DNA of 64,000 nucleotides, from positions 1-64,000 of the IMG/VR virus record IMGVR_UViG_3300035703_000008. The stretch is one strand, 5' to 3'. Every line of letters starts with the position of its first letter. Within the stretch, counting starts at the first letter, position 1. This document shows positions 1 to 64,000 of this stretch, one piece after another. Made by a program: the position numbers and the translations under genes. This DNA comes from a virus. The notes below the pieces were generated by a model. That model was given only the letters and a program-made list of their open reading frames with translations, was not told the DNA's origin and did not search any database.

Positions 1-1
1 C

Positions 2-76
2 GACGGACGATATCGAATTGTCTATAACAACAACTGTGATGACCTATTGATCATGCCTCCGGGTCTTTATAAATAA
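2..76 (+). CDS. C-terminal end of an unidentified protein (partial)
   Basis: An open frame enters from the left edge and ends at TAA 74-76. The visible 24 residues end in IMPPGLYK. The start lies outside the window and nothing identifies the protein. Its last codons overlap a T4-type late promoter that probably serves the next gene. Confidence 0.45.
   Translation, partial: DGRYRIVYNNNCDDLLIMPPGLYK
68..75 (+). promoter_or_regulatory. T4-type late promoter TATAAATA
   Basis: A perfect TATAAATA octamer, the consensus read by the T4 gp55 late sigma factor, overlaps the stop codon of the upstream gene and lies 4 nt before the ATG at 80. Transcription would normally begin several bases after the box, so the first message may start at or inside the ATG at 80 and serve mainly the HAD gene downstream. 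Assignment is by motif only. Confidence 0.55.
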
Positions 77-79
77 CTG

Positions 80-271
80 ATGCGTGCTCAAGAATTCCAA
101 CGACGCGGTCTCAAGACTTATGCGGCCAAGATAAAACTCCGGCAAATCGGGTATGTCAACATCATTGACACCACTGTGCAAGCACGCACTCCTGAGATGG
201 CACGTCGACTGCTGCGCCAGCTCTACGGTGATCGCCATGTGATCGTAGGTCAACCACGAGAGCTCAAATGA
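80..271 (+). CDS. Small basic phage protein with MRAQEF N-terminus
   Basis: 63 residues, function not recognised. The N-terminus MRAQEF resembles the capsid-targeting peptide of T4 internal proteins (MKTYQEFIAE) and recurs in other genes up to position 5557. The rest is a basic segment with a short beta-rich part and an amphipathic stretch (ARTPEMARRLLRQLYGD) of a kind often seen in small phage proteins. The stop overlaps the ATG of the next gene (268) by 4 nt, so both are probably translated together. I infer a virion-packaged protein. Confidence 0.7.
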   Translation: MRAQEFQRRGLKTYAAKIKLRQIGYVNIIDTTVQARTPEMARRLLRQLYGDRHVIVGQPRELK

Positions 272-1047
272 GAGCCAGTGAATTCTCCAATTCCAAGCTG
301 GTGATCTTCGACATCGACGACACCTTGGTCAACACCGACACCCGTGTCAATGTGGTGCATGATGGCCGAGTGGTCAAACAGCTCAACAGCCACGACTTTA
401 CGCACTACAATCTCCAACCCGGTGAAGAATTTGACTTTGGTGCTTTCCGTGATGCTCGAGAATTTTTCACCAAGGCTCGACCTATACCGGGCATGATACG
501 TCAACTCAAACAAGACATCGCCACTGGCAACAAAGTCATCATGCTCACGGCACGCAGCGACTTCAATGATCGTGATGTGTTCTTGGACACATTCCGGCAA
601 TATGGCATAGACATGGATCGTGTGCATGTGTACCGTGCCGGAAATCTCGCCATCCGGGCCGCCACCGAAGAAAAGAAAAAGATCATACTCCAGCACCTTT
701 TGGGCAAACAGCACTATGACAAAGTGATCATGTATGATGACTCTGTGCCCAATCTCAATGCTTTCCTCAGTCTCCAACAAGACTACCCGTGGAGCCGGTT
801 CTATGCCTGGCATGTGGATCCCAATGGGCAGGCCTCAGAATATCACAGAACCAATGCAGGCGTCAAAGAAAACTTTGCGGATGGTAAGAAGCCTGGACGC
901 AAGGGCTTGAGTCGCAGAGTAGGTATACCCAAGAAAGCCACGCTGGGACAGTTGGAAAAGATAGCCAAGAGCAGCACAGGTGAGCGTCGCAGGATGGCAC
1001 AATGGCAACTCAACATGCGGCGTGGCAAAGCAAGAAGGAATAAATAA
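268..1047 (+). CDS. HAD-superfamily phosphatase with basic virion-type tail
   Basis: 259 residues. Residues 12-25 carry the HAD motif I (VIFDIDDTLV, nucleophile plus acid Asp), motif II lies in MLTAR, and the YDKVIMYDDS segment fits motif IV, so a magnesium-dependent phosphohydrolase is likely; the substrate is unknown. The last ~60 residues (from GRKGLSRR) are a separate, very basic module ending MRRGKARRNK, similar in style to DNA-facing phage head proteins. The N-terminus MRASEF is the capsid-targeting-like motif shared with neighbours. Together these suggest an enzyme packaged in the head, possibly injected; that part is inference. Confidence 0.75.
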   Translation: MRASEFSNSKLVIFDIDDTLVNTDTRVNVVHDGRVVKQLNSHDFTHYNLQPGEEFDFGAFRDAREFFTKARPIPGMIRQLKQDIATGNKVIMLTARSDFNDRDVFLDTFRQYGIDMDRVHVYRAGNLAIRAATEEKKKIILQHLLGKQHYDKVIMYDDSVPNLNAFLSLQQDYPWSRFYAWHVDPNGQASEYHRTNAGVKENFADGKKPGRKGLSRRVGIPKKATLGQLEKIAKSSTGERRRMAQWQLNMRRGKARRNK

Positions 1048-1107
1048 AAATGTGGATCGCGAGGCGGCAACCTCCACCCACTCTAACATGAAAGGACCAT
1101 ATCAGCT

Positions 1108-1764
1108 GTGTATTTACAAAACAAATACAGCCGTTGGTATAATAGCATTGTTGATCGAGCAAGATCAAGAACCATCACGGGATATACCGAACGACATCAC
1201 ATCATCCCTCGCAGTTTAGGCGGCGATAACAGTCCATTCAATCTTGTAAATCTCACAGCCAGAGAACACTTCGTTTGCCATCTCTTGCTTACTCGTATGA
1301 CCACAAACGAAGCCCGTAAAAAAATGGTGATGTCTGTGTTCTATCTCACAGGTCGAGGCAAAGCAGATAGACAAAATGTCATCAAACAGTCTCGTCTTTA
1401 TGAAAAACTGCGACAAGAGTTGTCACAGATAGTGAGCCAGAAGAAAAAAGGTTGCCGCCAACCACCTCGCAGCGAACTGGCTAAACAGAGATATTCTCAA
1501 TCAAAAATAGGTCGAAACAATCCCAATGCTCGTGGATACTTTATCACGCCTTGGGGCCAATATGAATCGTCGAGATTAGCAGCTAAACATTGCCCGGTGC
1601 CAATTACCGGCAACTATATCATAAGACTCTGTACCACTAACAATCATATTCCAATAAATCTTTTGAGCGTGTGCAGAAGCAAAGCATATCTTGAAGAGAA
1701 ACACATAGGAAAAACACCATTTGAGATGGGCTTTGAATTTCATCCGTATGAAGTCAGGCCGTAA
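1108..1764 (+). CDS. HNH homing endonuclease
   Basis: 218 residues starting at GTG. The segment ERHHIIPRSLGGDN is the HNH beta-beta-alpha-metal motif (HH catalytic pair, then N in NLVNLT and H in AREHFVCH), as in free-standing phage homing endonucleases. The central part (KKGCRQPPR..SQSKIGRNNPNARG) looks like NUMOD-type minor-groove DNA-binding repeats. It stands between virion genes, so it is likely a selfish insertion rather than part of their function. No ATG exists near the start in this frame, so the exact start is uncertain. Confidence 0.85.
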   Translation: MYLQNKYSRWYNSIVDRARSRTITGYTERHHIIPRSLGGDNSPFNLVNLTAREHFVCHLLLTRMTTNEARKKMVMSVFYLTGRGKADRQNVIKQSRLYEKLRQELSQIVSQKKKGCRQPPRSELAKQRYSQSKIGRNNPNARGYFITPWGQYESSRLAAKHCPVPITGNYIIRLCTTNNHIPINLLSVCRSKAYLEEKHIGKTPFEMGFEFHPYEVRP

Positions 1765-1818
1765 AAAATCCTAATTGACTAGATACTCTGGTCATAAAAA
1801 TCCCCCACTAAATACAGT

Positions 1819-2124
1819 GTGGACACAACATATATCAGAGCTGTGATAGACATCCGCTGTGAGTGGGAAGGCCTTGAGCCAGCCTATCGCATCTACGTCA
1901 ACGAAGAACTGTTCACTGAACGCACCTGGACTTGGACTGATCACTACCTCGAAGAAGTGATACAGATACAGGCCTCGCCAGGGCGCTATCAAGTAAGATT
2001 GGAACCTGTGCCACCCACCCTGGCACGATTCACTGTGGGCAATCACAGAGTGGAACACGGACCTGCACAGTGGGTCAATGATCAAACATTGGAGATATCA
2101 GCGTGCGAGCCCGAGAATTCATAA
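1819..2124 (+). CDS. Conserved phage protein of unknown function
   Basis: 101 residues with no enzymatic motif that I recognise; rich in aromatic residues and beta-strand-like (YRIYVNEELFTERTW). A CTAAATAC box, a late-promoter variant, ends only 4 nt before the GTG at 1819. If that box is used, the true start must be downstream, for example GTG 1843 (VIDIRCEW). The end overlaps the next small gene by 22 nt. Position inside the virion-type cluster suggests a structural or head-associated role. Confidence 0.6.
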   Translation: MDTTYIRAVIDIRCEWEGLEPAYRIYVNEELFTERTWTWTDHYLEEVIQIQASPGRYQVRLEPVPPTLARFTVGNHRVEHGPAQWVNDQTLEISACEPENS

Positions 2125-2264
2125 ACGAAAATGCGGGCGTGACCACCGCGGCCTCTATGGCTCCTGTGAGCCAGAGCCTGGGCACACCGTTGACACGAGT
2201 ATCAACAAAGCCTGCTAAATATGCTAATAGCTTAACGAAACGGAAACCCAATGCTGGTAGATGA
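2103..2264 (+). CDS. 53-residue protein with capsid-targeting-like N-terminus
   Basis: GTG start at 2103, stop TGA 2262-2264. The N-terminus VRAREFINE-NAG matches the pattern of T4 capsid-targeting peptides: a short basic start, an EF pair, then a hydrophobic-x-E protease site followed by a small residue or N. The remainder is rich in Ser, Thr, Lys and Pro (basic C-terminus KRKPNAGR). It overlaps the preceding gene and, by 14 nt, the Dps-like gene. Likely a small internal head protein; this is an inference from the N-terminus. Confidence 0.6.
   Translation: MRAREFINENAGVTTAASMAPVSQSLGTPLTRVSTKPAKYANSLTKRKPNAGR
2215..2222 (+). promoter_or_regulatory. Possible late promoter CTAAATAT
   Basis: CTAAATA is the late-promoter variant reported for T4-like cyanophages. 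It lies about 28 nt before the ATG of the Dps-like gene, inside the preceding small ORF. Motif match only; AT-rich octamers of this type can occur by chance. Confidence 0.35.
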
Positions 2265-2694
2265 CCTCAAAACACTGTTGGCCACGCAATATGCCTTCGT
2301 GATCAAAGCACAGTTCTTCCACTGGAACGTGGAAGGTCCTGACTTTGCACAACTGCATCGATTCTTTGGCAAGATCTACGAAGAAGTCTACGAAAACAGC
2401 ATAGACCAGACCGCAGAATTCATACGCATACTCGACGACTACACTCCCGGCAGTTTTGAGAGATTCGGCGAGCTCAGCCTCATCACCGGCCAGATCAAGG
2501 TACCGCGTGCTCGTCTCATGATCCAGGAACTCTTGGCCGACACGCAGACCTTGATCGATCAGCTCAACACCACTTTTGACGCAGCCGAATCCGAAGATCA
2601 GCAAGGCATCATGGACTTCCTGGCCAGTCGCATCGACGCCATGGGCAAGCATGGTTGGATGCTGAGGAGTTTCTTGAAAGAGGAGCGAGCATGA
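2251..2694 (+). CDS. Dps-like ferritin (DNA protection during starvation)
   Basis: 147 residues, the usual Dps length. FFHWNVEGPDF..LH..F in the first 40 residues followed by YEEVYENSIDQTAEFIR is the Dps/ferritin-like four-helix signature carrying the inter-subunit ferroxidase His, Asp and Glu ligands. Dps oligomers oxidise Fe2+ with peroxide and bind DNA, so this could protect phage DNA in the cell or the capsid. It sits among head-type genes and overlaps the next ORF by 4 nt. Dps genes in phages are uncommon but known. AhpC/AhpF in the same window also deal with peroxide. Confidence 0.8.
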   Translation: MLVDDLKTLLATQYAFVIKAQFFHWNVEGPDFAQLHRFFGKIYEEVYENSIDQTAEFIRILDDYTPGSFERFGELSLITGQIKVPRARLMIQELLADTQTLIDQLNTTFDAAESEDQQGIMDFLASRIDAMGKHGWMLRSFLKEERA

Positions 2695-3185
2695 GCCACG
2701 ATCTCCGCGACATACTGGGTCGTTTATCGGCCATCGAAGAAGGCCTGGACGCTGATCAGCGCCGGGTGAAACAACTGCCAGCCCTGTTCCGGCCTCGGAA
2801 AACATCACCGGTCCTGGACGGACCCTACGGCAAACGCGATGCCATGGACGGATACCTCGTGGGCGAAGACATGGTCAGTGCCGAGAAAAAGCGTCTCAGT
2901 GACTATCTACATGACGTGGCCCAGGCCATCGAAAAAGACGCAGATCTCGTCAACACCGACTCGCGTGGCCAGGACACCGTGAAGTCAGTGAAGACCATAC
3001 GCACCGACGACGGACATGAGATCAAGATCGTGGGCAACGAAGACGACGGATTCCGTGTGAGCATACGGGACCAGCAAGGTCACACACGATTCAATAACCT
3101 CGACGAGGCCGTGATGGCCTGCGAGATGTACTGCGCCCGCCGCCGCCAGCGCCGATCCAGCCAAGATTACATAGAAGAAGCCTGA
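2691..3185 (+). CDS. Conserved T4-like phage head-region protein
   Basis: 164 residues from ATG 2691, which overlaps the Dps stop (ATGA). The N-terminal half has a pattern familiar from cyanophage-type proteins: LGRLSAIEEGL, then QLPALFRP and a GPYGKRDAMDGYLVG stretch. The C-terminal half is a compact alpha/beta segment with a basic end (CARRRQRRSSQ). No enzyme motif is visible. By neighbourhood and composition it is probably a virion or packaging-associated protein. Confidence 0.7.
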   Translation: MSHDLRDILGRLSAIEEGLDADQRRVKQLPALFRPRKTSPVLDGPYGKRDAMDGYLVGEDMVSAEKKRLSDYLHDVAQAIEKDADLVNTDSRGQDTVKSVKTIRTDDGHEIKIVGNEDDGFRVSIRDQQGHTRFNNLDEAVMACEMYCARRRQRRSSQDYIEEA

Positions 3186-3187
3186 CC

Positions 3188-4789
3188 ATGAACCTACGAG
3201 ATCTATTTGAGAACAACGAACCCACTGCCATGGCCCAGGCTGTGACACGGAGGATACTGAGCACACGCAGTGACCTCTTGAGCCGCTACGGAGTCGAAGC
3301 TGTGAGCCAGGCCATTGATGATGTCACCCAAGGTGACGACTGGGAAGAGATCGGCAGCTCAGACGTGAGTACCTATGTGCGATATGTGGAAGATTACCTG
3401 CGCGATCACCATGGCAGCCGTGAGGAGATGGCGGATCGTCGACCATTCGCCGAACAAGGTGTCTCGGAAATGGATTCGCAAGGTTATCGAGGTCATCGCG
3501 GTGATGAAGATCCAGGCAAAGGTCCAGAAAAAGTAGTCAAGCCAGCCAAGACAAAAGATGTTGCCAAAGACGCAGAAAAAGAATTAACCAAAGCAATGGA
3601 TAAGGCACACAAGAAAGGTGTGGCGGAAGGCACTGAACAAGTTTATAAAGTTCTAGCAGTAGACAAGAGCAATGCATTGTCTGATAAAGTTATGCTAACT
3701 GTAAAAGCAGGTTCTATAGCAGAAGTGTTTGAACGATTGGCCATGAGTGATTGGTATCCATTGTCAATCAACGGTGCGGAAGTCATCGACGGCCGGCGTC
3801 TAAAGCCGGGTGTGGCGGAAGGCTCCGAACAAGTGTATAAAGTCATAGCCGTTGACAAAAACAATGCCCTAGGTAAAAAAGTCAAACTGAATGTCAAGGC
3901 CAGTTCCGTAGAAGAAGTCTTTGAACGATTGGCAATGAGTGATTGGTATCCTTTGGAAATTAATGGTGTTGAAGTCATTGCTGGCAAGCGTCTAAAGCAA
4001 GGTGTGGCGGAAAACCAACGCCGTTTCAACAATGTCAACGACGATGATCTCTATGCTGTAGATCCCCGAACCAAAGAGATCATAGCCCACCTTGGCAATC
4101 CCTACAACAATAGAACGGCTGTATTGATCAAAAAACGCCAGCACGAACAGCAGGGCCACGAGGTCATGTCAGGTATGCGAGCTAAATTCTACAGAGACGT
4201 CGATGAGCAAGGTGTGGCGGAAGGCACTGAAGGCAACTGGTATGTTCGTGTTAAAGGTAAAGTTCTCAAAGATAGCAAATTTAATGCTATCCCTTTTGCA
4301 TCACAAGATGAAGCAAGAAATCATGCATTGACACTTGCTAGAAAGAAAAATATACCATTATCTCAAGTAAAACTTACAAGAAGTTGGATGGATGCACCTG
4401 AGTCAGAGGTTTCGGAAGGTGAATCACAAACTGTAGAAGTTGTGATCAGTGATGGCACACAGCGTCAGCGTCGCAGAGTTCGTGTTAGTCCCAATACACG
4501 CAATGTCGAAGCTGCAGTGTTAAAGTACTATGCCAAAGTAGGACTGCCAGTTGTATCTATCAATGGCCGACCTGTGAGGGCTGCCATGGCCGAGGGCGAT
4601 GGCAGCACATGTCCTGAGTGCGGTGGTCCCATATTCAAGAGCCGGTTCATGGCCGAAGAGCAGGACGCCTGCTATCGCAAAGTCAAAAGCAGATACAAGG
4701 TGTGGCCATCGGCCTATGCGTCAGGCGCTCTGGTGCAGTGCCGCAAGAAAGGTGCTGCCAACTGGGGCACAGGAGGTAAGAAAAAATGA
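3188..4789 (+). CDS. Modular virion protein with GVAE-G linkers (possible polyprotein)
   Basis: 533 residues starting MNLRDLFE-N. Short linkers of the form (V/M)-(A/S)-E-(G/N) divide it: GVAEG at residues 144, 208 and 342, GVAEN at 272, VSEG at 408 and MAEG at 467. They resemble T4 prohead protease sites (hydrophobic-x-E followed by a small residue). Modules 144-207 and 208-271 are near-identical tandem copies (FERLAMSDWYP in both). The last ~60 residues hold a CPECGG zinc-ribbon start and a CYRKVKSRYKVWPSAYASG module common in T4-like phages. I infer a head protein cut into separate small domains during maturation. No enzymatic function is recognised. Confidence 0.75.
   Translation: MNLRDLFENNEPTAMAQAVTRRILSTRSDLLSRYGVEAVSQAIDDVTQGDDWEEIGSSDVSTYVRYVEDYLRDHHGSREEMADRRPFAEQGVSEMDSQGYRGHRGDEDPGKGPEKVVKPAKTKDVAKDAEKELTKAMDKAHKKGVAEGTEQVYKVLAVDKSNALSDKVMLTVKAGSIAEVFERLAMSDWYPLSINGAEVIDGRRLKPGVAEGSEQVYKVIAVDKNNALGKKVKLNVKASSVEEVFERLAMSDWYPLEINGVEVIAGKRLKQGVAENQRRFNNVNDDDLYAVDPRTKEIIAHLGNPYNNRTAVLIKKRQHEQQGHEVMSGMRAKFYRDVDEQGVAEGTEGNWYVRVKGKVLKDSKFNAIPFASQDEARNHALTLARKKNIPLSQVKLTRSWMDAPESEVSEGESQTVEVVISDGTQRQRRRVRVSPNTRNVEAAVLKYYAKVGLPVVSINGRPVRAAMAEGDGSTCPECGGPIFKSRFMAEEQDACYRKVKSRYKVWPSAYASGALVQCRKKGAANWGTGGKKK
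3617..4000 (+). repeat. Tandem 192-bp in-frame repeat (two units)
   Basis: Units 3617-3808 and 3809-4000 each encode GVAE plus a ~60-residue domain containing EQVYKV, FERLAMSDWYP and ING-EVI. Both protein and DNA are strongly similar, pointing to a fairly recent duplication inside the coding sequence. Each unit starts at a putative protease linker. Confidence 0.85.
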
Positions 4790-5181
4790 GAGACATCATT
4801 GATCTACTGGAGGCCATCGAACAGGGTTGCCCTCCAGCCACGCAGAACATCGATCTCAACTTGAAGAATCGCCAGCGGGCCATTGACGAATATCATTATG
4901 GTCCGCTCAATCCTGCCCGGCCCAGCCTGGAGTATTGGCAAGAACTGGCAGATCAATGGAATACATCTGTAGAAGAAGCACAGAGTGCCAGATGTAGAAA
5001 CTGTGCCGCTTTCGACATCACCCAAAAGACCTTGGATTGTATCGACCGAGGCATAGGTGGCGACGACGATTGGGATATCATCAAAGCCGGCAAACTGGGC
5101 TATTGTAGATTCCTCAAGTTCAAATGCAATGCTTTGCGTTCGTGCTCGGCGTGGGTGGAAGGCGGACCTGTTCGAGACTGA
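4786..5181 (+). CDS. Cysteine-rich conserved phage protein
   Basis: 131 residues, overlapping the previous stop by 4 nt. The start MRDIIDLLEA again fits a hydrophobic-x-E cleavage pattern. The central part (NIDLNLKNRQRAIDEYHYGP) is followed by six or more conserved-looking cysteines: RCRNCAAF, then C in TLDC, GYC, KFKC and RSC. This suggests a metal-binding fold, either zinc or an iron-sulfur centre of the HiPIP type; the sequence does not decide. Function unknown; likely packaged in the virion. Confidence 0.7.
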   Translation: MRDIIDLLEAIEQGCPPATQNIDLNLKNRQRAIDEYHYGPLNPARPSLEYWQELADQWNTSVEEAQSARCRNCAAFDITQKTLDCIDRGIGGDDDWDIIKAGKLGYCRFLKFKCNALRSCSAWVEGGPVRD

Positions 5182-5182
5182 T

Positions 5183-5557
5183 ATGAGAGCCCAAGAATTC
5201 GTCACCGAAAAGTGGAGCACCAAGTATAAACGCTCTATCAATTGCTCTGACCCTCGGGGATTCAGCCAGCGTGCCCATTGTCAGGGTCGTAAGAAAAACA
5301 ATGAAGATCAAGACCTGGCGGAAGATCTACGCAAGTGGTTCCGAGAAAAGTGGGTTCGTTTTGGCCCTGATGGAAAGATTCGCGGGGATTGTGCTCGCGG
5401 ATCCGACGCTGAGGGCAAGCCCAAGTGCCTGCCACAATCAAAGGCACATGCCCTGGGCAAGAAAGGTCGTGCGAGTGCGGCAGCCCGTAAGCGCAGACAA
5501 GATCCCAATGCCGACCGCCGTGGCGCTGCACGGAATGTTCCCACGAAAAAATCATGA
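5183..5557 (+). CDS. Basic conserved phage protein with MRAQEFVTE N-terminus
   Basis: 124 residues from ATG 5183. The N-terminus MRAQEFVTE-K is the closest match in the window to the T4 capsid-targeting peptide. The body is strongly basic with conserved-looking blocks: YKRSINCSDPRGFSQRAHC, GDCARGSDAEGKPKCLPQS and a Lys/Arg-rich tail (RKRRQDPNADRR). Paired Cys residues could bind metal. Similar modules occur in T4-like phages without assigned function. A DNA-binding internal head protein is the best guess. Confidence 0.75.
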   Translation: MRAQEFVTEKWSTKYKRSINCSDPRGFSQRAHCQGRKKNNEDQDLAEDLRKWFREKWVRFGPDGKIRGDCARGSDAEGKPKCLPQSKAHALGKKGRASAAARKRRQDPNADRRGAARNVPTKKS

Positions 5558-5640
5558 CATTCGTTGATCCCAATAACTACCCTGTGTGGCCCGAAGACGA
5601 CGGCACAGATCAAAAAAGAAATCCCTATAGTCCAGTTTAA
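5554..5640 (+). CDS. 28-residue ORF
   Basis: ATG 5554 overlaps the stop of the previous gene (ATGA). The peptide (MTFVDPNNYPVWPEDDG...) is acidic and proline-rich. Tight coupling to its neighbours on both sides is the main argument that it is real; no homology is recognised. Confidence 0.4.
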   Translation: MTFVDPNNYPVWPEDDGTDQKRNPYSPV

Positions 5641-5642
5641 CG

Positions 5643-5783
5643 ATGAAAAAACCCACTCCACAAAAACCCGCATTCCAACCCCAAGTGGTCCAGCACGGCA
5701 GCCCCATACGACGCATGACACCACCGCCCCGGATGAGCCAGCGAGCAGTATTCGTGAGTGTGCCAATCCGCCTCAACGGATGA
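5643..5783 (+). CDS. 46-residue proline-rich small protein
   Basis: ATG 5643 to TGA 5783, two bases after the previous stop. Proline- and glutamine-rich (KKPTPQKPAFQPQ) with a basic centre. Its stop overlaps the ATG of the oxygenase at 5780. Function unknown; it ends the virion-type cluster. Confidence 0.45.
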   Translation: MKKPTPQKPAFQPQVVQHGSPIRRMTPPPRMSQRAVFVSVPIRLNG

Positions 5784-6466
5784 GTGTCATGCATGATATT
5801 CCATCCGTGGAATCTCTGGAAATAATCAACGAAAAAGAACTGGATTTGATATCCAATGATTTTCATGATCGTATACTGACCCACGGACAAGATCGCATCG
5901 ACTATGATGAGGAGACTGCCATGGATCGTCGATTGACATTGTCGCTCACAGATCCCATGCACCAACTGATAAGCAACATCATATGGCGTGGCATAGAACG
6001 ATTTCCGTCACCGGGCAAGATCACTGGACTCTATATTGCTTATCAACGACAGTATATCCCACACAACTTACATGTAGATGTCGGCGATGACCCCAATGTC
6101 GACAATCGCGGCGGATTCAGTATGATTATTCCCATCAGCGAAGACCCAGGGTTCCAAACCCTGATATGGAATCTGGAATGCAACGTCAAATCGACGTTTC
6201 TACGTTGGGTGTCATCCATTGACTGGAAAAATGATGCTGTTCTCAGCGATGTTGGAAAAGACTACAACGTCGATCACTGTCGAGGACCCGATGGTTCGCT
6301 GGCAATGAATTATCTAGAGTTCCTGGGAGCCTATCAATATCGTCGCGGCACAGTAGGCAAGTTTCCCAGGAATCATCCACACTGCAGCTCGAACTGGAAA
6401 GCGTCGGGTCGACACTCGCACAAAGATTTCGTTATAATACACAGCCTAGTTATCGACAATGTCTGA
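5780..6466 (+). CDS. Putative 2OG-Fe(II) oxygenase-like protein
   Basis: 228 residues. The block YIAYQRQYIPHNLHVDVGDD contains an H-x-D pair that fits the first two Fe(II) ligands of the cupin-fold 2-oxoglutarate oxygenases. NHPHCSSNW and RHSHKDFVIIHS near the C-terminus can provide the distal His and a 2OG-binding basic residue. It is a clear paralogue of the protein at 10223. The substrate could be a protein, glycan or nucleotide; nothing decides. Start ATG 5780 overlaps the upstream stop; ATG 5789 is an alternative. Confidence 0.6.
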   Translation: MSVMHDIPSVESLEIINEKELDLISNDFHDRILTHGQDRIDYDEETAMDRRLTLSLTDPMHQLISNIIWRGIERFPSPGKITGLYIAYQRQYIPHNLHVDVGDDPNVDNRGGFSMIIPISEDPGFQTLIWNLECNVKSTFLRWVSSIDWKNDAVLSDVGKDYNVDHCRGPDGSLAMNYLEFLGAYQYRRGTVGKFPRNHPHCSSNWKASGRHSHKDFVIIHSLVIDNV

Positions 6467-6505
6467 CCCTTTTTCAATCAACCATAGATTTTATAAAATA
6501 AACTC

Positions 6506-7447
6506 ATGTCGTCACGTATCAAAGACCGTCTGAAACTTTGGAACTTGCCTAGAGATATTTGGAGGCAATTGGCCCGAGTGCAAGGGCGTACCATCGTTCC
6601 ACCCTATGGCTGCGACAGTGCCGATGGTTGTTTGCTCGGCAGTGACTACTGGAACAACTATCCAATAAGGGATTACAAATACATTTATAACTCCTGGGGA
6701 TTTCGATCTTCCCAGGACTACGAGTCACTCCAGGGACAAGAAATCAATCTTTGTATAGGCGACAGTGTCACTGTCAACATGGGAGGCCCTGTTGAACATA
6801 GCTGGCCCTCTTTGCTGGCAAAAAAATTCACGATACCCACCTTGAATTTCGGAATTGACGCGCTGTGTTACTATCATTACCCAGATATTGTTGCCAAGGC
6901 CCGGGACTATTTTAAAATACGACATATTTTTGTTCTTTATAATTTGTTAGAAAAAAGCGAGAGAGTTGGTAACTTGTTGAATCCGCCTAACATCGACCTG
7001 GATATCAAAATAAATTCTCTCAAAAACAATTTTTGGGTCATCGGATCCATTGACGCATTTGTACCCCCATGGAGCTTTCATCCGGAAGAACTTCCCACTC
7101 TTTATCGACATTTCCCCGGTTGCCATGACTATCTCAAACATGTGAAATTCGATTATACCACCATTGATCCTGCAGCAGTGATCCACAACGCTGCAATGAA
7201 AGAAAAATACCAAACACTCTCGGGCGCACGATGGCCCATGTTTGAACGCTGGGCAGAAACTGTGGTATCCGGGATTGATCCATTTGTAGAATTCAATCAT
7301 CCCAGAGACCGTTTGTTGATTTCCCAGATACTATATGAATTTTTACATCCCTACATTTTAAAAAATCGTGACGGATTCCATATGAGTCAAATTTCCAATC
7401 AGGCCCTGGCCGACTACTTTTATCAAAAATCTCAGGGTGTAAAATAA
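6506..7447 (+). CDS. SGNH/GDSL hydrolase-like protein
   Basis: 313 residues. NLCIGDSVTVNMGG is a block I motif with the nucleophile Ser in GDSV. Near the end, RDGFHMSQISNQALADYF supplies the D-x-x-H catalytic pair of the SGNH fold. Members remove or transfer acyl groups on glycans and lipids. The N-terminal ~80 residues include a WNNYPIRDYKYIYNSWGFR element typical of phage and bacterial SGNH proteins acting in glycan clusters. The phage encodes three other SGNH-like proteins (14161, 42273, 42920). Confidence 0.65.
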   Translation: MSSRIKDRLKLWNLPRDIWRQLARVQGRTIVPPYGCDSADGCLLGSDYWNNYPIRDYKYIYNSWGFRSSQDYESLQGQEINLCIGDSVTVNMGGPVEHSWPSLLAKKFTIPTLNFGIDALCYYHYPDIVAKARDYFKIRHIFVLYNLLEKSERVGNLLNPPNIDLDIKINSLKNNFWVIGSIDAFVPPWSFHPEELPTLYRHFPGCHDYLKHVKFDYTTIDPAAVIHNAAMKEKYQTLSGARWPMFERWAETVVSGIDPFVEFNHPRDRLLISQILYEFLHPYILKNRDGFHMSQISNQALADYFYQKSQGVK

Positions 7448-7449
7448 CC

Positions 7450-7692
7450 ATGTCCAACGATGCAAAGACTTTCATCTACGAAAGCCCCGACGGAGGAGAC
7501 ACGGTATATGTTCGCGAGGCCGGTAGCACGGAGAAAACTTTGCACAGTGTCAGTGCGAAAAAACAAACACTCATGGAAGACCTTCGCGAATCCAAGCTCT
7601 GGGGCGACATACATCGAGCCGCTAAATCCGATCCTGCTCTGCGCGACATGTTGGAAAAAATCAAAACTTATTGGGCCCTCGGAAAAAAATGA
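7450..7692 (+). CDS. Small conserved phage protein
   Basis: 80 residues beginning MSNDAKTFIYESPDGGDTVY, a pattern that I associate with T4-like cyanophage hypothetical proteins. The C-terminal half is predicted helical and amphipathic. It sits 2 nt after the SGNH gene and overlaps the next start (ATGA). Function unknown. Confidence 0.65.
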   Translation: MSNDAKTFIYESPDGGDTVYVREAGSTEKTLHSVSAKKQTLMEDLRESKLWGDIHRAAKSDPALRDMLEKIKTYWALGKK

Positions 7693-8804
7693 CTCACCGA
7701 GACCTGTTGCCACAGTCAGTGACTGGGCATGGAAGAAATCAGTTGATATCAGCAGTGAAACAGGAAGCTGCCTGGGCAGATCTAGAGTCTCTAGATTGGC
7801 CCGAGGATGTCTCTTTTGGATTCAATCTCCAATGGCCCAGTTTCTTTTTGCCAAAGCCCGTGATCGAGCGTGCATCATTGATCGTCTTGACTTTTCATAC
7901 CGAACCTGTTGATCTGGTATTCGTCAGAGAAATGATTGACAACTATCCTGATGCGAAAATTTTGATACTCCACGACGGGTACATCGAAAAGCAACCCGAT
8001 TGGCCCGATCGAGTATTCTGGGCCAGATGGATCACCTGGGGGCATCAAATCAGATATATCACCGAGATCTGGACCAGTCCTTATAGATCGCGCACCAGCA
8101 AATATCACCTCAGCAGTCTGTCACATCGCATCGATCTTTTTAAATGTTATATATCAGCGGTGGTGCTACAGCATCCACGTCGGGGAGATTTTTTAATCAG
8201 CTGGCATAGATATCAAACGTCGGGAACAGAAAAAAAACTAAAGTACACCAACAGAGGAGACCCGTATCTAGATTCCCTAGCCGAATGGATATTAAACCAC
8301 GATTCTGTCAGTGCCGACGACTGGTACAATGTAGAACACAACAATCCAATCAGCAATTCCAACTGGGATCATCCGGCTTATATGGATTCAGTGATCAATA
8401 TCAACAACGAAAGTTTTTGGCATAGTTTTCGACATGGATCCAAATACGTCCATCCCGGACCGTTCTTCACTGAAAAAACCTGGAAGCCTATGATAGCTGG
8501 GTGCCCGTTCCTGATCGCAGGTCAAGTCCATTCTCACAGTAGTCTCGCTGAAGTAGGGTTCAAATTCGACTATGGAATGGATCTAGATTTCGACCTTGAG
8601 CCCGACGATCATGATCGTGTAAAGAAGATACTGTTATTGTTACAAGAGATCGCTGACATGGACTCCCAACAACTCAAGTCAATGGTACAGCCCTCGGCGG
8701 ACTACAATCGCGATCATGCTTTTTCACCTGCATTGATCCAGGCCTGCAGTAGGATCAATCAGTCCTCGTTGGAATACATACACAAAGTTATTGATCTAGG
8801 ATAA
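7689..8804 (+). CDS. Putative exostosin/GT10-like glycosyltransferase
   Basis: 371 residues from ATG 7689. The segment FFTEKTWKPMIAGCPFLIAG resembles the nucleotide-sugar donor motif of fucosyltransferase/exostosin-type GT-B enzymes (EKT...PI.G), followed by a GFKFDYG block and a typical helical tail. Comparable arrangements occur at 39917, 45933 and 52523, so this is a paralogous family in the phage. Distant similarity only; the function could be glycan transfer onto host or virion surfaces. Confidence 0.45.
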   Translation: MTHRDLLPQSVTGHGRNQLISAVKQEAAWADLESLDWPEDVSFGFNLQWPSFFLPKPVIERASLIVLTFHTEPVDLVFVREMIDNYPDAKILILHDGYIEKQPDWPDRVFWARWITWGHQIRYITEIWTSPYRSRTSKYHLSSLSHRIDLFKCYISAVVLQHPRRGDFLISWHRYQTSGTEKKLKYTNRGDPYLDSLAEWILNHDSVSADDWYNVEHNNPISNSNWDHPAYMDSVININNESFWHSFRHGSKYVHPGPFFTEKTWKPMIAGCPFLIAGQVHSHSSLAEVGFKFDYGMDLDFDLEPDDHDRVKKILLLLQEIADMDSQQLKSMVQPSADYNRDHAFSPALIQACSRINQSSLEYIHKVIDLG

Positions 8805-8844
8805 CAATAGTCGATAAGTAACATTTCTTACAGGAACAACGTTT

Positions 8845-10122
8845 ATGAACTATAAAGTAGCAGATATCTCACTGGCCGCTTGGGGCCATCGCGAAATCGC
8901 CATTGCCGAGCACGAAATGCCGGGTCTCATGGCCATCCAGAGCAAGTACCAAGGTCAGCTGCCTTTAAAGGGCGCTCGAATCGTGGGCAGCCTGCACATG
9001 ACCATCCAGACAGCGGTACTGATCAAAGTTCTAGTGGCGCTCGGTGCCGAAGTGCGCTGGAGTTCCTGCAACATCTTCTCTACGCAGGACCATGCTGCTG
9101 CAGCCATTGCTGACCTTGGCATCCCTGTGTTTGCTTGGAAAGGCGAAACCGAAGAAGAATACTGGTGGTGCATCGATCAGACCATCGAGGGCTGGCAGCC
9201 CAACATGATCCTCGACGACGGTCACGATCTCACCGATCGTATCATCACCCGGTATCCTGATCTCGTGCCTGGCATCCTGGGAGTCAGCGAAGAAACCACC
9301 ACAGGTATCCTGCGTCTCAGAGAAAAGGCCGCTGCTGGTCAACTACCATTTCCAGCCTTCAACGTCAACGACTCAGTGACCAAGTCAAAGTTTGACAACC
9401 TCTACGGCTGCCGTGAAAGTCTCGTGGATGGCATCAAGCGTGCCACCGATGTCATGATCGCCGGCAAAGTGGCCGTGGTCTGCGGATTTGGTGATGTGGG
9501 CAAAGGATCCGCTGCTGCCTTGCGCACGCTCAGTGCCCAGGTCTGGGTCACTGAAAGCGATCCCATCTGCGCCCTGCAGGCCGCCATGGAAGGCTATCGT
9601 GTTGTGACCATGGACTGGGCCGCTGACAAGGCCGACATCTTTGTCACAGCCACCGGCAACATCAATGTGATCACACGTGCCCACATGGATGTGATGAAGC
9701 ACAACGCCATCGTATGCAACATCGGCCACTTCGACAACGAAATTGATGTGGCTGCCCTCGATGATCTTGCCTGGGAAGAGATCAAGCCCCAAGTGGATCA
9801 CATCTGCTGGCCTGATGGCAAAAGAATCATTCTCTTGGCCCGAGGACGCTTGGTAAACCTGGGCTGCGCTACAGGACATCCTAGTTTCGTGATGTCAAAT
9901 TCGTTTACCAATCAAGTGTTGGCACAGATCGAGCTGTATCAGAATCATAGAGACTACGATTCAGGAGCAGTGTATGTGTTGCCTAAACGACTCGACGAGG
10001 AAGTAGCTCGTTTGCATCTTGCACAGATTGGTGCCCAGCTCACCGAGTTGACTCCGGCACAGGCCGAATACATCAGTGTGCCTGTGGAAGGCCCTTACAA
10101 GCCCGACGCATATAGATACTAA
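8845..10122 (+). CDS. ahcY: Adenosylhomocysteinase (SAH hydrolase)
   Basis: 425 residues, normal family length. Near residue 213 the NAD-binding loop [13 protein letters not shown] is intact, with upstream motifs [26 protein letters not shown] and DDGHDLT, and [10 protein letters not shown] plus the C-terminal KPDAYRY downstream. The enzyme splits S-adenosylhomocysteine into adenosine and homocysteine, removing the product inhibitor of methyltransferases. A purine-rich site (ACAGGAAC) precedes the ATG. Paired with MetK (38823) it gives both ends of SAM turnover. The gene is unusual for a phage. Confidence 0.95.
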
Positions 10123-10222
10123 GAACTTGCCTTAGGACCGTTGACCCTATGGCCAGTGGGCGGCTGCTGCCCCGATCCTGGATTCGCTACCCCGGCATCG
10201 GAAGTGAGCATATATAATCCAT

Positions 10223-10897
10223 ATGAAACTAGAAATATTAGATCTGTTTGAACCCGGCGAGTGGGATTGGTTAAAACAGGACATGCTGGATCGCATCGAC
10301 GCAGAAGGAGTTGATAGACTCTTTGACGAGAGTTTCGCTGATTCAGTGTGGGGGATCAAAGGCCTGTGTCGAGTGGATCGTCGCGTGGTATTGGCCTACA
10401 ATGATCCGGCTTTCATGATGATAAAACAAATACTGGACCGACATTTTCACGGGTCACAGTGGTTTTATATCGCCTATCAGAGACAGTACATTCCCCACGG
10501 GCTCCATGTCGACATCGGCGATCGACACTATGCCAGCAGTGAAGGTTATAGCCTGGTAATCCCCATGCAACAATCTCCGGAATTCAAATTGTTTCTCTGG
10601 GACAAAAAATTTGACAGCATGGATCAGTTGCAAGAATTTCGCAACGAAATAAAAACACATCCCGAAAAATATATTCCGGTCAACAATCTCAGCCAGGATC
10701 ATCAACTTGCTCATTGCAATCTTGATCTTCCCATCACTGACTATATGGAGCTAGCAGGTATCTATGAGTATAAAATCGGTACCATAGCTAAATTTCCCAA
10801 AAATCATGTTCATGCCAGTCACGACTGGCTGGCGTCCAAAAACCACACGCACAAAGATCTTATCATAATACACAGCATGCCACCTTCCCATGACTAA
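10223..10897 (+). CDS. Putative 2OG-Fe(II) oxygenase-like protein
   Basis: 224 residues, paralogous to the protein at 5780: the same FYIAYQRQYIPHGLHVDIGD block (H-x-D ligands) and the same C-terminal KNHVHASHDW...HTHKDLIIIHS (distal His/basic residue). It overlaps the downstream radical SAM gene by 8 nt, indicating co-translation. The conserved spacing of the motifs in the two copies supports a real enzymatic fold, although the substrate cannot be inferred. Confidence 0.6.
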   Translation: MKLEILDLFEPGEWDWLKQDMLDRIDAEGVDRLFDESFADSVWGIKGLCRVDRRVVLAYNDPAFMMIKQILDRHFHGSQWFYIAYQRQYIPHGLHVDIGDRHYASSEGYSLVIPMQQSPEFKLFLWDKKFDSMDQLQEFRNEIKTHPEKYIPVNNLSQDHQLAHCNLDLPITDYMELAGIYEYKIGTIAKFPKNHVHASHDWLASKNHTHKDLIIIHSMPPSHD

Positions 10898-12257
10898 TAT
10901 ACACATACCCGTAGAAACTATCCAGCAATGGAAAGCCAGAGTGCTAGATGTCAAAAGCCCCACATTTTGCGGAGCCAAATGGTATCATGCTTCTATGTGG
11001 CTCAACGCTGGAGTGACCACCAGCTGCCACCACAACCCTCCGCATGCCATCGATCGGGAAGCCATTAAAACCAATCCCAGTGCCTTGCACAATACCCCGA
11101 TCAAAAAGCAAGAAAGAGGTATGCTGCAGCGTGGAGAAAAACCCAAGAATTGCCAATTTTGCTGGGTCATGGAAGACCTTGATTCCAACAATGTCAGTGA
11201 TCGGGTATGGCAAAGCACTGTGAGTTCCGAGGAAAGCCTACAATTTGCCTACGAGCAAAGCAACGAAATCGATGTAGCTCCGCATTACCTAGAAGTCAGT
11301 TTCGACCCTACATGCCAGCTGGCCTGCTCATATTGTTGCCCTAGCATATCCAGCAGCTGGGCCAGAGATGTCAAGCAAAACGGTCCCTACCAAAATCTGC
11401 CAACAGATCATCGCAATCACTATATCTATGACGGCAGCGACGCCAGACTGTTTGGCATACAAGAAGTGAATCCCTATGCCGAAGCCTGGTTCCGCTGGTG
11501 GGACACCGAACTACACAAGAGCCTACGGCAGTTAAGGATCACCGGCGGCGAGCCCATGATGAGTCCGCACACTTGGCGTCTTTTAGATTGGCTGGCCAAG
11601 AATCCCAATGAAAGCGAGACACGTATCGAGATGACCACCAATCTCACCTACAACGATGAGATACTGGATCGTTTCCTGGACCATGCCAGTAAAATCAAAC
11701 AACCTATCTGGATCTATACTTCAGGCGAAAGTGTGGGTGCTCGTGCCGAGTACGTGAGAGATGGTCATTCCTGGGAACAATGGCTGAAAAATGTCGAACA
11801 TGTACGCACCAGTGGAGTGATCGAAAATGTCAGTATCTGTGGCACCATGAGCGCGATCAGCAATGATGGGTTCGTGGAGTTCTTGCATTTTCTCTTGGAT
11901 CAGAAACGCCAGTACGGTGCCAACTGGATGTTGATGAGTGTGAACTTGGTTCGATTCCCCACGTTCCAAAACATAGTGGTACTGCCCATGGAACTCAGGA
12001 TGGAGTATGCCCGGGAAATCGAAGACTTCATGGCCATACCCGACGTAGAAACTTTGTTTGTGCCATTTGAAAAAGATCACATCAATCGTTACATACGATA
12101 TCTACGCGGTGTGATCAAACCCCACGACGACGCCGACACCAACATTGATGCGTTGCGTCGCGACTTCCGCAGTTTCTTTGATCAGTATGACCAACGCAGG
12201 AACAAGGACTTTTGTGCCACGTTCCCGCGCTTGGCCGATTGGTATCGCAGTCTCTAG
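10890..12257 (+). CDS. Radical SAM protein with N-terminal SPASM-like module
   Basis: 455 residues. The 4Fe-4S motif CQLACSYC is at residues 142-149 (C-x3-C-x2-C), followed by a GGEP-type motif in RITGGEPMM. Before the core, Cys46, Cys88 and Cys91 (KNCQFCWV) form a SPASM/twitch-like auxiliary cluster module, which canonically lies after the core. Related architecture occurs at 12972, 20383, 24240 and 50896. It overlaps the oxygenase gene upstream and ends by overlapping a convergent second oxygenase. Peptide or sugar modification is possible; the substrate is unknown. Confidence 0.8.
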   Translation: MTNIHIPVETIQQWKARVLDVKSPTFCGAKWYHASMWLNAGVTTSCHHNPPHAIDREAIKTNPSALHNTPIKKQERGMLQRGEKPKNCQFCWVMEDLDSNNVSDRVWQSTVSSEESLQFAYEQSNEIDVAPHYLEVSFDPTCQLACSYCCPSISSSWARDVKQNGPYQNLPTDHRNHYIYDGSDARLFGIQEVNPYAEAWFRWWDTELHKSLRQLRITGGEPMMSPHTWRLLDWLAKNPNESETRIEMTTNLTYNDEILDRFLDHASKIKQPIWIYTSGESVGARAEYVRDGHSWEQWLKNVEHVRTSGVIENVSICGTMSAISNDGFVEFLHFLLDQKRQYGANWMLMSVNLVRFPTFQNIVVLPMELRMEYAREIEDFMAIPDVETLFVPFEKDHINRYIRYLRGVIKPHDDADTNIDALRRDFRSFFDQYDQRRNKDFCATFPRLADWYRSL

Positions 12258-12958
12258 TTTGTGACTGGCTTGCTGGTGGCCACATAAGGCGCCGTGGGCG
12301 CCTGATACCTCTCCAATGGCACAGCATTTACTGTGAGACCCAGGAGACTGCTATAGCGTATCTCATCGGTGTCGTTGACACCACCGTGCCAGGAATTGTT
12401 GGTGTTGGCATGCCACCATCCGTCACCGTAGGCAGTAGTGATGCGTGTGGGATTATTTCTTTCTAGATCATCCCAGAAAAAACTGCTGAGTCGAGGATCA
12501 TCGTGCTCGCTCCAGTAAACAAGCCCGGTAGCTACCAAAAGGCGATAATCAGTGTGTATATCGTTGACGAACCCAGGTAGGTCTTTGGTGAGTTCACCGT
12601 GTATGGCGCAGTGTTTGAACATGCTGTCTGGCTGCCATCCCCACCAAGACGGGAATTCAGGCAAGCGATCGTACATGGCATCGATGAGCTTGCGCTTGAG
12701 TTCATCCGAGCAGAAATATCTCTGCAGTTCCCAGAGTTTGCGATTTTCCTGGCGTGGCCACAGTACCTTGAACCGCTTGCCAGGCCAGTGATTGATGTTG
12801 ACCTCGCTGGTGGCTCCAAAAGGTTGCCAGTTCTCGCACTCGAACTCTTCTAGTAGCTCATTGCGAGTATAAGGGATATCGATTTTGAGACGAAACAAAT
12901 GACGCTTTTCTTCTACTGCATCCATGCGGATATTAAAACCCGGGAATGATTTTTCCAT
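12254..12958 (-). CDS. Putative 2OG-Fe(II) oxygenase-like protein (minus strand)
   Basis: 234 residues from ATG at 12958 on the minus strand; a longer frame exists upstream but overlaps the divergent gene. NDIHTDYRLLVATGLVYW carries an H-x-D pair, and NNSWHGGVND..EIRYS provides the distal His and a downstream Arg, the arrangement of 2OG-Fe(II) hydroxylases. The segment between them (WSEHDDPRLSSFFW) fits the barrel. It is flanked on both sides by radical SAM genes. Only 13 nt separate it from the divergent gene at 12972. Confidence 0.6.
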   Translation of the reverse strand: MEKSFPGFNIRMDAVEEKRHLFRLKIDIPYTRNELLEEFECENWQPFGATSEVNINHWPGKRFKVLWPRQENRKLWELQRYFCSDELKRKLIDAMYDRLPEFPSWWGWQPDSMFKHCAIHGELTKDLPGFVNDIHTDYRLLVATGLVYWSEHDDPRLSSFFWDDLERNNPTRITTAYGDGWWHANTNNSWHGGVNDTDEIRYSSLLGLTVNAVPLERYQAPTAPYVATSKPVTN

Positions 12959-12971
12959 ATATAAAGTTCCA

Positions 12972-14183
12972 ATGAATAAAAATTCTAAACTGTACTGCGT
13001 ATGGGCCGATTCGGGCCTGGCCTTGCACAACAGCGGGCGCACTCTCTTGTGTTGTCACAGTCGTAAATATCTACAGGACGAGAGCGGCAACGATATTTAC
13101 CTACACACCCACTCCCTGGAGCAAAGTCTCGACAGTCCCACACGGCAGGAAATACAGGCGGCCCTGGAACAAGGCGAGCAGCATTGGAACTGCCAGGCCT
13201 GCTGGGACGAGGAATCTGCCGGCAGAGACAGTCGCAGGGTAGTATCCAACCGCATGAATCAACACATAGATACCAGTGGTCGTAATCCCAAGCTCTTGGA
13301 TCTCAAGCTGGGCAACACCTGCAACCTGGCCTGCCGTCATTGCTGGCCCGAAGTTTCCAGCAAGTGGGTCCGAGATTTCTACGAGATCGCTGTGCGGAAG
13401 ACCGGGCAGAGCTATCCTGAATACCTTGCACGCTGGGACTCGATACAAAAGAGCTATGATCGAGACAACGAACCCTTGTGGACACAGTTGCGAGAATACG
13501 TGGATGGCGCCGAGTACATTGATGTGTATGGTGCTGAACCCATGCTGCTGCATCGGCTCTGGGAGATACTGGACTACAGTGTACAATCGGGACACAGTCA
13601 GCATCAAAGCATACATGTCAACACCAACGGAACCATCTGGAATCCCCGATACATCGAGACACTGGGTAAATTCCGTCATGCGCAGATCGATCTCAGCATC
13701 GACGGTGTAGATCAGCACTTCGACTACATACGTTACGGAGAGCCTTGGTCAGTGATGGCCGAGAATCTCGATCGTTACAAGGCCTGGAGTGATCCTCTGC
13801 CCAACGTCAATATCTGTGTGTGTATCACTGTGTTCGCCCTCAATGTCTGGTATCTGCCTGAGCTTTATCGATTTTTCCGAGAACGAAAAATCAGCGTGTT
13901 CTTCAACTTCTTGCACATGCCCCAGTACCTCAATCTCAAGACCTTCCCTGATCCCATCAAACAGGCCATCATAGAAAAACTCGACAGCGTGACCATCGAC
14001 TCGAGGTGGGAGCAAGAGATCCCAGCCGTAAAAAACTTCTTATTGGCCCGAGATCATGACCCCCAGCAACAATGGAAAGATTTCTGCCGTAACACCGATC
14101 ACCTTGACCAACTAAGATCTCAGTCGTTCAGTGACACATTCCCGGAGTTTTGGTCAGTGGTCAAGCCCCATTGGCAAGCCTGA
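12972..14183 (+). CDS. Radical SAM protein with N-terminal SPASM-like module
   Basis: 403 residues from ATG 12972. The core motif CNLACRHC lies at residues 117-124; Cys27-Cys28 and Cys74/Cys77 (WNCQACWD) precede it as an auxiliary cluster module. YGAEPMLL takes the place of the usual GGEP motif. The C-terminal ~180 residues complete a TIM-barrel-like domain (HVNTNGT, IDLSIDG). The gene is divergent from the oxygenase at 12958 and convergent, overlapping by 23 nt, with the SGNH gene at 14161. Function unknown. Confidence 0.8.
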   Translation: MNKNSKLYCVWADSGLALHNSGRTLLCCHSRKYLQDESGNDIYLHTHSLEQSLDSPTRQEIQAALEQGEQHWNCQACWDEESAGRDSRRVVSNRMNQHIDTSGRNPKLLDLKLGNTCNLACRHCWPEVSSKWVRDFYEIAVRKTGQSYPEYLARWDSIQKSYDRDNEPLWTQLREYVDGAEYIDVYGAEPMLLHRLWEILDYSVQSGHSQHQSIHVNTNGTIWNPRYIETLGKFRHAQIDLSIDGVDQHFDYIRYGEPWSVMAENLDRYKAWSDPLPNVNICVCITVFALNVWYLPELYRFFRERKISVFFNFLHMPQYLNLKTFPDPIKQAIIEKLDSVTIDSRWEQEIPAVKNFLLARDHDPQQQWKDFCRNTDHLDQLRSQSFSDTFPEFWSVVKPHWQA

Positions 14184-14949
14184 TGTCGGGTTCCAAGAGA
14201 TCGGCGATGCGACGGTGGCAACCCGGTCCGGGATGCAACAGGTCTCGACCGTAATCCATCTCCCCAGCAAAGAAATCGTTGATGTCGATCTCAAACAAAG
14301 GTATGCCAAGGCTTTCACAAAGGTATCGCATGGTGCAGGCATTCTTGATGGCTGCCAGGCGACGATTCTCATCGTGTTCTACCCACACACGATAATAGTT
14401 GTCCGATGTCGTGGGAGGTTCGCCGCCTCCGCAAGCGTTGACACCGTAGACTGATGCATGCTTGTAGTCTTCGATGAGTTCGTAGCGATGATCAAAGGTT
14501 TTCTGCCAGATCACAAACCTCGGGCTCAACTTGGGTAACCATGTCATGGCCAGTCTCACTGCCGACGAATCGCTGCTGCCGTTCATTCCAAAGTTGTAAC
14601 TGGCTAGCCCCAATCTCTGTGCCAGGTCTTGGTGATAGAGATCCGATTCACACAATGCAGCACCAAAGGTCACACTGTCACCGAACACGCAAAAATGGGA
14701 GCGATCGCTACGGTGTTCCTCGCCGCGAAATCCATGTCCATTGAACCGGTATTCGATAGTGCGGTCCATCCACCCGTTGCGTTCCAGTTGGCTGCGCTGA
14801 CTGCGATCGCGTAGCTTTTTTTCGAAACTCTCTTGATTGTCCTCGCCGAACCATTCCAGTGTTTGGTCCCTCATGTAGTCCTGCCAAGTCTTGATCTCGG
14901 TCAGTTCTGGCATGTCAAATATGTCAGTGTGTTTTTGGTAGTAGAGCAT
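14161..14949 (-). CDS. SGNH/GDSL hydrolase-like protein (minus strand)
   Basis: 262 residues. FCVFGDSVTFGAAL gives the block I nucleophile, a conserved Gly and Asn occur in SYNFGMNGSSDSS, and RDLLHPGPGCHRRIADLL supplies the D-x-x-H pair. The upstream EYRFNGHGFRGEE resembles the N-terminal element of bacterial SGNH esterases that modify glycans. It is convergent with the radical SAM gene at 12972 and divergent from the small gene at 15043. Confidence 0.75.
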   Translation of the reverse strand: MLYYQKHTDIFDMPELTEIKTWQDYMRDQTLEWFGEDNQESFEKKLRDRSQRSQLERNGWMDRTIEYRFNGHGFRGEEHRSDRSHFCVFGDSVTFGAALCESDLYHQDLAQRLGLASYNFGMNGSSDSSAVRLAMTWLPKLSPRFVIWQKTFDHRYELIEDYKHASVYGVNACGGGEPPTTSDNYYRVWVEHDENRRLAAIKNACTMRYLCESLGIPLFEIDINDFFAGEMDYGRDLLHPGPGCHRRIADLLEPDIRLANGA

Positions 14950-14988
14950 AGAGATATTTACTGGTTGTCCAAAACGGCGGGAAACTAT

Positions 14989-15017
14989 TTGATTTACGCC
15001 CTACACACATGTATAAT
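14989..15017 (+). promoter_or_regulatory. Sigma70-type promoter
   Basis: TTGATT at 14989-14994 and a perfect TATAAT at 15012-15017 with 17-bp spacing. The ATG of the next small gene is 25 nt further on, preceded by AGGAGA. It would start the replication operon. Confidence 0.7.
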
Positions 15018-15042
15018 TACAGCTCTTGTACTAGGAGATCAC

Positions 15043-15303
15043 ATGGACACACGTACTTTCAGCGCCGAACAAAAGGCCAAACTCACACAGCTCATCAACG
15101 AAGGCATGCAGGTCATGCATGAAGTGGAAACACTCAACGGTGGACTCACTGATACCATCAAGGCCGTGGCCGAAGAGCTGGACGTCAAGCCCAGCATCCT
15201 GAAAAAAGCCATCCGCTTGGCACACAAGGCCGAGTTTGGCAAAGAGCAACAGGACCATGCCTTGCTGGAGCATATCTTGACCACGGTGGGCAAAACACTT
15301 TAA
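15043..15303 (+). CDS. DsbA-like small phage DNA-binding protein (tentative)
   Basis: 86 residues, helical, starting MDTRTFSAEQKAKLTQLINEG. Size, helix pattern and the position before the polymerase gene recall the T4-like DsbA/late-transcription dsDNA-binding protein family. A good ribosome site (AGGAGA) and a strong sigma70 promoter precede it. The stop overlaps the next ATG (TAATG). The functional name is a weak suggestion. Confidence 0.45.
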   Translation: MDTRTFSAEQKAKLTQLINEGMQVMHEVETLNGGLTDTIKAVAEELDVKPSILKKAIRLAHKAEFGKEQQDHALLEHILTTVGKTL

Positions 15304-16019
15304 TGATTATTTTGAGTTTTCCGGGCGGAGCTGGTGGTAACTGGCTTAAACGACTCATCAGAGACGACTTCGAAGAGTTTAAAACACCCGGAATCAACTT
15401 TCATCGTAAAAGAAACACCGATTCCACTGTAAAACTGATTCACGAATTGGATCGTACCAAATTCACTCATCTATACAGCGGAACCTTTTACTTTAATTTT
15501 TATGTCAACGTGTTGTACAAACATTTTGTACATGAACGAAAAATACAAAATCTGGATTACGAATCAGCATTGTTGACTTGTGTAGACACTGCAAAGTATA
15601 TTTGCAGCTTTGATCTGATCAAAGACTCTATCCACTTTGATTTCGACGATCTGGTGCACCGCCCTGATGAGTTTATTCGCAAAGTCAATGCAGTCCAACT
15701 GGAATATCAATTGCCTATCACCCACAGCGACAGATATTTCAGTTTTAGAAAAGACTTCTTTGATACCTGCGTCAACATCTCGGATTTGCACGAAAATTTT
15801 GACAACATGATATGGACATCCTTTGTGATCGGGCAACTCATGAATTTAAATATTGTACCCAACGATTTTGAGATCCACCGTGTTGACAATCAGTCCTTGT
15901 GTAAAAAATTTGCCATTGACAACTACAGCAATTGTATGTTAAAAAACAGCTATGAGTTTCAATCATCGGTGTTGTTAGATGATTTCTTGAGCGGAAACGT
16001 ATTTACTGGAAGCCTGTGA
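15303..16019 (+). CDS. P-loop-like protein of unknown function (sulfotransferase-like start)
   Basis: 238 residues. The start MIILSFPGGAGGNWLKRLI resembles the phosphosulfate-binding P-loop-like turn of sulfotransferases, but the later 3'-phosphate motif is not clear. The protein is AT-richer than its neighbours and rich in Phe, Asp and Asn. It is translationally coupled on both sides: its start overlaps the upstream stop and its stop overlaps the GTG of the DNA polymerase. Confidence 0.45.
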   Translation: MIILSFPGGAGGNWLKRLIRDDFEEFKTPGINFHRKRNTDSTVKLIHELDRTKFTHLYSGTFYFNFYVNVLYKHFVHERKIQNLDYESALLTCVDTAKYICSFDLIKDSIHFDFDDLVHRPDEFIRKVNAVQLEYQLPITHSDRYFSFRKDFFDTCVNISDLHENFDNMIWTSFVIGQLMNLNIVPNDFEIHRVDNQSLCKKFAIDNYSNCMLKNSYEFQSSVLLDDFLSGNVFTGSL

Positions 16020-18673
16020 GTTACATCGACGCACTTTTTGATCGCGACCGCGATCGCATACACATCGTGGGCCGGAGAAACGGCGAGCGCTACTACGAAG
16101 ATCATCCGGCCACTTATGTGTTCTACTACGACGACCCCAGGGGCAAGTTCCGCAGCATCTACGGAAACCCAGTGTCGAGATTTTCGAGCAGGAACAACAA
16201 AGAGTTTCGCAAAGAGCTAAGGATTCAAAGCGGCAAGAACACCTACGAAGCCGACATCAATCCTGTGTTCCGATGCTTGGAGGAAAACTACAAAGGACAA
16301 GATGCGCCGCGCTTGCACACCGCGTTCTTTGACATCGAAGTAGACTTTGACCCCGAGCGCGGATTCAGCCGTCCCGAAGATCCGTTCAATCCCATCACTG
16401 CCATCTCGGTATACCTGGACTGGCTAGACCAGCTAGTGACCCTGGTGCGTCCGCCGCGACATATGAGCGCAGAGACCGCACAAGAGATCGCAGCCGAGTT
16501 CCCCAACACGTTTGTATTCCACGACGAAGCCGAACTGCTAGACACTTTCCTTAATCTCATCGAGGATGCCGATGTCTTGAGTGGCTGGAACTCCGAGGGC
16601 TATGATATTCCTTACACCGTGATGCGTACCACACGGGTGATGAGCAAAGACGACACGCGTCGTTTCTGCCTTTGGAATCAACTGCCCAAGCAGCGTACCT
16701 TTGAAAGATTTGGCGCCGAGAACATCACATTCGATCTCATCGGTCGTGTGCATCTCGACTACATGCAACTGTATCGTAAATACACCTATGAAGAACGACA
16801 CAGCTACAGCCTGGATGCCATCGGAGAATACGAAGAACTGGGATCAAAAACAGCCTTCGAAGGAACCTTGGATCAGCTCTACAACCAAAACTGGAAAACC
16901 TTCATCGAGTACAACCGCCAAGACGTGCAGCTCTTGGCAGCCATTGACAAAAAACTGCGTTTCCTGGATCTAGCCAACACACTGGCTCATGAAAACACAG
17001 TGCTCCTACCCACTACCATGGGTGCGGTAGCAGTTACCGAGCAAGCCATCATCAACGAAGCCCACGAACGTGGAATGGTAGTACCTGTCAGAAAGGAACG
17101 CCTCACTGATGAAGACACACAAGCCGCAGGTGCCTATGTTGCTTATCCCAAAAAAGGTATGCACGAATGGATCGGGTCAATCGACATCAACAGTCTATAC
17201 CCGTCAACCATCCGCGCTCTTAACATGGGGCCGGAAACCATCGTAGGCCAGTTGAGGCCCACGATGACTGACCGCTACATCGCAGAAAAGATGCGTGGCG
17301 GTGCCAGTTTCGCGGCAGCCTGGGAGGGCCTGTTCGGCACACTCGAATACATGGCCGTGATGGAACAGCAGCGTGGCACAGAGATCACCATCGACTGGCA
17401 AGATGGCGAGGAAACTGTGCATTCGGCCGCGGAAGTATGGCGCATGATCTTTGATTCAAACCAGCCCTGGATGATATCGGCCAATGGTACTATCTTCACT
17501 TATGAGACCGAAGCCGTGATCCCGGGCTTGCTCAAGCGTTGGTATGCCGAGCGTAAGGACATGCAGAAAAAGCTAAAGGAATCCACTACCAAGGAAGATG
17601 AAGAATACTGGGACAAGAGACAGCTGGTCAAGAAGATTAACCTTAACAGCCTTTATGGCGCTATCCTTAATCCTGGCTGTAGGTTTTTTGACAAAAGGAT
17701 CGGTCAATCCACCACGCTTACCGGTCGTGCCATCGCGCAACACATGGATGCCTATGTAAACGAATGTGTGACTGGCAGCTATGATCACGTTGGTGAGGCC
17801 ATCATCTACGGTGACACAGACTCGTGTTACTTTTCTGCGTGGCCGGTGCTGCAGCGAGAAGTGGCCGAAGGGCGCATGGCATGGTCCAAAGAGACCTGCA
17901 TCCAGCTCTATGACAGCATCGCTGACCAAGTCAATGACTCATTCCCGGGATTTATGGAACGAGCTTTCCACTGTCCCAGGGAGATGGGCTCGGTGATCCG
18001 AGGCGGTCGCGAGATTGTGGGATCCAAAGGCCTGTTCATCACCAAGAAACGCTATGCCGTGATGATCATCGACAAGGAAGGCAAGAGGATTGATGTGCAA
18101 GGTCGGCCTGGACGGGTCAAGGCCATGGGCCTGGATCTCAAGAGATCTGACACGCCGCGTGTGATCCAGGACTTCCTCAGCGACGTTCTCAACGATGTGC
18201 TCACTGGTGTCACAAGAGAGCAAGTGATCGAGAAGATACGTGACTTCAAATACCAATTCTCTGAGCGTCCGGGCTGGGAGAAAGGTTCGCCCAAGCGTGC
18301 CAACAACATCACCATGTATGGCAAGAAAGAAGAGCGAGAAGGCAAAGCCAACATGCCAGGCCATGTGCGGGCGAGTTTGAATTGGAACACTCTACGACGC
18401 ATGAATTCAGACAACTACTCGATGCAGATCGTGGACGGCATGAAAGTGATCGTGTGCAAGCTCAAATCCAATCCCTTGGGCTGGACATCGATCGCGTACC
18501 CCACTGACGAACTGCATCTGCCACAGTGGTTCCGTGATCTGCCATTTGACGACGCCGAGATGGAGGCCACCGTCATAGACGGCAAGATTGACAACCTATT
18601 AGGTGTTTTGGACTGGGATCTTGGGTCGGCTACCAACACCGAAAACACTTTCCAGACCTTGTTTGAGTTCTAG
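16016..18673 (+). CDS. Family B DNA polymerase (T4 gp43-like)
   Basis: 885 residues, GTG start overlapping the upstream stop. The N-terminal 3'-5' exonuclease has FFDIEV (Asp105/Glu107). Polymerase motif A DINSLYPS begins at residue 390, motif B NLNSLYGAILN lies near residue 540, and motif C YGDTDS is at residues 598-603. Length and order match T4-like phage replicative polymerases. The N-terminal FYYDDPRGKFRSIYGNPVSRF block is the variant familiar from cyanophage-like viruses. It replicates the genome together with the clamp at 19655; clamp loader and helicase are outside the window. Confidence 0.97.
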   Translation: MSYIDALFDRDRDRIHIVGRRNGERYYEDHPATYVFYYDDPRGKFRSIYGNPVSRFSSRNNKEFRKELRIQSGKNTYEADINPVFRCLEENYKGQDAPRLHTAFFDIEVDFDPERGFSRPEDPFNPITAISVYLDWLDQLVTLVRPPRHMSAETAQEIAAEFPNTFVFHDEAELLDTFLNLIEDADVLSGWNSEGYDIPYTVMRTTRVMSKDDTRRFCLWNQLPKQRTFERFGAENITFDLIGRVHLDYMQLYRKYTYEERHSYSLDAIGEYEELGSKTAFEGTLDQLYNQNWKTFIEYNRQDVQLLAAIDKKLRFLDLANTLAHENTVLLPTTMGAVAVTEQAIINEAHERGMVVPVRKERLTDEDTQAAGAYVAYPKKGMHEWIGSIDINSLYPSTIRALNMGPETIVGQLRPTMTDRYIAEKMRGGASFAAAWEGLFGTLEYMAVMEQQRGTEITIDWQDGEETVHSAAEVWRMIFDSNQPWMISANGTIFTYETEAVIPGLLKRWYAERKDMQKKLKESTTKEDEEYWDKRQLVKKINLNSLYGAILNPGCRFFDKRIGQSTTLTGRAIAQHMDAYVNECVTGSYDHVGEAIIYGDTDSCYFSAWPVLQREVAEGRMAWSKETCIQLYDSIADQVNDSFPGFMERAFHCPREMGSVIRGGREIVGSKGLFITKKRYAVMIIDKEGKRIDVQGRPGRVKAMGLDLKRSDTPRVIQDFLSDVLNDVLTGVTREQVIEKIRDFKYQFSERPGWEKGSPKRANNITMYGKKEEREGKANMPGHVRASLNWNTLRRMNSDNYSMQIVDGMKVIVCKLKSNPLGWTSIAYPTDELHLPQWFRDLPFDDAEMEATVIDGKIDNLLGVLDWDLGSATNTENTFQTLFEF

Positions 18674-18674
18674 C

Positions 18675-19619
18675 ATGCAACTGAGCCGACTCATCGCTTT
18701 CCGAAACATGCTACGAGATCTGCGTCCTCGTGACACCGACAATGTGATACGGCAACACGTAGGTCCCAGCCTACATTGGACTCAGACACATCAGGTGCGT
18801 TACGAAGGATTGGTAGACGAGCTCGAGCGTGGATTCAAGGGCATACAAACCGCCTATGCCGAATATGAAAACACCATTGACGTGATCTTAGATCGAGTGC
18901 AGCGCGACATCGACGCCATGGAAACACGCTATTTCGCTGACAGTCAGCGACTCTACGAAAATGATTTCCGCTTTGAACCTGCGGACTATGTGCTGGATCG
19001 TAGGCTGCAGTTTGATGCTGCTACCCAAGAGTATCTCATGGGTCGTATCCAACTGTTCAGTGACTGGCGCCATGCTGGCATGATCTTGCATCCAGGTCGC
19101 GAAGATTGGGTGGAACATCTGGTTGGGTGTGATCCTCTCTATCTAGTGGATGTCAACAGCGAACTAATGATACCAGCACGCGATCGGTTCAACGAGCAGT
19201 ATCAACGTCGCTTGAGGATCTACAGCATACGCGAAAGCACCGATGCTGACATGATGTCAAGGATCCCAGAATCTCAGTTTGGGTTCTGCTTGGCCTACAA
19301 CTTCTTCAACTATCGACCCATGGAGATCATGGAAACCTATCTCGCCCAGATCTATCAACGCCTAAGACCTGGCGGTGTGTTTGCGTTCACTTTCAACGAC
19401 TGTGATCGCCACGGCGCTGTTGAACTCACCGAGCGCTTTTTTATGTGCTACACTCCGGGCAGCCTTGTTGAAGCCTTTTGCGATCGCCTAGGCTTCGTGA
19501 CACGAGAGAAGCGAGCCCTAGACAATGCCACTACCTGGATGGAAGTGGCCAAGCCCGGCGAGTTTGTCACCCTCCGCGGCGGACAAAGTTTGGCCAGAGT
19601 GGTTGCTGATTCTAAATAG
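18675..19619 (+). CDS. Putative class I methyltransferase
   Basis: 314 residues from ATG 18675, 1 nt after the polymerase stop. The first ~130 residues are helical (ELERGFKGIQTAYAEYENT). The second half has methyltransferase features: YLVDVNSELM, FGFCLAYNFFNY, then YQRLRPGGVFAFTFNDCD, the typical post-motif III LRPGG turn. A clear glycine-rich motif I is missing, so activity is uncertain. Its tail overlaps the sigma70 promoter for the clamp gene. Confidence 0.55.
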   Translation: MQLSRLIAFRNMLRDLRPRDTDNVIRQHVGPSLHWTQTHQVRYEGLVDELERGFKGIQTAYAEYENTIDVILDRVQRDIDAMETRYFADSQRLYENDFRFEPADYVLDRRLQFDAATQEYLMGRIQLFSDWRHAGMILHPGREDWVEHLVGCDPLYLVDVNSELMIPARDRFNEQYQRRLRIYSIRESTDADMMSRIPESQFGFCLAYNFFNYRPMEIMETYLAQIYQRLRPGGVFAFTFNDCDRHGAVELTERFFMCYTPGSLVEAFCDRLGFVTREKRALDNATTWMEVAKPGEFVTLRGGQSLARVVADSK

Positions 19620-19631
19620 ATGCTGTACACT
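19603..19631 (+). promoter_or_regulatory. Sigma70-type promoter for the clamp gene
   Basis: TTGCTG (19603-19608), 17-bp spacer, TACACT (19626-19631), placed at the end of the upstream gene. AAGGAG at about 19644 then precedes ATG 19655. A CTAAATAG late-like box also lies in the spacer (19612-19619). Confidence 0.5.
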
Positions 19632-19654
19632 GAAACGACTTTCAAGGAGAAAAC

Positions 19655-20386
19655 ATGAGGGATTATCTACTGGATCTGGTGGGACACACCTATGATCTTG
19701 GCTGTATCGAACTGATCAAAATCACCGGCACTGATCAAGAAACCACCATCGACGGCATCGCCGAAGATCGCAGCGTGGTTGTACAAGGTCGATTCCTGAA
19801 TCCTGTGCCCGACTTCGTCGGTACCTTTGGTATGCCCAATCTCGGCAAGCTCAAGGTACTGTTGAATCTACAGGAATATCGCGAAAACGCTGACATCACG
19901 GTCACGCATCAGGATCGCAATGGCGTAAACGCACCCGTGGGTCTGCATTTCAAGAATGCCACTGGCGACTTCAAAAACGACTATCGTTTCATGACTGCTG
20001 AGATCATTGGAGAAAAGCTCAAGACCGTGAAGTTCAAGGGAGCCAATTGGAACATCGAGTTCGAGCCCACAGTGAGCTCGGTGCAGCGACTCAAGATGCA
20101 GGCACAGGCCAATGCCGAGGAATCCACGTTCCAGGCCAAGACCAACGGCAAGGATCTCCAGTTTGTGTTTGGTGACCATTCAACACACGCTGGTGAATTT
20201 ATTTTCCAGCATGATGTAGGCGGCACATTGAAACGTGCATGGAGTTGGCCAGTCAAACAGTTTATCAGCATCCTGGATCTTACTGGTGACAAAGTAGTAC
20301 GCATCAGCGACGAGGGTGCGGCTATGATCACTGTGAACTCAGGCATCGCTGAGATCAACTATATCCTACCGGCACAGAGCAAGTGA
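19655..20386 (+). CDS. DNA polymerase sliding clamp (T4 gp45-like)
   Basis: 243 residues, close to T4 gp45 (228). It has the pattern of trimeric phage clamps: a beta-strand-rich sequence, an early DQETTIDGIAEDRSVVVQGRF segment, a central FGMPNLGKLKVLL stretch and a C-terminal KVVRISDEGAAMITVNSGIAEINYILPA tail typical of gp45 homologues. It would tether the polymerase at 16016 and, in T4-like phages, also activate late transcription. It has its own promoter and a strong AAGGAG ribosome site. The stop overlaps the GTG of the next gene. Confidence 0.8.
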   Translation: MRDYLLDLVGHTYDLGCIELIKITGTDQETTIDGIAEDRSVVVQGRFLNPVPDFVGTFGMPNLGKLKVLLNLQEYRENADITVTHQDRNGVNAPVGLHFKNATGDFKNDYRFMTAEIIGEKLKTVKFKGANWNIEFEPTVSSVQRLKMQAQANAEESTFQAKTNGKDLQFVFGDHSTHAGEFIFQHDVGGTLKRAWSWPVKQFISILDLTGDKVVRISDEGAAMITVNSGIAEINYILPAQSK

Positions 20387-21411
20387 TCAACCATATCCCC
20401 ATCTATCTCCAGAGTACCTATGAAGCCATTCCCCGGAGAGACATGGGGGTGGCCATCGACTATGACTGCAACATACCTGATCGCAATCTCTTGATTGACT
20501 GGAGTGGCAACTGTTTCCTTTGCCACTGCGAAGCATGGTTGCCGGTGAGCGTGGGGCAGATACAAGAATTTGACACATTGGAACAGGTCTGGAACAATCC
20601 TCGATCCCAGGTCATACGAGCAGACGTGCGAGATCGACGGTTCACACACTGCGCCGTAGATCGATGTGGTATACAGCACGGCAACATACACTGGGATCGA
20701 TATCAGATCAGCATCAACATCGATGAGAGCTGCAATCTCCGTTGTCCCAGTTGCAGGACCGATCTCATAATGCGAGACTCCGGCGCCGAGTACGAAGCCA
20801 AACTGGCACAAGTACGTCATGTGGTGCGGTTGTTAGAGGATTTTGATCAACCTGTACACATAGTCATGAGCGGCAATGGCGATCCACTGGCATCTGCGAT
20901 CATGCGCCCACTCATACATGAGTTCCAACCAAGGTCCACACAGACTTTCCGTTTGTTTACCAATGGACTTTTACTGAAGAAGCAGCTGGAAAAAAGCCGC
21001 ATCGTTCCCAACATCACCCAGTATTTCATATCCATTGATGCTGGTTCTGCTGACGTGTATCATCATGTGCGACAGCCAGGCCGTTGGTCTGTGCTGATCG
21101 ACAATCTCAATTATCTGCAGGCCGTGGCCAAAACACACAGGGCTGAAGTGCTGTTGAAATTTGTTCTACAACGCGACAACTGGCACGACATGGAAAACTT
21201 TGTGAACCTCTGTGTGAGCTATGGGTTCCACGGAGTTATCAATCGCTTGGAAGACTGGGGTACTTGGCCACAATTCCGTGATCACGACGTGATCGGTAAC
21301 CAAGATCATGTCCTCCATGATCAAGCTGTCACCGAGCTGGGGAGGGTTTACAGACTCTACGGTGATCGTGTACAATTCAATTCCAGCCTCAAGGATCTGG
21401 CCACTAAATGA
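20383..21411 (+). CDS. Radical SAM protein with N-terminal cysteine module
   Basis: 342 residues, GTG start overlapping the clamp stop. The core motif CNLRCPSC is at residues 117-124. Before it, Cys44, Cys47 and Cys49 (GNCFLCHCE) and Cys90/Cys95 form a SPASM-like auxiliary module (VGQIQEFDTLEQVW matches the usual SPASM middle). MSGNGDPL replaces GGEP, and FRLFTNG and YFISIDAG follow. The stop overlaps the DpdA-like gene, so it may work on the same pathway of DNA base modification; that link is inference from adjacency. Confidence 0.8.
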   Translation: MINHIPIYLQSTYEAIPRRDMGVAIDYDCNIPDRNLLIDWSGNCFLCHCEAWLPVSVGQIQEFDTLEQVWNNPRSQVIRADVRDRRFTHCAVDRCGIQHGNIHWDRYQISINIDESCNLRCPSCRTDLIMRDSGAEYEAKLAQVRHVVRLLEDFDQPVHIVMSGNGDPLASAIMRPLIHEFQPRSTQTFRLFTNGLLLKKQLEKSRIVPNITQYFISIDAGSADVYHHVRQPGRWSVLIDNLNYLQAVAKTHRAEVLLKFVLQRDNWHDMENFVNLCVSYGFHGVINRLEDWGTWPQFRDHDVIGNQDHVLHDQAVTELGRVYRLYGDRVQFNSSLKDLATK

Positions 21412-22949
21412 CTGACTCATCCAAAGACATCACGCACGATTTCACTGCCAATCAACGAGATTATGCGGTATTTTTACCGGCTATCTCCAGTTTCTACGCT
21501 GGTTACATAGGTCGCGAACGCCACGGCGTGGGACTCGAACCCGGGCGTTTACCCGCTGCCTTGGGCACCATGGAAGCCATGAACTGGCTCAACCCCACAA
21601 AAAGCCTGTTCCCTTACCGGTGGAGTCTTTACTCGGCTGGTCACGCTGACCTTGATCTCAAGAGATTCAATGCCAAAGAAGACATGGTCAGGAACAGAGA
21701 TCCCGGTTCTACCCTGGTCATGGACTCGGGTGGATTCCAGATCGCCAAAGGTGTGTGGCCTGGGCGCTGGGCTGATCCCACAGACAAGGCCGCAGAAAAG
21801 AAACGCCGAGCCGTGTTGGAATGGCAATGCGGGGTGGCCGATTATGGCATGACCATGGATATTCCCACATGGACTTTCCGTGATCCTGTGGCCGCAGAAA
21901 AATGTGGAATCCACAGCTACGAAGATGCTGTCAAGGCCACCAAGTTCAACAACGACTATTGGATCGCTAATCGCCACGGATCCACCAAGATATTGAATGT
22001 GCTGCAAGGTGGTAATCATGCCGAAGCCGATCACTGGTACGATCTCATGAAAGGCTACTGCGATGCTGGCCAACACGAAAATCCCTTCAATGGGTGGGGC
22101 ATGGGAGGCCAGAACATGTGTGACGTGCATCTCGTGCTCAAACGCATTGTAAATCTCATACACGATGGTCTCTTGGAACCGGGCCTGCACGACTGGATGC
22201 ACTTCCTGGGCACAAGCAAACTGGAATGGGCAGTGCTGCTCACAGACATCCAGAGAGCCGTGAGATACTATCACAATCCCAATTTCACCATCAGCTTCGA
22301 CTGTGCTTCACCGTTCTTGGCCACAGCCAACGGCCAGCTCTATCACAACATCAACGTGGCCAATCGCACCAAATGGAGCTACAACATGAGCGCCACTGTG
22401 GACGACAAGAAGTATGCCACAGACACTCGCTTGTTTGGTGATGCTGTGCGGCAAGACGGCATCCATCCCCAATTTGAAGATTCACCGATCACCAGTCGCA
22501 TACAAGTGTCAGATGTGTGTTGGTACCGGCCCGGCGATCTCAACAAGATCGGCAAAGAAGGTCGCACATCCTGGGACAGCTTCAGCTATGCCCTGCTCAT
22601 GGGACACAATGTGTGGACTCATATCGAAGCAGTACAGCGTGCCAATCATGCCTATGATTCGGGCACAGCACCTGACATGATGGTGCATCCCTTGGATCCC
22701 ATCTATGACGCCAGATCGGTGATCAATCGAGTATTTGCTGCTCGTGATCGCCAAAAGAGCTTGGCTATAATTGATGATCATGCTAAAGTTTGGGAAAGGA
22801 TCATAGGCACACGTGGTTTCACAGGAAAACGAGCAGTAAACGCACACACCATGTTCAACAACTTTTTCCCTGATGACGACGTCCAAGATCAAGAACCCGA
22901 ACTCGACCCTGATAAACTGGCCCAACTAGAGGAGAATGATGATGTATGA
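21408..22949 (+). CDS. dpdA: DpdA-like tRNA-guanine transglycosylase family protein
   Basis: 513 residues. TGT-fold signatures are present: LVMDSGGFQIAKG (the DSGGFQ substrate/base motif), ILNVLQGG, MHFLGTSK, and FDCASP with the Asp expected for the catalytic nucleophile. The length and the long C-terminal extension fit phage DpdA, which swaps guanine in DNA for a 7-deazaguanine, rather than the tRNA enzyme of ~375 residues. FolE, QueD and QueE in the same window supply the precursor. Overlaps the radical SAM gene upstream by 4 nt. Confidence 0.82.
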   Translation: MTDSSKDITHDFTANQRDYAVFLPAISSFYAGYIGRERHGVGLEPGRLPAALGTMEAMNWLNPTKSLFPYRWSLYSAGHADLDLKRFNAKEDMVRNRDPGSTLVMDSGGFQIAKGVWPGRWADPTDKAAEKKRRAVLEWQCGVADYGMTMDIPTWTFRDPVAAEKCGIHSYEDAVKATKFNNDYWIANRHGSTKILNVLQGGNHAEADHWYDLMKGYCDAGQHENPFNGWGMGGQNMCDVHLVLKRIVNLIHDGLLEPGLHDWMHFLGTSKLEWAVLLTDIQRAVRYYHNPNFTISFDCASPFLATANGQLYHNINVANRTKWSYNMSATVDDKKYATDTRLFGDAVRQDGIHPQFEDSPITSRIQVSDVCWYRPGDLNKIGKEGRTSWDSFSYALLMGHNVWTHIEAVQRANHAYDSGTAPDMMVHPLDPIYDARSVINRVFAARDRQKSLAIIDDHAKVWERIIGTRGFTGKRAVNAHTMFNNFFPDDDVQDQEPELDPDKLAQLEENDDV

Positions 22950-23151
22950 ATCGCGTATCCGGCATCTCGAAATCACGCACGAGACTCTGAACAAGAAAAT
23001 CGATGCCTTGGAAAAGACCGGTGTATTCACGGATCCGCATCTAGCGGAAATGAAGAAACAAAAACTGCAGGTGAGAGATCAACTCAGTGACCTGCGTCGT
23101 CGGCAGTGGGAACACGACCACGAAACAGTTGACATGGATGATGGCCGATGA
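22942..23151 (+). CDS. YdcH/DUF465-like small coiled-coil protein
   Basis: 69 residues. Three consecutive ATGs occur at 22936-22944; the third (22942) has the best distance to GAGGAG. The sequence is a heptad-rich helix pair (ESRIRHLEITHETLNKKID, then EMKKQKLQVRDQLSDLRRR), the pattern of the YdcH/SlyX-type family. Overlaps the DpdA stop and the next start. Function unknown. Confidence 0.65.
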   Translation: MYESRIRHLEITHETLNKKIDALEKTGVFTDPHLAEMKKQKLQVRDQLSDLRRRQWEHDHETVDMDDGR

Positions 23152-23738
23152 ACGAAAATCCTCTCACTCACTGGTCGATCTATCATGACTACATCTCAGA
23201 AAAATTCTTGTATGTCTGCAAAGATCGAAAAGTGCTAGAAATAGCCAGCTTCAACGGGCATCAGACGCTGGCTATACAACACAATCAGCCCAGTGATCTA
23301 TTACTGGTGGAGCCTAACACCGAGACAGTCACGACCCTAGAATCGAAATTTCCCGAAGCTGAAATCATCAGCCAGGACATATTCGAAGTCTACAAAAATG
23401 ATTTACCAGCTGATGTAGTAGTTTGTTGTGGATTGTTATATCATTTGCATTGCCCGATCTATCTACTCGAGCTGATAGTAGAAAAGTCTGATCCTGAATT
23501 TATCATACTTGACTCAACTAATGTCAAAGATTTCACGCACGGGCAAGAAAAAATCAACGAACCCGGACATCGTTATTCGGCACTTAAAAAAACTGCTGGT
23601 TTATATGTAGTTTTTCCGCATCAGTATATCAATCAGGCATTGGAAAATCTGGGATATGCCATGACAATCTATCACGAACTCGAAGATTTAAAAATCCATA
23701 CCAAAGAAAACTGGATGGCAATGTGGAGAAAAAAATGA
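23148..23738 (+). CDS. Class I SAM-dependent methyltransferase
   Basis: 196 residues. VLEIASFNGHQT is motif I, LLLVEPNTE fits the acidic end of strand 2, and VVVCCGLLYHLHCPIYLLELI the post-I/motif IV helix region, a complete small Rossmann methyltransferase. The substrate is not evident; its context is glycan-like and radical SAM genes. It overlaps the following gene by 4 nt. It would use SAM from MetK and leave SAH for AhcY. Confidence 0.7.
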   Translation: MNENPLTHWSIYHDYISEKFLYVCKDRKVLEIASFNGHQTLAIQHNQPSDLLLVEPNTETVTTLESKFPEAEIISQDIFEVYKNDLPADVVVCCGLLYHLHCPIYLLELIVEKSDPEFIILDSTNVKDFTHGQEKINEPGHRYSALKKTAGLYVVFPHQYINQALENLGYAMTIYHELEDLKIHTKENWMAMWRKK

Positions 23739-24247
23739 ATCGCCCAGGGCACGAGCAGATAGCATTTTTCTGGGGCAACGAAGTCGAGCACACTCCCATG
23801 CTGGGACGACCCACCTTGTTTGTGGTAGGCTTGCGCAGCGTGTCAGACATCGAGCGAGAATTGGAAAAACGACCCGATGTCGAGCACATCTTTTTTGGAG
23901 CCAACGACAGTTATCTCCCCAGTGACTGGAAAGATCACCAGGCCTGGGAAAGCATGATCGCTACATTCCTGGATCGTGGCCATTGGTGCAGTCTGGATAT
24001 TCCATTCCGGTATGTGGAAGAGTTTCATGAAGGTGGTCTATGTGAACACCATCGTTTCATTCCCATCATCAAAGTTCCGATCCCTTACTCGGGACTCTGG
24101 AACTACAATACCTGTGTCAAGATCGACGATCGAGACTTCGCTGCCACCAATCCCGGTGTGTGGGTACATCAACTCCATGCGCTCATGAGTCGTGATCGAT
24201 TCACCGATTGGAGCCAATATAGCAAGGATGCCCCAGTCAATGACTGA
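23735..24247 (+). CDS. Conserved phage protein next to radical SAM gene
   Basis: 170 residues, overlapping its neighbours by 4 and 8 nt. Contains LFVVGLRSVSDIERELE, HIFFGANDSYLPSDW and a C-terminal YNTCVKIDDRDFAATNPGVW block, a pattern recurring in T4-like phages with no assigned function. Tight coupling to the radical SAM gene suggests a partner or substrate-recognition role, unproven. Confidence 0.6.
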   Translation: MNRPGHEQIAFFWGNEVEHTPMLGRPTLFVVGLRSVSDIERELEKRPDVEHIFFGANDSYLPSDWKDHQAWESMIATFLDRGHWCSLDIPFRYVEEFHEGGLCEHHRFIPIIKVPIPYSGLWNYNTCVKIDDRDFAATNPGVWVHQLHALMSRDRFTDWSQYSKDAPVND

Positions 24248-25424
24248 CGATCGGTACTGGAACCAATCTTCTTTTTGCCCAGTGGCCTGGCGTGGGATCT
24301 ATGTAGATCCTGAAGGAAAAGTTGACAACTGTTGTATTTCATCCAATCGGTTGGGCAATCTTCATGATTCACCTATTGGGGAGATAGTGCAAGGTCGACG
24401 GTTCTTGGAAATAAGACAATCCATGATCGACGGCAACATCCCTCAGGGCTGTCAGGTATGCTACAATGGAGAATCTACAAATCTTCGGAGAGCATTTTTA
24501 GACAAGTTTTCCAAATACGATCGAGACATCTACGACGATGTTCGCGGATTTCGTCTTAATTATCTAGACCTAAGATGGAGTAATACCTGTAATTCTGCCT
24601 GTGTTTATTGTGGTCCAAAATTGAGTTCGAAGATCGCAGCCGAACAAGGAATAGAAATACGAAAAGACTCTGCAAACATAGATCGAACCAAGCAGTTTGT
24701 TGCTGATAACATCCACGACGTCAAGGATATCTATCTAGCCGGCGGAGAGCCTTTGCTGATAAAAGAAAACGAATGGTTATTGTCCTTGTTGCTAGAAAAA
24801 GGAATAGCACCGAGGATCCTGGTCAATACCAATCTCAGCCAAATTGACAACCGTGTCTTTGATCTACTCTGCCAATTCAACAATGTGCATTGGTTGATCA
24901 GTGGCGAGCATGTGGGAGAACACTATGAATACATCAGATATGGTAGTTCCTGGTCGCAGTTTGAAAAAAACGTTGATCATCTCTTAGAAAAGACAGTCCC
25001 GCTTGGTCATAGGTACGAATTTAATTTGGTATATTTTTTATTGAATTTGCAAGGGTTTTGGCAATACCTTGACTGGCTTAAGAGTAAAAAGATACCCGAT
25101 ATGGTGGTGCATCCGGCTTGGATCAGCAATGGTGTCATTGATCCACTGGATCCAAGGCGGGTACCCGAATCGTATCAACATCTCATACTAGAAAACATAC
25201 AGAAAAGATTGGAAAATGGAGATCATTGGGATAGGCAATTAGCACAACATCTGCTAAACTGTTGGCAAGAGACACAACGATACCCTAACCCCATATGGAG
25301 TTGTCGGACCAAATTGGCTTCGCTGGACAAGTCTAGAAATCTCAACAGCAAAAAATTATGGCCCGAAATCTGGGCCATGTTTGACCAACTAGCAAAAGAA
25401 TGGAAAGAAAATGAATCAAGATGA
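24240..25424 (+). CDS. Radical SAM protein with clear N-terminal SPASM domain
   Basis: 394 residues from ATG 24240. The first 75 residues read like a full SPASM domain: WRGIYVDPEGKVDNCC (Cys31/32), RLGNLHDSPIGEIV, then GCQVCYN (Cys71/74). The radical SAM core CNSACVYC follows at 117-124 and YLAGGEPLLI supplies the GGEP motif. Canonical SPASM enzymes such as AnSME carry the domain after the core, so the order is reversed here. Probable role: modification of a peptide, sugar or base with two cluster types; no substrate is known. Confidence 0.85.
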   Translation: MTDDRYWNQSSFCPVAWRGIYVDPEGKVDNCCISSNRLGNLHDSPIGEIVQGRRFLEIRQSMIDGNIPQGCQVCYNGESTNLRRAFLDKFSKYDRDIYDDVRGFRLNYLDLRWSNTCNSACVYCGPKLSSKIAAEQGIEIRKDSANIDRTKQFVADNIHDVKDIYLAGGEPLLIKENEWLLSLLLEKGIAPRILVNTNLSQIDNRVFDLLCQFNNVHWLISGEHVGEHYEYIRYGSSWSQFEKNVDHLLEKTVPLGHRYEFNLVYFLLNLQGFWQYLDWLKSKKIPDMVVHPAWISNGVIDPLDPRRVPESYQHLILENIQKRLENGDHWDRQLAQHLLNCWQETQRYPNPIWSCRTKLASLDKSRNLNSKKLWPEIWAMFDQLAKEWKENESR

Positions 25425-25860
25425 AAGAGAAACCGCACAACGCATCCAAGACCAAGCACGGCGTTGGATCTGGGTCACATTCCAGCGAGAAGGCATACAC
25501 CGATACCCAGCGGCAGCCACCGATCCCAAGCTCGCCACCGGCAGCTGGGACGACGTTTCATTCTTGGCTAATGCTCATCGTCATATCTTCCATTTTCGTG
25601 TGGCTCTCCAAGTATTCCACAATGACCGAGATGTGGAGTTCATTCAGTTCAAGCGGTGGCTTGAACGGTTGTATAGTAGCGACTCGGGTGTACTGTCTCT
25701 CGACTTCAAAAGTTGTGAGATGATGGCCGATGACCTATATATACAGATAGCAGACCGCTATCCAGGACGAGCGGTCTGTGTCGAGGTAGCCGAAGATGGA
25801 GAAAACGGCTGTCGCATCGAGTATGAAACCCATCGTCCATCAATGTCAATCAATATCTAG
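25411..25860 (+). CDS. Conserved phage protein of unknown function
   Basis: 149 residues. It contains HRHIFHFRVALQVFHNDRDVEFIQF and a final EVAEDGENGC segment, blocks that I have met in T4-like phage hypothetical proteins. His-rich strand patterns faintly recall the tunnel-fold of QueD, but the active-site residues are not present. Overlaps the upstream radical SAM gene by 14 nt. Confidence 0.6.
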   Translation: MNQDERETAQRIQDQARRWIWVTFQREGIHRYPAAATDPKLATGSWDDVSFLANAHRHIFHFRVALQVFHNDRDVEFIQFKRWLERLYSSDSGVLSLDFKSCEMMADDLYIQIADRYPGRAVCVEVAEDGENGCRIEYETHRPSMSINI

Positions 25861-25873
25861 AAGGAAAAAGAAC

Positions 25874-26086
25874 ATGGCACGTCCAGCGTTCCGACCCAAT
25901 CCTCGAGTCACCCAGGTCTTCGAAGACCTAGAGCAATACCTACGTTTCTGCCAGGACTTTGGCTACAAGTACGACGAGCGCGACCTGTACAACTGGAAGA
26001 GCTACCCTTATCAACAATTCAACAAGCATCTCCAAGGCAAAACAGCCAAGGACATGTGGACACAAGACCAAAGGCGATCTCGATAG
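25874..26086 (+). CDS. Small conserved T4-like phage protein
   Basis: 70 residues starting MARPAFRPNPRVTQVFEDL, after AAGGAAAAAG. The motif YLRFCQDFGYKYDERDLYN..SYPYQQF is conserved in T4-like cyanophage proteins without a function. Basic and helical. Confidence 0.7.
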   Translation: MARPAFRPNPRVTQVFEDLEQYLRFCQDFGYKYDERDLYNWKSYPYQQFNKHLQGKTAKDMWTQDQRRSR

Positions 26087-26092
26087 TTGCCG

Positions 26093-26986
26093 ATGATTCA
26101 TATATTTTTTGTTCCAGGAATGTTTGGATCAATGTTGGAATATGTACTTAGATCCTATACCAATGAAGGATCTCCTGTTGTTGCAGACATACGTTCCGAC
26201 GGATCAATGCACAGCTTTGACAAACGATATCATCCAGTGACGATTCAACAAATACTTGATGAATTTGATCACGAGGCTGATATTACCACTCCTATATATC
26301 CTTGTATCGGCGGAGAACTGGCAGATATTGTGGAATCTTTTCGACTAAGGTCTAAAACCTGGAATCAGGATCACAAGATCCTGATCTCTAGCCCAAATCA
26401 GGCATGGACGGAAATTAATATTTTATTCCACTATCACAAAACTTTTCTTCGTGGCAGCCCAGGATTAGAAATATATGCTAAACAAAATCCTCCAATGGCA
26501 TCCAAATGGAACACAAATTATTCTGACTGGTCTCAGATGCATGTGTGGGAAATGCGAGAATGGTTTAGTCTTTTTTATAGAAAATGGTCAGAGTCCTGGA
26601 TAGTGTCAGAGATTGACGAAGATTTTTTACACATTACTAACCAAGATCTAATGCAGGATACTAAAAAGACTGTACAAAAAATATTGTCGTGGTGTAATCT
26701 TACCCCAAAACCAGGATTAGATAAATTCATTGATGAATACGTTTCAAAACAAACTTATATACTTGACGAATACAACAAAATAGAAAATGCAGTTGATTGT
26801 GTCGTTAATAATCGAGACTACCATTGGGACAGACTCAGCCCTGTTGGAGAAGCGATGATACAAACCAAGCTCAGGGATCATGGACTGGAAATACAATGTC
26901 ATGGGCTTGACACTTTTCCAACATCCAGTGTAGAGTTAAAAAAACTAACATATCCGTCTATCAATCTACATACAATACAATCATGA
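26093..26986 (+). CDS. Sulfotransferase-like P-loop protein
   Basis: 297 residues from ATG 26093 (TTG 26087 is possible). The start MIHIFFVPGMFGSMLEYVLR and the late segment with LSWCNLTPKPGLDKFIDEY look like the 5'-phosphosulfate loop and C-terminal helix of the sulfotransferase fold. It is AT-richer than its surroundings. Neighbours are a glycosyltransferase and GalE, so sulfation of a glycan would fit; the assignment is distant. Confidence 0.45.
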   Translation: MIHIFFVPGMFGSMLEYVLRSYTNEGSPVVADIRSDGSMHSFDKRYHPVTIQQILDEFDHEADITTPIYPCIGGELADIVESFRLRSKTWNQDHKILISSPNQAWTEINILFHYHKTFLRGSPGLEIYAKQNPPMASKWNTNYSDWSQMHVWEMREWFSLFYRKWSESWIVSEIDEDFLHITNQDLMQDTKKTVQKILSWCNLTPKPGLDKFIDEYVSKQTYILDEYNKIENAVDCVVNNRDYHWDRLSPVGEAMIQTKLRDHGLEIQCHGLDTFPTSSVELKKLTYPSINLHTIQS

Positions 26987-28188
26987 GAAAACTTTTTTAC
27001 ATGGGCCTTGAAGCCTATCAAGAACGCTACACTCTACAACTCACCGAGTGGAACCGGCGTGTGTTTGACCGGCGTGGACTGGACGTGGTCTATGTGCCAG
27101 GACTTACACTGGACAATGCCCAAAAGATATCAGTGGGACAGGTCTTGGACGCGCATGGTCGCAGTTATTTTGCCATGAGCCAGATGATGAATCTCGTCAG
27201 ACTCATGCAACAAGGAGATGTCACCAGCGAAGATGTTGTCTACTTTGAAGACATGTTCCAGCCCGGTATTGAAAGCCTGCCTTACATCCTGGATCAAGTG
27301 CCCGACAATCTTCGTCCTAGGATCTTTGTTCGCTGTCTTGCTCAAGCCATTGATCCCGATGACTTCGTTCATGTCTGGGGCATGGCGGGCTGGATGTCAA
27401 CGTATGAACGGATGGTGAATCAGATTCCGGGACTCACTGTGCTGGCCACCAACGAAGAGATGGTGGCACACATGAGGATCGCAGGCTGGACTGCTCCCAT
27501 CTACAACATCTCGGGCCTGGCTTTTGGCCGCGAAGAAGTGCTGGAGCGTATTGGTGGTCGAGACCGGATCCGACCCTTTGCTGAACGTCCTCGCAGGGTG
27601 GCATTTGCTGCTCGATTCGATCAAGAGAAGCAGCCGGGATTCTTCATGGATCTCATCGAGATGACCGGCGAACTCAACTCCACGCCCACCGAATGGTGTA
27701 TCTATTCCGGTAGCGCATTGAGATCCAACAATCCCGAGTTCGTAGAACGTGCCCGTGCCATGGAAAAGAAAGGTCAGCTGCGTATCTATGAAAATCTCTC
27801 CAAGAACGACTACTATGCCTTGCTCAATGATACCAGGGTGTTGTTTAACTGTGCCCTGCAAGATTGGGTTTCAAACACTGTAAGCGAAGCCGATACCCTG
27901 GGCGCCAATGTGGTATACCCAGCCTATCGTAGTTTCCCGGAAACATTTGCCAATGATCCTGAGCGACTCTACGTGCCCTGGAGCATCGACGATGCCTATC
28001 ACAAAGTTCAGAATGCCTTGTATGCACCACATCACAACATGGGCCTGATCTCCGCCTGGAACGATGGCACTGTGGATCGCATCGTGGACATCATCACAGG
28101 ACAAGGCGAACAATGGAATCGCGCAGGCAATCGCTATCGCGATCATGTCGCACACGAAAAATATCAAGTAGTCAAAATCGAAGGATAA
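26983..28188 (+). CDS. GT-B-type glycosyltransferase
   Basis: 401 residues. The C-terminal half has the family 1/4-like pattern: RRVAFAARFDQEKQPGFFMDLIE (GRL.-like donor domain start), KGQLRIYENLSKNDYYALLNDTRVLFNCALQDWVSNTVSEADTLGANVVYP, with the acidic E of the E-x7-E donor motif. Likely transfers a hexose from a UDP-sugar onto DNA, a virion glycan or a host polysaccharide. GalE (28191) directly downstream, 2 nt apart, could supply UDP-galactose or UDP-glucose. Confidence 0.7.
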   Translation: MRKLFYMGLEAYQERYTLQLTEWNRRVFDRRGLDVVYVPGLTLDNAQKISVGQVLDAHGRSYFAMSQMMNLVRLMQQGDVTSEDVVYFEDMFQPGIESLPYILDQVPDNLRPRIFVRCLAQAIDPDDFVHVWGMAGWMSTYERMVNQIPGLTVLATNEEMVAHMRIAGWTAPIYNISGLAFGREEVLERIGGRDRIRPFAERPRRVAFAARFDQEKQPGFFMDLIEMTGELNSTPTEWCIYSGSALRSNNPEFVERARAMEKKGQLRIYENLSKNDYYALLNDTRVLFNCALQDWVSNTVSEADTLGANVVYPAYRSFPETFANDPERLYVPWSIDDAYHKVQNALYAPHHNMGLISAWNDGTVDRIVDIITGQGEQWNRAGNRYRDHVAHEKYQVVKIEG

Positions 28189-28190
28189 TC

Positions 28191-29150
28191 ATGGCCAAGA
28201 TGGTGTTAGTCACAGGAGCTGCCGGTTACATCGGCGGCGAAACAGTTTTACGTCTCAAAGATCAAGGGCACACTGTGATAGGAGTGGATACCCGAGCTGC
28301 TCCAATGCATCTACGACACAGTGCAGATCGGTTTTTCCAGGAAGACTTCAGTTCTAAACTGGGGCTTGACATCATCGCCAAATTCAGTCCCGATGTGATC
28401 GTGCATTGTGCTGGGTCTAGTTTGGTGGGACCCAGCATTGGCAATCCACGACAATACTATCACAACAACTTCTGCAAGACCAAGACCATGGTGGATTATC
28501 TCTTGGACAATGCCCAACGCAAGTTGCCCAGGATCGTGTTTTCTAGTTCGGCTGCGGTGTACGGAGAACCAGTGATGACACCGTGCCGTGAAGAAGATCC
28601 AGCCCTGCCCATATCGCCCTATGGCGAGAGCAAGCTCATGATCGAGATGCTGCTGAACAGCTATCATCATGCCTACAATCTCGAGTCGGTGTCGTTCCGC
28701 TATTTCAATGCCTGCGGTGCTGACAGTCTCAACCGACATGGTCAAGAACCCGGGGCCACACACATCATCGCACGTGTGCTGGAGAGCATACGCAATGATC
28801 AAGACTTTGTGTTGTTTGGTGATGCCTATGCCACTGCTGACGGTAGCTGTGTAAGAGATTATGTGCATGTGGAGGACATCGCCAATGCACACGTGGCTGC
28901 CGTGGAAAGCGACATCACCACTGGTTCCTATAACTTAGGCACCAATCAAGGTATCAGCAATCTCGAGATAGTGAACATGGCCGAGAAAATCACCGGTCGT
29001 CGGGTGCGAGTCATGCATGGACCTAACCGCGCCGGTGATCCCGCTGTGCTCACAGCCAATGCCGAAAAGTTCCAAAAGACATCGGGCTGGCAGGCACGAT
29101 TCTCCCTGGAAGACATGATCACACATGCATGGAAATGGTATAACCAATGA
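28191..29150 (+). CDS. galE: UDP-glucose 4-epimerase (NAD-dependent epimerase)
   Basis: 319 residues. VTGAAGYIGGETV at the N-terminus is the GxxGxxG NAD-binding motif; SSSAAVYGEP and SPYGESKLMIE supply the catalytic Ser and Tyr-x3-Lys; FRYFNACGAD and RDYVHVEDIANAHV are the GalE-type substrate and dimer segments. Extended SDR fold, reversible UDP-Glc/UDP-Gal epimerisation. ATG 28191 follows the glycosyltransferase stop. The next gene overlaps by 4 nt. Confidence 0.88.
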   Translation: MAKMVLVTGAAGYIGGETVLRLKDQGHTVIGVDTRAAPMHLRHSADRFFQEDFSSKLGLDIIAKFSPDVIVHCAGSSLVGPSIGNPRQYYHNNFCKTKTMVDYLLDNAQRKLPRIVFSSSAAVYGEPVMTPCREEDPALPISPYGESKLMIEMLLNSYHHAYNLESVSFRYFNACGADSLNRHGQEPGATHIIARVLESIRNDQDFVLFGDAYATADGSCVRDYVHVEDIANAHVAAVESDITTGSYNLGTNQGISNLEIVNMAEKITGRRVRVMHGPNRAGDPAVLTANAEKFQKTSGWQARFSLEDMITHAWKWYNQ

Positions 29151-29728
29151 GTTTTGACACCATCCGTAGATTTGAACAGGCCTTGGGTGAATACACCGGT
29201 GCTCCCTACGTGATCATGACCGATTGCTGCACCCATGCCATTGAGCTGTGCTTGAGACATGAACGGCCCAGCAATCTCGCTTTCACAGCCTACACCTATC
29301 TATCCGTCCCCATGCTGATGCACAAGTTGAACATAGAGTATCGGCTCATTCCCGAGGATTGGACCGGCGAGTATCAATTCCATGGTAGCCGAGTCTGGGA
29401 TTCAGCCCGTAGGTTGGAGCGTGGCATGTATAGACCCGGGCAGATGCAGTGCCTGAGTTTTGGGCATGGCAAGCCTTTACAGATAGGCCGTGGCGGTGCT
29501 ATACTGTTGGATGATGCCCAGACCTATGATGTCATGATCCAGCAACGCTATGATGGTCGCGACCTAAATATCCTACCCTGGGAGAAACAGCAAACATTCC
29601 GGGTGGGTTATCATTATCGTCCCACCATAGAAGAAGCCGAACGCGGACTGGAACTGTTGCCACAGGTCGCAGAAGCACCACGGTATGTGAAGTATCCTGA
29701 TTGTAGAAACATCACTATCATTAAATGA
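29147..29728 (+). CDS. Short DegT/DnrJ-like aminotransferase-fold protein
   Basis: 193 residues, about half of a normal DegT/DnrJ/EryC1 enzyme (~370). LGEYTGAPYVIMTDCCTHAIEL and AFTAYTYLSVPM match the family start, RVWDSARRLE the cofactor Asp region, and SFGHGKPLQIGRGGAILLD the PLP-lysine loop. The C-terminal domain is reduced to a short YRPTIEEAERGLELLPQ segment. Either a minimal sugar aminotransferase or a PLP-fold protein with another role. Overlaps galE, so a nucleotide-sugar role is likely. Confidence 0.65.
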   Translation: MSFDTIRRFEQALGEYTGAPYVIMTDCCTHAIELCLRHERPSNLAFTAYTYLSVPMLMHKLNIEYRLIPEDWTGEYQFHGSRVWDSARRLERGMYRPGQMQCLSFGHGKPLQIGRGGAILLDDAQTYDVMIQQRYDGRDLNILPWEKQQTFRVGYHYRPTIEEAERGLELLPQVAEAPRYVKYPDCRNITIIK

Positions 29729-29765
29729 TAACTCGGCGATCCACCGCCCTAACTCGGAGACAAGA

Positions 29766-30467
29766 ATGGAAAAACAAACCAAGTACCTCAGCGATGCCAT
29801 CCGTGATCGCATGCAGAGCACCAGCAAGCGATTTTGGGCCAGCGACAACATCAGCGAATACATCGCACCAAGCGACAAAGAACATCTGATCAACGAGGCC
29901 ACCGAAGCCTTTGAATTGGTCTTGGACCGACTGCTCATTGACAGGAAAACCGATCCCAACAGTCGGGGCACAGCACGACGATTGGCCAAGATGTATTTCA
30001 ACGAAATCATGGCCGGTAGGTATGATGCTGCGCCCGACTGCACCGCTTTCCCCAATGATTCCGAGGATCGCTACGAAGGCATGTTGGTGGTGCGGAGCGA
30101 AATCCGCAGCATGTGCAGCCATCATCACCAACCTGTGGTGGGTGTGGCTTATATTGGTATCTTGGCTGCAGAAAAACTGATTGGACTTAGCAAGTATACC
30201 CGCATCGCTCAGTGGTGCAGCCGGCGTGGTACGCTGCAGGAAGAACTCTGCAACGACATCGCGCGGGAAATCATGCGGGCAACTGATTCAAAAGATGTGG
30301 GCGTGTATATCCAAGCTACGCATGGCTGTTGCGAGAATCGTGGCATCATGGCGCATAGTTCCTTGACCCAGACCACGGTTTTGCACGGTGCTTTCAAGAC
30401 CGATCCGGCAGTGAAGAAAGAGTTCATCGACAACATCAAGCTACAACAAGACTTTGCACCTAGGTAA
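29766..30467 (+). CDS. folE: GTP cyclohydrolase I
   Basis: 233 residues. Family blocks are intact: DPNSRGTARRLAKMY, RSMCSHHHQPVVGVAYIG (Zn Cys and catalytic His), IGLSKYTRIAQWCSRRG, and ATHGCCENRGI (second Zn Cys). Converts GTP to dihydroneopterin triphosphate, the first step to folate and to 7-deazaguanines. With QueD (32113), QueE (37691) and DpdA (21408), the purpose in the phage is most likely a modified DNA base. GGAG precedes the start. Confidence 0.93.
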   Translation: MEKQTKYLSDAIRDRMQSTSKRFWASDNISEYIAPSDKEHLINEATEAFELVLDRLLIDRKTDPNSRGTARRLAKMYFNEIMAGRYDAAPDCTAFPNDSEDRYEGMLVVRSEIRSMCSHHHQPVVGVAYIGILAAEKLIGLSKYTRIAQWCSRRGTLQEELCNDIAREIMRATDSKDVGVYIQATHGCCENRGIMAHSSLTQTTVLHGAFKTDPAVKKEFIDNIKLQQDFAPR

Positions 30468-30474
30468 CATGCGG

Positions 30475-30503
30475 TTGACCTAAAATTCCCCAGATCGTAT
30501 AAT
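30475..30503 (+). promoter_or_regulatory. Sigma70 promoter with inverted-repeat operator
   Basis: TTGACC 30475-30480, 17-bp spacer, perfect TATAAT 30498-30503, inside the extended GCGGTTGACC element shared with 47043 and 59655. TCCCCAGA (30487-30494, spacer) and TCTGGGGA (30522-30529, at the ribosome site) form a perfect 8-bp inverted repeat around the start region, a possible repressor site. Confidence 0.8.
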
Positions 30504-30536
30504 ACAAACATCTTATTACCTTCTGGGGATATGCAC

Positions 30537-32015
30537 ATGAAAACCAAATTGGCATTGGCTGTTTCTTCGTTGTTTGTACTGTATGGTTGCGGTGGCGGGG
30601 AATCAACCACCCCTTTGAGTCAGGCATCAACTCCATCGACTGCGGCCGCAAATGAGATCTCAACTCAGGCCAGTCCGATTTTCTCTCGAGCTGGGCTACA
30701 AAAAAGCTATGTGAGTCAAACCCACTTCGACCTCGATTCTACTGCTTACAGTCATGTGGTATTTTACGGAACCATCATCGATGACATTGATCGCGACGGA
30801 GAAATTGACATCGTATCCTTTCCCAGCAACGGATGGGGCGGAGCACCAATGCAGCCCATCGTTTGGCGTAATCAAGGCGGCAAGTTTGTGTCATCGCTGT
30901 GGCTGATCAAAAATTCAGAAAAAAATGAATTTGTGCGTGAACTGGTATCAGCTGACTTCAACAACGACGGTATAACCGATCATATGGTCATCGACGTCGG
31001 ACACGAACACGAAACTGGATCGCCTTCGTTGGGCGGTATCCCTTTCATGCTCGAAGGATCAGCCAATGGACTGGTACATCGAGCCGCTGATAAATGGCTG
31101 TCGGCTCCCAATGGTGGGCGAGCATTCAACCATATATCTGCGCACATGGACTTTGACAACGACGGCGATGTTGATGTGGCCATTGCTACCATCAATCATC
31201 GTGGGCACAAATTCCGTATCTACGAAAACCTCGGCAACTTCCAGTTCAAGCACCGCCCAGATCTCGTGCCCGAATCAGCTGATGCGGCATCTGGTACTGG
31301 ATTTGTTAAAACCAAAAACGGTCCAATCCTAGTGGCTGGATTTTATCGTACATGGTCGCGAGACAATCCGGCGCCGCCACCGCGTGTCTACTCCTATACC
31401 GGAGGCAAGTTTATAGAAAGTTACAGCCTTGCTAAACCCAATCTAGGTGGCCGAGAAATCAACTACGGTGCCAGTGACATGTTCAACTTGGATGTCAACG
31501 GCGACGGTCTCGAGGACCTCCTGATCACCTGGGAAACCAACAGCTTCGATGGCATCGACGATGGCTCTAGTTTCATGGGCAGGAGCCATATGATTCCCAG
31601 ATACAAAGATATCAGCAACAGTGTCATGACTGTCTGGTTGCAAGATCAAAACGGAAAACTCATCTCTGATCCCAACGGCGTGGTCTATAATCTTTCAAAG
31701 GCATCTGCAGGAGGGCCTTTGAAGTTTGCTGATTTCAATGGCGATGGCGTACTAGACTTTTATCAGCTGGCCTATGATGTATTACCACGCGATTTTGATT
31801 CCATGGTATGGATCAACGACGGTCGTGGGCGATTCTCTAACCCGCAAGGGCAATTCAAAATTGATCCCGCCGATGACACCAACAAGCATCTTATTCCATT
31901 CTTTTTTGATGCCAATCGCGACGGCAAGATCGATGTGGTAGCCATCGAGCCGATATTTGAACAGCCGCCGACCAAGACCATTGGGCAGGCAGTGCGTGTT
32001 TTCTTGTCTCATTAA
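30537..32015 (+). CDS. Secreted lipoprotein with FG-GAP/VCBS repeats
   Basis: 492 residues from ATG 30537 (ATG 30531 is in frame but too close to GGGG). Residues 1-18 form a lipoprotein signal: KTK, a hydrophobic core and lipobox LYGC followed by GGG. The mature part, after a Ser/Thr-rich spacer, holds repeated Ca-binding D-x-D-x-D-G-x-x-D elements (DIDRDGEID, DFNNDGITD, DFDNDGDVD, DVNGDGLED, DFNGDGVLD, DANRDGKID), i.e. a beta-propeller of FG-GAP repeats. It should sit on the outer membrane or cell surface of the infected host. Own promoter, no coupling to neighbours: a moron-like cargo gene. Confidence 0.82.
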   Translation: MKTKLALAVSSLFVLYGCGGGESTTPLSQASTPSTAAANEISTQASPIFSRAGLQKSYVSQTHFDLDSTAYSHVVFYGTIIDDIDRDGEIDIVSFPSNGWGGAPMQPIVWRNQGGKFVSSLWLIKNSEKNEFVRELVSADFNNDGITDHMVIDVGHEHETGSPSLGGIPFMLEGSANGLVHRAADKWLSAPNGGRAFNHISAHMDFDNDGDVDVAIATINHRGHKFRIYENLGNFQFKHRPDLVPESADAASGTGFVKTKNGPILVAGFYRTWSRDNPAPPPRVYSYTGGKFIESYSLAKPNLGGREINYGASDMFNLDVNGDGLEDLLITWETNSFDGIDDGSSFMGRSHMIPRYKDISNSVMTVWLQDQNGKLISDPNGVVYNLSKASAGGPLKFADFNGDGVLDFYQLAYDVLPRDFDSMVWINDGRGRFSNPQGQFKIDPADDTNKHLIPFFFDANRDGKIDVVAIEPIFEQPPTKTIGQAVRVFLSH

Positions 32016-32112
32016 ATCCCAAGATAAATATGTATAGTGGACTTTGGCGCTCATCCCACTTTAAAAATTCTGCGTGTCATCAAACTTGCTCACTCAATAA
32101 AGGAGACTAGTG

Positions 32113-32616
32113 ATGGCAAATCAACCCCGTACCTACCGGTACACATCCACCAAAGAGTATCACGACGCTTTTCCCTGTGCCTATCGTCAATGGCGCGCGG
32201 ACAGTCATTGCAACTTGATACATGGCTACAGTTTTAGCATGAAGTTCTATTTTGGCACTGACGATCTCGATGTGCGTAACTGGTCCGCAGACTATGGTGG
32301 TCTCAAAGAACTCAAACACACCCTGGAAGATCAGTTTGATCATACCTTGCTGGTAGCACAGGATGATCCTGAACTGGCCACTTTCCAGCTTTTGCAGGAA
32401 CGCAACCTGGCCAAGCTCACTGTGCTGCCACGCCTGGGCTGCGAAGGTCTGGCAGACATGCTGTACAAATATGTCAACGGTGTTTATATCCCCGATATGT
32501 GGGGACCTGGTGAAGCCGAAAGGCTTTGGTGCTATCGTGTCGAAGTGCGAGAGACACAGGCAAACATGGCTTTCCGCGAAGGCCATAGAGAATGGAACGA
32601 AGATCTTTTCCAATGA
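32113..32616 (+). CDS. queD: 6-carboxytetrahydropterin synthase (QueD-like)
   Basis: 167 residues from ATG 32113 with AGGAG upstream. SHCNLIHGYSFSMKF is the family C-x3-HG-x core (Cys33 catalytic), DQFDHTLLV carries the Asp-His pair and CYRVEVRET the C-terminal Glu. The N-terminal FPCAYRQW and HGY instead of HGH differ from E. coli QueD, where His residues bind zinc; this looks like the phage/alphaproteobacterial variant subfamily. Makes CPH4 from the FolE product, feeding QueE. Confidence 0.8.
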   Translation: MANQPRTYRYTSTKEYHDAFPCAYRQWRADSHCNLIHGYSFSMKFYFGTDDLDVRNWSADYGGLKELKHTLEDQFDHTLLVAQDDPELATFQLLQERNLAKLTVLPRLGCEGLADMLYKYVNGVYIPDMWGPGEAERLWCYRVEVRETQANMAFREGHREWNEDLFQ

Positions 32617-33437
32617 CCCAATCAATCCCACCCATCAGTATATTGCTGCCCACCCGTGGCAGGACCACACAGCTAGAACGCAGTGTGATGAGCTTGATCA
32701 ACCTCGCCGACGACCCCACTGGAATACAGTGGTTGCTTGGGTTCGACACCGACGATCAGCCCAGTTTTGACTACTTCCAGACCAATGTCGCATCTCGTAT
32801 ATCTGAGTCGGGCGGTCGATACACCTGCCTGGGCTTTGAACCCCTGGGCTATCATCGCCTCAATGAGTATGTGAATCGCCTAGCACATGCCAGCACCGGT
32901 GAATGGATGGTGTTCTGGAACGACGATGCTGTGATGCAGACACAAGGCTGGGACACAGTGATCGCCAGCCATACCGGACGTTTTTGCCTGCAGGCCTTCG
33001 ACACACACAAAAAACACCCTTACTCGATCTTCCCTATCGTGCCAAGGAAGTGGCTGGAAATCATCGGACACCTCAGCCTACATCAGCTCAATGATGCTTG
33101 GTTGAGCCAGATCGCTTGGTTGTTGGACATCATGGTCAGGATCGATGTGGTGGTAGATCATGAGAGGTACGATCTCACTGGCAAGAACAACGACGACACA
33201 TTCAAGCAACGCCAGATATTCGAAGGGAATCCCAGCGATCCCAGGGATTTCAATCACGAAACTTTCCGAAAAACACGCATACACGAAGCCGGTCGTATCG
33301 CATACTATCTACACAATCAAGGCTATGATCTCACGCACTGGGAAGAAGTAGTCACTGGACGCCGTGATCCCTGGGCCAAGATGCTGGAGGCCGATGTCAA
33401 TGGTCAAATGACCAAACTGGATATACCTAAAAAATGA
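32613..33437 (+). CDS. GT2-family glycosyltransferase
   Basis: 274 residues. ISILLPTRGRTTQLERSVMSL is the GT-A donor fold start; ASTGEWMVFWNDDAVMQ holds the D-x-D metal-binding motif (NDDA). The C-terminal half has KNNDDTF and a helical tail. It overlaps QueD and the following methyltransferase by 4 nt each. A polysaccharide or virion glycan is the likely acceptor. Confidence 0.7.
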   Translation: MTQSIPPISILLPTRGRTTQLERSVMSLINLADDPTGIQWLLGFDTDDQPSFDYFQTNVASRISESGGRYTCLGFEPLGYHRLNEYVNRLAHASTGEWMVFWNDDAVMQTQGWDTVIASHTGRFCLQAFDTHKKHPYSIFPIVPRKWLEIIGHLSLHQLNDAWLSQIAWLLDIMVRIDVVVDHERYDLTGKNNDDTFKQRQIFEGNPSDPRDFNHETFRKTRIHEAGRIAYYLHNQGYDLTHWEEVVTGRRDPWAKMLEADVNGQMTKLDIPKK

Positions 33438-34168
33438 ATCTGCAACGATATCTCTACGACGTGGCCAATGCCCGCAGACAAGAGCTGATACCTTTTGTTT
33501 ACTATCACACCAAGGGGCAGGTGCAGACCGGTCCCTTTGCCGGCATGACTATCGTGCCCAATTTCATGTGGGGCGATGCCGATGTATGCGGCAAACTCTT
33601 GGGAGTCTACGAAGACGAGTTGCATGCCAATATAGAGCGTGCCATCGAGCTTGATCCTGATCTAGTGATCAATGTGGGCAGTGCCGAAGGCTACTATGCT
33701 GTGGGTATGGCGCGTAGATGCTCACAGGCTCGCGTGATCTCTGCCGACCTCGAATCAGCGGCACAGCAGATATCAGTGTTGAATGCCGGGGTCAATGGTG
33801 TCACCAATCTCGTACCACACGGTGGTGTGGATCCCGTGATGCTGAGCCAGCTTTTGGTGGAAGGTCAACGACCCCTGATCATCAGCGATTGTGAGGGCTA
33901 TGAAAACGTGTTGCTAGATCCAGCCACTGTGCCCGACTTGGATCGATGCATGATCCTGGTGGAAACACACGATTGCCTGGATGCCGGTATCACCGATCGC
34001 ATCGCCCAGCGATTCTCGGGCACACATCACATCACTCGCATCGAGCAGCAGGGCAAAGATCCCTATCGGTTTGAGTTCCTGCGCACTGTTAGTGACTGTG
34101 ACAAGTGGTGTTTGGTTCACGAAGGCCGGCCCGAGACCGGATATTGGCTATGGATGGAGCCTGTATGA
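33434..34168 (+). CDS. FkbM-like methyltransferase
   Basis: 244 residues. LVINVGSAEGYYAVGMARRC is motif I, VISADLES strand 2, and LIISDCEGYENVLLDP motif IV. FkbM-type enzymes O-methylate sugars. Placed between two glycosyltransferases with 4-nt overlaps, so methylation of the same glycan is the natural reading. Confidence 0.65.
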   Translation: MNLQRYLYDVANARRQELIPFVYYHTKGQVQTGPFAGMTIVPNFMWGDADVCGKLLGVYEDELHANIERAIELDPDLVINVGSAEGYYAVGMARRCSQARVISADLESAAQQISVLNAGVNGVTNLVPHGGVDPVMLSQLLVEGQRPLIISDCEGYENVLLDPATVPDLDRCMILVETHDCLDAGITDRIAQRFSGTHHITRIEQQGKDPYRFEFLRTVSDCDKWCLVHEGRPETGYWLWMEPV

Positions 34169-34884
34169 AAATCAAAAATTATCTAGTAAAAAGTCTGTAT
34201 CGGGTACGAGACCCCAATTGGCTGGTGCACGATCGAGGCCACGAAACCGATCTCTACGAACGCTATCTCGACATGCATCGTGTCAGTGTTGCCAGCTTCA
34301 AGAAGCACTTATTGGGTGACTGGGAGCTGAAATTTTTCACCGGCGAAGTTGATTCCATCAACCAGGCCTTTGAACAGACATTCTGGCGCATACATGAACT
34401 CTGGCACAACGAACCCTGTAACATACTCTACGCCGACCCCGACACTGTGGCCAGGAATGGCCTAGACCCTTGGAATCTAGATGGGTTCCGCATGTTCAAC
34501 TTCACAGACCCACGCAGTTTTGAAAAAGAAAATCCCTACGGTGCCAAGTTTAAATGGTTTTTCAATGCCGGTGTGAGATACTTCTCACATACCATGGATG
34601 AAAAAGTCTGGCAGGTGGGCACAGACATAGCTCGCAACTGGGATCACACTACCTATGACACCGAGCAGATCATACTCAATTCCATGCTGTGGAGCCAGAA
34701 AGTGCGGTTGGATCAAGTCCTGATGCCGCGAGTGGCCTATCAGGCCATGAGCCTGGACCAACGTCCCGTTTGGTGGCACGATGTCTGGAACGGATGCTCG
34801 CTCAATCAGGCCGCTGTGATCCACGTGCATGGCAGCAGGAATGCTCAGTCTAGGCTAGAGCTTATGAAGCAGTTGACCAACTAG
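34165..34884 (+). CDS. Putative GT-A glycosyltransferase
   Basis: 239 residues from ATG 34165. ILYADPDTVARNG contains a D-x-D motif with the context expected at the end of the donor strand, and FKWFFNAGVRYFS resembles the acceptor-side N-A-G motif of DUF- and capsular-type transferases. Third gene of a GT2-FkbM-GT set that overlaps throughout. Confidence 0.5.
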   Translation: MKIKNYLVKSLYRVRDPNWLVHDRGHETDLYERYLDMHRVSVASFKKHLLGDWELKFFTGEVDSINQAFEQTFWRIHELWHNEPCNILYADPDTVARNGLDPWNLDGFRMFNFTDPRSFEKENPYGAKFKWFFNAGVRYFSHTMDEKVWQVGTDIARNWDHTTYDTEQIILNSMLWSQKVRLDQVLMPRVAYQAMSLDQRPVWWHDVWNGCSLNQAAVIHVHGSRNAQSRLELMKQLTN

Positions 34885-34893
34885 GAAAATATC

Positions 34894-35199
34894 ATGACCA
34901 ACGAAAACATCACCACTGATCCTGAATGGGATAAACTACTGTCACAAGTGAAATCGGCCATTTCCGACTATGAGCAATGCATAGCCGATGGTCGTGAGTG
35001 GGCCGACCCTTTCGCACAGACCAAATCTGAAAAAAAGCCAGCTGCACGCAAGACCAAAAAATCTGCTCGATTTGATCAAGACACCTTGTTGTCCATGACC
35101 AAAGAACAGCTCGAACAACTGGGACGTGAACACGGCATCGAACTGGATCGCCGTCGGCGCAAGCAAGATCTCGTGGATCAACTCATGACCGCAAAATGA
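34894..35199 (+). CDS. SAP/Rho-N-like small DNA-binding protein
   Basis: 101 residues. Residues ~65-101 (LLSMTKEQLEQLGREHGIE..RRRKQDLVDQLM) form a helix-extended loop-helix of the SAP/Rho N-terminal kind, which binds nucleic acids. The middle is lysine-rich (KKPAARKTKKSARF). No enzymatic part. Overlaps the following methyltransferase by 4 nt. Confidence 0.6.
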   Translation: MTNENITTDPEWDKLLSQVKSAISDYEQCIADGREWADPFAQTKSEKKPAARKTKKSARFDQDTLLSMTKEQLEQLGREHGIELDRRRRKQDLVDQLMTAK

Positions 35200-35810
35200 A
35201 CGATACCGAAAAAATATTCACAGACATCATACAAAAACATCGATGGCGTGACCATGTTTGTGGTACTGGCAGTACCATGTCCAACACCGAAAACATCCGT
35301 CGAGAACTGCCAGTGATCGTTGCGAAATTAGGGTGCACCAGCCTTTTAGATGCGCCCTGCGGCGACTACAGCTGGATGAGTCAAGTGGAATGGCCCAAGG
35401 GATTCCAATACATCGGTGCCGACATCGTGGCTCCCATGATCGATCGATTGAAAACACAATGGCCAGATCGAGATTTTCGACACATCAACATCATCACAGA
35501 TACACTGCCCAAAACGGACGTCATGCTGTGTCGAGATTGCCTGATCCACTTGCCCTGGGCCGACATCCGGCGAGTGATACAAAATGTGGTAGATTCGGGC
35601 ATTGGATATCTGGCTACCACTTCCTACTCGCGTGGTGAACAAAACGACATCGGCATGGGCGGGTGTCATCACATCAATCTCCAGGCCAAACCCGCTTGCT
35701 TTCCCGAGCCGTTGCATGCTATACTAGATCAAGGACACCAGATCCTAGAACATCACATCATGTTCTGGAGTCGAGATCAACTCATAACAGTATTGGAGAA
35801 TTGGCATTGA
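35196..35810 (+). CDS. Class I SAM-dependent methyltransferase
   Basis: 204 residues. LLDAPCGDYSWM is motif I, YIGADIVAPMIDRL the second-strand acidic region and VMLCRDCLIHLPWADI motif IV with the post-motif helix. This small family occurs in bacteria and phages as lone or glycan-associated methyltransferases. Stop overlaps the TTG of the phosphoribosyltransferase. Confidence 0.75.
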   Translation: MNDTEKIFTDIIQKHRWRDHVCGTGSTMSNTENIRRELPVIVAKLGCTSLLDAPCGDYSWMSQVEWPKGFQYIGADIVAPMIDRLKTQWPDRDFRHINIITDTLPKTDVMLCRDCLIHLPWADIRRVIQNVVDSGIGYLATTSYSRGEQNDIGMGGCHHINLQAKPACFPEPLHAILDQGHQILEHHIMFWSRDQLITVLENWH

Positions 35811-36319
35811 AAAAGAACTGCTTGGACTGGCAGCAAACACAAGCTCTGACCCAGGAGATCTTGCGGCAGATGCACCGTGACTCCTGGCAACCCGACTATG
35901 TGGTAGGACTCACCCGAGGCGGACTTGTCCCAGCAGTGATGATCAGCCAATATCTCGATTGTCCCATGCATGCCCTGGGCGTGAGTCTCAGAGACAATGC
36001 AGACAACGGTTGTGAAAGCAATCTCTGGATGGCCGAAGATGCCCATGCTGGAAAGAAGATCCTTGTCGTGGACGACATCAACGACACTGGAGCCACGCTG
36101 GACTGGATCATGCAGGATTGGTCAGCGGGATGCTTGCCCCATGACACGAGATGGGATTCAGTATGGAACCATAATGTGAGATTCGCTGTGCTGGTAGACA
36201 ATCTCGCCAGCCAGTGCAGTCGTGGCATGGACTACTTTGGCCAAGAAATCAACAAAGCCGAGGATCCGCAATGGGTGGTATTTCCCTGGGAATCCTGGTG
36301 GAAAGGACAACAGTCATGA
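35807..36319 (+). CDS. Phosphoribosyltransferase (purine type)
   Basis: 170 residues, TTG start preceded by GGAG. VVGLTRGGLVPAVMISQYL is the pyrophosphate loop and KKILVVDDINDTGATL the PRPP-binding signature of type I PRTases. Close to xanthine/hypoxanthine PRTases; could salvage purines or move bases for the modification pathway. Overlaps its neighbours. Confidence 0.82.
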   Translation: MKKNCLDWQQTQALTQEILRQMHRDSWQPDYVVGLTRGGLVPAVMISQYLDCPMHALGVSLRDNADNGCESNLWMAEDAHAGKKILVVDDINDTGATLDWIMQDWSAGCLPHDTRWDSVWNHNVRFAVLVDNLASQCSRGMDYFGQEINKAEDPQWVVFPWESWWKGQQS

Positions 36320-36687
36320 GCGATGTATTCAGTGACCAGCGTAAATTCATGCAGGCTTGCGGTCAGACCACAGGCTATTTCAATCAAGATCAGTTTGATC
36401 TTTATCTCAGACTCATCGACGAGGAAGTCGAGGAACTCAAAGAAGCCAACCGCCTCGGGGATCGCGTGGAGTGTCTAGATGCCCTAGTCGACATCATGGT
36501 TGTCACTGCTGGTGCCTTGCACAGTCTGGGTGTGGATGCTGACGGCGCCTGGAAAGAAGTCATGCGTAGCAACTTTGACAAAGTAGATCCCAGGACTGGT
36601 CGTGTAAACAAAAGAGAAGATGGGAAAGTCCTCAAACCTGACAACTGGGAACCTCCCCGTTTGGCGCCTTTCGTGAGATCGGAATGA
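36316..36687 (+). CDS. MazG-like nucleotide pyrophosphohydrolase
   Basis: 123 residues. LIDEEVEELKEAN followed by ECLDALVDIMVV is the EExxE...ExxD metal site of all-alpha NTP pyrophosphatases. Phage versions act on (d)NTPs, possibly noncanonical ones. A second MazG-like protein is at 41507. Overlaps the downstream glycosylase gene by 4 nt. Confidence 0.82.
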   Translation: MSDVFSDQRKFMQACGQTTGYFNQDQFDLYLRLIDEEVEELKEANRLGDRVECLDALVDIMVVTAGALHSLGVDADGAWKEVMRSNFDKVDPRTGRVNKREDGKVLKPDNWEPPRLAPFVRSE

Positions 36688-37193
36688 TCCAACCCTTGCG
36701 TGATGACCTCATGGTGCAGCAACAACTGCCGGCGGGCTATACCCACAAGGGTGCCTGGCAGCACATGGTGGCTGTGATCATGTTGAATCAGACTGGTCGC
36801 CGACCTGTGAAAACTGTGTTCCCCGTATTCATCAATCGTTGGCCAGGTCCCGTGGAGTTCTTGCATGCCGATTGCGACAATGTGCGTGATGTGATCTGGC
36901 CCTTGGGCATGGTCAATGTGCGCACCAAACGATTGCAACGGATGACCCAGGATTTTTTGAACTGGGATGGCGTAGATGCCACTGACTTGTACGGCATTGG
37001 CAAGTACGGATCAGATTCCTACGAGATCTTTTTCAAACAAAACTACGCCGTCGAACCCACAGACAAAGAACTGACACGATATCTCCGAGAGGAAATTTTC
37101 AGGAATCAACCATGGCACGATACTCAGTCTCACCACAGTACAAAAAAAGCATTGAAGAACGAGAAATCTGGCACCGCAATGGTGTTGAGCTAG
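36684..37193 (+). CDS. MBD4-like HhH-GPD DNA glycosylase
   Basis: 169 residues. AVIMLNQTGRRPVKTVFPVF and DLYGIGKYGSDSYEIF closely mirror the MBD4 catalytic domain (helix-hairpin-helix loop GIGKYG, then NDSYRIF). The catalytic Asp fits EPTDKELTRY, where MBD4 has HPEDHKL. Such enzymes excise T or U opposite G. The last ~27 residues run 82 nt into the next gene and look unlike the family, so a frameshift or simple extension is possible. Confidence 0.8.
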   Translation: MIQPLRDDLMVQQQLPAGYTHKGAWQHMVAVIMLNQTGRRPVKTVFPVFINRWPGPVEFLHADCDNVRDVIWPLGMVNVRTKRLQRMTQDFLNWDGVDATDLYGIGKYGSDSYEIFFKQNYAVEPTDKELTRYLREEIFRNQPWHDTQSHHSTKKALKNEKSGTAMVLS

Positions 37194-37507
37194 TAAGGAC
37201 TCAGGGCTGGCGCGGAGGCAGCGTCTGGCTTATAACCGAAGACGACGAGCCGCTGGAAATTGATGCTGCAAATCCCGACGGCTTGCTGGTCACAGACTGC
37301 GGTTACGAATACGAACTTGACAGCTTCTGGGATGGTGTCTACGAAGACTGGGCCTGGCCTGAAGATATGAGCGAGGAAGAGCAGGAACAGATCCGGGCCG
37401 CATGGGAAGAGGACAGCTACGAAGCCTTGGAAAATCTAGGCTGGACCAATGTGGACACTGAAACCTGGTTCCATGGGCCCTTGGAGATCGTGCTCGAAGA
37501 TGAATAG
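37112..37507 (+). CDS. Conserved acidic phage protein
   Basis: 131 residues. MARYSVSPQYKKSIEEREIW and the Glu/Asp/Trp-rich C-terminus (YEDWAWPEDMSEEEQEQI.., WFHGPLEI) recur in T4-like phage proteins of unknown function. Starts 82 nt inside the glycosylase ORF and overlaps the next start. Confidence 0.7.
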   Translation: MARYSVSPQYKKSIEEREIWHRNGVELVRTQGWRGGSVWLITEDDEPLEIDAANPDGLLVTDCGYEYELDSFWDGVYEDWAWPEDMSEEEQEQIRAAWEEDSYEALENLGWTNVDTETWFHGPLEIVLEDE

Positions 37508-37691
37508 CATCGAAAAAATCTGGGCCAGAGCTACCGGGCATGTCATGGGCGAAAACGACCACGATCGCCCCGATGTGCCCATTCTCACTTTACGCGAAGC
37601 CAGGATTGCGTTAATATTAAAAACATCCTGGGTGGTCATACATGTGATCACCTGCTTTTTTATCATGGCAAATGTGATAAGGCATTGGTAA
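37500..37691 (+). CDS. Small membrane protein
   Basis: 63 residues with a single hydrophobic segment near the C-terminus (ALILKTSWVVIHVITCFFIM). RPDVPILTLREAR before it is a pattern shared by small phage membrane proteins. ATG 37500 overlaps the previous stop; its stop overlaps the QueE ATG. Confidence 0.6.
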   Translation: MNSIEKIWARATGHVMGENDHDRPDVPILTLREARIALILKTSWVVIHVITCFFIMANVIRHW

Positions 37692-38584
37692 TGGAAAAGA
37701 TAACATACACCGAGATTTTTTACAGCCTGCAGGGCGAAGGTCGTTGGACCGGAGTTCCTTCAGTGTTCTTTCGTACTTTTGGATGCAACTTCCGCTGCCG
37801 TAAGTTTGGACTTCCGCAGGATCAAGAAGTAGCAGGGCACAACCCCGAAGTGATCGAAGTCATACGACTGATAGAGCAAGATCCTGATCGCTATCAACGA
37901 TTCGAGGACCTGCCCTTGGTCACGACAGGTTGCGACAGCTATGCTTCGATCTATCCCGAGTTCAAGCGATTTAACGCCCAAGAAGACGTGACCACTATCG
38001 CATCTCGCATACACGACTTGATACCCAATCAAACATGGACACAGGATTCGGGCAGCGACATCCACTTGGTGATCACTGGCGGCGAGCCTTTGCTGGGCTA
38101 TCAACAGCTTTACCCTGAACTACTCGACCACTGTCGCCAGCGTGGGTTGCAAAATCTCACTTTCGAGACCAACGGTACCCAAGTGCTCTACGACCAAGTC
38201 TATGACTACCTTTTCAATGATTTTACTCGTTTAGGTCGAGATCGTGATCGTCTCACCTTCTCGGTGAGTCCCAAGTTGCCCTGTTCTGGTGAAGCCTGGG
38301 AAACTGCCATATGCCCCGACGTCGTCATGGAATACCAAGAAGTTGGTATGACCTACCTCAAGTTTGTGGTAGCCACTGATCAAGATGTAGCTTATGCTGC
38401 TGCTGCAGTGGAACTTTATCGCAGTGCTGGATTCACAGGACCGGTGTATCTTATGCCCGCCGGTGGTGTTCCGCAGATATATAATCTAAACACTCAGCAG
38501 GTAGCGTCATTGGCACTCCAGAAAGGCTGGCGATACAGTCCGCGTCTGCAAGTGGATATCTGGCGCAATGCCTGGGGCACTTGA
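37691..38584 (+). CDS. queE: 7-carboxy-7-deazaguanine synthase (QueE-like) with split cluster motif
   Basis: 297 residues from ATG 37691. YSLQGEGRWTGVPSVFFR is the QueE start, LVITGGEPLL the GGEP motif and FETNGTQ the usual substrate strand. The cluster motif is altered: Cys32 and Cys36 (GCNFRC) are followed by 44 inserted residues before Cys81 (TTGCDSY), instead of C-x3-C-x2-C. This also seems typical of cyanophage QueE. Makes CDG from CPH4 for the DpdA pathway. Confidence 0.85.
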   Translation: MEKITYTEIFYSLQGEGRWTGVPSVFFRTFGCNFRCRKFGLPQDQEVAGHNPEVIEVIRLIEQDPDRYQRFEDLPLVTTGCDSYASIYPEFKRFNAQEDVTTIASRIHDLIPNQTWTQDSGSDIHLVITGGEPLLGYQQLYPELLDHCRQRGLQNLTFETNGTQVLYDQVYDYLFNDFTRLGRDRDRLTFSVSPKLPCSGEAWETAICPDVVMEYQEVGMTYLKFVVATDQDVAYAAAAVELYRSAGFTGPVYLMPAGGVPQIYNLNTQQVASLALQKGWRYSPRLQVDIWRNAWGT

Positions 38585-38826
38585 TGTTTGGATCCAATTA
38601 TAGATTAAGCGACGAAGAAAACGAGCCCACATGGCTGAGACGAGCATATGTGACACTGGAGTTCTGTGCTGTGCCGAGACGGTGCCATGCCACAGGCCGG
38701 TTGCTTTGGCTACGACGAGCCGTAAAAACCACAAGGATTTATACTGGTCCCGGTGAACCAGTGGAAGAATCTCGCTGGTACGATCAGCATGAATTCTTGA
38801 TGATACAACTAAAAGGAAAACGATGA
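38584..38826 (+). CDS. Small phage protein of unknown function
   Basis: 80 residues from ATG 38584, overlapping the QueE stop by 1 nt. Basic and aromatic (WLRRAYVTLEFCAVPRRCHATGR). It links QueE and MetK with overlaps on both sides; function unknown. Confidence 0.55.
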   Translation: MFGSNYRLSDEENEPTWLRRAYVTLEFCAVPRRCHATGRLLWLRRAVKTTRIYTGPGEPVEESRWYDQHEFLMIQLKGKR

Positions 38827-39920
38827 CATATCTCTTTACCAGCGAATCAGTGAGCGAAGGACACCCAGACAAGGTAGCTGATGCTATTTCTGACACAGTG
38901 GTTGACTACTTCATGGAACAAGGCACAGATCAAGTACGCTGTGCCTGCGAAACCCTGGTCACAACCAATCGCGTGATCATCGCCGGCGAGTACAAGGGCG
39001 AGTTTGATCCCGTCCGGATCGAACGCCGTATCAGAGAAACCGTGAGAAAGATCGGGTATTTCCAATCCGGATTCCATGCCTATGCCATGGAAGTCACAAA
39101 TCTCATGCACGGACAGAGTGCCGACATCGCATTGGGCACTGACTCGTTTGGTGCCGGAGACCAGGGTCTCATGTTCGGTTATGCTTGTCGTGAGACACCT
39201 ACCCTGATGCCGGCAGCCATCTACTGGAGCCATCGCATCGTGGAACGCTTGTCAGAACTGAGAAAAGACGGTTCTATCAAGTGGTTGGGACCTGATGCCA
39301 AGAGCCAGGTCACGTTTGAGTACAACGAGGATGCTACTCCTCGGCGTGTGGCCAAAGTAGTGTGCAGCACACAACACGACGAATCTGTCAGTATCGATGA
39401 AGTACGCACAAGAATCGAGTCAGTGCTGCGGTCAGTGTTGCCACCAGAATACCTAGACGGTCGTACCGAATTCTATGTCAACCCCACTGGTAGATTCGTG
39501 ATTGGTGGGCCCGATGGCGACACCGGCATCACTGGTCGCAAGATCATCGTAGACACCTATGGTGGTTCAGCACCGCATGGCGGAGGTGCTTTTTCTGGCA
39601 AGGATCCCACCAAAGTGGATCGCAGCGCCAGCTACATGATGCGCTACATCGCCAAGAACATCGTGGCTTCGGGACAGGCCACATGGGCCACCTGCCAGAT
39701 CAGTTATGCCATCGGCATGGCCGAGCCCATGAGCTTCTATGTGGAAAGCGACGGTGATAGCCGTGGTATCACAGAGTGGGTGCAAAAAAATGTAGATCTC
39801 ACACCACGTGGTATCATCGATCGATTCGATCTGTTCCGTCCCATCTATGGCTCTACAGTAAACTACGGGCACTTCGGCAAAGATTATCTGCCCTGGGAAA
39901 AGGTCGACCTTTTCAAATGA
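38823..39920 (+). CDS. metK: S-adenosylmethionine synthetase
   Basis: 365 residues. TSESVSEGHPDKVADAISD at residues 6-24 is the ATP/methionine-binding signature, GTDSFGAGDQGLMFGYA the GAGDQG motif, and IVDTYGGSAPHGGGAFSGKDPTKVDRSA the P-loop-like segment. Slightly shorter than E. coli MetK (384). Makes SAM for the many radical SAM and methyltransferase enzymes here. Overlaps its neighbours by 4 nt; no riboswitch upstream. Confidence 0.96.
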   Translation: MTYLFTSESVSEGHPDKVADAISDTVVDYFMEQGTDQVRCACETLVTTNRVIIAGEYKGEFDPVRIERRIRETVRKIGYFQSGFHAYAMEVTNLMHGQSADIALGTDSFGAGDQGLMFGYACRETPTLMPAAIYWSHRIVERLSELRKDGSIKWLGPDAKSQVTFEYNEDATPRRVAKVVCSTQHDESVSIDEVRTRIESVLRSVLPPEYLDGRTEFYVNPTGRFVIGGPDGDTGITGRKIIVDTYGGSAPHGGGAFSGKDPTKVDRSASYMMRYIAKNIVASGQATWATCQISYAIGMAEPMSFYVESDGDSRGITEWVQKNVDLTPRGIIDRFDLFRPIYGSTVNYGHFGKDYLPWEKVDLFK

Positions 39921-41125
39921 ATCCAGACGTCCTCTATGTGGCGGACATCAACGACGCCAATCTAATCACGTTGCAGAACTGGGCCGGTGCTCCATTGGAA
40001 TCAATGGAGTTAGTTAATGGCTACAAGAATCTAGAAAAATTTCATAAAAAGATCATCATCGTCGAAGCCAAAGAAGCCAACTATCAAATCGATGTTATTA
40101 AAAAAATAGTAGCTAATGGAAATTATTTAATCATAATGGATCCGACGGAAGTTTTTAGTTTTGCGCAGATAGGATTGTGTGAGAGTATACCCGGGATCGA
40201 GCATTTCCCTCGCATCGTGGCCGGTGCCAGCGATTGTGTCACATCAGCCGACGGTGTCATGCGAATTGACGAATTGAGGTCCAAAGATTTTAACCTTGAT
40301 AGTTTTTATTTTCTCACCCACAACGATGACAATGTGTTAAAGGCTGTGGTGTATACCATGACCGAGTATTTCAAAACTGCCAACAAGCCTTTCAAGTTCC
40401 TGTATCTCAACGGCAGAGATAGGCCGCATCGAGCTCATCTTTGGCAACTGTTAGAGCAAAAAAATCTTTTAAAAAGTTCTCTTTGCTCCTATCTGAAATT
40501 TTCAATACCAGGCCGCGAGTCTGAACACAGCGAAATAAAGCCCACCCTGTTGCCCAGAGAATACGATTCTCCATATCTGGGCATAGATTCTTTGCCGAAA
40601 ATGAAAGGCGATGAACGGAATTGGAAAGTTTTCAAGCATGACTTTTGGCGACGCCAGTGGGTAGACAATCATATCGTCCCTGCACAATACATCGATAGCT
40701 ATTTTACCGTGGTCACAGAATCCACGGTAGAACGGATGTTCCCCACAGAAAAGACTTTCAAGCCTCTGTTAGCCGGTCATCCTTTTCTCATACTAGCCGC
40801 CCCGGGGATCTACGAATATCTACATGGTCTGGGATTTAAAACGTTTGATGGTATCATCGATGAACGATTTGCCTCTGAACCCAATCTCGACAGGAAGATC
40901 GAGATGTTGTCTGCCGAGATAGAACGACTCTGCAGCATCGATCTAGAACAGTTCCTGGAAGATGTCAAACCCATCTGCGAGCACAACCAACGTCACTATG
41001 CCAACGGTAGACAAGAGTTTTTCCTCAAAAAACATCTCGAGCTACAGGAATTTTTCAAAAGAGTAGAACAAGATGCCTGTGATTTTTTCAACAAAACAGG
41101 AAGATACAGCCATGGGACTGTTTGA
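39917..41125 (+). CDS. Putative exostosin/GT10-like glycosyltransferase
   Basis: 402 residues from ATG 39917. RMFPTEKTFKPLLAGHPFLILA matches the TEKT-KP motif of the protein at 7689 and of host GT10/exostosin-like enzymes; LHGLGFKTFDGIIDERF follows. The N-terminal half includes KFLYLNGRDRPHRAHLW. Distant fold-level assignment. Its last codons overlap the next gene. Confidence 0.5.
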   Translation: MNPDVLYVADINDANLITLQNWAGAPLESMELVNGYKNLEKFHKKIIIVEAKEANYQIDVIKKIVANGNYLIIMDPTEVFSFAQIGLCESIPGIEHFPRIVAGASDCVTSADGVMRIDELRSKDFNLDSFYFLTHNDDNVLKAVVYTMTEYFKTANKPFKFLYLNGRDRPHRAHLWQLLEQKNLLKSSLCSYLKFSIPGRESEHSEIKPTLLPREYDSPYLGIDSLPKMKGDERNWKVFKHDFWRRQWVDNHIVPAQYIDSYFTVVTESTVERMFPTEKTFKPLLAGHPFLILAAPGIYEYLHGLGFKTFDGIIDERFASEPNLDRKIEMLSAEIERLCSIDLEQFLEDVKPICEHNQRHYANGRQEFFLKKHLELQEFFKRVEQDACDFFNKTGRYSHGTV

Positions 41126-41510
41126 TAGATTCAAGAAAAAACCTCAACCTGTTGCCAAGGACGTTGAACCTAAGCCTCGCACAGAAAAAAAGGAAGCGAA
41201 AAAATCTGCACGCGAGTTGGCCACCGAACGCGGCGAACCATACGTGAACATCATCAGCATCGATGTCAATCCCGACAATCTACACGAAGGATCGTTTGAG
41301 CTGGAGTGGAACGAAAAGTTTGTTGTCAATCTCGTTCGAGCTGGATATCAGATGCAGCCCAACGAGCCCGAGGATGTGATCGTGGATCGTTGGTTCCAGA
41401 ATGTGTGCCGGCACGTGGTCATGGAAACCTGGGAGCAAGAACAGGCCATGAATCCCCAACGCTACGTGAGAGAAAGAAATCTCGGTGGCGGAAGGAAAGA
41501 GATATCATGA
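41112..41510 (+). CDS. Conserved phage protein of unknown function
   Basis: 132 residues. MGLFDRFKKKPQPV is a basic start; the rest contains PYVNIISIDVNPDNLHEGSFELEWN, a block common in T4-like cyanophage hypothetical proteins. Overlaps the preceding gene by 14 nt and the MazG-like gene by 4. Confidence 0.65.
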   Translation: MGLFDRFKKKPQPVAKDVEPKPRTEKKEAKKSARELATERGEPYVNIISIDVNPDNLHEGSFELEWNEKFVVNLVRAGYQMQPNEPEDVIVDRWFQNVCRHVVMETWEQEQAMNPQRYVRERNLGGGRKEIS

Positions 41511-41782
41511 AGATCCAAGATCCCATACAAGAAATACTGGTGATCGCCCAGGAAGAAGCAGCCGAAGTCATACAAGAGATCAGCAAATGCCAGCGATTTG
41601 GCATAGACGAACCGCATCGAGATGGTATGCTGCATCGTGAACGACTGGCGCAAGAAGTGGGCGATCTCATGTGCATGATCGATCTCATGATGGATCGTGG
41701 CATCGTCGATGCCGGACAAGTTGATCTGGCTCGACAGAAAAAACAAGACAAACTCAAAATTTATAGCAGGATTTATCAATGA
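41507..41782 (+). CDS. MazG-like protein (short)
   Basis: 91 residues. IAQEEAAEVIQEISK and LAQEVGDLMCMIDLMMD form the EExxE...ExxD metal site. This is a minimal single-domain version, distinct from 36316. Possible role in hydrolysing nucleotide signals or modified dNTPs. Overlaps its neighbours by 4 nt. Confidence 0.75.
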   Translation: MKIQDPIQEILVIAQEEAAEVIQEISKCQRFGIDEPHRDGMLHRERLAQEVGDLMCMIDLMMDRGIVDAGQVDLARQKKQDKLKIYSRIYQ

Positions 41783-42267
41783 TATTCAACCACATCAAAG
41801 AACTCAAAGCACAAGGTAAAAAGATCGGCATCACCTTTTCCACATTTGACATGCTGCATGCCGGGCATATCGCTATGCTGAGCGAAGCCAAGAACCACTG
41901 CGATTATCTCATCTGTGGCTTGCAGACCGATCCCACTATAGATCGCCCTGACACTAAAAATCGCCCAGTGCAGAGCATAGTAGAACGCCAGATCCAGTTG
42001 GCCGCTTGCCGTTATGTGGACGAAGTAGTGGTGTATCAGACCGAGCAAGATCTCGTGGATCTCTTGCTGATCCTGCCTTTGGATGTTCGCATACTGGGCG
42101 TGGAGTACGAAGGCCGACACTTCAGCGGCCGTGACGAATGTGAGCATCGTGGTATCGATATCATCTTCAATGCCCGAGATCATTCGTTCAGTTCCAGCAG
42201 CCTCCGCAAGCGTGTGGCACAGGCTGAAACAGAAAAAGCCCTAAGGCAAAACAATCAAGAAAGGTAA
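41779..42267 (+). CDS. Cytidylyltransferase-like nucleotidyltransferase
   Basis: 162 residues. GITFSTFDMLHAGHIAML contains the H-x-G-H adenylyl/cytidylyltransferase motif; HSFSSSSLRKR supplies the second signature. Looks like glycerol-3-phosphate or sugar-phosphate cytidylyltransferases (TagD/RfaE type), so activation of a sugar or alcohol for a glycan is likely. Confidence 0.8.
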   Translation: MIFNHIKELKAQGKKIGITFSTFDMLHAGHIAMLSEAKNHCDYLICGLQTDPTIDRPDTKNRPVQSIVERQIQLAACRYVDEVVVYQTEQDLVDLLLILPLDVRILGVEYEGRHFSGRDECEHRGIDIIFNARDHSFSSSSLRKRVAQAETEKALRQNNQER

Positions 42268-42272
42268 TTCTC

Positions 42273-42923
42273 ATGTTTATCTATTTCAATGGAGACAGCA
42301 ATGTGGCCGGTGAAGAACTGGCAGATCGATCCAAGAGCATGGCCGGTGTGATCGCGCAACAGCTCGATGCTGACTACTTCAATGAAGCAGTGAGTGGAGC
42401 CAGCAACGATCGCATCTATGACACAACACTCGAATATCTACGCAACAATCCCAAGCCCGACCTCATGGTGATCGGATGGACCGAGCACGGTCGAGAACAA
42501 TGGTACTTTGATGGACGCATGCACGAAATCAATCAGCTGGATGTAGGCGATCGTGTGCCCGAAGAATTCCGTCGGAGATATCAGTTCTGGAAACATCAGG
42601 TCAAGAACGACGAACATTGGTTCCGTGTCATGGGCAATTATTGGCACAACAAGATCTATAACCTGCATACCATGCTAAGGGAGCAGGAAATTCCGCATTA
42701 TTTCTTTAACATCTTTTTCCACTTCCACCACGACGAAAGACAACGCCTGGAATGGCATAATTCGTTCTATCGACCATATGCTGCCAACAAAACCTACATC
42801 AACTGGTGTAATGAAAACAAATTCTATGAGATTACCCCGGGGTGGCAACACTATGACGAAACTGCACATGCTATGTGGGCCACAGAACTAGTGACCACCA
42901 TGCGACAGGATGGCATAGTATGA
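42273..42923 (+). CDS. SGNH-hydrolase-like protein
   Basis: 216 residues. FIYFNGDSNVAGEELADR is a block I motif (GDS) and YDETAHAMWATELV carries the C-terminal His. Related to the next gene (both have NGDS at the start, a similar WxTWEHGREQWYFDG-type centre and H-A-x-W-A near the end), so they are tandem duplicates. Substrate unknown. Confidence 0.55.
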   Translation: MFIYFNGDSNVAGEELADRSKSMAGVIAQQLDADYFNEAVSGASNDRIYDTTLEYLRNNPKPDLMVIGWTEHGREQWYFDGRMHEINQLDVGDRVPEEFRRRYQFWKHQVKNDEHWFRVMGNYWHNKIYNLHTMLREQEIPHYFFNIFFHFHHDERQRLEWHNSFYRPYAANKTYINWCNENKFYEITPGWQHYDETAHAMWATELVTTMRQDGIV

Positions 42924-43630
42924 TCTTGTATGTGAACGGCGACAGCCACACCGCGGCCGCAGAAGCCGTGAATCCCCACGCATTCGCCGAAGATGACGGA
43001 AGGTATGCACATCTACGACGACTGCCGCACCCCGACAATCTACAGGTGAGCTGGGGGCGCGTTTTGTCTGACATCATCAAAGCCGGATTCAAATGCGACG
43101 CCGAATCTGCGGCCAGCAACAGTCGTATCTTGCGTACCACCCGGGATTGGTTGGCACAAGCACCCTTGGCCAATACCAATGTTTTAGTGGTCATACAGTG
43201 GAGCACCTGGGAACGCCAAGAATGGCTTATCGACGGCGTCTACTATCAGGTAAACGGATCAGGCGTGGACCAGGTTCCCCCAGACTGGGAAACTCGCTAC
43301 AAGCAATGGATCGTGGACATCGACTGGAATCAAGTCACTCAGCGAGCGCACGACGAAATCTGGCAGTTCCATCTCGAACTCCTGGACCAGAACATACCCC
43401 ATGTGTTTTTCAATGGCAACAACCATTTCGGTAAAATCGCACCAGATCAAAGACGGGATTGGGGGTGCAACTATATCTCCCCGTATGATGCCGGTTCCAC
43501 CTATGATGCTTGGTTAAAAGGCCAAGGACACGACACTGTTTCGCCCAATTCCTGGCATTTTGGACGAGAAGCTCACACAGCTTGGGCAAGATTTATGTTA
43601 CAATACATTATCCGAAACCAACTGATATGA
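42920..43630 (+). CDS. SGNH-hydrolase-like protein (paralogue)
   Basis: 236 residues from ATG 42920, overlapping the preceding paralogue. LYVNGDSHTAAAEA gives the nucleophile Ser; the C-terminal GREAHTAWARFM has the His but Arg/Glu where the Asp is expected, so the catalytic triad may be altered. Ends 7 nt before the exonuclease gene. Confidence 0.55.
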   Translation: MILYVNGDSHTAAAEAVNPHAFAEDDGRYAHLRRLPHPDNLQVSWGRVLSDIIKAGFKCDAESAASNSRILRTTRDWLAQAPLANTNVLVVIQWSTWERQEWLIDGVYYQVNGSGVDQVPPDWETRYKQWIVDIDWNQVTQRAHDEIWQFHLELLDQNIPHVFFNGNNHFGKIAPDQRRDWGCNYISPYDAGSTYDAWLKGQGHDTVSPNSWHFGREAHTAWARFMLQYIIRNQLI

Positions 43631-43637
43631 GCCCAAG

Positions 43638-44645
43638 ATGCGATATGTGCTGATTGACACAGCCAATACTTTTTTCCGTGCCCGCCATGTAGCATTCCGA
43701 GCCAGTGATTCCTGGGAACGAGTGGGCTACGCCTTGCACATCACCCTCAGTGCCATCAACAAAGTGGCCGCCAAGTTCCAGGCCGATCATGTGGTTTTTG
43801 CTCTAGAAGGGCGCAGTTGGCGCAAAGACTTTTACCCGCCTTATAAACGCAATCGCAGTGATGCTCGTGCTGCACAAACCGAATCAGAACAGGAAGAAGA
43901 TCGCTTGTTCTGGGAAACTTACGACAACTTTACTAAATACCTTGCTGAGCAGACCAACTGCTCAGTGATCCGGCACCCCGAAGCCGAAGCTGATGACGTT
44001 ATCGCTCGCTGGATCGCTTTACACCCACAAGACCAACACACTATCATTTCAAGCGACACTGACTTCGTGCAACTCATTGCCGAAAACGTAGATCAGTACA
44101 ACGGCATCACCGATGAACTGATCACCATCCAGGGCATCTTTGATGCTCGTGGACGACCTGTGGTTGATAAAAAGACCAAAGAGCCCAAGTCTGTGCCTGA
44201 CCCCAAATGGTTGTTGTTTGAAAAATGTGTGAGGGGCGATGCCACTGACAATGTGTTTTCGGCCTATCCTGGTGTGCGCACCAAAGGCACCAAGAACAAG
44301 GTCGGCTTGCTGGAAGCCTTTGAAGATCGTGATCGTCGAGGTTATGCCTGGAACAACCTCATGCTGCAACGCTGGACCGATCATGATGGGCAAGAGCATC
44401 GTGTGCTGGACGACTACGAGCGCAACCGCACTCTCATCGATCTCGCGGCACAGCCCGAGGAGGTAAAGATCAAAGTGGACACAGCCATACGTGAGCAGAT
44501 CAGCCACAGAGATGTGGGACAAGTGGGCGTGAGATTCATGAAGTTCTGCGGACGATTTGAACTCAACCGTGCCTCAGAATCAGCTGAACAGTATAGCCGT
44601 TGGTTAAATCAAACTTATCAAGGAACCTTAGATGATCGTAGCTAA
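43638..44645 (+). CDS. 5'-3' exonuclease/RNase H (T4 Rnh-like)
   Basis: 335 residues. YVLIDTANTFFRARHVAF and HPEAEADDVIARW, SSDTDFVQL and VRGDATDNV are the metal-binding acidic clusters of the FEN-1/PIN-like 5' nucleases; YPGVRTKGTKNKVGLLEAF is the helix-hairpin-helix region. Length fits T4 RNase H (305) plus a C-terminal tail. Removes RNA primers during lagging-strand synthesis. Confidence 0.9.
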   Translation: MRYVLIDTANTFFRARHVAFRASDSWERVGYALHITLSAINKVAAKFQADHVVFALEGRSWRKDFYPPYKRNRSDARAAQTESEQEEDRLFWETYDNFTKYLAEQTNCSVIRHPEAEADDVIARWIALHPQDQHTIISSDTDFVQLIAENVDQYNGITDELITIQGIFDARGRPVVDKKTKEPKSVPDPKWLLFEKCVRGDATDNVFSAYPGVRTKGTKNKVGLLEAFEDRDRRGYAWNNLMLQRWTDHDGQEHRVLDDYERNRTLIDLAAQPEEVKIKVDTAIREQISHRDVGQVGVRFMKFCGRFELNRASESAEQYSRWLNQTYQGTLDDRS

Positions 44646-45075
44646 AGCAGTGATACCCAATCAGTACTGGATCTTGCGGCAGGATGATCGCAAGATCGGC
44701 AACATCGAAGCCGGGCCCGATGGTTATCAGGTCCGTATCGACAATCAAGTGCATCGATTCAAAACCATACGCATGATGAAACAGCGTGTGCCCATCGATT
44801 TTGAAGCGCCCACGCAAAAGAAACCCGCTAAATTGGCCAACGAAGTGAATGGGTATCACACCACTGGAAGACCCTACAATGCCATCTATGATGTGAGACA
44901 TCAGGTTCCGTTGTGGACACGAGAGCCACGCAGCAAGAGCTGGTACGCAGCTGGATGGTATCGTGTCAAGCAAGGACGCACCTGGAGCGTGATCGAGTGC
45001 CCCAAGCTGATCATGCTGGATCGCTACCAGTATCAAGGCCCTTTTCGAACACAAGCCGAAGCAGAATCACAATGA
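44632..45075 (+). CDS. Conserved phage protein
   Basis: 147 residues with NQYWILRQDDRKIGNIEAG at the start and a beta-rich KTIRMMKQRVPIDF block found in T4-like phages. Overlaps the exonuclease gene by 14 nt and the next gene by 4. Function unknown. Confidence 0.65.
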   Translation: MIVAKAVIPNQYWILRQDDRKIGNIEAGPDGYQVRIDNQVHRFKTIRMMKQRVPIDFEAPTQKKPAKLANEVNGYHTTGRPYNAIYDVRHQVPLWTREPRSKSWYAAGWYRVKQGRTWSVIECPKLIMLDRYQYQGPFRTQAEAESQ

Positions 45076-45284
45076 GCATGCACATCAATCGATTCATTGA
45101 TCGTGTACGAGCCGCTGACACCAAGGGGCAACGAGACATCGTGATCAGCCTGGCCGATGCCAAGAATCTACACGCCGATATAACCAAACTCTTGCTGGCT
45201 GTGCAGGAAATGCATGATCGCATGTCAGCTGCCGGCAACAACAATCAAGTGATCAATGTGGAAGTGGAGGGTGGCTCGTTCTAA
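45072..45284 (+). CDS. Small conserved phage protein
   Basis: 70 residues. INRFIDRVRAADTKGQRDI and LADAKNLHADITKLLLAVQEM are blocks conserved in T4-like phages; likely helical. No known function. Confidence 0.6.
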   Translation: MSMHINRFIDRVRAADTKGQRDIVISLADAKNLHADITKLLLAVQEMHDRMSAAGNNNQVINVEVEGGSF

Positions 45285-45301
45285 AACTGCTTACATAAAG
45301 G

Positions 45302-45309
45302 CATAAATA
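45302..45309 (+). promoter_or_regulatory. Late-type promoter CATAAATA
   Basis: ATAAATA octamer in a 43-nt intergenic gap, 19 nt before ATG 45328, with TAGGAG between. A good position for a late promoter; motif-only evidence. Confidence 0.45.
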
Positions 45310-45327
45310 AATGTAGGAGTTTATTGA

Positions 45328-45633
45328 ATGAGCAGACCCAAACCCAAAGTGTTGGTGGAAGTCACTGACAAAAGTACTTACAAAACCGAACAAGTCCTAG
45401 CTGCCGAAGGTATTTGGGCAGTGTTCTTTGACGGCGCTCCCATCAATCTCAAGACCAGCAACCTCCTGGTACAGTACCCAGGCCCCAAGTACAAAAAAGT
45501 CAGTTTCAGTAATCAAGGGCATGCCATCAACTTGGCCAAGAAGCTCAACAGCCAGTTCAAGACTGACAAGTTTTCTGTGGTGCTGTTAAAGCAAGGGGAG
45601 CAGATCTTCCCTGATGACAAATCGAAAACTTGA
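45328..45633 (+). CDS. Conserved T4-like phage protein
   Basis: 101 residues. MSRPKPKVLVEVTDK, EGIWAVFFDGAPINLKTSN and YPGPKYKKVSFSNQGHA are strongly conserved in cyanophage-like proteins of unknown function. Preceded by a late-type promoter. Confidence 0.75.
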   Translation: MSRPKPKVLVEVTDKSTYKTEQVLAAEGIWAVFFDGAPINLKTSNLLVQYPGPKYKKVSFSNQGHAINLAKKLNSQFKTDKFSVVLLKQGEQIFPDDKSKT

Positions 45634-46006
45634 TATAGTATCTCAGTTACTGAGATCTCACACCAGCGATCACTCAGCGAGTGTGGAACGAGCCATGACC
45701 ACCTGGTGGTACAACACCAGAGACATCGGCGGCCTGAGACTCACGGACACCGGCTATCATGCCATGGTATCTGAGTTTGGTGTAGAAAACTGGCAGCTAT
45801 CCATCAACGATCCCAAAAAGTCACTGACCAAAAGGCTGCTGTTAGAGATGGACCAGAAGATGGAGTGGCCCTACTACATCGATTACAAGAACAAGTGCGT
45901 GATGTTTTTTGGCAGCCAAGAAGCCGTGATGGCTAGTCTTTACGGAGACCTACTTGCGTGGTTAAAAAATCGTCCAGCTCGAGCACACGTGCATGATAGT
46001 CATTGA
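45614..46006 (+). CDS. Conserved T4-like phage protein
   Basis: 130 residues. TTWWYNTRDIGGLRLTDTGYHAM and KMEWPYYIDYKNKCVMFFGSQEAV match a conserved T4-like protein family with no assigned function. Overlaps its upstream neighbour by 20 nt and the convergent gene at 45933 by 74 nt. Confidence 0.7.
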   Translation: MTNRKLDIVSQLLRSHTSDHSASVERAMTTWWYNTRDIGGLRLTDTGYHAMVSEFGVENWQLSINDPKKSLTKRLLLEMDQKMEWPYYIDYKNKCVMFFGSQEAVMASLYGDLLAWLKNRPARAHVHDSH

Positions 46007-46967
46007 GTATTTTTTCGTTCCAACCCCAGCGTACCCAGTCCTGATTTTTCTTTAATCTCTGTTTCAACGGCACAAACGATTTGTGTTTGCGATTGATACC
46101 GGAGAGCAAGAGCTCGCGATTGAGTTCGATGGCTGCACGCCAGCGTTCGCCGTCGGGTAGGTAATCATAGGAAGTGTCCACGATGTCGCGGAACATGTCG
46201 AAACCCAGCTGCTCGCAGTGGTCCACGATGCCACGATAGCCGATCACGATGGGTATCTGTTGGGCTAAAAACGCCATCTGCGTTTTTTCTGTGATGATGC
46301 CCAAGGGATTATGATATATGGTCTCAGTGACTATGTTGATGTCACAGCTGGAATACACCGGTAAAAGACGCAGCCAATTGTCTTCGTTTTCCACACCAAA
46401 GTAGTCACGATAAGGAAACAGCGGCAAGGGTATGTCATCGCCGAGGCTGACTATGCCGTGGGGGTATTTCTGCATCTCTGTGGCCACCCAGCGGCGAACA
46501 TCACTGACTCGTCCATTGAGACATTGCCAATGATATTGTCGCTGACCGCGTTCAATCACCGATTCCCACTGTTCACTGCGAGCATTGAGGTGATGCATGA
46601 GTTCATAGCTGTGACAAGGAAAGTATACGAGATTGAGTGGGCCTTGATAAAAGTCCCCGAGATCTACATCCCAGTGCACCACTATGACTTGACGAGCACG
46701 ATCACCAAAGTAGCGTTCCATCTCTACCAACTCAACACATATGCCGTCGTCGTTGACTGTGAGGAAATCAAAACACTGCATGATCACCACGGTGTTGTCC
46801 AACCAGATCAGGTCTTCGGGCCAGCGTATAGGCCATCCGTTGTCGCTGGTACCGGGACCATGCTGCCCGCGATAATCGGGAATCTGGCAACAGTGTTGAA
46901 ATATCACATCATAGCCTAGATCGTTCCAGGGTGTTGTGAAAACGCGATTAAAATCAAATATTCCCAT
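45933..46967 (-). CDS. Putative exostosin/GT10-like glycosyltransferase (minus strand)
   Basis: 344 residues. IITEKTQMAFLAQQIPIVIGYRG is close to the EKT...PIV-G donor motif of GT10-like enzymes, and LGFDMFRDIVDTSYDYL follows as in the protein at 52523. N-terminal half with HCCQIPDYRGQHG is unassigned. Convergent, overlapping the + strand gene. Confidence 0.5.
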   Translation of the reverse strand: MGIFDFNRVFTTPWNDLGYDVIFQHCCQIPDYRGQHGPGTSDNGWPIRWPEDLIWLDNTVVIMQCFDFLTVNDDGICVELVEMERYFGDRARQVIVVHWDVDLGDFYQGPLNLVYFPCHSYELMHHLNARSEQWESVIERGQRQYHWQCLNGRVSDVRRWVATEMQKYPHGIVSLGDDIPLPLFPYRDYFGVENEDNWLRLLPVYSSCDINIVTETIYHNPLGIITEKTQMAFLAQQIPIVIGYRGIVDHCEQLGFDMFRDIVDTSYDYLPDGERWRAAIELNRELLLSGINRKHKSFVPLKQRLKKNQDWVRWGWNEKILNDYHARVLELDDFLTTQVGLRKD

Positions 46968-46970
46968 TGG

Positions 46971-46999
46971 TTGACCAATAAAGATTTCTACTGTAAAGT
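46971..46999 (+). promoter_or_regulatory. Possible sigma70 promoter
   Basis: TTGACC 46971-46976, 17-bp spacer, TAAAGT 46994-46999, in a GGTTGACC context. Weaker -10 than the one 76 nt further on; the two may act in tandem. Confidence 0.4.
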
Positions 47000-47046
47000 G
47001 TTGTTTTTATACCACAAAATTAGTTAGTAAGCACTGACTTGTGCGG

Positions 47047-47075
47047 TTGACCAGAAATTCTATTTCGGTTATAAT
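47047..47075 (+). promoter_or_regulatory. Strong sigma70 promoter
   Basis: TTGACC 47047-47052, 17-bp spacer, perfect TATAAT 47070-47075, in the GCGGTTGACC context. Only 6 nt to ATG 47082, so the message is leaderless or nearly so, or starts at a downstream gene. Confidence 0.8.
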
Positions 47076-47081
47076 GTATGT

Positions 47082-47423
47082 ATGGACGCTAAGAAAACGA
47101 CCCGCAAAAAACGAACGGATCGCACCCACATCGTGTACCGCATTTCGTCGGGACGCGACTTCTACATCGGAGTCACGGCCAAGACTGAGTCAACGGTGCT
47201 GAAGTCGGTGCGAGTTCGCATGAACAAGCATCTCTATCGTAGTCGTAGCGAAGACAAGAGCTGGGCCTTGTACGAGGCACTCCGTGCTCGTGGTCCCGAA
47301 TCGTTTGTGTTTGAGATCGTGGCTGTGGTGCGTGGCAAGTCGGCTGCTCACCAATTCGAGCGTGCCTTGATCCGCGAACTGCGTCCTAACTTGAACACCG
47401 ATGTGCGCGAAAGGAGAGTATGA
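47082..47423 (+). CDS. GIY-YIG-like nuclease
   Basis: 113 residues. HIVYRISSGRDFYIGVTAK is the (GIY-like) VYRI...YIG motif; RVRMNKHLYRS and FERALIRELRPNLNTD give the later Arg, Glu and Asn of the GIY-YIG fold. Small single-domain version, perhaps a repair or homing nuclease. Strong promoter directly upstream. Confidence 0.75.
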   Translation: MDAKKTTRKKRTDRTHIVYRISSGRDFYIGVTAKTESTVLKSVRVRMNKHLYRSRSEDKSWALYEALRARGPESFVFEIVAVVRGKSAAHQFERALIRELRPNLNTDVRERRV

Positions 47424-47515
47424 TGGCTACACCTATCACAGCAAAAGAGTTTCGGGCGTGGGTCCGACGGACATTTAAAGAATGCCAAGAACGGGCCAGG
47501 AAGGAATCACGATGA
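47420..47515 (+). CDS. 31-residue ORF
   Basis: ATG 47420 overlaps the previous stop (ATGATG) and its own stop overlaps the next ATG. Basic (ITAKEFRAWVRRTFKECQE). AAGGAG upstream and tight packing support it; function unknown. Confidence 0.45.
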   Translation: MMATPITAKEFRAWVRRTFKECQERARKESR

Positions 47516-47727
47516 ACGAACGGATCCGAGAACTTGCTATACAGGCGGGTGCGGGTGAATGGGGTGATTCTGCTGTGCCAGCAATGATGGATATTGAAAA
47601 GTTCGCCGAGTTGATCGTAAGAGAATCTATCGTAGATTTCTACAGGCGTTATCTTGATCTGGAGAGTGAAGAGGATATCACCGAGCAGGTCAATCGTTAT
47701 GTCAAAGACAATTTTGGAGTTAAATGA
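47512..47727 (+). CDS. MNERIREL-family small protein, copy 1
   Basis: 71 residues. MNERIRELAIQAG start, middle EKFAELIVRESIVDFY and end NFGVK. The same plan as the copy at 47898; a frequent small-protein family in freshwater and marine phages. Function unknown. Confidence 0.65.
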   Translation: MNERIRELAIQAGAGEWGDSAVPAMMDIEKFAELIVRESIVDFYRRYLDLESEEDITEQVNRYVKDNFGVK

Positions 47728-47897
47728 TGAATGTGTTCTTAGTGTATTACAATGAAGCAGATTACGCTGGTGATGTGGGTCGTACGGTATGGGACAATGT
47801 ATACGATTCAAAAGAAAAAGCACAGGCTCGAGTAGATGAATTGAACAAAGAAGAAGGTGTCGAGGATGCCGATTACAAACTATTTAAGGTTAAATAG
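47724..47897 (+). CDS. 57-residue small protein
   Basis: ATG 47724 to TAG 47897 between the two MNERIREL paralogues, overlapping the first. MMNVFLVYYNEADYAGDVG..WDNVYDSKEKAQARVDELNKEEG is an alpha/beta acidic small protein. Function unknown. Confidence 0.55.
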   Translation: MMNVFLVYYNEADYAGDVGRTVWDNVYDSKEKAQARVDELNKEEGVEDADYKLFKVK

Positions 47898-48110
47898 ATG
47901 AACGAACGTATACGAGAACTTGCTGAACAGGCTGGATTTACGGAGTGGCATCGCATGAACAATCCCAATGGTGATGCTGTTATTCAAACCTTTGCCGAGT
48001 TGATTGTTCGGGAATGTTGTGGTGCCGCTGATGAGTGGTATCAAAAGCATAACGAACTCCATTGGGACCCGGCTCAACATATTAGAAATCATTTCGGAGT
48101 TGAAGAATGA
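47898..48110 (+). CDS. MNERIREL-family small protein, copy 2
   Basis: 70 residues. MNERIRELAEQAGF start, TFAELIVRECCGAADEWY centre, NHFGVEE end. Paralogue of 47512; begins directly after the previous stop. Confidence 0.65.
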   Translation: MNERIRELAEQAGFTEWHRMNNPNGDAVIQTFAELIVRECCGAADEWYQKHNELHWDPAQHIRNHFGVEE

Positions 48111-48253
48111 AGATGCGAGTTTACATGAGCCGGCACCGCAACCTCTCAGGCGAGCTCACACCCATCGTGGTAGAGACCAACCTTGCCTGGGCCTTGCCCT
48201 ATTGGCACAAGCGTAGGACCATGAATCCCAAGATCTTCTGGGAGATCCAGTGA
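48107..48253 (+). CDS. 48-residue basic small protein
   Basis: ATG 48107 overlaps the previous stop; TGA 48253 overlaps the GTG of the next gene. MKMRVYMSRHRNLSGELTPI..WHKRRTMNPKIFWEIQ. Function unknown. Confidence 0.5.
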   Translation: MKMRVYMSRHRNLSGELTPIVVETNLAWALPYWHKRRTMNPKIFWEIQ

Positions 48254-48582
48254 CATCGAAGCTGATCCGCGATGGGTTCGTGGCTGTGCTGTACTCGCCG
48301 GGCTATGGAGCAGGGTGGTCCACATGGTGCGTCGGTGATCAACGGATGAGCATGTTGTTCGACCCGCAGATCGCCGACATCGTGGATCGTGGCGGCGAGA
48401 CCTGGCCGGACCAGGCCGAGGCCATCGCCCGGGTCAAATATCCTGATGCCTATTTCAACATCAACGGCTTGAAGAATCTCAGGGTGTGCTGGATCGAGTC
48501 AGGAACTCGTTTCCGTGTCACAGAATACGACGGTGACGAGAGCATAGAAATCATCTCCGAGCTGGATTGGATCACAGCATGA
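48250..48582 (+). CDS. Conserved phage protein
   Basis: 110 residues, GTG start. KLIRDGFVAVLYSPGYGAGWSTW is a block common in T4-like phage hypothetical proteins; the C-terminal RVCWIESGTRFRVTEYDGDE is beta-rich. Overlaps the next gene by 4 nt. Confidence 0.65.
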   Translation: MTSKLIRDGFVAVLYSPGYGAGWSTWCVGDQRMSMLFDPQIADIVDRGGETWPDQAEAIARVKYPDAYFNINGLKNLRVCWIESGTRFRVTEYDGDESIEIISELDWITA

Positions 48583-48722
48583 TCTGGATCATCGTGGCCT
48601 TGATCGTGGTCGTGATCGCGGGCTTGCTGGCCACTCTGGTACTGCAACGCATTACCTGTACCGATGCGCTGATCCCCGATCACTTGACCAAAAAATCAAA
48701 TCCTAGTAAAATTGATAGATAA
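48579..48722 (+). CDS. 47-residue membrane protein
   Basis: ATG 48579 to TAA 48722, overlapping neighbours on both sides. Residues 2-22 are a hydrophobic helix (IWIIVALIVVVIAGLLATLVL), the rest basic. Single-pass inner-membrane protein of unknown role. Confidence 0.5.
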   Translation: MIWIIVALIVVVIAGLLATLVLQRITCTDALIPDHLTKKSNPSKIDR

Positions 48723-48859
48723 TGAAGACCCTGCTGACTCTACCTCGCCCAAGAAATTGGGTGGCCAAAAACGATCGCAATCGAGCTGCTCGTCATCGAG
48801 TGGCCGTTAAATATCAGCGGCGTGCCAAGCATCGCTCAACCGAAAGGAACGACTCGTGA
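48722..48859 (+). CDS. 45-residue Arg/Lys-rich small protein
   Basis: ATG 48722 shares its first base with the preceding stop; stop overlaps GTG 48856. MKTLLTLPRPRNWVAKNDRNRA resembles a recurring small basic phage protein that likely binds nucleic acid. Confidence 0.55.
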   Translation: MKTLLTLPRPRNWVAKNDRNRAARHRVAVKYQRRAKHRSTERNDS

Positions 48860-49080
48860 AACTACATGGACTCACTCCCTTGCAACATCAGATCTGCGAA
48901 GAGATCTGGAGCATGGATACGCAGGAGCAACTCACGTCATGGTTCAATGGCTTGCCCCGTAGCATACAAGCACAGGCTCTCTCGATGATGCATCTCATCA
49001 CCATCGAAGCCATCGATGAAGAAGGTATCACGGACATGTCCCAAGCACAGGCCGTGATTGATCGAGCAAGACGAGGTTGA
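48856..49080 (+). CDS. Small helical phage protein
   Basis: 74 residues, GTG start. LHGLTPLQHQICEEIWSMDT and SIQAQALSMMHLITIEAIDE are predicted helices. Preceded by GAAAGGAAC. Ends just before the tRNA promoter. Unknown. Confidence 0.55.
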   Translation: MKLHGLTPLQHQICEEIWSMDTQEQLTSWFNGLPRSIQAQALSMMHLITIEAIDEEGITDMSQAQAVIDRARRG

Positions 49081-49105
49081 CTCGGCATCGAGACTCAGTT
49101 ATAAT
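49077..49105 (+). promoter_or_regulatory. Sigma70 promoter for tRNA-Met
   Basis: TTGACT 49077-49082, 17-bp spacer, perfect TATAAT 49100-49105. Ten bases before the tRNA at 49115; GGTTGAC context. Confidence 0.8.
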
Positions 49106-49114
49106 CACTAACAT

Positions 49115-49191
49115 GCCCTGGTAGCTCAGTTGGTCAGAGCAGGCGACTCATAATCGCTTGGTCGGGGGTTCAAGTCCCTCCCGGGGTACCA
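49115..49191 (+). tRNA. tRNA-Met (CAT)
   Basis: 77 nt including encoded CCA. Anticodon loop CTCATAA. Acceptor GCCCTGG/CCGGGGT with a G1-U72 wobble, T-loop GTTCAAGT. The CAT anticodon could also be tRNA-Ile2 (lysidine-modified); the sequence alone does not decide. A separate CAT tRNA with initiator features is at 61126. Confidence 0.92.
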
Positions 49192-49205
49192 CTATATCTA
49201 TTGAC

Positions 49206-49304
49206 ATGGAAAATGACTGGATAGCATTGGCAGGAAGATGGACGGCTCTGATATTCTCCATATCTGTGTGGAGTCTTGTTTATTATTTTTACATCAGGAT
49301 TTGA
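49206..49304 (+). CDS. 32-residue membrane peptide
   Basis: ATG 49206 to TGA 49304. MENDWIALAGRWTALIFSIS and VWSLVYYFYIRI form a hydrophobic helix. Overlaps the following ORF by 29 nt. No clear ribosome site, so weakly supported. Confidence 0.3.
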   Translation: MENDWIALAGRWTALIFSISVWSLVYYFYIRI

Positions 49305-49938
49305 ATTGTCAAACTGTTTTGTTAATCGCCCTAGTTTAGTTGTAATTATTGATTGCTGGAAAAATCGGCCATGGAACTTTGAATCTTTCAACCCCATGGT
49401 GGAAAACATAAAAAATTGGTGCGAAAACGATCCAAATATTCAAACCGTAATACTTTCTACATATCTAAATCGTGCAAATAGTATGTGTATAGAAAATCCC
49501 TGGTGGCAGAATTCCAAAGAAATTTTTTTTGATACAACGAGATGGGAGAAATTGAGAGATATCTGGAAATCTACCAATTTTGTTAATGATTCGCACACAC
49601 ATCATAGTATACTAAACATGTCGTTGAAAACAAGTCAGTTAAAACTCATGGCCTGGGACGAATTACAACTGATATATTATTGTAACTACATCAATCCGAG
49701 TATTGAGAACATATATATTGTTGGACAATCATGGAATGTGTGTTTAGAAGGACGACCAACGGGATGGTCTAGGTTGGTCCGTGCCAAACAATACAATCTA
49801 TTCCGTCGATCTATTAGAATCATGTCTCGTCGAGATTGCGTAATACACATGGACGGACGACCTGTTATGGATCCCGGTCCTGACTGGGACGAAGTCAATC
49901 AAAACGTGCTAATCAATAAAACTCAATGCCATGACTGA
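49276..49938 (+). CDS. AT-rich phage protein of unknown function
   Basis: 220 residues from TTG 49276; no better start. RPSLVVIIDCWKNRPW near the N-terminus and QTVILSTYLNRANS suggest an alpha/beta fold (strand, Asp, Trp); a later IENIYIVGQSWNVCLEGRPTG strengthens it. Markedly AT-rich compared with its neighbours, which suggests separate origin. Confidence 0.55.
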   Translation: MFIIFTSGFELSNCFVNRPSLVVIIDCWKNRPWNFESFNPMVENIKNWCENDPNIQTVILSTYLNRANSMCIENPWWQNSKEIFFDTTRWEKLRDIWKSTNFVNDSHTHHSILNMSLKTSQLKLMAWDELQLIYYCNYINPSIENIYIVGQSWNVCLEGRPTGWSRLVRAKQYNLFRRSIRIMSRRDCVIHMDGRPVMDPGPDWDEVNQNVLINKTQCHD

Positions 49939-50173
49939 TAAAAAATTGAAAATCGAATTCGCCCCCGGATGTTTTGATCAATGGGATGGCACACAGGAGG
50001 AGCTGGATGAACTCATGGCCGAGCTCGAGCGCCAGGTCGACACCGGAGAGATTTTTGAAAACAGTGTTCCTCTCACCGATGATGTCATTGATGATCTCAG
50101 CGACGAAGAACAAGAGGCCATATTGGCACAGCTGGAGGCCATGATCCATGGTCAAAAAAAATCTTTCCATTAG
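49931..50173 (+). CDS. Small acidic conserved phage protein
   Basis: 80 residues. MTDKKLKIEFAPGCFDQWDG and TQEELDELMAELERQV are conserved in T4-like phages. Overlaps the flanking genes. Function unknown. Confidence 0.7.
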   Translation: MTDKKLKIEFAPGCFDQWDGTQEELDELMAELERQVDTGEIFENSVPLTDDVIDDLSDEEQEAILAQLEAMIHGQKKSFH

Positions 50174-50675
50174 TCCTGATCGACATCGCTTCCAATTGGA
50201 ACGATATCTAGAGCGACAAGCCGAAGAAGGGAAAAGTCCTGACAACGACGACGATGTCCAGGCCATGGTGGAGTACATGGAGAAGACTGTGAGAGAACAT
50301 CAAGATCCCAATCGTTTCGCAGGCCAAGAAACCAACAATCTCGAATACGATCTACTCACCACTGACTGGATCCTGTCCAAAGTGCGTGACAGCGACGCGT
50401 ATGCTCAGAATCTCTATGCGGCCATGTGCAACAGATCGTTCCAACGCAACGATGTCATGCCCATACTGAAAAACCAGACCTGGTCATGCTCATGGCGCTA
50501 TGCCGGCGGCATCATCGCTGACATGCGCGAATCCGGCGACTACATCGACTGGTACTGCTCGGGCATCAGTGATAAAGACGATCCCAGTGGCTATGTAGGC
50601 GAAGGCACAGTCACCGACGAGATACGCGCGGATCTGCTCGAGTTGGGTTGGATAGTAATTGACGATAACCAGTGA
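50148..50675 (+). CDS. Conserved T4-like phage protein
   Basis: 175 residues. AYAQNLYAAMCNRSFQRNDV, WSCSWRYAGGIIADMRESG and YVGEGTVTDEIRADLLELGW are conserved blocks in cyanophage-like hypothetical proteins. Overlaps upstream by 26 nt, downstream by 17. Confidence 0.72.
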   Translation: MVKKNLSISPDRHRFQLERYLERQAEEGKSPDNDDDVQAMVEYMEKTVREHQDPNRFAGQETNNLEYDLLTTDWILSKVRDSDAYAQNLYAAMCNRSFQRNDVMPILKNQTWSCSWRYAGGIIADMRESGDYIDWYCSGISDKDDPSGYVGEGTVTDEIRADLLELGWIVIDDNQ

Positions 50676-50910
50676 TGGATGGACTCGAGTTGAGCTCTGG
50701 AACATCGACTATCGAGAAATTTCTGGTATCATACAATCGGCCAAGGGGCTTGGTCTCATCATCAACCAAGACTTTTCCATCACTGTGATACCGGCCTGGA
50801 CCAATCGGGATCTACATGGCCGCGATGAAAAATCCATAATCGTGGCTTTCCGGGACCCGGCTTGGGCAACATGGTTCCAACTCAAACAGCCGAGATCAGA
50901 TGTCCACTAA
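50659..50910 (+). CDS. Hypothetical protein
   Basis: 83 residues from TTG 50659. DYREISGIIQSAKGLGLIINQDF has an alpha/beta look. Converges with the radical SAM gene at 50896, overlapping by 15 nt. Unknown. Confidence 0.45.
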   Translation: MTITSDGWTRVELWNIDYREISGIIQSAKGLGLIINQDFSITVIPAWTNRDLHGRDEKSIIVAFRDPAWATWFQLKQPRSDVH

Positions 50911-52218
50911 CCAAGGAAACAACGATGGCCAATCAGTGCCACGACGTCGATCGATCTCAGTGAGATAGGTCCTTAGATCGCGTATGCGATCTGGCTGTCG
51001 CGGTGCTGATGTGATCTGCCGCATGATGCCACGCATGTGCTCTTTGGCATTGACTTCGCTGGGATTCGATTCACGCATCACTGACAGTATGCGTTCAAAG
51101 TCCTCTTCGAAAACACCAGCACCAAAGATGTCAGGCACTAGTTCAGGCGGAGTCATGGCGCTCATGAAACTGTAGCTGATCTGATTCCAGGCCGGTCTTT
51201 GATCGTTCCAGCCATTGATCAGCTCAATGAGCTCAGGTGCGGTCTTGATGGTGAGGCCCGTGATGGCAGCGTTTACACACTGTACCACGAAAGGCTTGTC
51301 CAGGAGATATTCCCAGTTCTCTCGCCATTCTTGGAGATCCAAGCCCCAACGCACGTATTCTTCCTGCGGTCCCCAGGCATCAATGCTGCCCGTGATTTGC
51401 AGTCGCTTGAGTGCTCCTGCTTCGACCATGCGACCAAAGCGATCGATGTAGTCGCGGAACTTCTTGGGCGGCACTTTGAGATTGGTGATGATGTTGAAAG
51501 TGAGTTCGGGATTGGGATGGCTCTCCCAGAAATCCAAGCTCATATCAAACTCGCGCTGGAAGAACGGTTCTCCGCCCAGGATCTGGTAGTAGCGTATGTG
51601 GCGATATCGATCTTTCTCATCCAGGTAGCGCCAAAAATCCGCCAGCATTTTATCGTAGTTGGGGTTCCACTCTTGGTTATAACCAAAGTTCACGCCGTCC
51701 TGCTTGAACACACCGAACCTCTTGTTTTCTTCTTCCCACTTGGTGCTGAAGTGGCTGCCGCAGTACAAACAGGCCATGTTGCACACATTGTTGAAGTAGA
51801 CTTCGAGAATGGTGGGCGTGACTTCGTTGGTTTCGGGATCGATGATCAATTCCGGAGGAGTGCGATCGAGATCGTGCTGCATCAACAGCTGATATTGGCG
51901 ATCACTAGTCCCGCCCGCGGCTTCGATCTTTTCGCAGTACTGGCAACCTTCCTGTGGCCATTCGTCACGGCGCATCATCTCTCTGGCACGGATCTTGTTG
52001 GGAAGATTGTGGAAACTGGCAAAGTCGTCCACGGGTATAGGGCGTTGATCGGTCCTATGACAACTGCTGGAGGTGCCTTGGCCCAGGTACACTGTGCTCC
52101 AGGCCCACTTGAGCAGACAGGCAGTTTTGCTTCGTATGGGAAAGACTCGGGATTCTTGTTCAGGCATAATGTTATGTATCTGATCTGCCCAGACAGGTTG
52201 ATTTATCATGGTCGGCAT
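50896..52218 (-). CDS. Radical SAM protein with N-terminal SPASM-like module (minus strand)
   Basis: 440 residues from an ATG at 52218 (numbering from MPTM); an upstream ATG at 52251 would overlap the divergent gene. Core motif CNMACLYC at 146-153 and QILGGEPFF as the GGEP motif. Cys53 and Cys92/Cys95 (GCQYCEK) precede the core. Same architecture as 10890, 12972 and 24240. Opposite strand to most genes, so separately expressed. Confidence 0.82.
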   Translation of the reverse strand: MPTMINQPVWADQIHNIMPEQESRVFPIRSKTACLLKWAWSTVYLGQGTSSSCHRTDQRPIPVDDFASFHNLPNKIRAREMMRRDEWPQEGCQYCEKIEAAGGTSDRQYQLLMQHDLDRTPPELIIDPETNEVTPTILEVYFNNVCNMACLYCGSHFSTKWEEENKRFGVFKQDGVNFGYNQEWNPNYDKMLADFWRYLDEKDRYRHIRYYQILGGEPFFQREFDMSLDFWESHPNPELTFNIITNLKVPPKKFRDYIDRFGRMVEAGALKRLQITGSIDAWGPQEEYVRWGLDLQEWRENWEYLLDKPFVVQCVNAAITGLTIKTAPELIELINGWNDQRPAWNQISYSFMSAMTPPELVPDIFGAGVFEEDFERILSVMRESNPSEVNAKEHMRGIMRQITSAPRQPDRIRDLRTYLTEIDRRRGTDWPSLFPWLVDI

Positions 52219-52250
52219 GCTAGAATCGTCATAACTATCTGGAGACTGCA

Positions 52251-52526
52251 ATGAAATGGCTTAAACGACGGATCTATCGTTGGGTACAAGACGTGCGCAA
52301 CGAAGAAGAAAAAGCACAGGTCCTGACCTGCGAAGAATCGCCCACCTGGAGCGACGGCCTGCGTATCACAGTGAAACGGGTGATAGGTGGCAATATCGTG
52401 AGCTTCCGAACCTATGATCGTCGCAGAGACGAGAGCAACGAGCGCCACTACATCATCACTGATGATCAGGACTTCGATCGCGAACTGGGCAAGATGATCA
52501 CCATGGAATCCATGCGCAACACATGA
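52251..52526 (+). CDS. Small conserved phage protein
   Basis: 91 residues. MKWLKRRIYRWVQDVRNEE basic start, RITVKRVIGGNIVSFRTYDRRRDE strand pair, conserved in T4-like phages. Function unknown. Overlaps the next gene by 4 nt. Confidence 0.65.
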   Translation: MKWLKRRIYRWVQDVRNEEEKAQVLTCEESPTWSDGLRITVKRVIGGNIVSFRTYDRRRDESNERHYIITDDQDFDRELGKMITMESMRNT

Positions 52527-53602
52527 CGTTCGAACAAGACAACACACATCAATCGGAGATATATGTAATGAGCAACTATTTGACGCGCGAGTTCTCTGTA
52601 CGTCGTGAACTCATACAAGATCTCCAAAAATTGGGGTATAGGTATCATGGTACCTTGGGCAATCATCCCATTAATACTTGCATGACCGGGCATGGACGAA
52701 ACATTTACATCTGTCTAGTAGATGACATCCGCCAACTGGCCGACAAACCATTGGTAGAATTTAACACCAATGACATAGTGATCACCGACAATGTATTTTG
52801 TCGTCCAGTGAATTGTACCATGATTCCCATGCCCGAATCCTGGCGTGGTATTTTTTCCTACGTTCCCAAGATCGTCCACGAGCCTGATCGCTCTTTTGTG
52901 CTGTCCGTGAATCGTATCACGCCCGAACGCATGCATATTTTCTTGGACACTGTGCAGCATTGGCGGCATCCATGCCGCGTGATCGGCGAAGAGATACCAC
53001 AAGGGTACATGAGTTTCCGTTGTGTGCCCATGAATGTGAATCTTCCAGAAACGTTTCCCGAAGATCAGAGCCAAAAATTATGGCATAGTACCTGGGAAGA
53101 ATTGGATTTTGACAAATCTTATATCCAACCTTTCTACGAGAGATTTTCAGAATCTGGCGATTATCGGTTTGTCAATCACGATCTCAAGTTCGATGAAGTC
53201 ATGCAACGAGGTATGTTAAACATGACCATCGAAAGCTACTGTTTCGACCATGTGATCACTTACAGCGAAAAGATGATGCGAGCATTGTCCATGCCCCGGC
53301 CCTGGGTGGCATTTGGTAGCCAATTCATGATCGCACAACTCCGAGTCATGGGTTTTGATGTCATGGATGATCTGGTTGATCACAGCTACGACGAAATCGA
53401 ATTTGGTGAGCGAAAAATGCGAACCTACTCATATGCTGCAGTCACGGCAGCAGAAACATTGAAGTGGCCAGACATACGAGATCGTTGCTATCAGGCCGCT
53501 GAACACAATCAACAGATTTTGCAGTCCTGGAGCCAAGACTGGAAAAATGACTATGCACAATGGCGGAGCGATCTATTAGATTTTCTTGGCTCCACTGCAT
53601 GA
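52523..53602 (+). CDS. Putative exostosin/GT10-like glycosyltransferase
   Basis: 359 residues. VITYSEKMMRALSMPRPWVAFGSQ aligns with the TEKT-KP donor motif, followed by MGFDVMDDLVDHSYDEI as in the protein at 45933, with which it seems most closely related. Start ATG 52523 overlaps the previous stop. A hairpin follows the stop codon. Confidence 0.48.
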   Translation: MTFEQDNTHQSEIYVMSNYLTREFSVRRELIQDLQKLGYRYHGTLGNHPINTCMTGHGRNIYICLVDDIRQLADKPLVEFNTNDIVITDNVFCRPVNCTMIPMPESWRGIFSYVPKIVHEPDRSFVLSVNRITPERMHIFLDTVQHWRHPCRVIGEEIPQGYMSFRCVPMNVNLPETFPEDQSQKLWHSTWEELDFDKSYIQPFYERFSESGDYRFVNHDLKFDEVMQRGMLNMTIESYCFDHVITYSEKMMRALSMPRPWVAFGSQFMIAQLRVMGFDVMDDLVDHSYDEIEFGERKMRTYSYAAVTAAETLKWPDIRDRCYQAAEHNQQILQSWSQDWKNDYAQWRSDLLDFLGSTA

Positions 53603-53623
53603 TGCTCAGCCTATGAGCATCAT
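53599..53623. other. 10-bp hairpin without U-tract
   Basis: ATGATGCTCA (53599-) and TGAGCATCAT form a 10-bp stem with loop GCCTA, directly after the gene stop. It is followed by A-rich sequence, so a classic intrinsic terminator is not clear. May stabilise or separate the transcripts. Confidence 0.5.
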
Positions 53624-53675
53624 AGAAAAAAAGTAATAAAAAACACGAAAAAATAGCTCGACTCTATGATATATA

Positions 53676-53693
53676 CTCAGTACAATTACTGAG
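53676..53693. other. Inverted repeat CTCAGTA/TACTGAG
   Basis: Perfect 7-bp inverted repeat with loop CAAT, seven bases before the GTTGAC palindrome of the ahp operon promoter. Could be an operator for a peroxide or phage regulator. Confidence 0.35.
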
Positions 53694-53700
53694 AAACCAG

Positions 53701-53730
53701 TTGACTTTGTCAACGGTGTTGTATTAAAAT
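53701..53730 (+). promoter_or_regulatory. Putative promoter of the ahp-isc operon
   Basis: TTGACT 53701-53706, 18-bp spacer, TAAAAT 53725-53730. The -35 lies in a perfect palindrome GTTGAC-TTT-GTCAAC (53700-53714), a candidate operator. AAGGAG follows at about 53731 before the small ORF at 53745. Confidence 0.5.
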
Positions 53731-53744
53731 CAAGGAGCGATTAC

Positions 53745-53816
53745 ATGAGCTATCGTGAACGTTTTGATTATCTAAAAACCTATCATTGCCCCACCTGCGT
53801 GATGCCACGCCGGTAA
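53745..53816 (+). CDS. 23-residue peptide with CPTC motif upstream of ahpC
   Basis: ATG 53745 to TAA 53816 with an excellent AAGGAG site. MSYRERFDYLKTYHCPTCVM. It ends 36 nt before ahpC. The C-x2-C pair could act as a redox-active or metal-binding microprotein, or the ORF could be a leader peptide that regulates the operon. Only position and ribosome site support it. Confidence 0.45.
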   Translation: MSYRERFDYLKTYHCPTCVMPRR

Positions 53817-53852
53817 GCAATTTGTTTCACCTCCCTCAACAAAAGGAAAACC

Positions 53853-54416
53853 ATGAACCTTATCAACAAACCCATCCCCGAATTCCGTACCCAGGCCTTC
53901 CACAACGGCAAGTTCGTGGAAGTCTCCAACGAAAGCGTAAAAGGCAAATGGACTGTGTTCATTTTCATGCCCGCGGCATTCACATTCAACTGCCCCACCG
54001 AGATCGAAGATGCTGCCGACAACTATGCTGCTTTCCAAGCAGCCGGTGCCGAAGTCTACATCGTCACGACTGACACACACTTCAGCCACAAAGTATGGCA
54101 CGAGACTAGCCCTGCAGTTGGCAAGGCCCTGTTCCCCTTGGTGGGAGATCCCACCCATGCCATGACCCGAGGATTTGGTGTTCACATCGAAGAAGAAGGT
54201 CTGGCACTGCGCGGCACTTTCATCGTCAATCCCGAAGGCCAGGTCAAGACAGCAGAAGTACACAGCAACGAAATCGCGCGTGATGTGCAAGAAACCCTGC
54301 GCAAGCTCAAAGCTGCACAATACACCGCTGCCAATCCTGGCCAAGTGTGCCCGGCCAAATGGAAAGAAGGTGCTGCCACCATCGCTCCCAGCCTTGACCT
54401 TGTAGGCAAGATCTAA
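53853..54416 (+). CDS. ahpC: Alkyl hydroperoxide reductase C (peroxiredoxin)
   Basis: 187 residues, same as E. coli AhpC. FTFNCPTE carries the peroxidatic Cys47 and [11 protein letters not shown] the resolving Cys166; the C-terminal DLVGKI is typical. Reduces hydrogen peroxide and alkyl hydroperoxides with AhpF (56468) as electron donor. AAGGAAAA precedes the start. Confidence 0.96.
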
Positions 54417-54617
54417 ATGAACCAATGGCTTCAGGCCAACATAGATGCCCTCACTCACTTGGGCATCTATGCTCTCATCGCTTACATGATCTTCGTGATC
54501 GTGATGATATGCCGCGAGAGTGGTGTGCCCAGGTCTGGAGTGATCTGGGTCTTCATCGCCTTGGGCGGAGGATTTACTGGATGGATAGTCAAAGACATCA
54601 TCCAGTGGTTTTTATAG
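54417..54617 (+). CDS. Small membrane protein (DUF2788-like, tentative)
   Basis: 66 residues, starting directly after the ahpC stop. Two hydrophobic segments ([13 protein letters not shown] and [17 protein letters not shown]) with a KDIIQWFL end. The C-terminal pattern recalls small betaproteobacterial membrane proteins of the DUF2788 type. Role unknown; could support the redox operon at the membrane. Confidence 0.5.
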
Positions 54618-54625
54618 GACGAAAA

Positions 54626-55834
54626 ATGAATACCCCGATTTACCTCGACTACTCCGCAACGACCCCTATTGATCCACGGGTTGTGGACGCCATGCTGCCG
54701 TTCCTGCGCCAGGACTTCGGTAATCCAGCCTCGCGCAGCCATGCCTTTGGTTGGCGAGCTGAGGAGGCTGTTGAAGCTGCGCGCCAACAAGTTGCCGATT
54801 TGGTGAACTGCGACGCAAAGGAACTCGTCTGGACCTCTGGCGCTACCGAGTCGATCAACCTCGCACTCAAGGGCGCTGCCCACTTCTACAAAGACAAAGG
54901 CCAACACATCATTTCGGTCAAGACCGAACACAAGGCAACGCTAGACACCTGCCGTGAACTCGAGCGCGAAGGCTATGCGCTCACACTCCTCGATGTGCAA
55001 GAGGATGGCCTCATCGACCTGGCCGCGCTCGAGGCTGCCATGCGTCCCGACACCATCCTGGTCTCGGTCATGCTGGTTAATAACGAGATCGGTGTCATTC
55101 AAGATGTGCAAGCCATTGGTGAGCTCTGTCGGGCGCGCGGCATTATTTTTCACATCGATGCCGCCCAGGCGACCGGCAAGGTTGCGATCGACCTCGCTTC
55201 ACTGAAGTGCGACCTCATGTCTTTTTCGGCTCACAAAACCTATGGCCCCAAAGGGATTGGGGCGCTGTTTGTCCGTCGAAAGCCACGCGTGCGGCTTGAG
55301 CCACTGATTCACGGGGGCGGGCATGAGCGTGGCATGCGCTCTGGAACCCTTCCCACCCATCAAATTGTTGGCATGGGTGAGGCTTTTCGCCTCGCTCAGC
55401 TCGAGATGTCTACCGAGAACGAGCGCATTCGAGCCCTTCGCGATCGGCTGTGGGCAGGTCTCTCAGAAATGGAAGCGGTGTACCTGAATGGAGACCTCGA
55501 CCAGCGAGTGCCGCACAACCTCAATGTCAGCTTCAATTATGTCGAGGGCGAGTCGCTACTCATGGCTGTGAAGGACATCGCTGTCTCATCCGGATCAGCC
55601 TGCACCAGTGCCAGCCTCGAGCCCTCGTATGTCTTGCGTGCCCTTGGCCGCAGCGATGAGCTGGCGCACTCATCCATTCGCTTTTCGGTGGGGCGCTTTA
55701 CCACCACGGAAGAGGTCGACTTCACCATTGCGCTCATGAAAGACCGGGTGGCCAAATTGCGCGAGATGTCTCCCTTGTGGGAGCTCGTGCACGAGGGAAT
55801 CGACCTCAACACCATTCAATGGGCAGCACACTAA
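54626..55834 (+). CDS. iscS: Cysteine desulfurase
   Basis: 402 residues, near E. coli IscS (404). [14 protein letters not shown] start, [10 protein letters not shown] with PLP-Lys204, and [17 protein letters not shown] with the catalytic Cys326; the C-terminal [11 protein letters not shown] is typical of the group I IscS tail that docks IscU. Supplies sulfur for Fe-S clusters. Codon use (many CTC, CGC, GGG) differs from the flanking genes and the protein looks betaproteobacterial, so recent acquisition from a host is likely. No iscU, iscA or hscBA nearby. Confidence 0.95.
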
Positions 55835-55844
55835 AGGATAAAAT

Positions 55845-56474
55845 ATGTTAGAAACCATCTGTGACACCATGCTTGAAGCTTACCGACGCAACTGGATCAC
55901 CAGCCGCGACGGCAATGTTTCGATACGTCATCATGACCGTGACCATTTCTACATCACTCCTTCGGGCGTGCGAAAACAAACTTTACAGCCTGATCAATTC
56001 AAGAAGATTGGGCTGATGTCCAATGGCTCCTGGTCTGAGTTGCCTTACACTGATATCAGTGCCCAACTACGACCCAGTGGGGAAATACCATTGCATTTTG
56101 GTCTTCAGAAGATGATGGGACAGCATGGGCATGATGTGAGAGTGGTCATGCATTTCCATCCCACCTATTGCGTGGCTGCCATGCATGCTGGCATCGAACT
56201 AGCAGACCTGGCCCAGGATTTCCCTGAACTGAGTCGCTATACTCGGGTCGGCAAGAATGTCGGGGACGTTGCCCCCATCAGCCAGGAACTGGCAGATCAA
56301 TGCTTTGAGAGTTTTAAACTAAACAGCCAGGGATTCATCGATTATGACATCGTGGGTATCCGAGGGCATGGTGTGGTCAGTATCGATACATCACCATGGC
56401 GCGCATTCGAGCATATCGAGCGCCTGGAACACATCTGCCAGATCGTGCTGGCGTCAGGAAAAATACAATGCTAG
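55845..56474 (+). CDS. Class II aldolase/adducin family protein
   Basis: 209 residues. SRDGNVSIRHHD and FYITPSGVRKQ are family start motifs; VVMHFHPTYCVAAM gives the metal His pair and GIRGHGVVSI the third His. Zinc-dependent fold acting on phosphosugars or related substrates. Between iscS and ahpF in the operon; overlaps ahpF by 7 nt. The specific reaction is unknown. Confidence 0.8.
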   Translation: MLETICDTMLEAYRRNWITSRDGNVSIRHHDRDHFYITPSGVRKQTLQPDQFKKIGLMSNGSWSELPYTDISAQLRPSGEIPLHFGLQKMMGQHGHDVRVVMHFHPTYCVAAMHAGIELADLAQDFPELSRYTRVGKNVGDVAPISQELADQCFESFKLNSQGFIDYDIVGIRGHGVVSIDTSPWRAFEHIERLEHICQIVLASGKIQC

Positions 56475-57961
56475 ATACCGCTATCAAACAACAACTAGCT
56501 CAATACCTTGCCTTGATGGAAGGTGACATCACTGTCCGGGTCAGTGCCGGCGACAACCGCGAAATGACCGAACTGGTCAATGAACTGGCTTCAATGTCCT
56601 CGAAGATACATGTAGAGCAGGCCGAATTGCCACACACTCCCAGTTTCCAAATCGGTGACCGCGTGACATTTGCAGGCGTGCCCATGGGACACGAATTCAC
56701 TAGCCTGATCATGGCCTTGCTACAGGTCAGCGGACGCCGGCCCAAGATCGAAGACAAAATCGTCGATCAGATCAAAGCGATCCGCGGCGACTATGAGTTC
56801 ACTACCTACATCAGTCTTTCGTGCCACAACTGTCCGGATGTGGTGCAAGCACTCAACATCATGTCAGTGCTGAATCCCGGTATCCGTCATGTCATGGTGG
56901 ATGGGGCCGAGTTCAAGGCCGAAGTGGAGGCCAAAAACATCATGGCCGTGCCTTATGTGGAACTCAACGGCGAAGCATTTGGATCTGGTCGCATGACCGT
57001 GGAAGAGATCTTGGCTAAAATGGGTAGCCAAGCCGATGTGTCAGACATCGATGGTCGTGAGTATGATGTGTTAGTCATAGGTGGCGGTCCCGCTGGCGCC
57101 AGTGCTGCCGTGTATGCTGCCCGCAAAGGCATCCGCACTGGGATCGTGAGTGAACGCTTTGGCGGACAAGTAATGGACACCATGGGCATCGAGAACCTGA
57201 TCGGTACACGGTACACAGAAGGTCCCAAGCTCGTGGCACAGTTAGAAGAACATGTACGAGAGTATCCCGTAGACATCCACAACCTACAGCGTGCTAAAAG
57301 CATCAAACGCAACAAACTTGTAGAAGTAGAACTGGAGTCAGGTGCCACGCTACGATCAAAGACTGTGATCATCGCCACAGGTGCCCGCTGGCGTAATCTC
57401 GGCGTGCCCGGTGAGGCTGAATTCCGGAACCGCGGTGTTGCCTACTGTCCGCACTGCGACGGTCCTTTGTTCAAAGGCCGGCATGTTGCTGTGATAGGTG
57501 GTGGCAACTCGGGAGTTGAAGCAGCCATTGACCTCGCCGGCATCGTGAGTCATGTCACTGTGTTCGAATTCATGCCAGACCTCAAGGCCGACGCTGTGCT
57601 ACAGCAACGACTCTTCAGCCTACCCAACGTCACTGTATTAAAGAATGTGCAGGTCACTGAGATCCTAGGAGATCAACGAGTCATGGGCATGACCTATCAA
57701 CAACGCGACACCGGTGAGGTCAAACAGATCGATCTAGCCGGTGTGTTTGTGCAGATTGGTCTGGTGCCCAATACCGAGTTTGTGGACGTGGACAAGGATC
57801 GTTTTGGCCAGATCGTTGTTGATTCCCACGGTGCCACATCAATGCCCGGTGTGTTTGCTGCCGGCGATTGCACCACCGAGCCCTACAAGCAGATCATCAT
57901 CTCAATGGGTGCTGGTGCTGGTGCTGCCTTGGGTGCGTTTGATTACATGATCCGCAACTAA
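56468..57961 (+). CDS. ahpF: Alkyl hydroperoxide reductase subunit F
   Basis: 497 residues from ATG 56468. The N-terminal tandem thioredoxin-like domain has SLSCHNCPDVVQALN; the FAD/NADH reductase part has VLVIGGGPAGASAAVYAARKG, the redox pair CPHCDGPLF and the FAAGDCTTEPYKQIIIS C-terminus. Complete and like the E. coli enzyme (521). Recharges AhpC with NADH. Followed at once by a strong terminator. Confidence 0.96.
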   Translation: MLDTAIKQQLAQYLALMEGDITVRVSAGDNREMTELVNELASMSSKIHVEQAELPHTPSFQIGDRVTFAGVPMGHEFTSLIMALLQVSGRRPKIEDKIVDQIKAIRGDYEFTTYISLSCHNCPDVVQALNIMSVLNPGIRHVMVDGAEFKAEVEAKNIMAVPYVELNGEAFGSGRMTVEEILAKMGSQADVSDIDGREYDVLVIGGGPAGASAAVYAARKGIRTGIVSERFGGQVMDTMGIENLIGTRYTEGPKLVAQLEEHVREYPVDIHNLQRAKSIKRNKLVEVELESGATLRSKTVIIATGARWRNLGVPGEAEFRNRGVAYCPHCDGPLFKGRHVAVIGGGNSGVEAAIDLAGIVSHVTVFEFMPDLKADAVLQQRLFSLPNVTVLKNVQVTEILGDQRVMGMTYQQRDTGEVKQIDLAGVFVQIGLVPNTEFVDVDKDRFGQIVVDSHGATSMPGVFAAGDCTTEPYKQIIISMGAGAGAALGAFDYMIRN

Positions 57962-57965
57962 AAGA

Positions 57966-57990
57966 AAAACCGCCCCCAGGGGGCGGTTTT
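57966..57990. terminator. Bidirectional intrinsic terminator
   Basis: Stem AAAACCGCCC / GGGCGGTTTT around loop CCAGG, with a T-run at the 3' end and an A-run at the 5' end, so it can work in both directions. Ends the ahp-isc operon and the convergent minus-strand pair. Confidence 0.9.
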
Positions 57991-58075
57991 GCCAGTTACG
58001 ATCATCTGGCTCGGATCTCTCACACCGACGAATAATTGATTAGATTTATTTAATCGTACAACTGTTACAAATCAG

Positions 58076-58237
58076 TTACTTTTTCTGGCACCGACCTTCG
58101 ACTCGGAAACTGGAAAATTTCAACTGATAGGTCATGGTAGAAAGCACTGTTTCGCAGGCGTGTTGATCAGGGAATGTGAGTTCGACCCGGCCGGGTTGAT
58201 CCTGGGGATTATTCGAGTGTACTGCTATCAGTATCAT
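58076..58237 (-). CDS. 53-residue small protein (minus strand)
   Basis: ATG at 58237 to TAA at 58076 on the minus strand, overlapping the 3' end of the phosphoesterase gene by 29 nt. MILIAVHSNNPQDQPGRVEL, then TFPDQHACETVLSTMTYQLK and an FRVEGRCQKK end. Codon pattern looks coding and the frame is open throughout. Function unknown; co-transcribed with the phosphoesterase. Confidence 0.6.
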   Translation of the reverse strand: MILIAVHSNNPQDQPGRVELTFPDQHACETVLSTMTYQLKFSSFRVEGRCQKK

Positions 58238-58997
58238 TATCCACATAGGTTTTCTCCTGGGTCCAGGTCACGATCTCCCAGCGACCGTCATGATGTTCGA
58301 CCAGGGCTGTGCATGATTCCACCCAGTCCCCATCGTTCATGTAGCGTATGCCATCTATGACCTTGATCTCTGCATGATGTATGTGCCCGCAAATCACGCC
58401 ATCGAATCCACGCTTGCGGCAGTAGACAGCGAGATTGCGCTCGAACTGGAATATGAAATCCACGGCCTGCTTGACCCTGCGCTTGAGGTAGCTGCTGAGA
58501 CTCCAATATCCAAATCCCAGGCGGTGTCGTAGATGATTGAATCGCGTGTTGAGCCACAGTACCGCATCGTAGGCACGATCTCCCAGGAAGCTGATCCAAG
58601 GTGCCAGATCACTGATGCCATCAAAGAGATCACCGTGCGTGACCAGATACCTCATCCCGTCCGCACCGCGATGCTCGGCTTGGTTGCAGATCTCTACACG
58701 CCCGAATGTGATGCCCATGGGTATCATGGGTCGCAGGAACTCGTCGTGATTGCCGGCCACATACACCACCCGGGTGCCACGCTTGGCATGTCCCAGTACA
58801 CGGCGCACCACATTGCTGTGGCTCTGGCGCCAGCGGAAACGATTCTGTTGCACCCTCCAACCGTCGATGATGTCACCCACGAGATACAGGGTGTCGCAGG
58901 TATGATGTTTGAGGAAATTGTTGAGCAAATCGGCCTTGCAATCGCGCGTGCCAAGATGTACATCACTGACAAAGATGCTACGGTAGGTGCGTTGCAT
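58209..58997 (-). CDS. LpxH-like metallophosphoesterase
   Basis: 262 residues on the minus strand. The calcineurin-type metal motifs are complete: VSDVHLG, LVGDIIDGW, VAGNHDEF, VTHGDLFD and CGHIHHAEI. The length and the NHLRHRLGFGYWSLSSYLK insert match the bacterial UDP-2,3-diacylglucosamine diphosphatase family (LpxH-like). In a phage it could alter lipid A precursors or hydrolyse another nucleotide diphosphate; not decided. Confidence 0.82.
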   Translation of the reverse strand: MQRTYRSIFVSDVHLGTRDCKADLLNNFLKHHTCDTLYLVGDIIDGWRVQQNRFRWRQSHSNVVRRVLGHAKRGTRVVYVAGNHDEFLRPMIPMGITFGRVEICNQAEHRGADGMRYLVTHGDLFDGISDLAPWISFLGDRAYDAVLWLNTRFNHLRHRLGFGYWSLSSYLKRRVKQAVDFIFQFERNLAVYCRKRGFDGVICGHIHHAEIKVIDGIRYMNDGDWVESCTALVEHHDGRWEIVTWTQEKTYVDNDTDSSTLE

Positions 58998-59077
58998 CTA
59001 GATATTTATAGCATGCCGGGTTGTTGTTTGTTACATCAATAAGACACCAGATACAGTAAATCATCAGTAAATAGAGA

Positions 59078-59662
59078 ATGGAACTCATAAAAGTAAATCA
59101 AGACTTGATCGCCAAGTTTCCTTATCCTGGAGATGTGTATGATCTCTATGATTCTATCCGATCCAAGCTGGATGTGTTGTTTTCTCGTGGAAATCATTGG
59201 ATACGCATGGATGACGGGGTTTCTACCTACAAAGATCAAGAATTCCCCGAGCAAGGCACTGGACTGCATCACTGGCCTGAGTTGCGACCTTTCCTAGACT
59301 GTGTCTGGCCCAGTGTGAAAGAGTATGCCAGACTGGTGGACCTTGATCCTGAAAGATGTGAGATCCGTACCATGTGGGCCAACATATATCATCCCGGCGG
59401 TCGTGTCAATCGCCATCGGCATTTTTACACCGACAAACTGCCCACTTTCTCGTTGATATGCTATCTAGTAAGACCGCCTGAGTCAGGGAATCTGTTTGTC
59501 TCAGTGCCCGGGGAGGACGATGTCGTGGTCAAAGAGATCGACTATGCCGAGGGCGACATCGTGATTTTCCCCAGTCGCAGGCTGCACTGGAGCGGGCCAA
59601 ATCTCAGCGACCAAGATCGTGTGTTGATCGCATTTGACTGGTATCAGACACCGAGCGGTTGA
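59078..59662 (+). CDS. 2OG-Fe(II) oxygenase family protein
   Basis: 194 residues. MWANIYHPGGRVNRHRHFY has the first His ligands, SLICYLVRPPESGNLFV the conserved strand pair, and DIVIFPSRRLHWSGPNLSDQDRVLIAFDWY the distal His and Arg of the phage-type family (TIGR02466-like). Oxidises an unknown substrate. Followed immediately by the promoter of the structured RNA. Confidence 0.75.
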   Translation: MELIKVNQDLIAKFPYPGDVYDLYDSIRSKLDVLFSRGNHWIRMDDGVSTYKDQEFPEQGTGLHHWPELRPFLDCVWPSVKEYARLVDLDPERCEIRTMWANIYHPGGRVNRHRHFYTDKLPTFSLICYLVRPPESGNLFVSVPGEDDVVVKEIDYAEGDIVIFPSRRLHWSGPNLSDQDRVLIAFDWYQTPSG

Positions 59663-59687
59663 CCATTAAATAGCACGATGCTATACT
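59659..59687 (+). promoter_or_regulatory. Sigma70 promoter for the structured RNA
   Basis: TTGACC 59659-59664, 17-bp spacer, TATACT 59682-59687, in the GCGGTTGACC context shared with 30471 and 47043. Starts in the last codons of the oxygenase gene. Expected start about 59694. Confidence 0.8.
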
Positions 59688-59689
59688 AG

Positions 59690-60120
59690 TGGAACAGTAA
59701 GCAACACGCTCTTTAACAACTAGGAAAAGTATGTGGCCCAGAAGTTGGGCACCATATTGAAGCACATTACTCTCAGAGCACAGAGCATCCGCGGAGAGGA
59801 CCGATCACGTTCGGCTGCACGGTCGCCGACTCAGTAGTGTGTTTCAATATGGTGACACCATATCCAAACGCATTGAGATTCGGAGTGATCAACCGCGGCA
59901 ATGCAGACAACAGGAGATGAGCGGCCTGCCAGTGCGTTTGGATATGGTATCAAAAGGTCACAGCAGATGCAGGTATCGTGCGTGGACGCATGCACTATTC
60001 GGGCCCTCCCAGCCGGGGACGGGTCCTGAGACAACTGCGGGCTCGGCTACGGACCCTTTAGCGAGGGATTCCCAAATCGCCCCGATCTCTGCTGTGACCT
60101 TTTGGTATCATACTAGCCTC
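59690..60120 (+). ncRNA. Large structured non-coding RNA (novel or GOLLD/ROOL-like)
   Basis: About 430 nt without a convincing ORF, between a sigma70 promoter and tRNA-Tyr. Three long stems occur in series: 59750-59771 pairs with 59833-59854 (22 bp with G-U pairs), 59857-59875 with 59930-59948 (19 bp), and 59951-59967 with 60088-60104 (17 bp perfect, extendable to ~23 in competition with the second stem). A small hairpin (59736-59750) leads in, and the loops hold further GC helices such as GGGTCC/GGACCC at 60021-60056. Large ornate RNAs (GOLLD, ROOL) are known to lie by phage tRNA genes; identity cannot be decided here. Confidence 0.75.
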
Positions 60121-60129
60121 AAGATTTTT

Positions 60130-60212
60130 GGATGACGGGCGGCATTGGCGACCGCAGCGGACTGTAAATCCGTGCCTTCGGGAACGGGGTTCGAATCCCT
60201 GGTCATCCACCA
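60130..60212 (+). tRNA. tRNA-Tyr (GTA)
   Basis: 83 nt including encoded CCA. Acceptor GGATGAC/GTCATCC, anticodon loop ACTGTAAA with GTA, longer variable arm as expected for bacterial Tyr tRNA. Ten bases after the structured RNA; probably processed from one transcript. Confidence 0.95.
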
Positions 60213-60326
60213 AGATGCACAGCGTCGCTCTACGCTGTGGCAGGACGGCCTCTCGATGCTAGCCACGAAGCCTCTCAAACTGCGACTAGAGCTCTACTTG
60301 CAAGGTTGAGCATAGCACCATTTCAT
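60213..60326 (+). other. Inter-tRNA segment with hairpin
   Basis: 114 nt between tRNA-Tyr and tRNA-Glu without ORF. Starts with a perfect hairpin CACAGCGT/ACGCTGTG (60218-60239, six-base loop). The remainder has no assigned role; it may be a degenerate tRNA or a small stable RNA. Confidence 0.4.
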
Positions 60327-60401
60327 GCACCGTTCGTCTATCGGTTAGGACACATCCCTTTCACGGATGGAAGAGGAGTTCGATTCTCCTACGGTGTACC
60401 A
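60327..60401 (+). tRNA. tRNA-Glu (TTC)
   Basis: 75 nt including encoded CCA. Acceptor GCACCGT/ACGGTGT with a G-U end pair, anticodon loop CTTTCAC with TTC. Its acceptor 3' strand is repeated in the tRNA remnant at 60886. Confidence 0.95.
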
Positions 60402-60406
60402 TTTTA

Positions 60407-60442
60407 GGTTAGTTTGCTAAATAAAGTAAAGGAAAACTAACC
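60407..60442 (+). promoter_or_regulatory. Hairpin with late promoter and RBS in the loop (I-TevI-like control)
   Basis: GGTTAGTTT (60407-60415) and AAACTAACC (60434-60442) form a perfect 9-bp stem ending 1 nt before the HNH ATG. The loop carries a GCTAAATA late-type box (60416-60423) and the ribosome site AAAGG (60428-60432). A read-through transcript would fold and hide the site; a late transcript would lack the 5' arm. This is the logic known for T4 I-TevI; here it is inferred from sequence. Confidence 0.6.
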
Positions 60443-60443
60443 A

Positions 60444-60887
60444 ATGGCATTAGGAACTTGTAAAACCTGTAGTAAAGAGTTTAGATTCTTCGGAAGTCAA
60501 TCATCGGGTCAATTCTGTTCGAGAGAATGCACCCACGATTACAGAACTAAACTGATTATGGAAAGCGGTAAAGGTAATAAGACCAATGCTGCAACATATT
60601 TGCGAAGATTTGTAAAATACGAATGTTCTTATTGTGGAATCAGTAATTGGCAAGGAAAGCCAATCTCACTGCAAATCGATCACATAGACGGAAACAATAA
60701 AAATAATACAATCGAAAACATAAGATGGTTATGCCCAAATTGTCATAGTCAAACTCCAACTTGGGGATTTAAAAATGCTAGTGAATCCTCGAAACAGGCA
60801 AGCCAACAAGGAGCAAAAAAAGGCAACCAAAAAAATCATCTAAACAATAAATCTTGTCTATCGATAGCAGATTTAGAAAGGTTGTAA
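60444..60887 (+). CDS. HNH homing endonuclease in tRNA cluster
   Basis: 147 residues. Two zinc-finger-like pairs (CKTCSKEF and CSREC; CSYCG and CPNC) and the HNH core QIDHIDGNNKNNTIENIRW (His, Asn, and H in CPNCHSQ). AT-rich compared with the tRNA region. It follows tRNA-Glu and runs up to a 3' tRNA remnant, so it has inserted into a tandem tRNA array. A control hairpin precedes the ATG. Confidence 0.88.
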   Translation: MALGTCKTCSKEFRFFGSQSSGQFCSRECTHDYRTKLIMESGKGNKTNAATYLRRFVKYECSYCGISNWQGKPISLQIDHIDGNNKNNTIENIRWLCPNCHSQTPTWGFKNASESSKQASQQGAKKGNQKNHLNNKSCLSIADLERL

Positions 60888-60914
60888 GGGGTTCGATTCC
60901 CCTACGGTGTACCA
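60886..60914 (+). pseudogene. 3' remnant of a tRNA gene
   Basis: AAGGGGTTCGATTCCCCT followed by ACGGTGTACCA: an intact T-arm, 3' acceptor strand and CCA with no 5' two-thirds. It starts at the HNH stop. The acceptor strand equals that of tRNA-Glu (60327) but the T-stem differs, so it comes from a separate gene. Probably destroyed by the HNH insertion. Confidence 0.75.
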
Positions 60915-60938
60915 TATATACAGAGCAAGGAGAAAGCC

Positions 60939-61121
60939 ATGCTCACAGGTTGGTTTCTGGTAGTGATGTTGTCCACGGTGGATCGATATCAGATCATCGG
61001 GCTCTATGCCACCGAACAGCACTGCCTCAAGGCACGAGAAAAATTGATGGTACATGTGTATCGTCAAGAACAGCGTGGCATGGAGTGTGTGTCGGTGGAA
61101 CAAGCCAGGCGTTGGAAATAA
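60939..61121 (+). CDS. 60-residue small protein
   Basis: ATG 60939 after AAGGAG. A hydrophobic N-terminus (MLTGWFLVVMLSTV) could be a signal or anchor, then YQIIGLYATEQHCLKAREKL and a basic end. Lies between tRNA genes. Function unknown. Confidence 0.6.
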   Translation: MLTGWFLVVMLSTVDRYQIIGLYATEQHCLKAREKLMVHVYRQEQRGMECVSVEQARRWK

Positions 61122-61125
61122 CTGT

Positions 61126-61200
61126 CGCGGGATGGAGAAGAGGCAACTCGCCAGCCTCATAAGCTGGAGATCGCAGGTTCGATTCCTGCTCCCGCTACCA
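61126..61200 (+). tRNA. tRNA-fMet-like (CAT)
   Basis: 75 nt including encoded CCA. Acceptor CGCGGGA/TCCCGCT, with a mismatched first pair (C1 x U72), the hallmark of initiator tRNA (C1 x A72 in E. coli). Body starts CGCGGGATGGAG, like E. coli fMet (CGCGGGGTGGAG). Loop CTCATAA. The anticodon stem lacks the full GGG/CCC of classic initiators, so it is initiator-like rather than proven. Confidence 0.88.
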
Positions 61201-61209
61201 TATAAATAC

Positions 61210-61283
61210 GCGGCGGTCGTATAATGGTAATACCTTAGCCTTCCAAGCTAAAGCCAGGGGTTCGATTCCCCTTCGCCGCTCCA
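61210..61283 (+). tRNA. tRNA-Gly (TCC)
   Basis: 74 nt including encoded CCA. Acceptor GCGGCGG/TCGCCGC, anticodon loop CTTCCAA (TCC), discriminator T. TATAAATA at 61201-61208 lies just upstream; whether it is a promoter is unclear. Confidence 0.95.
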
Positions 61284-61291
61284 AGTTTTTT

Positions 61292-61367
61292 TGACCGAAA
61301 CGCACAACGGTGTGCGGCCGGACTGTTAATCCGTGTGAGTCAGGTTCGATCCCTGATCGGTCAGCCA
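61292..61367 (+). tRNA. tRNA-Asn (GTT)
   Basis: 76 nt including encoded CCA. Acceptor TGACCGA/TCGGTCA, anticodon loop CTGTTAA (GTT), T-loop GTTCGATC. Confidence 0.95.
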
Positions 61368-61374
61368 AGATCAT

Positions 61375-61448
61375 TCCGGCGTGGTATAGTGGCATTACAG
61401 CGGTCTCCAAAACCGTTAAGGGGAGTTCGATTCTCTCCGCCGGAGCCA
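61375..61448 (+). tRNA. tRNA-Trp (CCA)
   Basis: 74 nt including encoded 3' CCA. Acceptor TCCGGCG/CGCCGGA, anticodon loop CTCCAAA (CCA), T-loop GTTCGATT. Confidence 0.94.
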
Positions 61449-61453
61449 AACAT

Positions 61454-61531
61454 GCAACGATGGCAGAGTGGTCCAATGCACGGGCCTGCAAAACCCGAAA
61501 GTCGCTGGTTCGAATCCAGCTCGTTGCTCCA
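61454..61531 (+). tRNA. tRNA-Cys (GCA)
   Basis: 78 nt including encoded CCA. Acceptor GCAACGA/TCGTTGC, anticodon loop CTGCAAA (GCA), T-loop GTTCGAAT. Confidence 0.95.
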
Positions 61532-61555
61532 CAAAAAAACACAAGAAAGGAGGCG

Positions 61556-62164
61556 ATGATGCCAGCAGTATTTCTAGTCAGCGACACGCATTTTGGTCAT
61601 GCCGGCGTGTGTCGCTTCACAAGATCGGATGGTGTGACCAAACTGCGTCCCTGGGACGACGCCGCGGAGATGGATGAAGCCATGATCCGGGCCTGGAACG
61701 AGCGTGTGCGGCCTAACGACAAAGTCTATCACCTAGGCGATGTTGTGATCAATCGCAAATCATTGACGACATTGGCTCGTCTGAATGGCGACAAAGTGCT
61801 CATCCGTGGCAATCACGACATCTTCAAAGATGAGGATTACGCTCCTTACTTCAGGAGCATCCGTGCTTACCATGTCATGAACGGCATGATCCTTAGCCAT
61901 ATCCCTGTTCACGAAGCCAGCCTGGGTCGATTTGGTGTCAACATCCACGGACACTTGCATGCCAACCGAGTGACGCGAGCTAGGGGTGTCAATGCCCGGT
62001 CTGGAGAAATCCAGTACACCGACGAGATTGACCCCAGATACCATTGCGTGTGCGTGGAACAGACTCCGGACTTTGCTCCCATCCTTTTCGAAGACGTGAT
62101 CAAGAGGATCGAAGCCGAAGGCGGTCAAATAGGGTTCCGCAACGGCAATGGTCCGGTGATGTAG
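61556..62164 (+). CDS. Calcineurin-like metallophosphoesterase
   Basis: 202 residues from ATG 61556 after AAGGAGG. VSDTHFGH, HLGDVVINR, IRGNHD, LSHIPVH and NIHGHLHA give all five metal motifs. Single-domain phage-type MPE; the substrate (nucleotide, RNA 2'-phosphate or other) is not evident. Placed between tRNA-Cys and tRNA-Arg, which makes an RNA-repair role possible but unproven. Confidence 0.88.
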   Translation: MMPAVFLVSDTHFGHAGVCRFTRSDGVTKLRPWDDAAEMDEAMIRAWNERVRPNDKVYHLGDVVINRKSLTTLARLNGDKVLIRGNHDIFKDEDYAPYFRSIRAYHVMNGMILSHIPVHEASLGRFGVNIHGHLHANRVTRARGVNARSGEIQYTDEIDPRYHCVCVEQTPDFAPILFEDVIKRIEAEGGQIGFRNGNGPVM

Positions 62165-62167
62165 ATT

Positions 62168-62243
62168 CCGACCGTAGCTCAGTGGATAGAGCATCTGCCT
62201 TCTAAGCAGAGAGTCGCAGGTTCGATTCCTGCCGGTCGGGCCA
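62168..62243 (+). tRNA. tRNA-Arg (TCT)
   Basis: 76 nt including encoded CCA. Acceptor CCGACCG/CGGTCGG, anticodon loop CTTCTAA (TCT), T-loop GTTCGATT. Reads AGA, a rarer codon in many proteobacteria but used often in this phage. Confidence 0.95.
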
Positions 62244-62302
62244 GTAAAAAGCATATTGCTACAAGTGCAAACAGATTTCGAGACGATGTCATATAATAAT
62301 AC

Positions 62303-62425
62303 ATGCGTTCAAAATCTGTCGTTCCTGTTGTTTTGCTCATACTCTTTGCCTTGGCTCTGATCGCTGTCGGCGAAGTCCTGGAGTGTGTGATGTTGATCAA
62401 TCCCTATGAGACCTGGTGCGATTGA
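62303..62425 (+). CDS. 40-residue membrane peptide
   Basis: ATG 62303 to TGA 62425. Basic start MRSKS, then a hydrophobic helix (VVPVVLLILFALALIAV) and an acidic end (LINPYETWCD). TATAAT (62292-62297) ends 5 nt before the ATG, so leaderless expression is possible. Confidence 0.5.
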   Translation: MRSKSVVPVVLLILFALALIAVGEVLECVMLINPYETWCD

Positions 62426-62461
62426 TTTTGATCCACTGCCACACAAAGTTTAAATATCCAT

Positions 62462-63202
62462 ATGGCCACTTATACTCGTCAAACCGTTACCCATGTGCAT
62501 CACTGGAGTGATCGCACCTTTACCTTTCGTTGCACACGTGATCGGTCATTCCGATTCGCTGCCGGTGAATTCGTCATGATCGGACTCGAAGTCGAGGGTC
62601 GGGCCGTGCTGCGTGCCTATTCAGTGACCTCGGCGCCCTGGGAAGAAGAACTGGAGTTCCTGTCGATCAAGATCGCCGACGGCGAACTCACCAGCCGACT
62701 ACAACACATACAAGTGGGCGATACCGTGTTGATCGGCGAACGTGCCACCGGTACGTTAAGGAACGAAGCTCTTGCGCCCGGGCGCGATCTCTGGATGCTG
62801 GCCACTGGCACAGGACTGGCACCATTCATGAGCCTGATGCGTGACCTTGACACCATCGAGCGTTGGCAGCATCTACATGTGGTACACAGCGTGAGACATG
62901 GCCAGGACTTGGCCTATCACAACCAGCTGGCGGAGGCCTTTGCCGGCGAAGACCTGCATGACTTGGTGGCCGCCAAACTGGTCTATCATCCAGTGGTCAC
63001 TGGCGAGGGTGCAGCTCGCATCGGCGATCAGCTCAAGTCAGGTCAGTTGGAGTTGGATCCTGATCAGGATCGTGTGATGCTGTGCGGCAATCTCGAGTTC
63101 AATCATGAACTGGCCGAATGGTGCCGCGGTGCAGGCATGACCGAGGGTTTGATGCGTAGGCCTGGTGGCTTCGTGCTGGAACGAGCCTTTGTGGAAAAAT
63201 AA
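62462..63202 (+). CDS. fpr: Ferredoxin/flavodoxin-NADP reductase
   Basis: 246 residues. RAYSVTSAPWEEELEF is the FAD-binding RxYS motif, ATGTGLAPFMS the NADP-binding loop, MLCGNLEFN the C-G motif, and GFVLERAFVEK the bacterial subclass I FNR tail. Moves electrons between NADPH and ferredoxin or flavodoxin, the usual reductant of radical SAM enzymes. It stands alone between tRNA genes. Rare in phages. Confidence 0.92.
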   Translation: MATYTRQTVTHVHHWSDRTFTFRCTRDRSFRFAAGEFVMIGLEVEGRAVLRAYSVTSAPWEEELEFLSIKIADGELTSRLQHIQVGDTVLIGERATGTLRNEALAPGRDLWMLATGTGLAPFMSLMRDLDTIERWQHLHVVHSVRHGQDLAYHNQLAEAFAGEDLHDLVAAKLVYHPVVTGEGAARIGDQLKSGQLELDPDQDRVMLCGNLEFNHELAEWCRGAGMTEGLMRRPGGFVLERAFVEK

Positions 63203-63213
63203 TAGATCTAGAT

Positions 63214-63287
63214 GCGGGTATGGTTTAATGGTAAAACGAAACCTTGCCAAGGTTTAGTTGCGAGTTCGATTCTCGCTACCCGCTCCA
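63214..63287 (+). tRNA. tRNA-Gly (GCC)
   Basis: 74 nt including encoded CCA. Acceptor GCGGGTA/TACCCGC, anticodon loop TTGCCAA (GCC), discriminator T. Confidence 0.95.
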
Positions 63288-63293
63288 CGCTGG

Positions 63294-63322
63294 TTGACAT
63301 CTAAAACCCGATATTGTATACT
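63294..63322 (+). promoter_or_regulatory. Sigma70 promoter for tRNA-Ser
   Basis: TTGACA 63294-63299, 17-bp spacer, TATACT 63317-63322; ten bases to the tRNA. GGTTGAC context as in the other early promoters. Confidence 0.82.
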
Positions 63323-63332
63323 AACAACAACT

Positions 63333-63423
63333 GGAGACGTGACCGAGAGGCCGAAGGTGCTCCCCTGCTAAGGGAGTATGCGCCAAAAGCGCATCGTGGG
63401 TTCGAATCCCACCGTCTCCGCCA
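63333..63423 (+). tRNA. tRNA-Ser (GCT)
   Basis: 91 nt including encoded CCA. Acceptor GGAGACG/CGTCTCC, anticodon loop CTGCTAA (GCT), long variable arm with ATGCGC/GCGCAT stem. Confidence 0.96.
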
Positions 63424-63427
63424 AGAC

Positions 63428-63726
63428 GTGCTGTCTAATCAACAGCTAGTGTGGTCCGCATGTCGAGAAGTGGTGTGATAGCCACAGGACCTTACCATTT
63501 GGAGCAAATGGCGCTGGCAATGCGACAATCCTCCCTGGTCGGGAAGCGGGTGGAAGGCATGCGTGATGGGATTGAGACCGCTCGGTTCTTGATGTGCTAC
63601 AATTACCGCCGCAGGGGGGAAGCACCTGTTGTCATCAGTGAAGGCGTGAGCGAAAGTATGGCCATGCCCCAACTACCAGGGGAGAGCACCACCCCGAGCT
63701 TCTGCGACTCTGTTATAGAGCGGACC
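63428..63726 (+). ncRNA. Structured RNA candidate (alternatively an 89-residue ORF)
   Basis: Starts right after tRNA-Ser, in the same transcription unit. GGTCCGC (63453-63459) pairs with GCGGACC (63720-63726), closing a ~275-nt domain; inside are GTGG/CCAC and CCATTT/AAATGG hairpins. The same stretch is open in one frame (ATG 63460 to TGA 63729, 89 residues, MSRSGVIATGPYHLEQMALA...) but without a ribosome site. The two readings compete; structure plus position favours RNA slightly. Confidence 0.4.
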
Positions 63727-63884
63727 TGATCCTGGCCGGTCAGGATGAGCATGCGGCGGGGGACATTGGCGTTGGATTCATAGTCCAGATAACGTTCGGG
63801 TCTTAAACACAGGGTAGTGCCTTCACCGATGACGATATCGCCACAGATATCTCGGCATAAAACGATGTCTTTGCTGTGTCTGGG
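63603..63884 (-). pseudogene. Minus-strand open frame without start (possible gene remnant)
   Basis: 94 codons open between stops on the minus strand with no early ATG, GTG or TTG. The upstream part (63720-63884) looks protein-like (CRDICGDIVIGEGTTLCLRP, then ERYLDYESNANVPRR); the downstream part overlaps the RNA candidate and looks random. Could be the broken end of a gene or chance. Confidence 0.25.
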
Positions 63885-63913
63885 TTAAATATTTTCCTAT
63901 ACGGAGTCAAATC

Positions 63914-64000
63914 ATGGATATATCCATATTACTATTATTGGCAGCAGTGGCAGTGCTTGTATTTTTGTTGAGCAAAAAACAGAACCGTCCGCAAAATCTC
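63914..64000 (+). CDS. N-terminus of a membrane-anchored protein (partial)
   Basis: ATG 63914 with GGAG upstream; runs off the right edge. MDISILLLLAAVAVLVFLLS is a hydrophobic helix or signal anchor, followed by KKQNRPQNL. Function unknown from this part. Confidence 0.6.
   Translation, partial: MDISILLLLAAVAVLVFLLSKKQNRPQNL

Follow-up and report, generated by a model that had tools for sequence, protein, structure and literature searches.

Predicted capsid-targeting-like N-terminal tags, closed by hydrophobic-x-glutamate sites, on unrelated proteins of a virus genome and related viral contigs

The closest described system is that of phage T4, in which the small, basic and non-homologous internal proteins IPI, IPII and IPIII and the protein Alt share an N-terminal capsid-targeting sequence (CTS) of about 10 residues. 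The first 10 residues of IPIII are enough to have it packaged, residues 4 and 7 mattering for targeting and residues 8 and 10 for cutting, and the T4 protease gp21 cleaves after L/I-x-E (PMC9026906). IPII and IPIII begin MKTYQEFIAE/A (a slash marks a cut or candidate cut here and below), which bears out what a preliminary description of the present DNA had said of the T4 internal proteins. Phage polyvalent proteins combine several domains in one long chain, for which packaging, delivery and subsequent cutting into units are predicted (Iyer et al. 2017, PMC5512222). A gp21-like protease also processes the ejected head proteins of phiKZ and SPN3US, likewise behind a Glu, but at the motif S/A-x-E or A-x-E, and they mostly carry long propeptides (20-254 aa) rather than short tags or strings. 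The N-terminal residues of DarB of phage P1 are enough for capsid entry, the first 30 aa being sufficient for a reporter; this region is longer, and no tag comparable to MRAxEF is described for it (PMC9024508). Within the open-licence papers, we found no report of an MRAxEF tag, cyanophages included, or of module chains cut by a prohead protease.

Our analysis suggests that the MRAxEF peptides described below act as T4-like capsid-targeting sequences, and that the prohead protease would cut both these tags and polyproteins after hydrophobic-x-Glu (phi-x-E). We put the probability of this reading at about 0.83. The tag forms covered are MRAxEF[ILV]xE and a sister form, M[KRN][IVL]xx[IL][LF]E. 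The likeness to the T4 CTS lies in the EF[ILV]xE register (MKTYQEFIAE vs MRAREFINE) and in the phi-x-E site, which in T4 is cut by an S77 protease. The tag here differs in being one residue shorter, with MRA in place of MKTY, and in having the sister form MKIxEILE; its cargo is far larger and more varied, some tagged proteins have no cut site, and internal linkers carry the same cut site.

The record, 208,932 bp long, belongs to a large T4-like phage; its first 64 kb form the window, and genes outside the window were called with a simple script. Four genes in the window start with MRAxEF exactly as the preliminary description had reported, namely those at 80 (MRAQEFQRR), 268 (MRASEFSNS), 2103 (MRAREFINE/N, with GTG as the start codon) and 5183 (MRAQEFVTE/K), and no further such start occurs among the ORFs of the 64-kb window. 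The second start type that it gave, at 3188 (MNLRDLFE/N) and 4786 (MRDIIDLLE/A), is also as reported. Its claim of a hydrophobic-x-E cut site on the tags holds for genes 2103, 5183, 3188 and 4786, but fails for genes 80 and 268, in which the MRAxEF tag is not followed by a phi-x-E site. The genome-wide search that it had proposed found two additional MRAxEF genes in the 208,932-bp record, at 184831 (MRASEFIDE) and 198233 (MRAREFLAE), while the reversed pattern gave 0 matches there. The sole match of the 184831 protein among isolated phages is in Salicola phage SCTP-2, and the 198233 protein has no relative among isolated phages in the collection searched. Other tag-like starts in this genome are found at 194529 (MKKLAQYLAE/S), 195139 (...MNLLE/G) and 197034 (MKSLRDYITE/A).

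Gene 80 (80-271, + strand) encodes 63 aa beginning with MRAQEF, with no phi-x-E behind the tag, and its relative in locus L252 starts MRAHEFCLKE/G. Gene 2103 (2103-2264, + strand; 53 aa) joins its tag to a small Gly/Ser/Thr-rich module that resembles, by eye, the ASxGxTSSGSVATV modules found behind MRAQEFIKE, MKIRDILE and MRIREILE. A CPPATQ module follows the tag of gene 4786 (4786-5181, + strand; 131 aa); in locus L218 this module is internal, behind VAE/D. Gene 5183 (5183-5557, + strand; 124 aa) has a SINC module and a SLRDWF-like module behind its tag, and its AF2 model was poor (pLDDT 54) and not used.

The MRAxEF pattern is not a product of chance. We scanned viral contigs at the DNA level for MRAxEF[ILVM]xE, with a permuted pattern as control. 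Matches were found in at least 120 stretches, many of which hold two or more and up to 4 per locus, compared with 53 stretches in total, one match each, for the control. Among the matches listed, 140 of 141 stand at the start of an ORF of 35 codons or more, and a stop lies no more than 20 codons upstream of 120 of 141; the corresponding numbers for the 53 control matches are 32 and 13. The 1.02 Mb of loci that were fetched only for linker sequence contain 34 MRAxEF ORFs; each of seven patterns with these residues in another order gave 0 in this 1.02 Mb, and the count in control loci was also 0.

The residues expected of a cut site are conserved across the family. Among the 227 tagged ORFs of the 147 loci listed, 209 have Glu at position 9 and 213 have I, V or L at position 7. 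The scan pattern itself favours a hydrophobic residue at 7 and Glu at 9, but Glu also occupies position 9 in 40/49 tagged ORFs of motif loci not picked by the scan pattern and in 27/34 from the independently fetched loci. M1, R2, A3, E5 and F6 are invariant and E9 is present in 90% or more. Without the tag, the 227 ORFs fall into at least 44 sequence clusters, so that a short N-terminal peptide is common to non-homologous proteins, as for a T4-type CTS, and a cut site closes this peptide family-wide, though not in genes 80 and 268 of the window. The codons for the R, A, E and F of the tag vary, and therefore the constraint acts on the peptide and not on the DNA. Recent gene duplication as the source of the shared N-termini was rejected, since the cargoes do not align and the codons vary. 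The sequences give strong support to a capsid-targeting-like peptide family with a predicted cut at hydrophobic-x-Glu.

The commonest group of tagged cargoes consists of 105 ORFs in one cluster, mostly of ~120-135 aa and often in tandem, including L008:14233-14601 (genome 198233); several members have YRFG or LNRxMMA motifs.

Gene 3188 (3188-4789, + strand; 533 aa) is a predicted polyprotein, in which MNLRDLFE/N is followed by modules with phi-x-E linkers that the preliminary description did not mention. The linker GVAE/G, with the DNA ggtgtggcggaaggc, occurs at 3617-3631, 3809-3823 and 4211-4225, and GVAE/N, with the DNA ggtgtggcggaa, at 4001-4012 (all + strand). Candidate sites EVSE/G and AMAE/G lie at 4406-4420 and 4583-4597 (+ strand), and the segment 4649-4786 (+ strand) has a site FMAE/E with a WPSAYASG module common to cyanophage T4-GC119 proteins. 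The phi-x-E sites include residues 8, 147, 211, 275, 345, 410, 469 and 490, and the units between the main sites are mostly of 59-70 aa. Two 64-aa repeats (EQVYKV...SDWYPL...) at 3617-4012 suggest that the segment between linkers was recently duplicated in frame.

Such strings are not confined to this gene. Linker ORFs contain as many as six exact copies of GVAEG, and an N-terminal phi-x-E is present in 30 of 49 linker ORFs compared with 113 of 563 others (Fisher p = 3e-9). The multi-module chains resemble polyvalent proteins in layout and would, like them, be delivered on infection, and one tagged cargo matches Kinase-PolyVal. Polyvalent proteins are, however, thought to cut themselves through their own peptidase domain; no peptidase domain was found in gene 3188 or in the ten linker ORFs searched, and their phi-x-E linkers would fit the prohead protease. 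The cyanophage T4-GC119 proteins, encoded between gp16 and gp17 and annotated as 'structural protein' in S-E7, likewise combine SLRDWF, WPSAYASG, CWKGY and DUF6321-like modules in one chain. They differ in their linkers (DLNE/G, VVAE/K, VTNE) and in an N-terminus without MRAxEF, and several of the modules are separate tagged genes here. Counterpart modules in this genome (G000) are in 195139 and 197034, between the gp16-like and large terminase genes.

Genes 3188 and 5183 share modules with chains elsewhere, and we therefore collected modules by their own sequence and examined the residues upstream. The SINC module of gene 5183 has Glu at one register in 62/62 distinct upstream sequences and I, L, V, M or F at P3 in 90%, the remaining upstream columns being near random; where a Met lies 7-12 aa ahead of the SINC module, P1 is Glu and P3 is hydrophobic in 22/22 cases. 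The NFADG module at the C-terminus of gene 268 is preceded by Glu in 47/47 and by phi-x-E in 39/47 cases, compared with ~2% at other registers. The DUF6321, CWKGY, CPPATQ and ATSSGSVATV modules show the same phi-x-E tendency in smaller samples. The pattern is looser for the cyanophage-type WPSAYASG modules, with phi-x-E no more than 9 aa upstream in 50/66 vs 22/66 further upstream.

One and the same module can form its own gene behind MRAxEF[ILV]xE, behind MKIxEILE, MRIREILE or MKLSEIIIE, or behind MKTFKQFQE, and the same modules are also found within long ORFs behind linkers such as GVAE, LDE and LNE. The phi-x-E register is the same behind tags and linkers, so tag and linker supply one site, and a module can thus be a stand-alone tagged gene or a bead of a string. 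The T4-type MKTFKQFQE/EW, close to the MKTFKEF start of T4 IPI, stands ahead of the SINC module in loci L361 and L382, so that one cargo occurs with either tag (MKTFKQFQE/EWTNKYKK vs MRATEFITE/KWSKKYKD). Since modules follow either tag class as well as MKTFKQF, the MRAxEF class and the class of genes 3188 and 4786 are linked, and both are tied to T4.

An alternative hypothesis could be that the conservation of the 5' ends and linkers mainly reflects DNA joints for recombination, used to swap gene bodies, with the peptide having no targeting role. The linker DNA itself gives this idea some weight. GVAE is coded GGT GTG GCG GAA in 51 of 88 cases from loci not selected for the linker, whereas codon usage predicts ~0.5%, and the conservation across relatives spans only ~16 bp. 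The 12-mer GGTGTGGCGGAA has four copies in this genome, every one in gene 3188, and the linker Ala is GCG in all four although GCG makes up 7% of the Ala codons of this genome. The simplest reading of this conserved linker DNA would be a shared joint for recombination. The codons of MRAxEF vary freely, however, and several unrelated modules are preceded by phi-x-E at a constant register despite differing surrounding DNA and residues. Recombination accounts for the spread of the linkers but not for the retained Glu and hydrophobic residue, and we consider it unlikely as a replacement for the targeting reading. The two may be combined: we speculate, at slightly less than even odds, that T4-like phages of natural waters put together variable mixtures of virion proteins in the form of polyprotein strings, in which the 16-bp cassette CAAGGTGTGGCGGAAG (Q-G-V-A-E) would serve both as the recombination joint and as the prohead-protease site that frees the modules.

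Returning to capsid targeting, the preliminary description had suggested looking for the prohead protease elsewhere in the genome, and we found a T4-type S77 prohead protease gene, that is, one of the gp21 type, at 160596-161222 (best match E 3e-26). It is followed by candidate scaffold and major-capsid genes; the capsid protein (MCP) is 65.9% identical to those of T4-like jumbo phages and has a candidate site YLKE/NASPG. S77 is present in 6 of the 6 searched contigs of at least 150 kb from the MRAxEF scan, among the matches listed, and was not found in three linker contigs or in five shorter MRAxEF contigs (80-102 kb), which are fragments or chance linker matches. By position, the tagged genes lie among late structural genes, and PHROG 13484 (virion structural protein) is matched by the linker ORFs L254, L265 and L287 and by the 204317 protein of this genome. 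The large terminase ORF at genome 202737-204227 stops early (~421 aa) and may be interrupted.

The tagged cargoes include ADP-ribosyltransferase, GNAT, GH19, LysM, M23, SLT, polyvalent-type kinase, ASCH and HAD domains, and also Tat signals. As GH19, M23, SLT and LysM are muralytic domains, as found in tails, and several of the genes are near those for tail sheath and tube, MRAxEF could instead direct proteins to another part of the virion, such as the tail or baseplate, or to another complex, the prohead-protease cut at phi-x-E being incidental. We regard this as improbable, more so than the recombination hypothesis, because S77 works inside proheads and cut sites would be pointless on proteins never entering them, and because the T4-type MKTFKQF replaces MRAxEF on the same cargo.

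Export would also be compatible with the Tat-like signals and muralytic domains of some cargoes. A Tat-like signal stands directly behind the tag in L023:2992-3609, L062:3861-4493 and L129:413-1294 (e.g. MRAVEFIAE/IDRRGFLGALGAGAMAAAG). Cleavage of the tag from such proteins would expose the export signal, as if for leaving the host cytoplasm after injection.

Gene 268 (268-1047, + strand; 259 aa) consists of MRASEF, a HAD phosphatase domain that is polynucleotide-kinase-phosphatase-like, and a basic NFADG module. It matches PHROG 415 (E 3e-15) and Pfam HAD families. Its AF2 model is modest (pLDDT 66, with residues 1-8 and 192-216 below 50) and gave weak matches to the PDB (best E 4e-3), Pnkp and the T4 Pnkp phosphatase among them. 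The preliminary description had counted this phosphatase in the tagged set; the tag is there, but no cut site lies behind it, and the same holds for a relative in locus L267, with MRAHEF and the same HAD domain. In a relative in L277 the HAD domain is internal. Glu directly precedes NFADG in all three proteins (VKE, VAE and MRE in gene 268, L267 and L277, respectively), and in gene 268 this gives a candidate cut site V-K-E/N-F-A at the boundary of the two domains (859-876, + strand; Glu201 codon 868-870). With no cut site behind its tag and a phi-x-E before NFADG, the HAD protein may therefore retain the tag while its basic C-terminal module is cut off. The idea that the Glu and the hydrophobic residue are simply the first residues of the module fold, as their strict conservation with the module might imply, is very improbable, since several unrelated modules share this two-position pattern and nothing else, the pattern equals the gp21 rule, and the site V-K-E201/N of gene 268 falls in the 192-216 stretch with pLDDT below 50. 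The L267 relative (L267:7711-8874) has an extra domain, ADP-ribosyltransferase-like by eye, that follows the HAD domain and precedes the NFADG module.

We favour the capsid-targeting reading because of the many unrelated cargoes, the conserved cut-site residues, the encoded S77 protease and the cargo shared with the MKTFKQF peptide. This core of the preliminary description stood, while the tags of genes 80 and 268, which lack a cut site, and the promoter boxes (below) did not support it. By analogy with T4, the N-terminal peptide would bind the scaffolding core of the prohead and carry the protein in. The S77 protease would then cut after phi-x-E, removing the tag and dividing multi-module proteins such as that of gene 3188 into units of ~40-70 aa; the sites and the protease gene are present in the genome, and we infer the specificity of this S77 protease. 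The freed modules, many of which are small and basic, would stay with the DNA and enter the host, as T4 IPI-III and Alt suggest. Most likely, judging from the gene sequences, the proteins enter the prohead, are split into modules and remain with the DNA, and entry of the modules into the host, after the example of IPI and Alt, is likely.

If this is right, a simple text rule would flag, among the nameless genes of large T4-like water phages, those for head-borne proteins together with their cut positions. The flagged proteins would probably be the first to reach the host, which makes the ADP-ribosyltransferase, acetyltransferases, kinase, phosphatases and small basic proteins candidates for early anti-defence or take-over factors. 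The peptide would also provide a second tag with which phage heads could be loaded with proteins, and the strings a case of phage evolution through shuffled, protease-separated modules.

Late promoters were rejected as specific evidence for the tagged set. A T4-type late promoter box, TATAAATA, lies at 68-75 (+ strand), its end 4 nt before the ATG at 80, and TAAATA boxes occur in the window at 1041, 1809 and 2216. The boxes cited in the preliminary description thus exist, but across related loci TAAATA is found ahead of 15% of MRAxEF genes vs 18% of other ORFs, i.e. with no enrichment. Where TAAATA is near a tagged gene (loci L014-L133 and L187-L299; 68-75 in the window), it usually ends 4-8 nt before the ATG, a spacing that would give nearly leaderless late mRNAs.

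Two other genes lie among the tagged ones. An HNH-type homing endonuclease gene (window 1108-1764; PHROG 655, E 2e-41) is located between tagged genes 268 and 2103, and a similar ORF is found at genome 193230-193973, just ahead of the gp16-like gene. A ferritin-like (Dps-type) protein with no obvious tag (window 2251-2694; PHROG 3636, 'DNA binding protein') is encoded in the tagged cluster and is possibly a DNA-bound virion protein.

Follow-up and report, generated by a model that had tools for sequence, protein, structure and literature searches.

The window analysed here, 64,000 nt long, covers positions 1-64000 of a virus record of 208,932 nt that encodes a T4-type DNA polymerase, the nearest cultured relatives of which are those of Sinorhizobium phage Phosso (50% protein identity) and Agrobacterium phage Atu_ph07 (46%). 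The record holds 13 tRNAs, and 10 of these lie within the window in an array ordered Tyr, Glu, Met, Gly, Asn, Trp, Cys, Arg, Gly and Ser. Upstream of the first, tRNA-Tyr (GTA; 60130-60212, plus strand), a promoter, a boxA-like element and three stem-framed RNA modules follow each other on the same strand. An earlier note on this DNA had described a structured RNA beside the tRNA cluster of a large phage, and this description was borne out. A search for close relatives of the upstream oxygenase gene returned none, and the polymerase was therefore used to reach related contigs: 80 polymerase relatives (81-89% identity) were collected, and the region was then compared with 48 of the contigs carrying them.

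Two further features lie within the array. An ORF resembling an HNH-type endonuclease (60444-60887, plus strand) separates tRNA-Glu from a repeated copy of the 3′ end of that tRNA (TTCGATTC..CCTACGGTGTACCA; the two copies lie near 60380 and 60900), an arrangement suggestive of homing-gene insertion at tRNA-Glu. Directly 3′ of tRNA-Ser, at 63424-63625 (plus strand), we found a second conserved RNA of approximately 200 nt, with homologues in more than 40 loci examined, some of them overlapping. Across 19 sequences, 96% of cells pair and both-side changes occur in 27 pairs; a Rfam search of 63424-63660 gave no match beyond tRNAs and chance hits. In many relatives this RNA is found just upstream of a module I hairpin.

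Promoter and boxA

A sigma70-type promoter, as the earlier note had proposed, is present at 59659-59687 (plus strand; TTGACC-N17-TATACT, with TG before the -10 hexamer). It scores 10/12 with an extended -10, is the only promoter-like site in 59500-60330 and is kept in the relative L096, as is a small leader hairpin at 59735-59750 (plus strand; GGCCCAGAAGTTGGGC). Approximately 21 nt after the -10 hexamer lies a boxA-like antitermination element, GCTCTTTAACAA (59708-59719, plus strand), a 12-mer identical to the boxA of the E. coli rrnB leader; the boxA sequence GCTCTTTAACA occurs once in the 209-kb record. This placement, directly behind the promoter in an operon without coding genes, is the one expected of an rrn-type antitermination unit. 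Among the loci examined, boxA was seen in 7 independent contigs (this one and 6 others) against about 1 expected by chance, and all 7 sites are on the sense strand and either adjoin a promoter or open a tRNA/cassette array; the other arrays start outside the DNA examined or lack boxA. The exact boxA plus leader 20-mer found no match among viral contigs, and a search of the open-access literature returned no paper on boxA in phage tRNA operons.

Elsewhere in the record, outside the window, a two-piece (permuted) tmRNA is predicted (68643-69014 of the record, equivalent to L268 4643-5014) with the tag ANDEVFALAA; similar predictions in L154 and L171 carry the tag ANDEQFALAA. Together with the E. 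coli-type boxA, the predicted tmRNA suggests a proteobacterial host. A further conserved non-coding stretch, with the core AAACGGGCGG..GTC..GGATGAA, occurs upstream of tRNA/cassette arrays in relatives (L096 3937-4046, L099 3156-3267, L097 3207-3272, L098 4822-4880 and L102 4245-4348) and was not seen in this window.

Three long stems

The 431 nt containing the modules fold at -179.7 kcal/mol (z = -6.9), with 0/100 shuffles as good, and modules I, II and III folded singly give z values of -5.3, -4.4 and -6.9, respectively. Each module is framed by one long stem. Stem I (59750-59771/59833-59854) spans 22 positions, 91% of them Watson-Crick, and is fully paired with 2 G-U; stem II (59853-59875/59930-59952) spans 23 positions (91%); stem III (59943-59967/60088-60112) spans 25 positions (92%), again fully paired with 2 G-U. 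The lengths of 22, 19 and 17-23 bp given in the earlier note are close to these values, and the three stems are real. Their uninterrupted lengths (22, 20 and 25 bp) make them the three longest in the 209-kb record on either strand, the next-longest being 18 bp including 4 G-U, and all three exceed the approximately 17 bp of uninterrupted duplex expected around an RNase III-processed RNA. In 179 relatives the stems measure 16-24 bp, 16 bp being the lower bound of the search. A protein-coding origin was rejected: there is no long conserved frame, and changes follow base pairing.

Stems II and III had been suggested to switch by way of a shared strand. In the minimum-energy fold both stems form side by side, and the sole contested base is 59948 (pairing probabilities 0.59 and 0.35). 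Furthermore, the relatives G022 and G020 lack module II: a hairpin standing where module I would be is followed there by module III. The switch proposal is thus not upheld.

Module III, a new pseudoknotted RNA

Module III (59943-60112, plus strand) is a new, structurally well-supported RNA class of approximately 155 nt, matched by our model R1 at 59947-60108 with 125 bits. A pattern derived from the module III core found 46 contigs, and the alignment contains 27 homologues. It reveals a five-helix structure in which 93.6% of cells are paired, compared with 72.2±0.9% in shuffled alignments; double-change cells number 266 (92±7 in shuffles), 35 of 47 pairs show compensatory change, and the covariation score is 0.573, against 0.184 when shuffled and at most 0.133 when slid. 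Unguided RNAalifold agrees, with compensatory change in 32/40 pairs. The framing helix P1 pairs 59948-59965 with 60090-60107 and is compensatory in all 18 of its pairs. It encloses the P2 hairpin (59978-59995; 7 bp, GACG loop), P3 (60001-60026) and the P4 hairpin (60051-60072), all on the plus strand. The loop of P3 (60012-60015, GCCG) forms a pseudoknot with 60044-60047 (CGGC). These strands can pair in 27/27 homologues, as GCCG/CGGC in 17 and GCGA/UCGC in 10, a count corrected for six rows in which the alignment places the downstream strand two columns off; since half of mismatched partners would also pair, the pseudoknot evidence is consistent and, taken alone, not decisive.

Exactly one copy of module III was found by model R1 in each of 24 of the 44 records searched, and in 17 of 28 loci it lies at most 20 nt from the upstream tRNA. 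Some of the very large relatives (343, 316, 400 and 353 kb) lack it, which indicates that the group can do without it. Searches outside the group were negative within their respective scopes. There was no match to model R1 in seven cultured phages including T4 (a set without a positive control); blastn of 50,697 phage records gave only short matches of weak significance for module III, as did a DNA search of cultured phages for the whole region and one cassette; and the module III pattern was absent from 84,980 bacterial and archaeal genomes. No match to Rfam above the gathering score was obtained for module III in the window or in four relatives, and the representative L107 yielded only chance hits at E≤10. 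The suggestion in the earlier note that this could be a new class therefore holds, given the covarying structure of module III and the lack of a Rfam match.

Modules I and II, a class of stem-framed cassettes

Module I (59750-59854, plus strand) consists of a 22-bp stem, CACCATATTGAAGCACATTACT / AGTAGTGTGTTTCAATATGGTG, around a 61-nt interior, and module II (59853-59952, plus strand) of the stem CACCATATCCAAACGCATT / AGTGCGTTTGGATATGGT around a 54-nt interior. Module II is a covarying paralogue of module I, a compensated variant within one window with three pairs changed on both sides. The 16-mer CATATTGAAGCACATT, which marks the class, occurs at at least 120 distinct sites, and 107 of the 120 among the matches listed have a pairing arm downstream, mostly AGTGTGTTTCAATATG. 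A scan of 692 same-strand tRNA gaps, made without using the CATATTGAAGCACATT sequence and accepting G-U pairs, found stems of at least 16 bp in 179 cases on the sense strand and 60 on the antisense strand, compared with 1 in shuffled sequence. In 107 of the 179 sense stems the tested stem part is free of the recruiting seeds, a few of these being the same hairpins trimmed at CCA; the contigs were chosen by those seeds, and the stem frequency is consequently not an unbiased estimate.

Across 147 stems that align to the consensus, 96.6% of cells pair, and there are 225 double changes compared with approximately 23 in shuffles. The earlier note had made its case depend on compensatory changes in homologues, and these are present both here and in stem III. 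The hairpins lie on the strand of the nearest tRNA in 93/95 cases which, together with the sense-only G-U pairs, shows that selection acts on RNA rather than DNA. At consensus stem position 16, a U.G wobble (T59767 with G59837 in module I) is kept in 105/147 stems even though a Watson-Crick pair would be possible, a hint that a protein or nuclease reads the stem.

The interiors are diverse, with 181 sequences falling into 121 clusters, 26 of them recurrent and 95 singletons. In one tRNA-like cassette (L096 4392-4485), framed by CCATAT..ATATGG, a T-arm, CTGGTTCGAATCCAG, continues without a break into an extended acceptor-like stem, TTAGAGCAC / GTGCTCTAA. Cultured phages seldom carry related stems: one each was found in Vibrio phage 2.275.O (L296 9697-9783) and Sinorhizobium phage Phosso (L293 7978-8073), close to tRNAs and carrying the same AAACACACT/AGTGTGTTT or GATGTGTTT/AAGCACATC motif.

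A comparison across relatives reveals that the modules are separable. In G004 the promoter and boxA are followed first by a module I-type hairpin with a different interior and by further RNA, and then by module I, tRNA-Tyr and module III; G031 contains the module I hairpin alone. In L250, an otherwise dissimilar contig, 59835-59949 recurs at 96.5% identity; the shared part runs from the end of a module I stem through the whole of module II, and the module I interior that precedes it in L250 is a different one, such that one exchange junction falls in the shared stem. The hairpins occurring apart or re-ordered in relatives, in addition to the L250 match, demonstrate that they are independent cassettes. 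Modules I and II thus belong to a set of cassettes that combine a common stem with many different interiors and can pass from phage to phage. The proposal of one large RNA of approximately 430 nt is contradicted by these arrangements, as the hairpins are separable, re-ordered or have a tRNA between them.

Discussion

We consider it fairly probable, taking the explanation as a whole, that a T4-like jumbo phage begins its stable-RNA (tRNA) operon here, that the operon resembles a ribosomal RNA operon in layout, and that host RNase III acts on the stems to free stable trans-acting RNAs. To judge from the sequence, the sigma70 promoter would start the transcript, and boxA would most likely recruit the host NusB-S10 antitermination complex, in which case the long untranslated transcript would be spared early Rho termination. 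As each module emerges, its two arms would zip into a stem of approximately 20 bp, which, judging by stem length, host RNase III could cut as it does rRNA leader-trailer helices. The cutting would fall to the host enzyme, given that a search of 24 phage records found no RNase III gene. The neighbouring tRNAs would be released by RNase P and 3′ nucleases, and the predicted products are three independent stable trans-acting phage RNAs, each framed by its own stem. Our leading guess is that the released RNAs help or protect phage translation and tRNAs. Several observations speak against this scheme. The 5′ arm often includes the tRNA CCA, and a cut inside the stem would therefore burden the tRNA with surplus bases to be trimmed; most module I/II interiors are singletons, module III is lacking in some relatives, and boxA was seen in 7 contigs only.

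A broader reading, to which we give somewhat less than even weight, is that of an RNA gene-cassette system in jumbo phages. The conserved stem of approximately 18 bp might serve as a processing and exchange frame for many unrelated small RNAs. These would be co-transcribed with the tRNAs, with antitermination of the ribosomal type, and would pass between phages as a pool of trans-acting RNAs, directed for instance at host defences that target RNA or translation. Module III would be one conserved member with its own pseudoknotted fold.

Among the alternatives, the stems could be spacers of the tRNA operon and nothing else, insulating, pacing or punctuating tRNA maturation around functionless interiors. 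The geometry of the module I/II class fits such a role, with 37 hairpins beginning at a tRNA CCA and 28/107 stems ending 0 nt from the first base of the next tRNA, and the preponderance of singleton interiors (95/121 clusters) means that some may indeed be passive filler. Module III is hard to accommodate, however, as its interior is far more conserved than its stem, in addition to being single-copy and pseudoknotted, and several module I/II interiors, GAACAGnCAAATGG for example, recur in 4-10 contigs while the stems around them differ. We regard a spacer role on its own as unlikely. The same grade applies to the modules being tRNA-like or structured decoys against RNA-cutting host defences, with the interiors as a repertoire against nucleases. 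An anti-defence role has been reported for phage tRNA loci, for example against Septu, which cuts tRNA-Tyr (PMC13096335), the interiors are diverse and exchangeable, and T-loop-like GTTCRAN motifs are enriched in them (15/147 compared with 2.7 expected). Most interiors nonetheless have no T-arm, and module III does not have a tRNA-like fold.

It is considerably less probable still that the modules act as DNA-level elements, either integron-like hairpin recombination sites or MITEs that move tRNA cassettes. Conserved inverted arms surround variable interiors in several copies per phage, and a cassette is 97% shared between unrelated surroundings with a junction in the stem. Homologous recombination between common stems accounts for that shared cassette, and no dedicated enzyme is required; moreover, the stems are mainly a property of the sense strand, retain the U.G at position 16 and nearly always share the strand of the tRNA, all of which are at odds with selection on DNA. 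A single ornate, GOLLD/ROOL-like RNA of approximately 430 nt with a II/III switch is scarcely credible since, even though the three stems adjoin one another, with II in contact with III, the modules come apart in relatives, a single base is contested and Rfam offers no match.

In addition to the structurally well-supported class represented by module III, a much larger set of stem-framed RNAs in jumbo phage tRNA arrays is described here, and mimicry of the ribosomal RNA operon is put forward as a concrete model of how such RNAs might be made and released. The long-standing question of the role of stable RNAs from phage tRNA regions becomes testable with a recognisable frame and a covariance model, and the candidate relatives in the cultured phages Phosso and 2.275.O could provide a bench system.

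Comparison with known systems

GOLLD and ROOL are large structured phage RNAs of unknown function, often found near tRNAs; they are single large RNAs that assemble into cages, many GOLLD exceeding 800 nt (PMC12286853). The modules share with them a structured phage RNA near tRNAs, and differ in being three separable units of approximately 100-170 nt. The likeness drawn in the earlier note did not survive comparison with the GOLLD and ROOL models, which gave no match in the window at the gathering score or in 59600-60250 at E≤10, where Rfam returned only the neighbouring tRNA and chance hits. The bacterial Y RNA YrlA, also known in phages, has an end-to-end stem, a variable interior and, in some cases, tRNA-like modules (PMC12282133). 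A stem formed from both ends, a variable interior and, in some members, tRNA-like modules are likewise seen here. The YrlA Rfam model had no hit in the window region, and its hits in relatives were below the gathering score and fell on ordinary tRNAs; a Ro/TROVE gene was present in 0/24 phage records, although the host may encode such a partner.

In setting, the nearest counterparts are T4 stable RNAs C and D (species 1 and 2), encoded in the tRNA region of T4 and of unknown role (PMC3014915). Here, too, small non-coding RNAs are arranged end-to-end with tRNAs in a T4-like phage, and RNA C ends in a T-arm-like sequence, as do some of the interiors. However, neither the scanned gaps between T4 tRNAs nor the folds of RNAs C and D contain a framing stem of at least 14 bp, and T4 contains no model R1 match, such that the RNAs are not homologous.

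The closest layout is that of the ribosomal RNA operons, where boxA suffices for formation of the antitermination complex, and where RNase III cuts the leader-trailer helices flanking the rRNAs, a helix of more than 17 bp being critical (PMC10250234). A promoter, an identical boxA 12-mer, RNAs framed by long helices and tRNAs within the unit are common to both. In contrast to the rrn operons, no boxB or boxC is shown here and, in place of rRNA, the helices frame small, new RNAs that can be exchanged. The analogy is close in layout, and by extension the phage locus may also function in the manner of an rrn operon.
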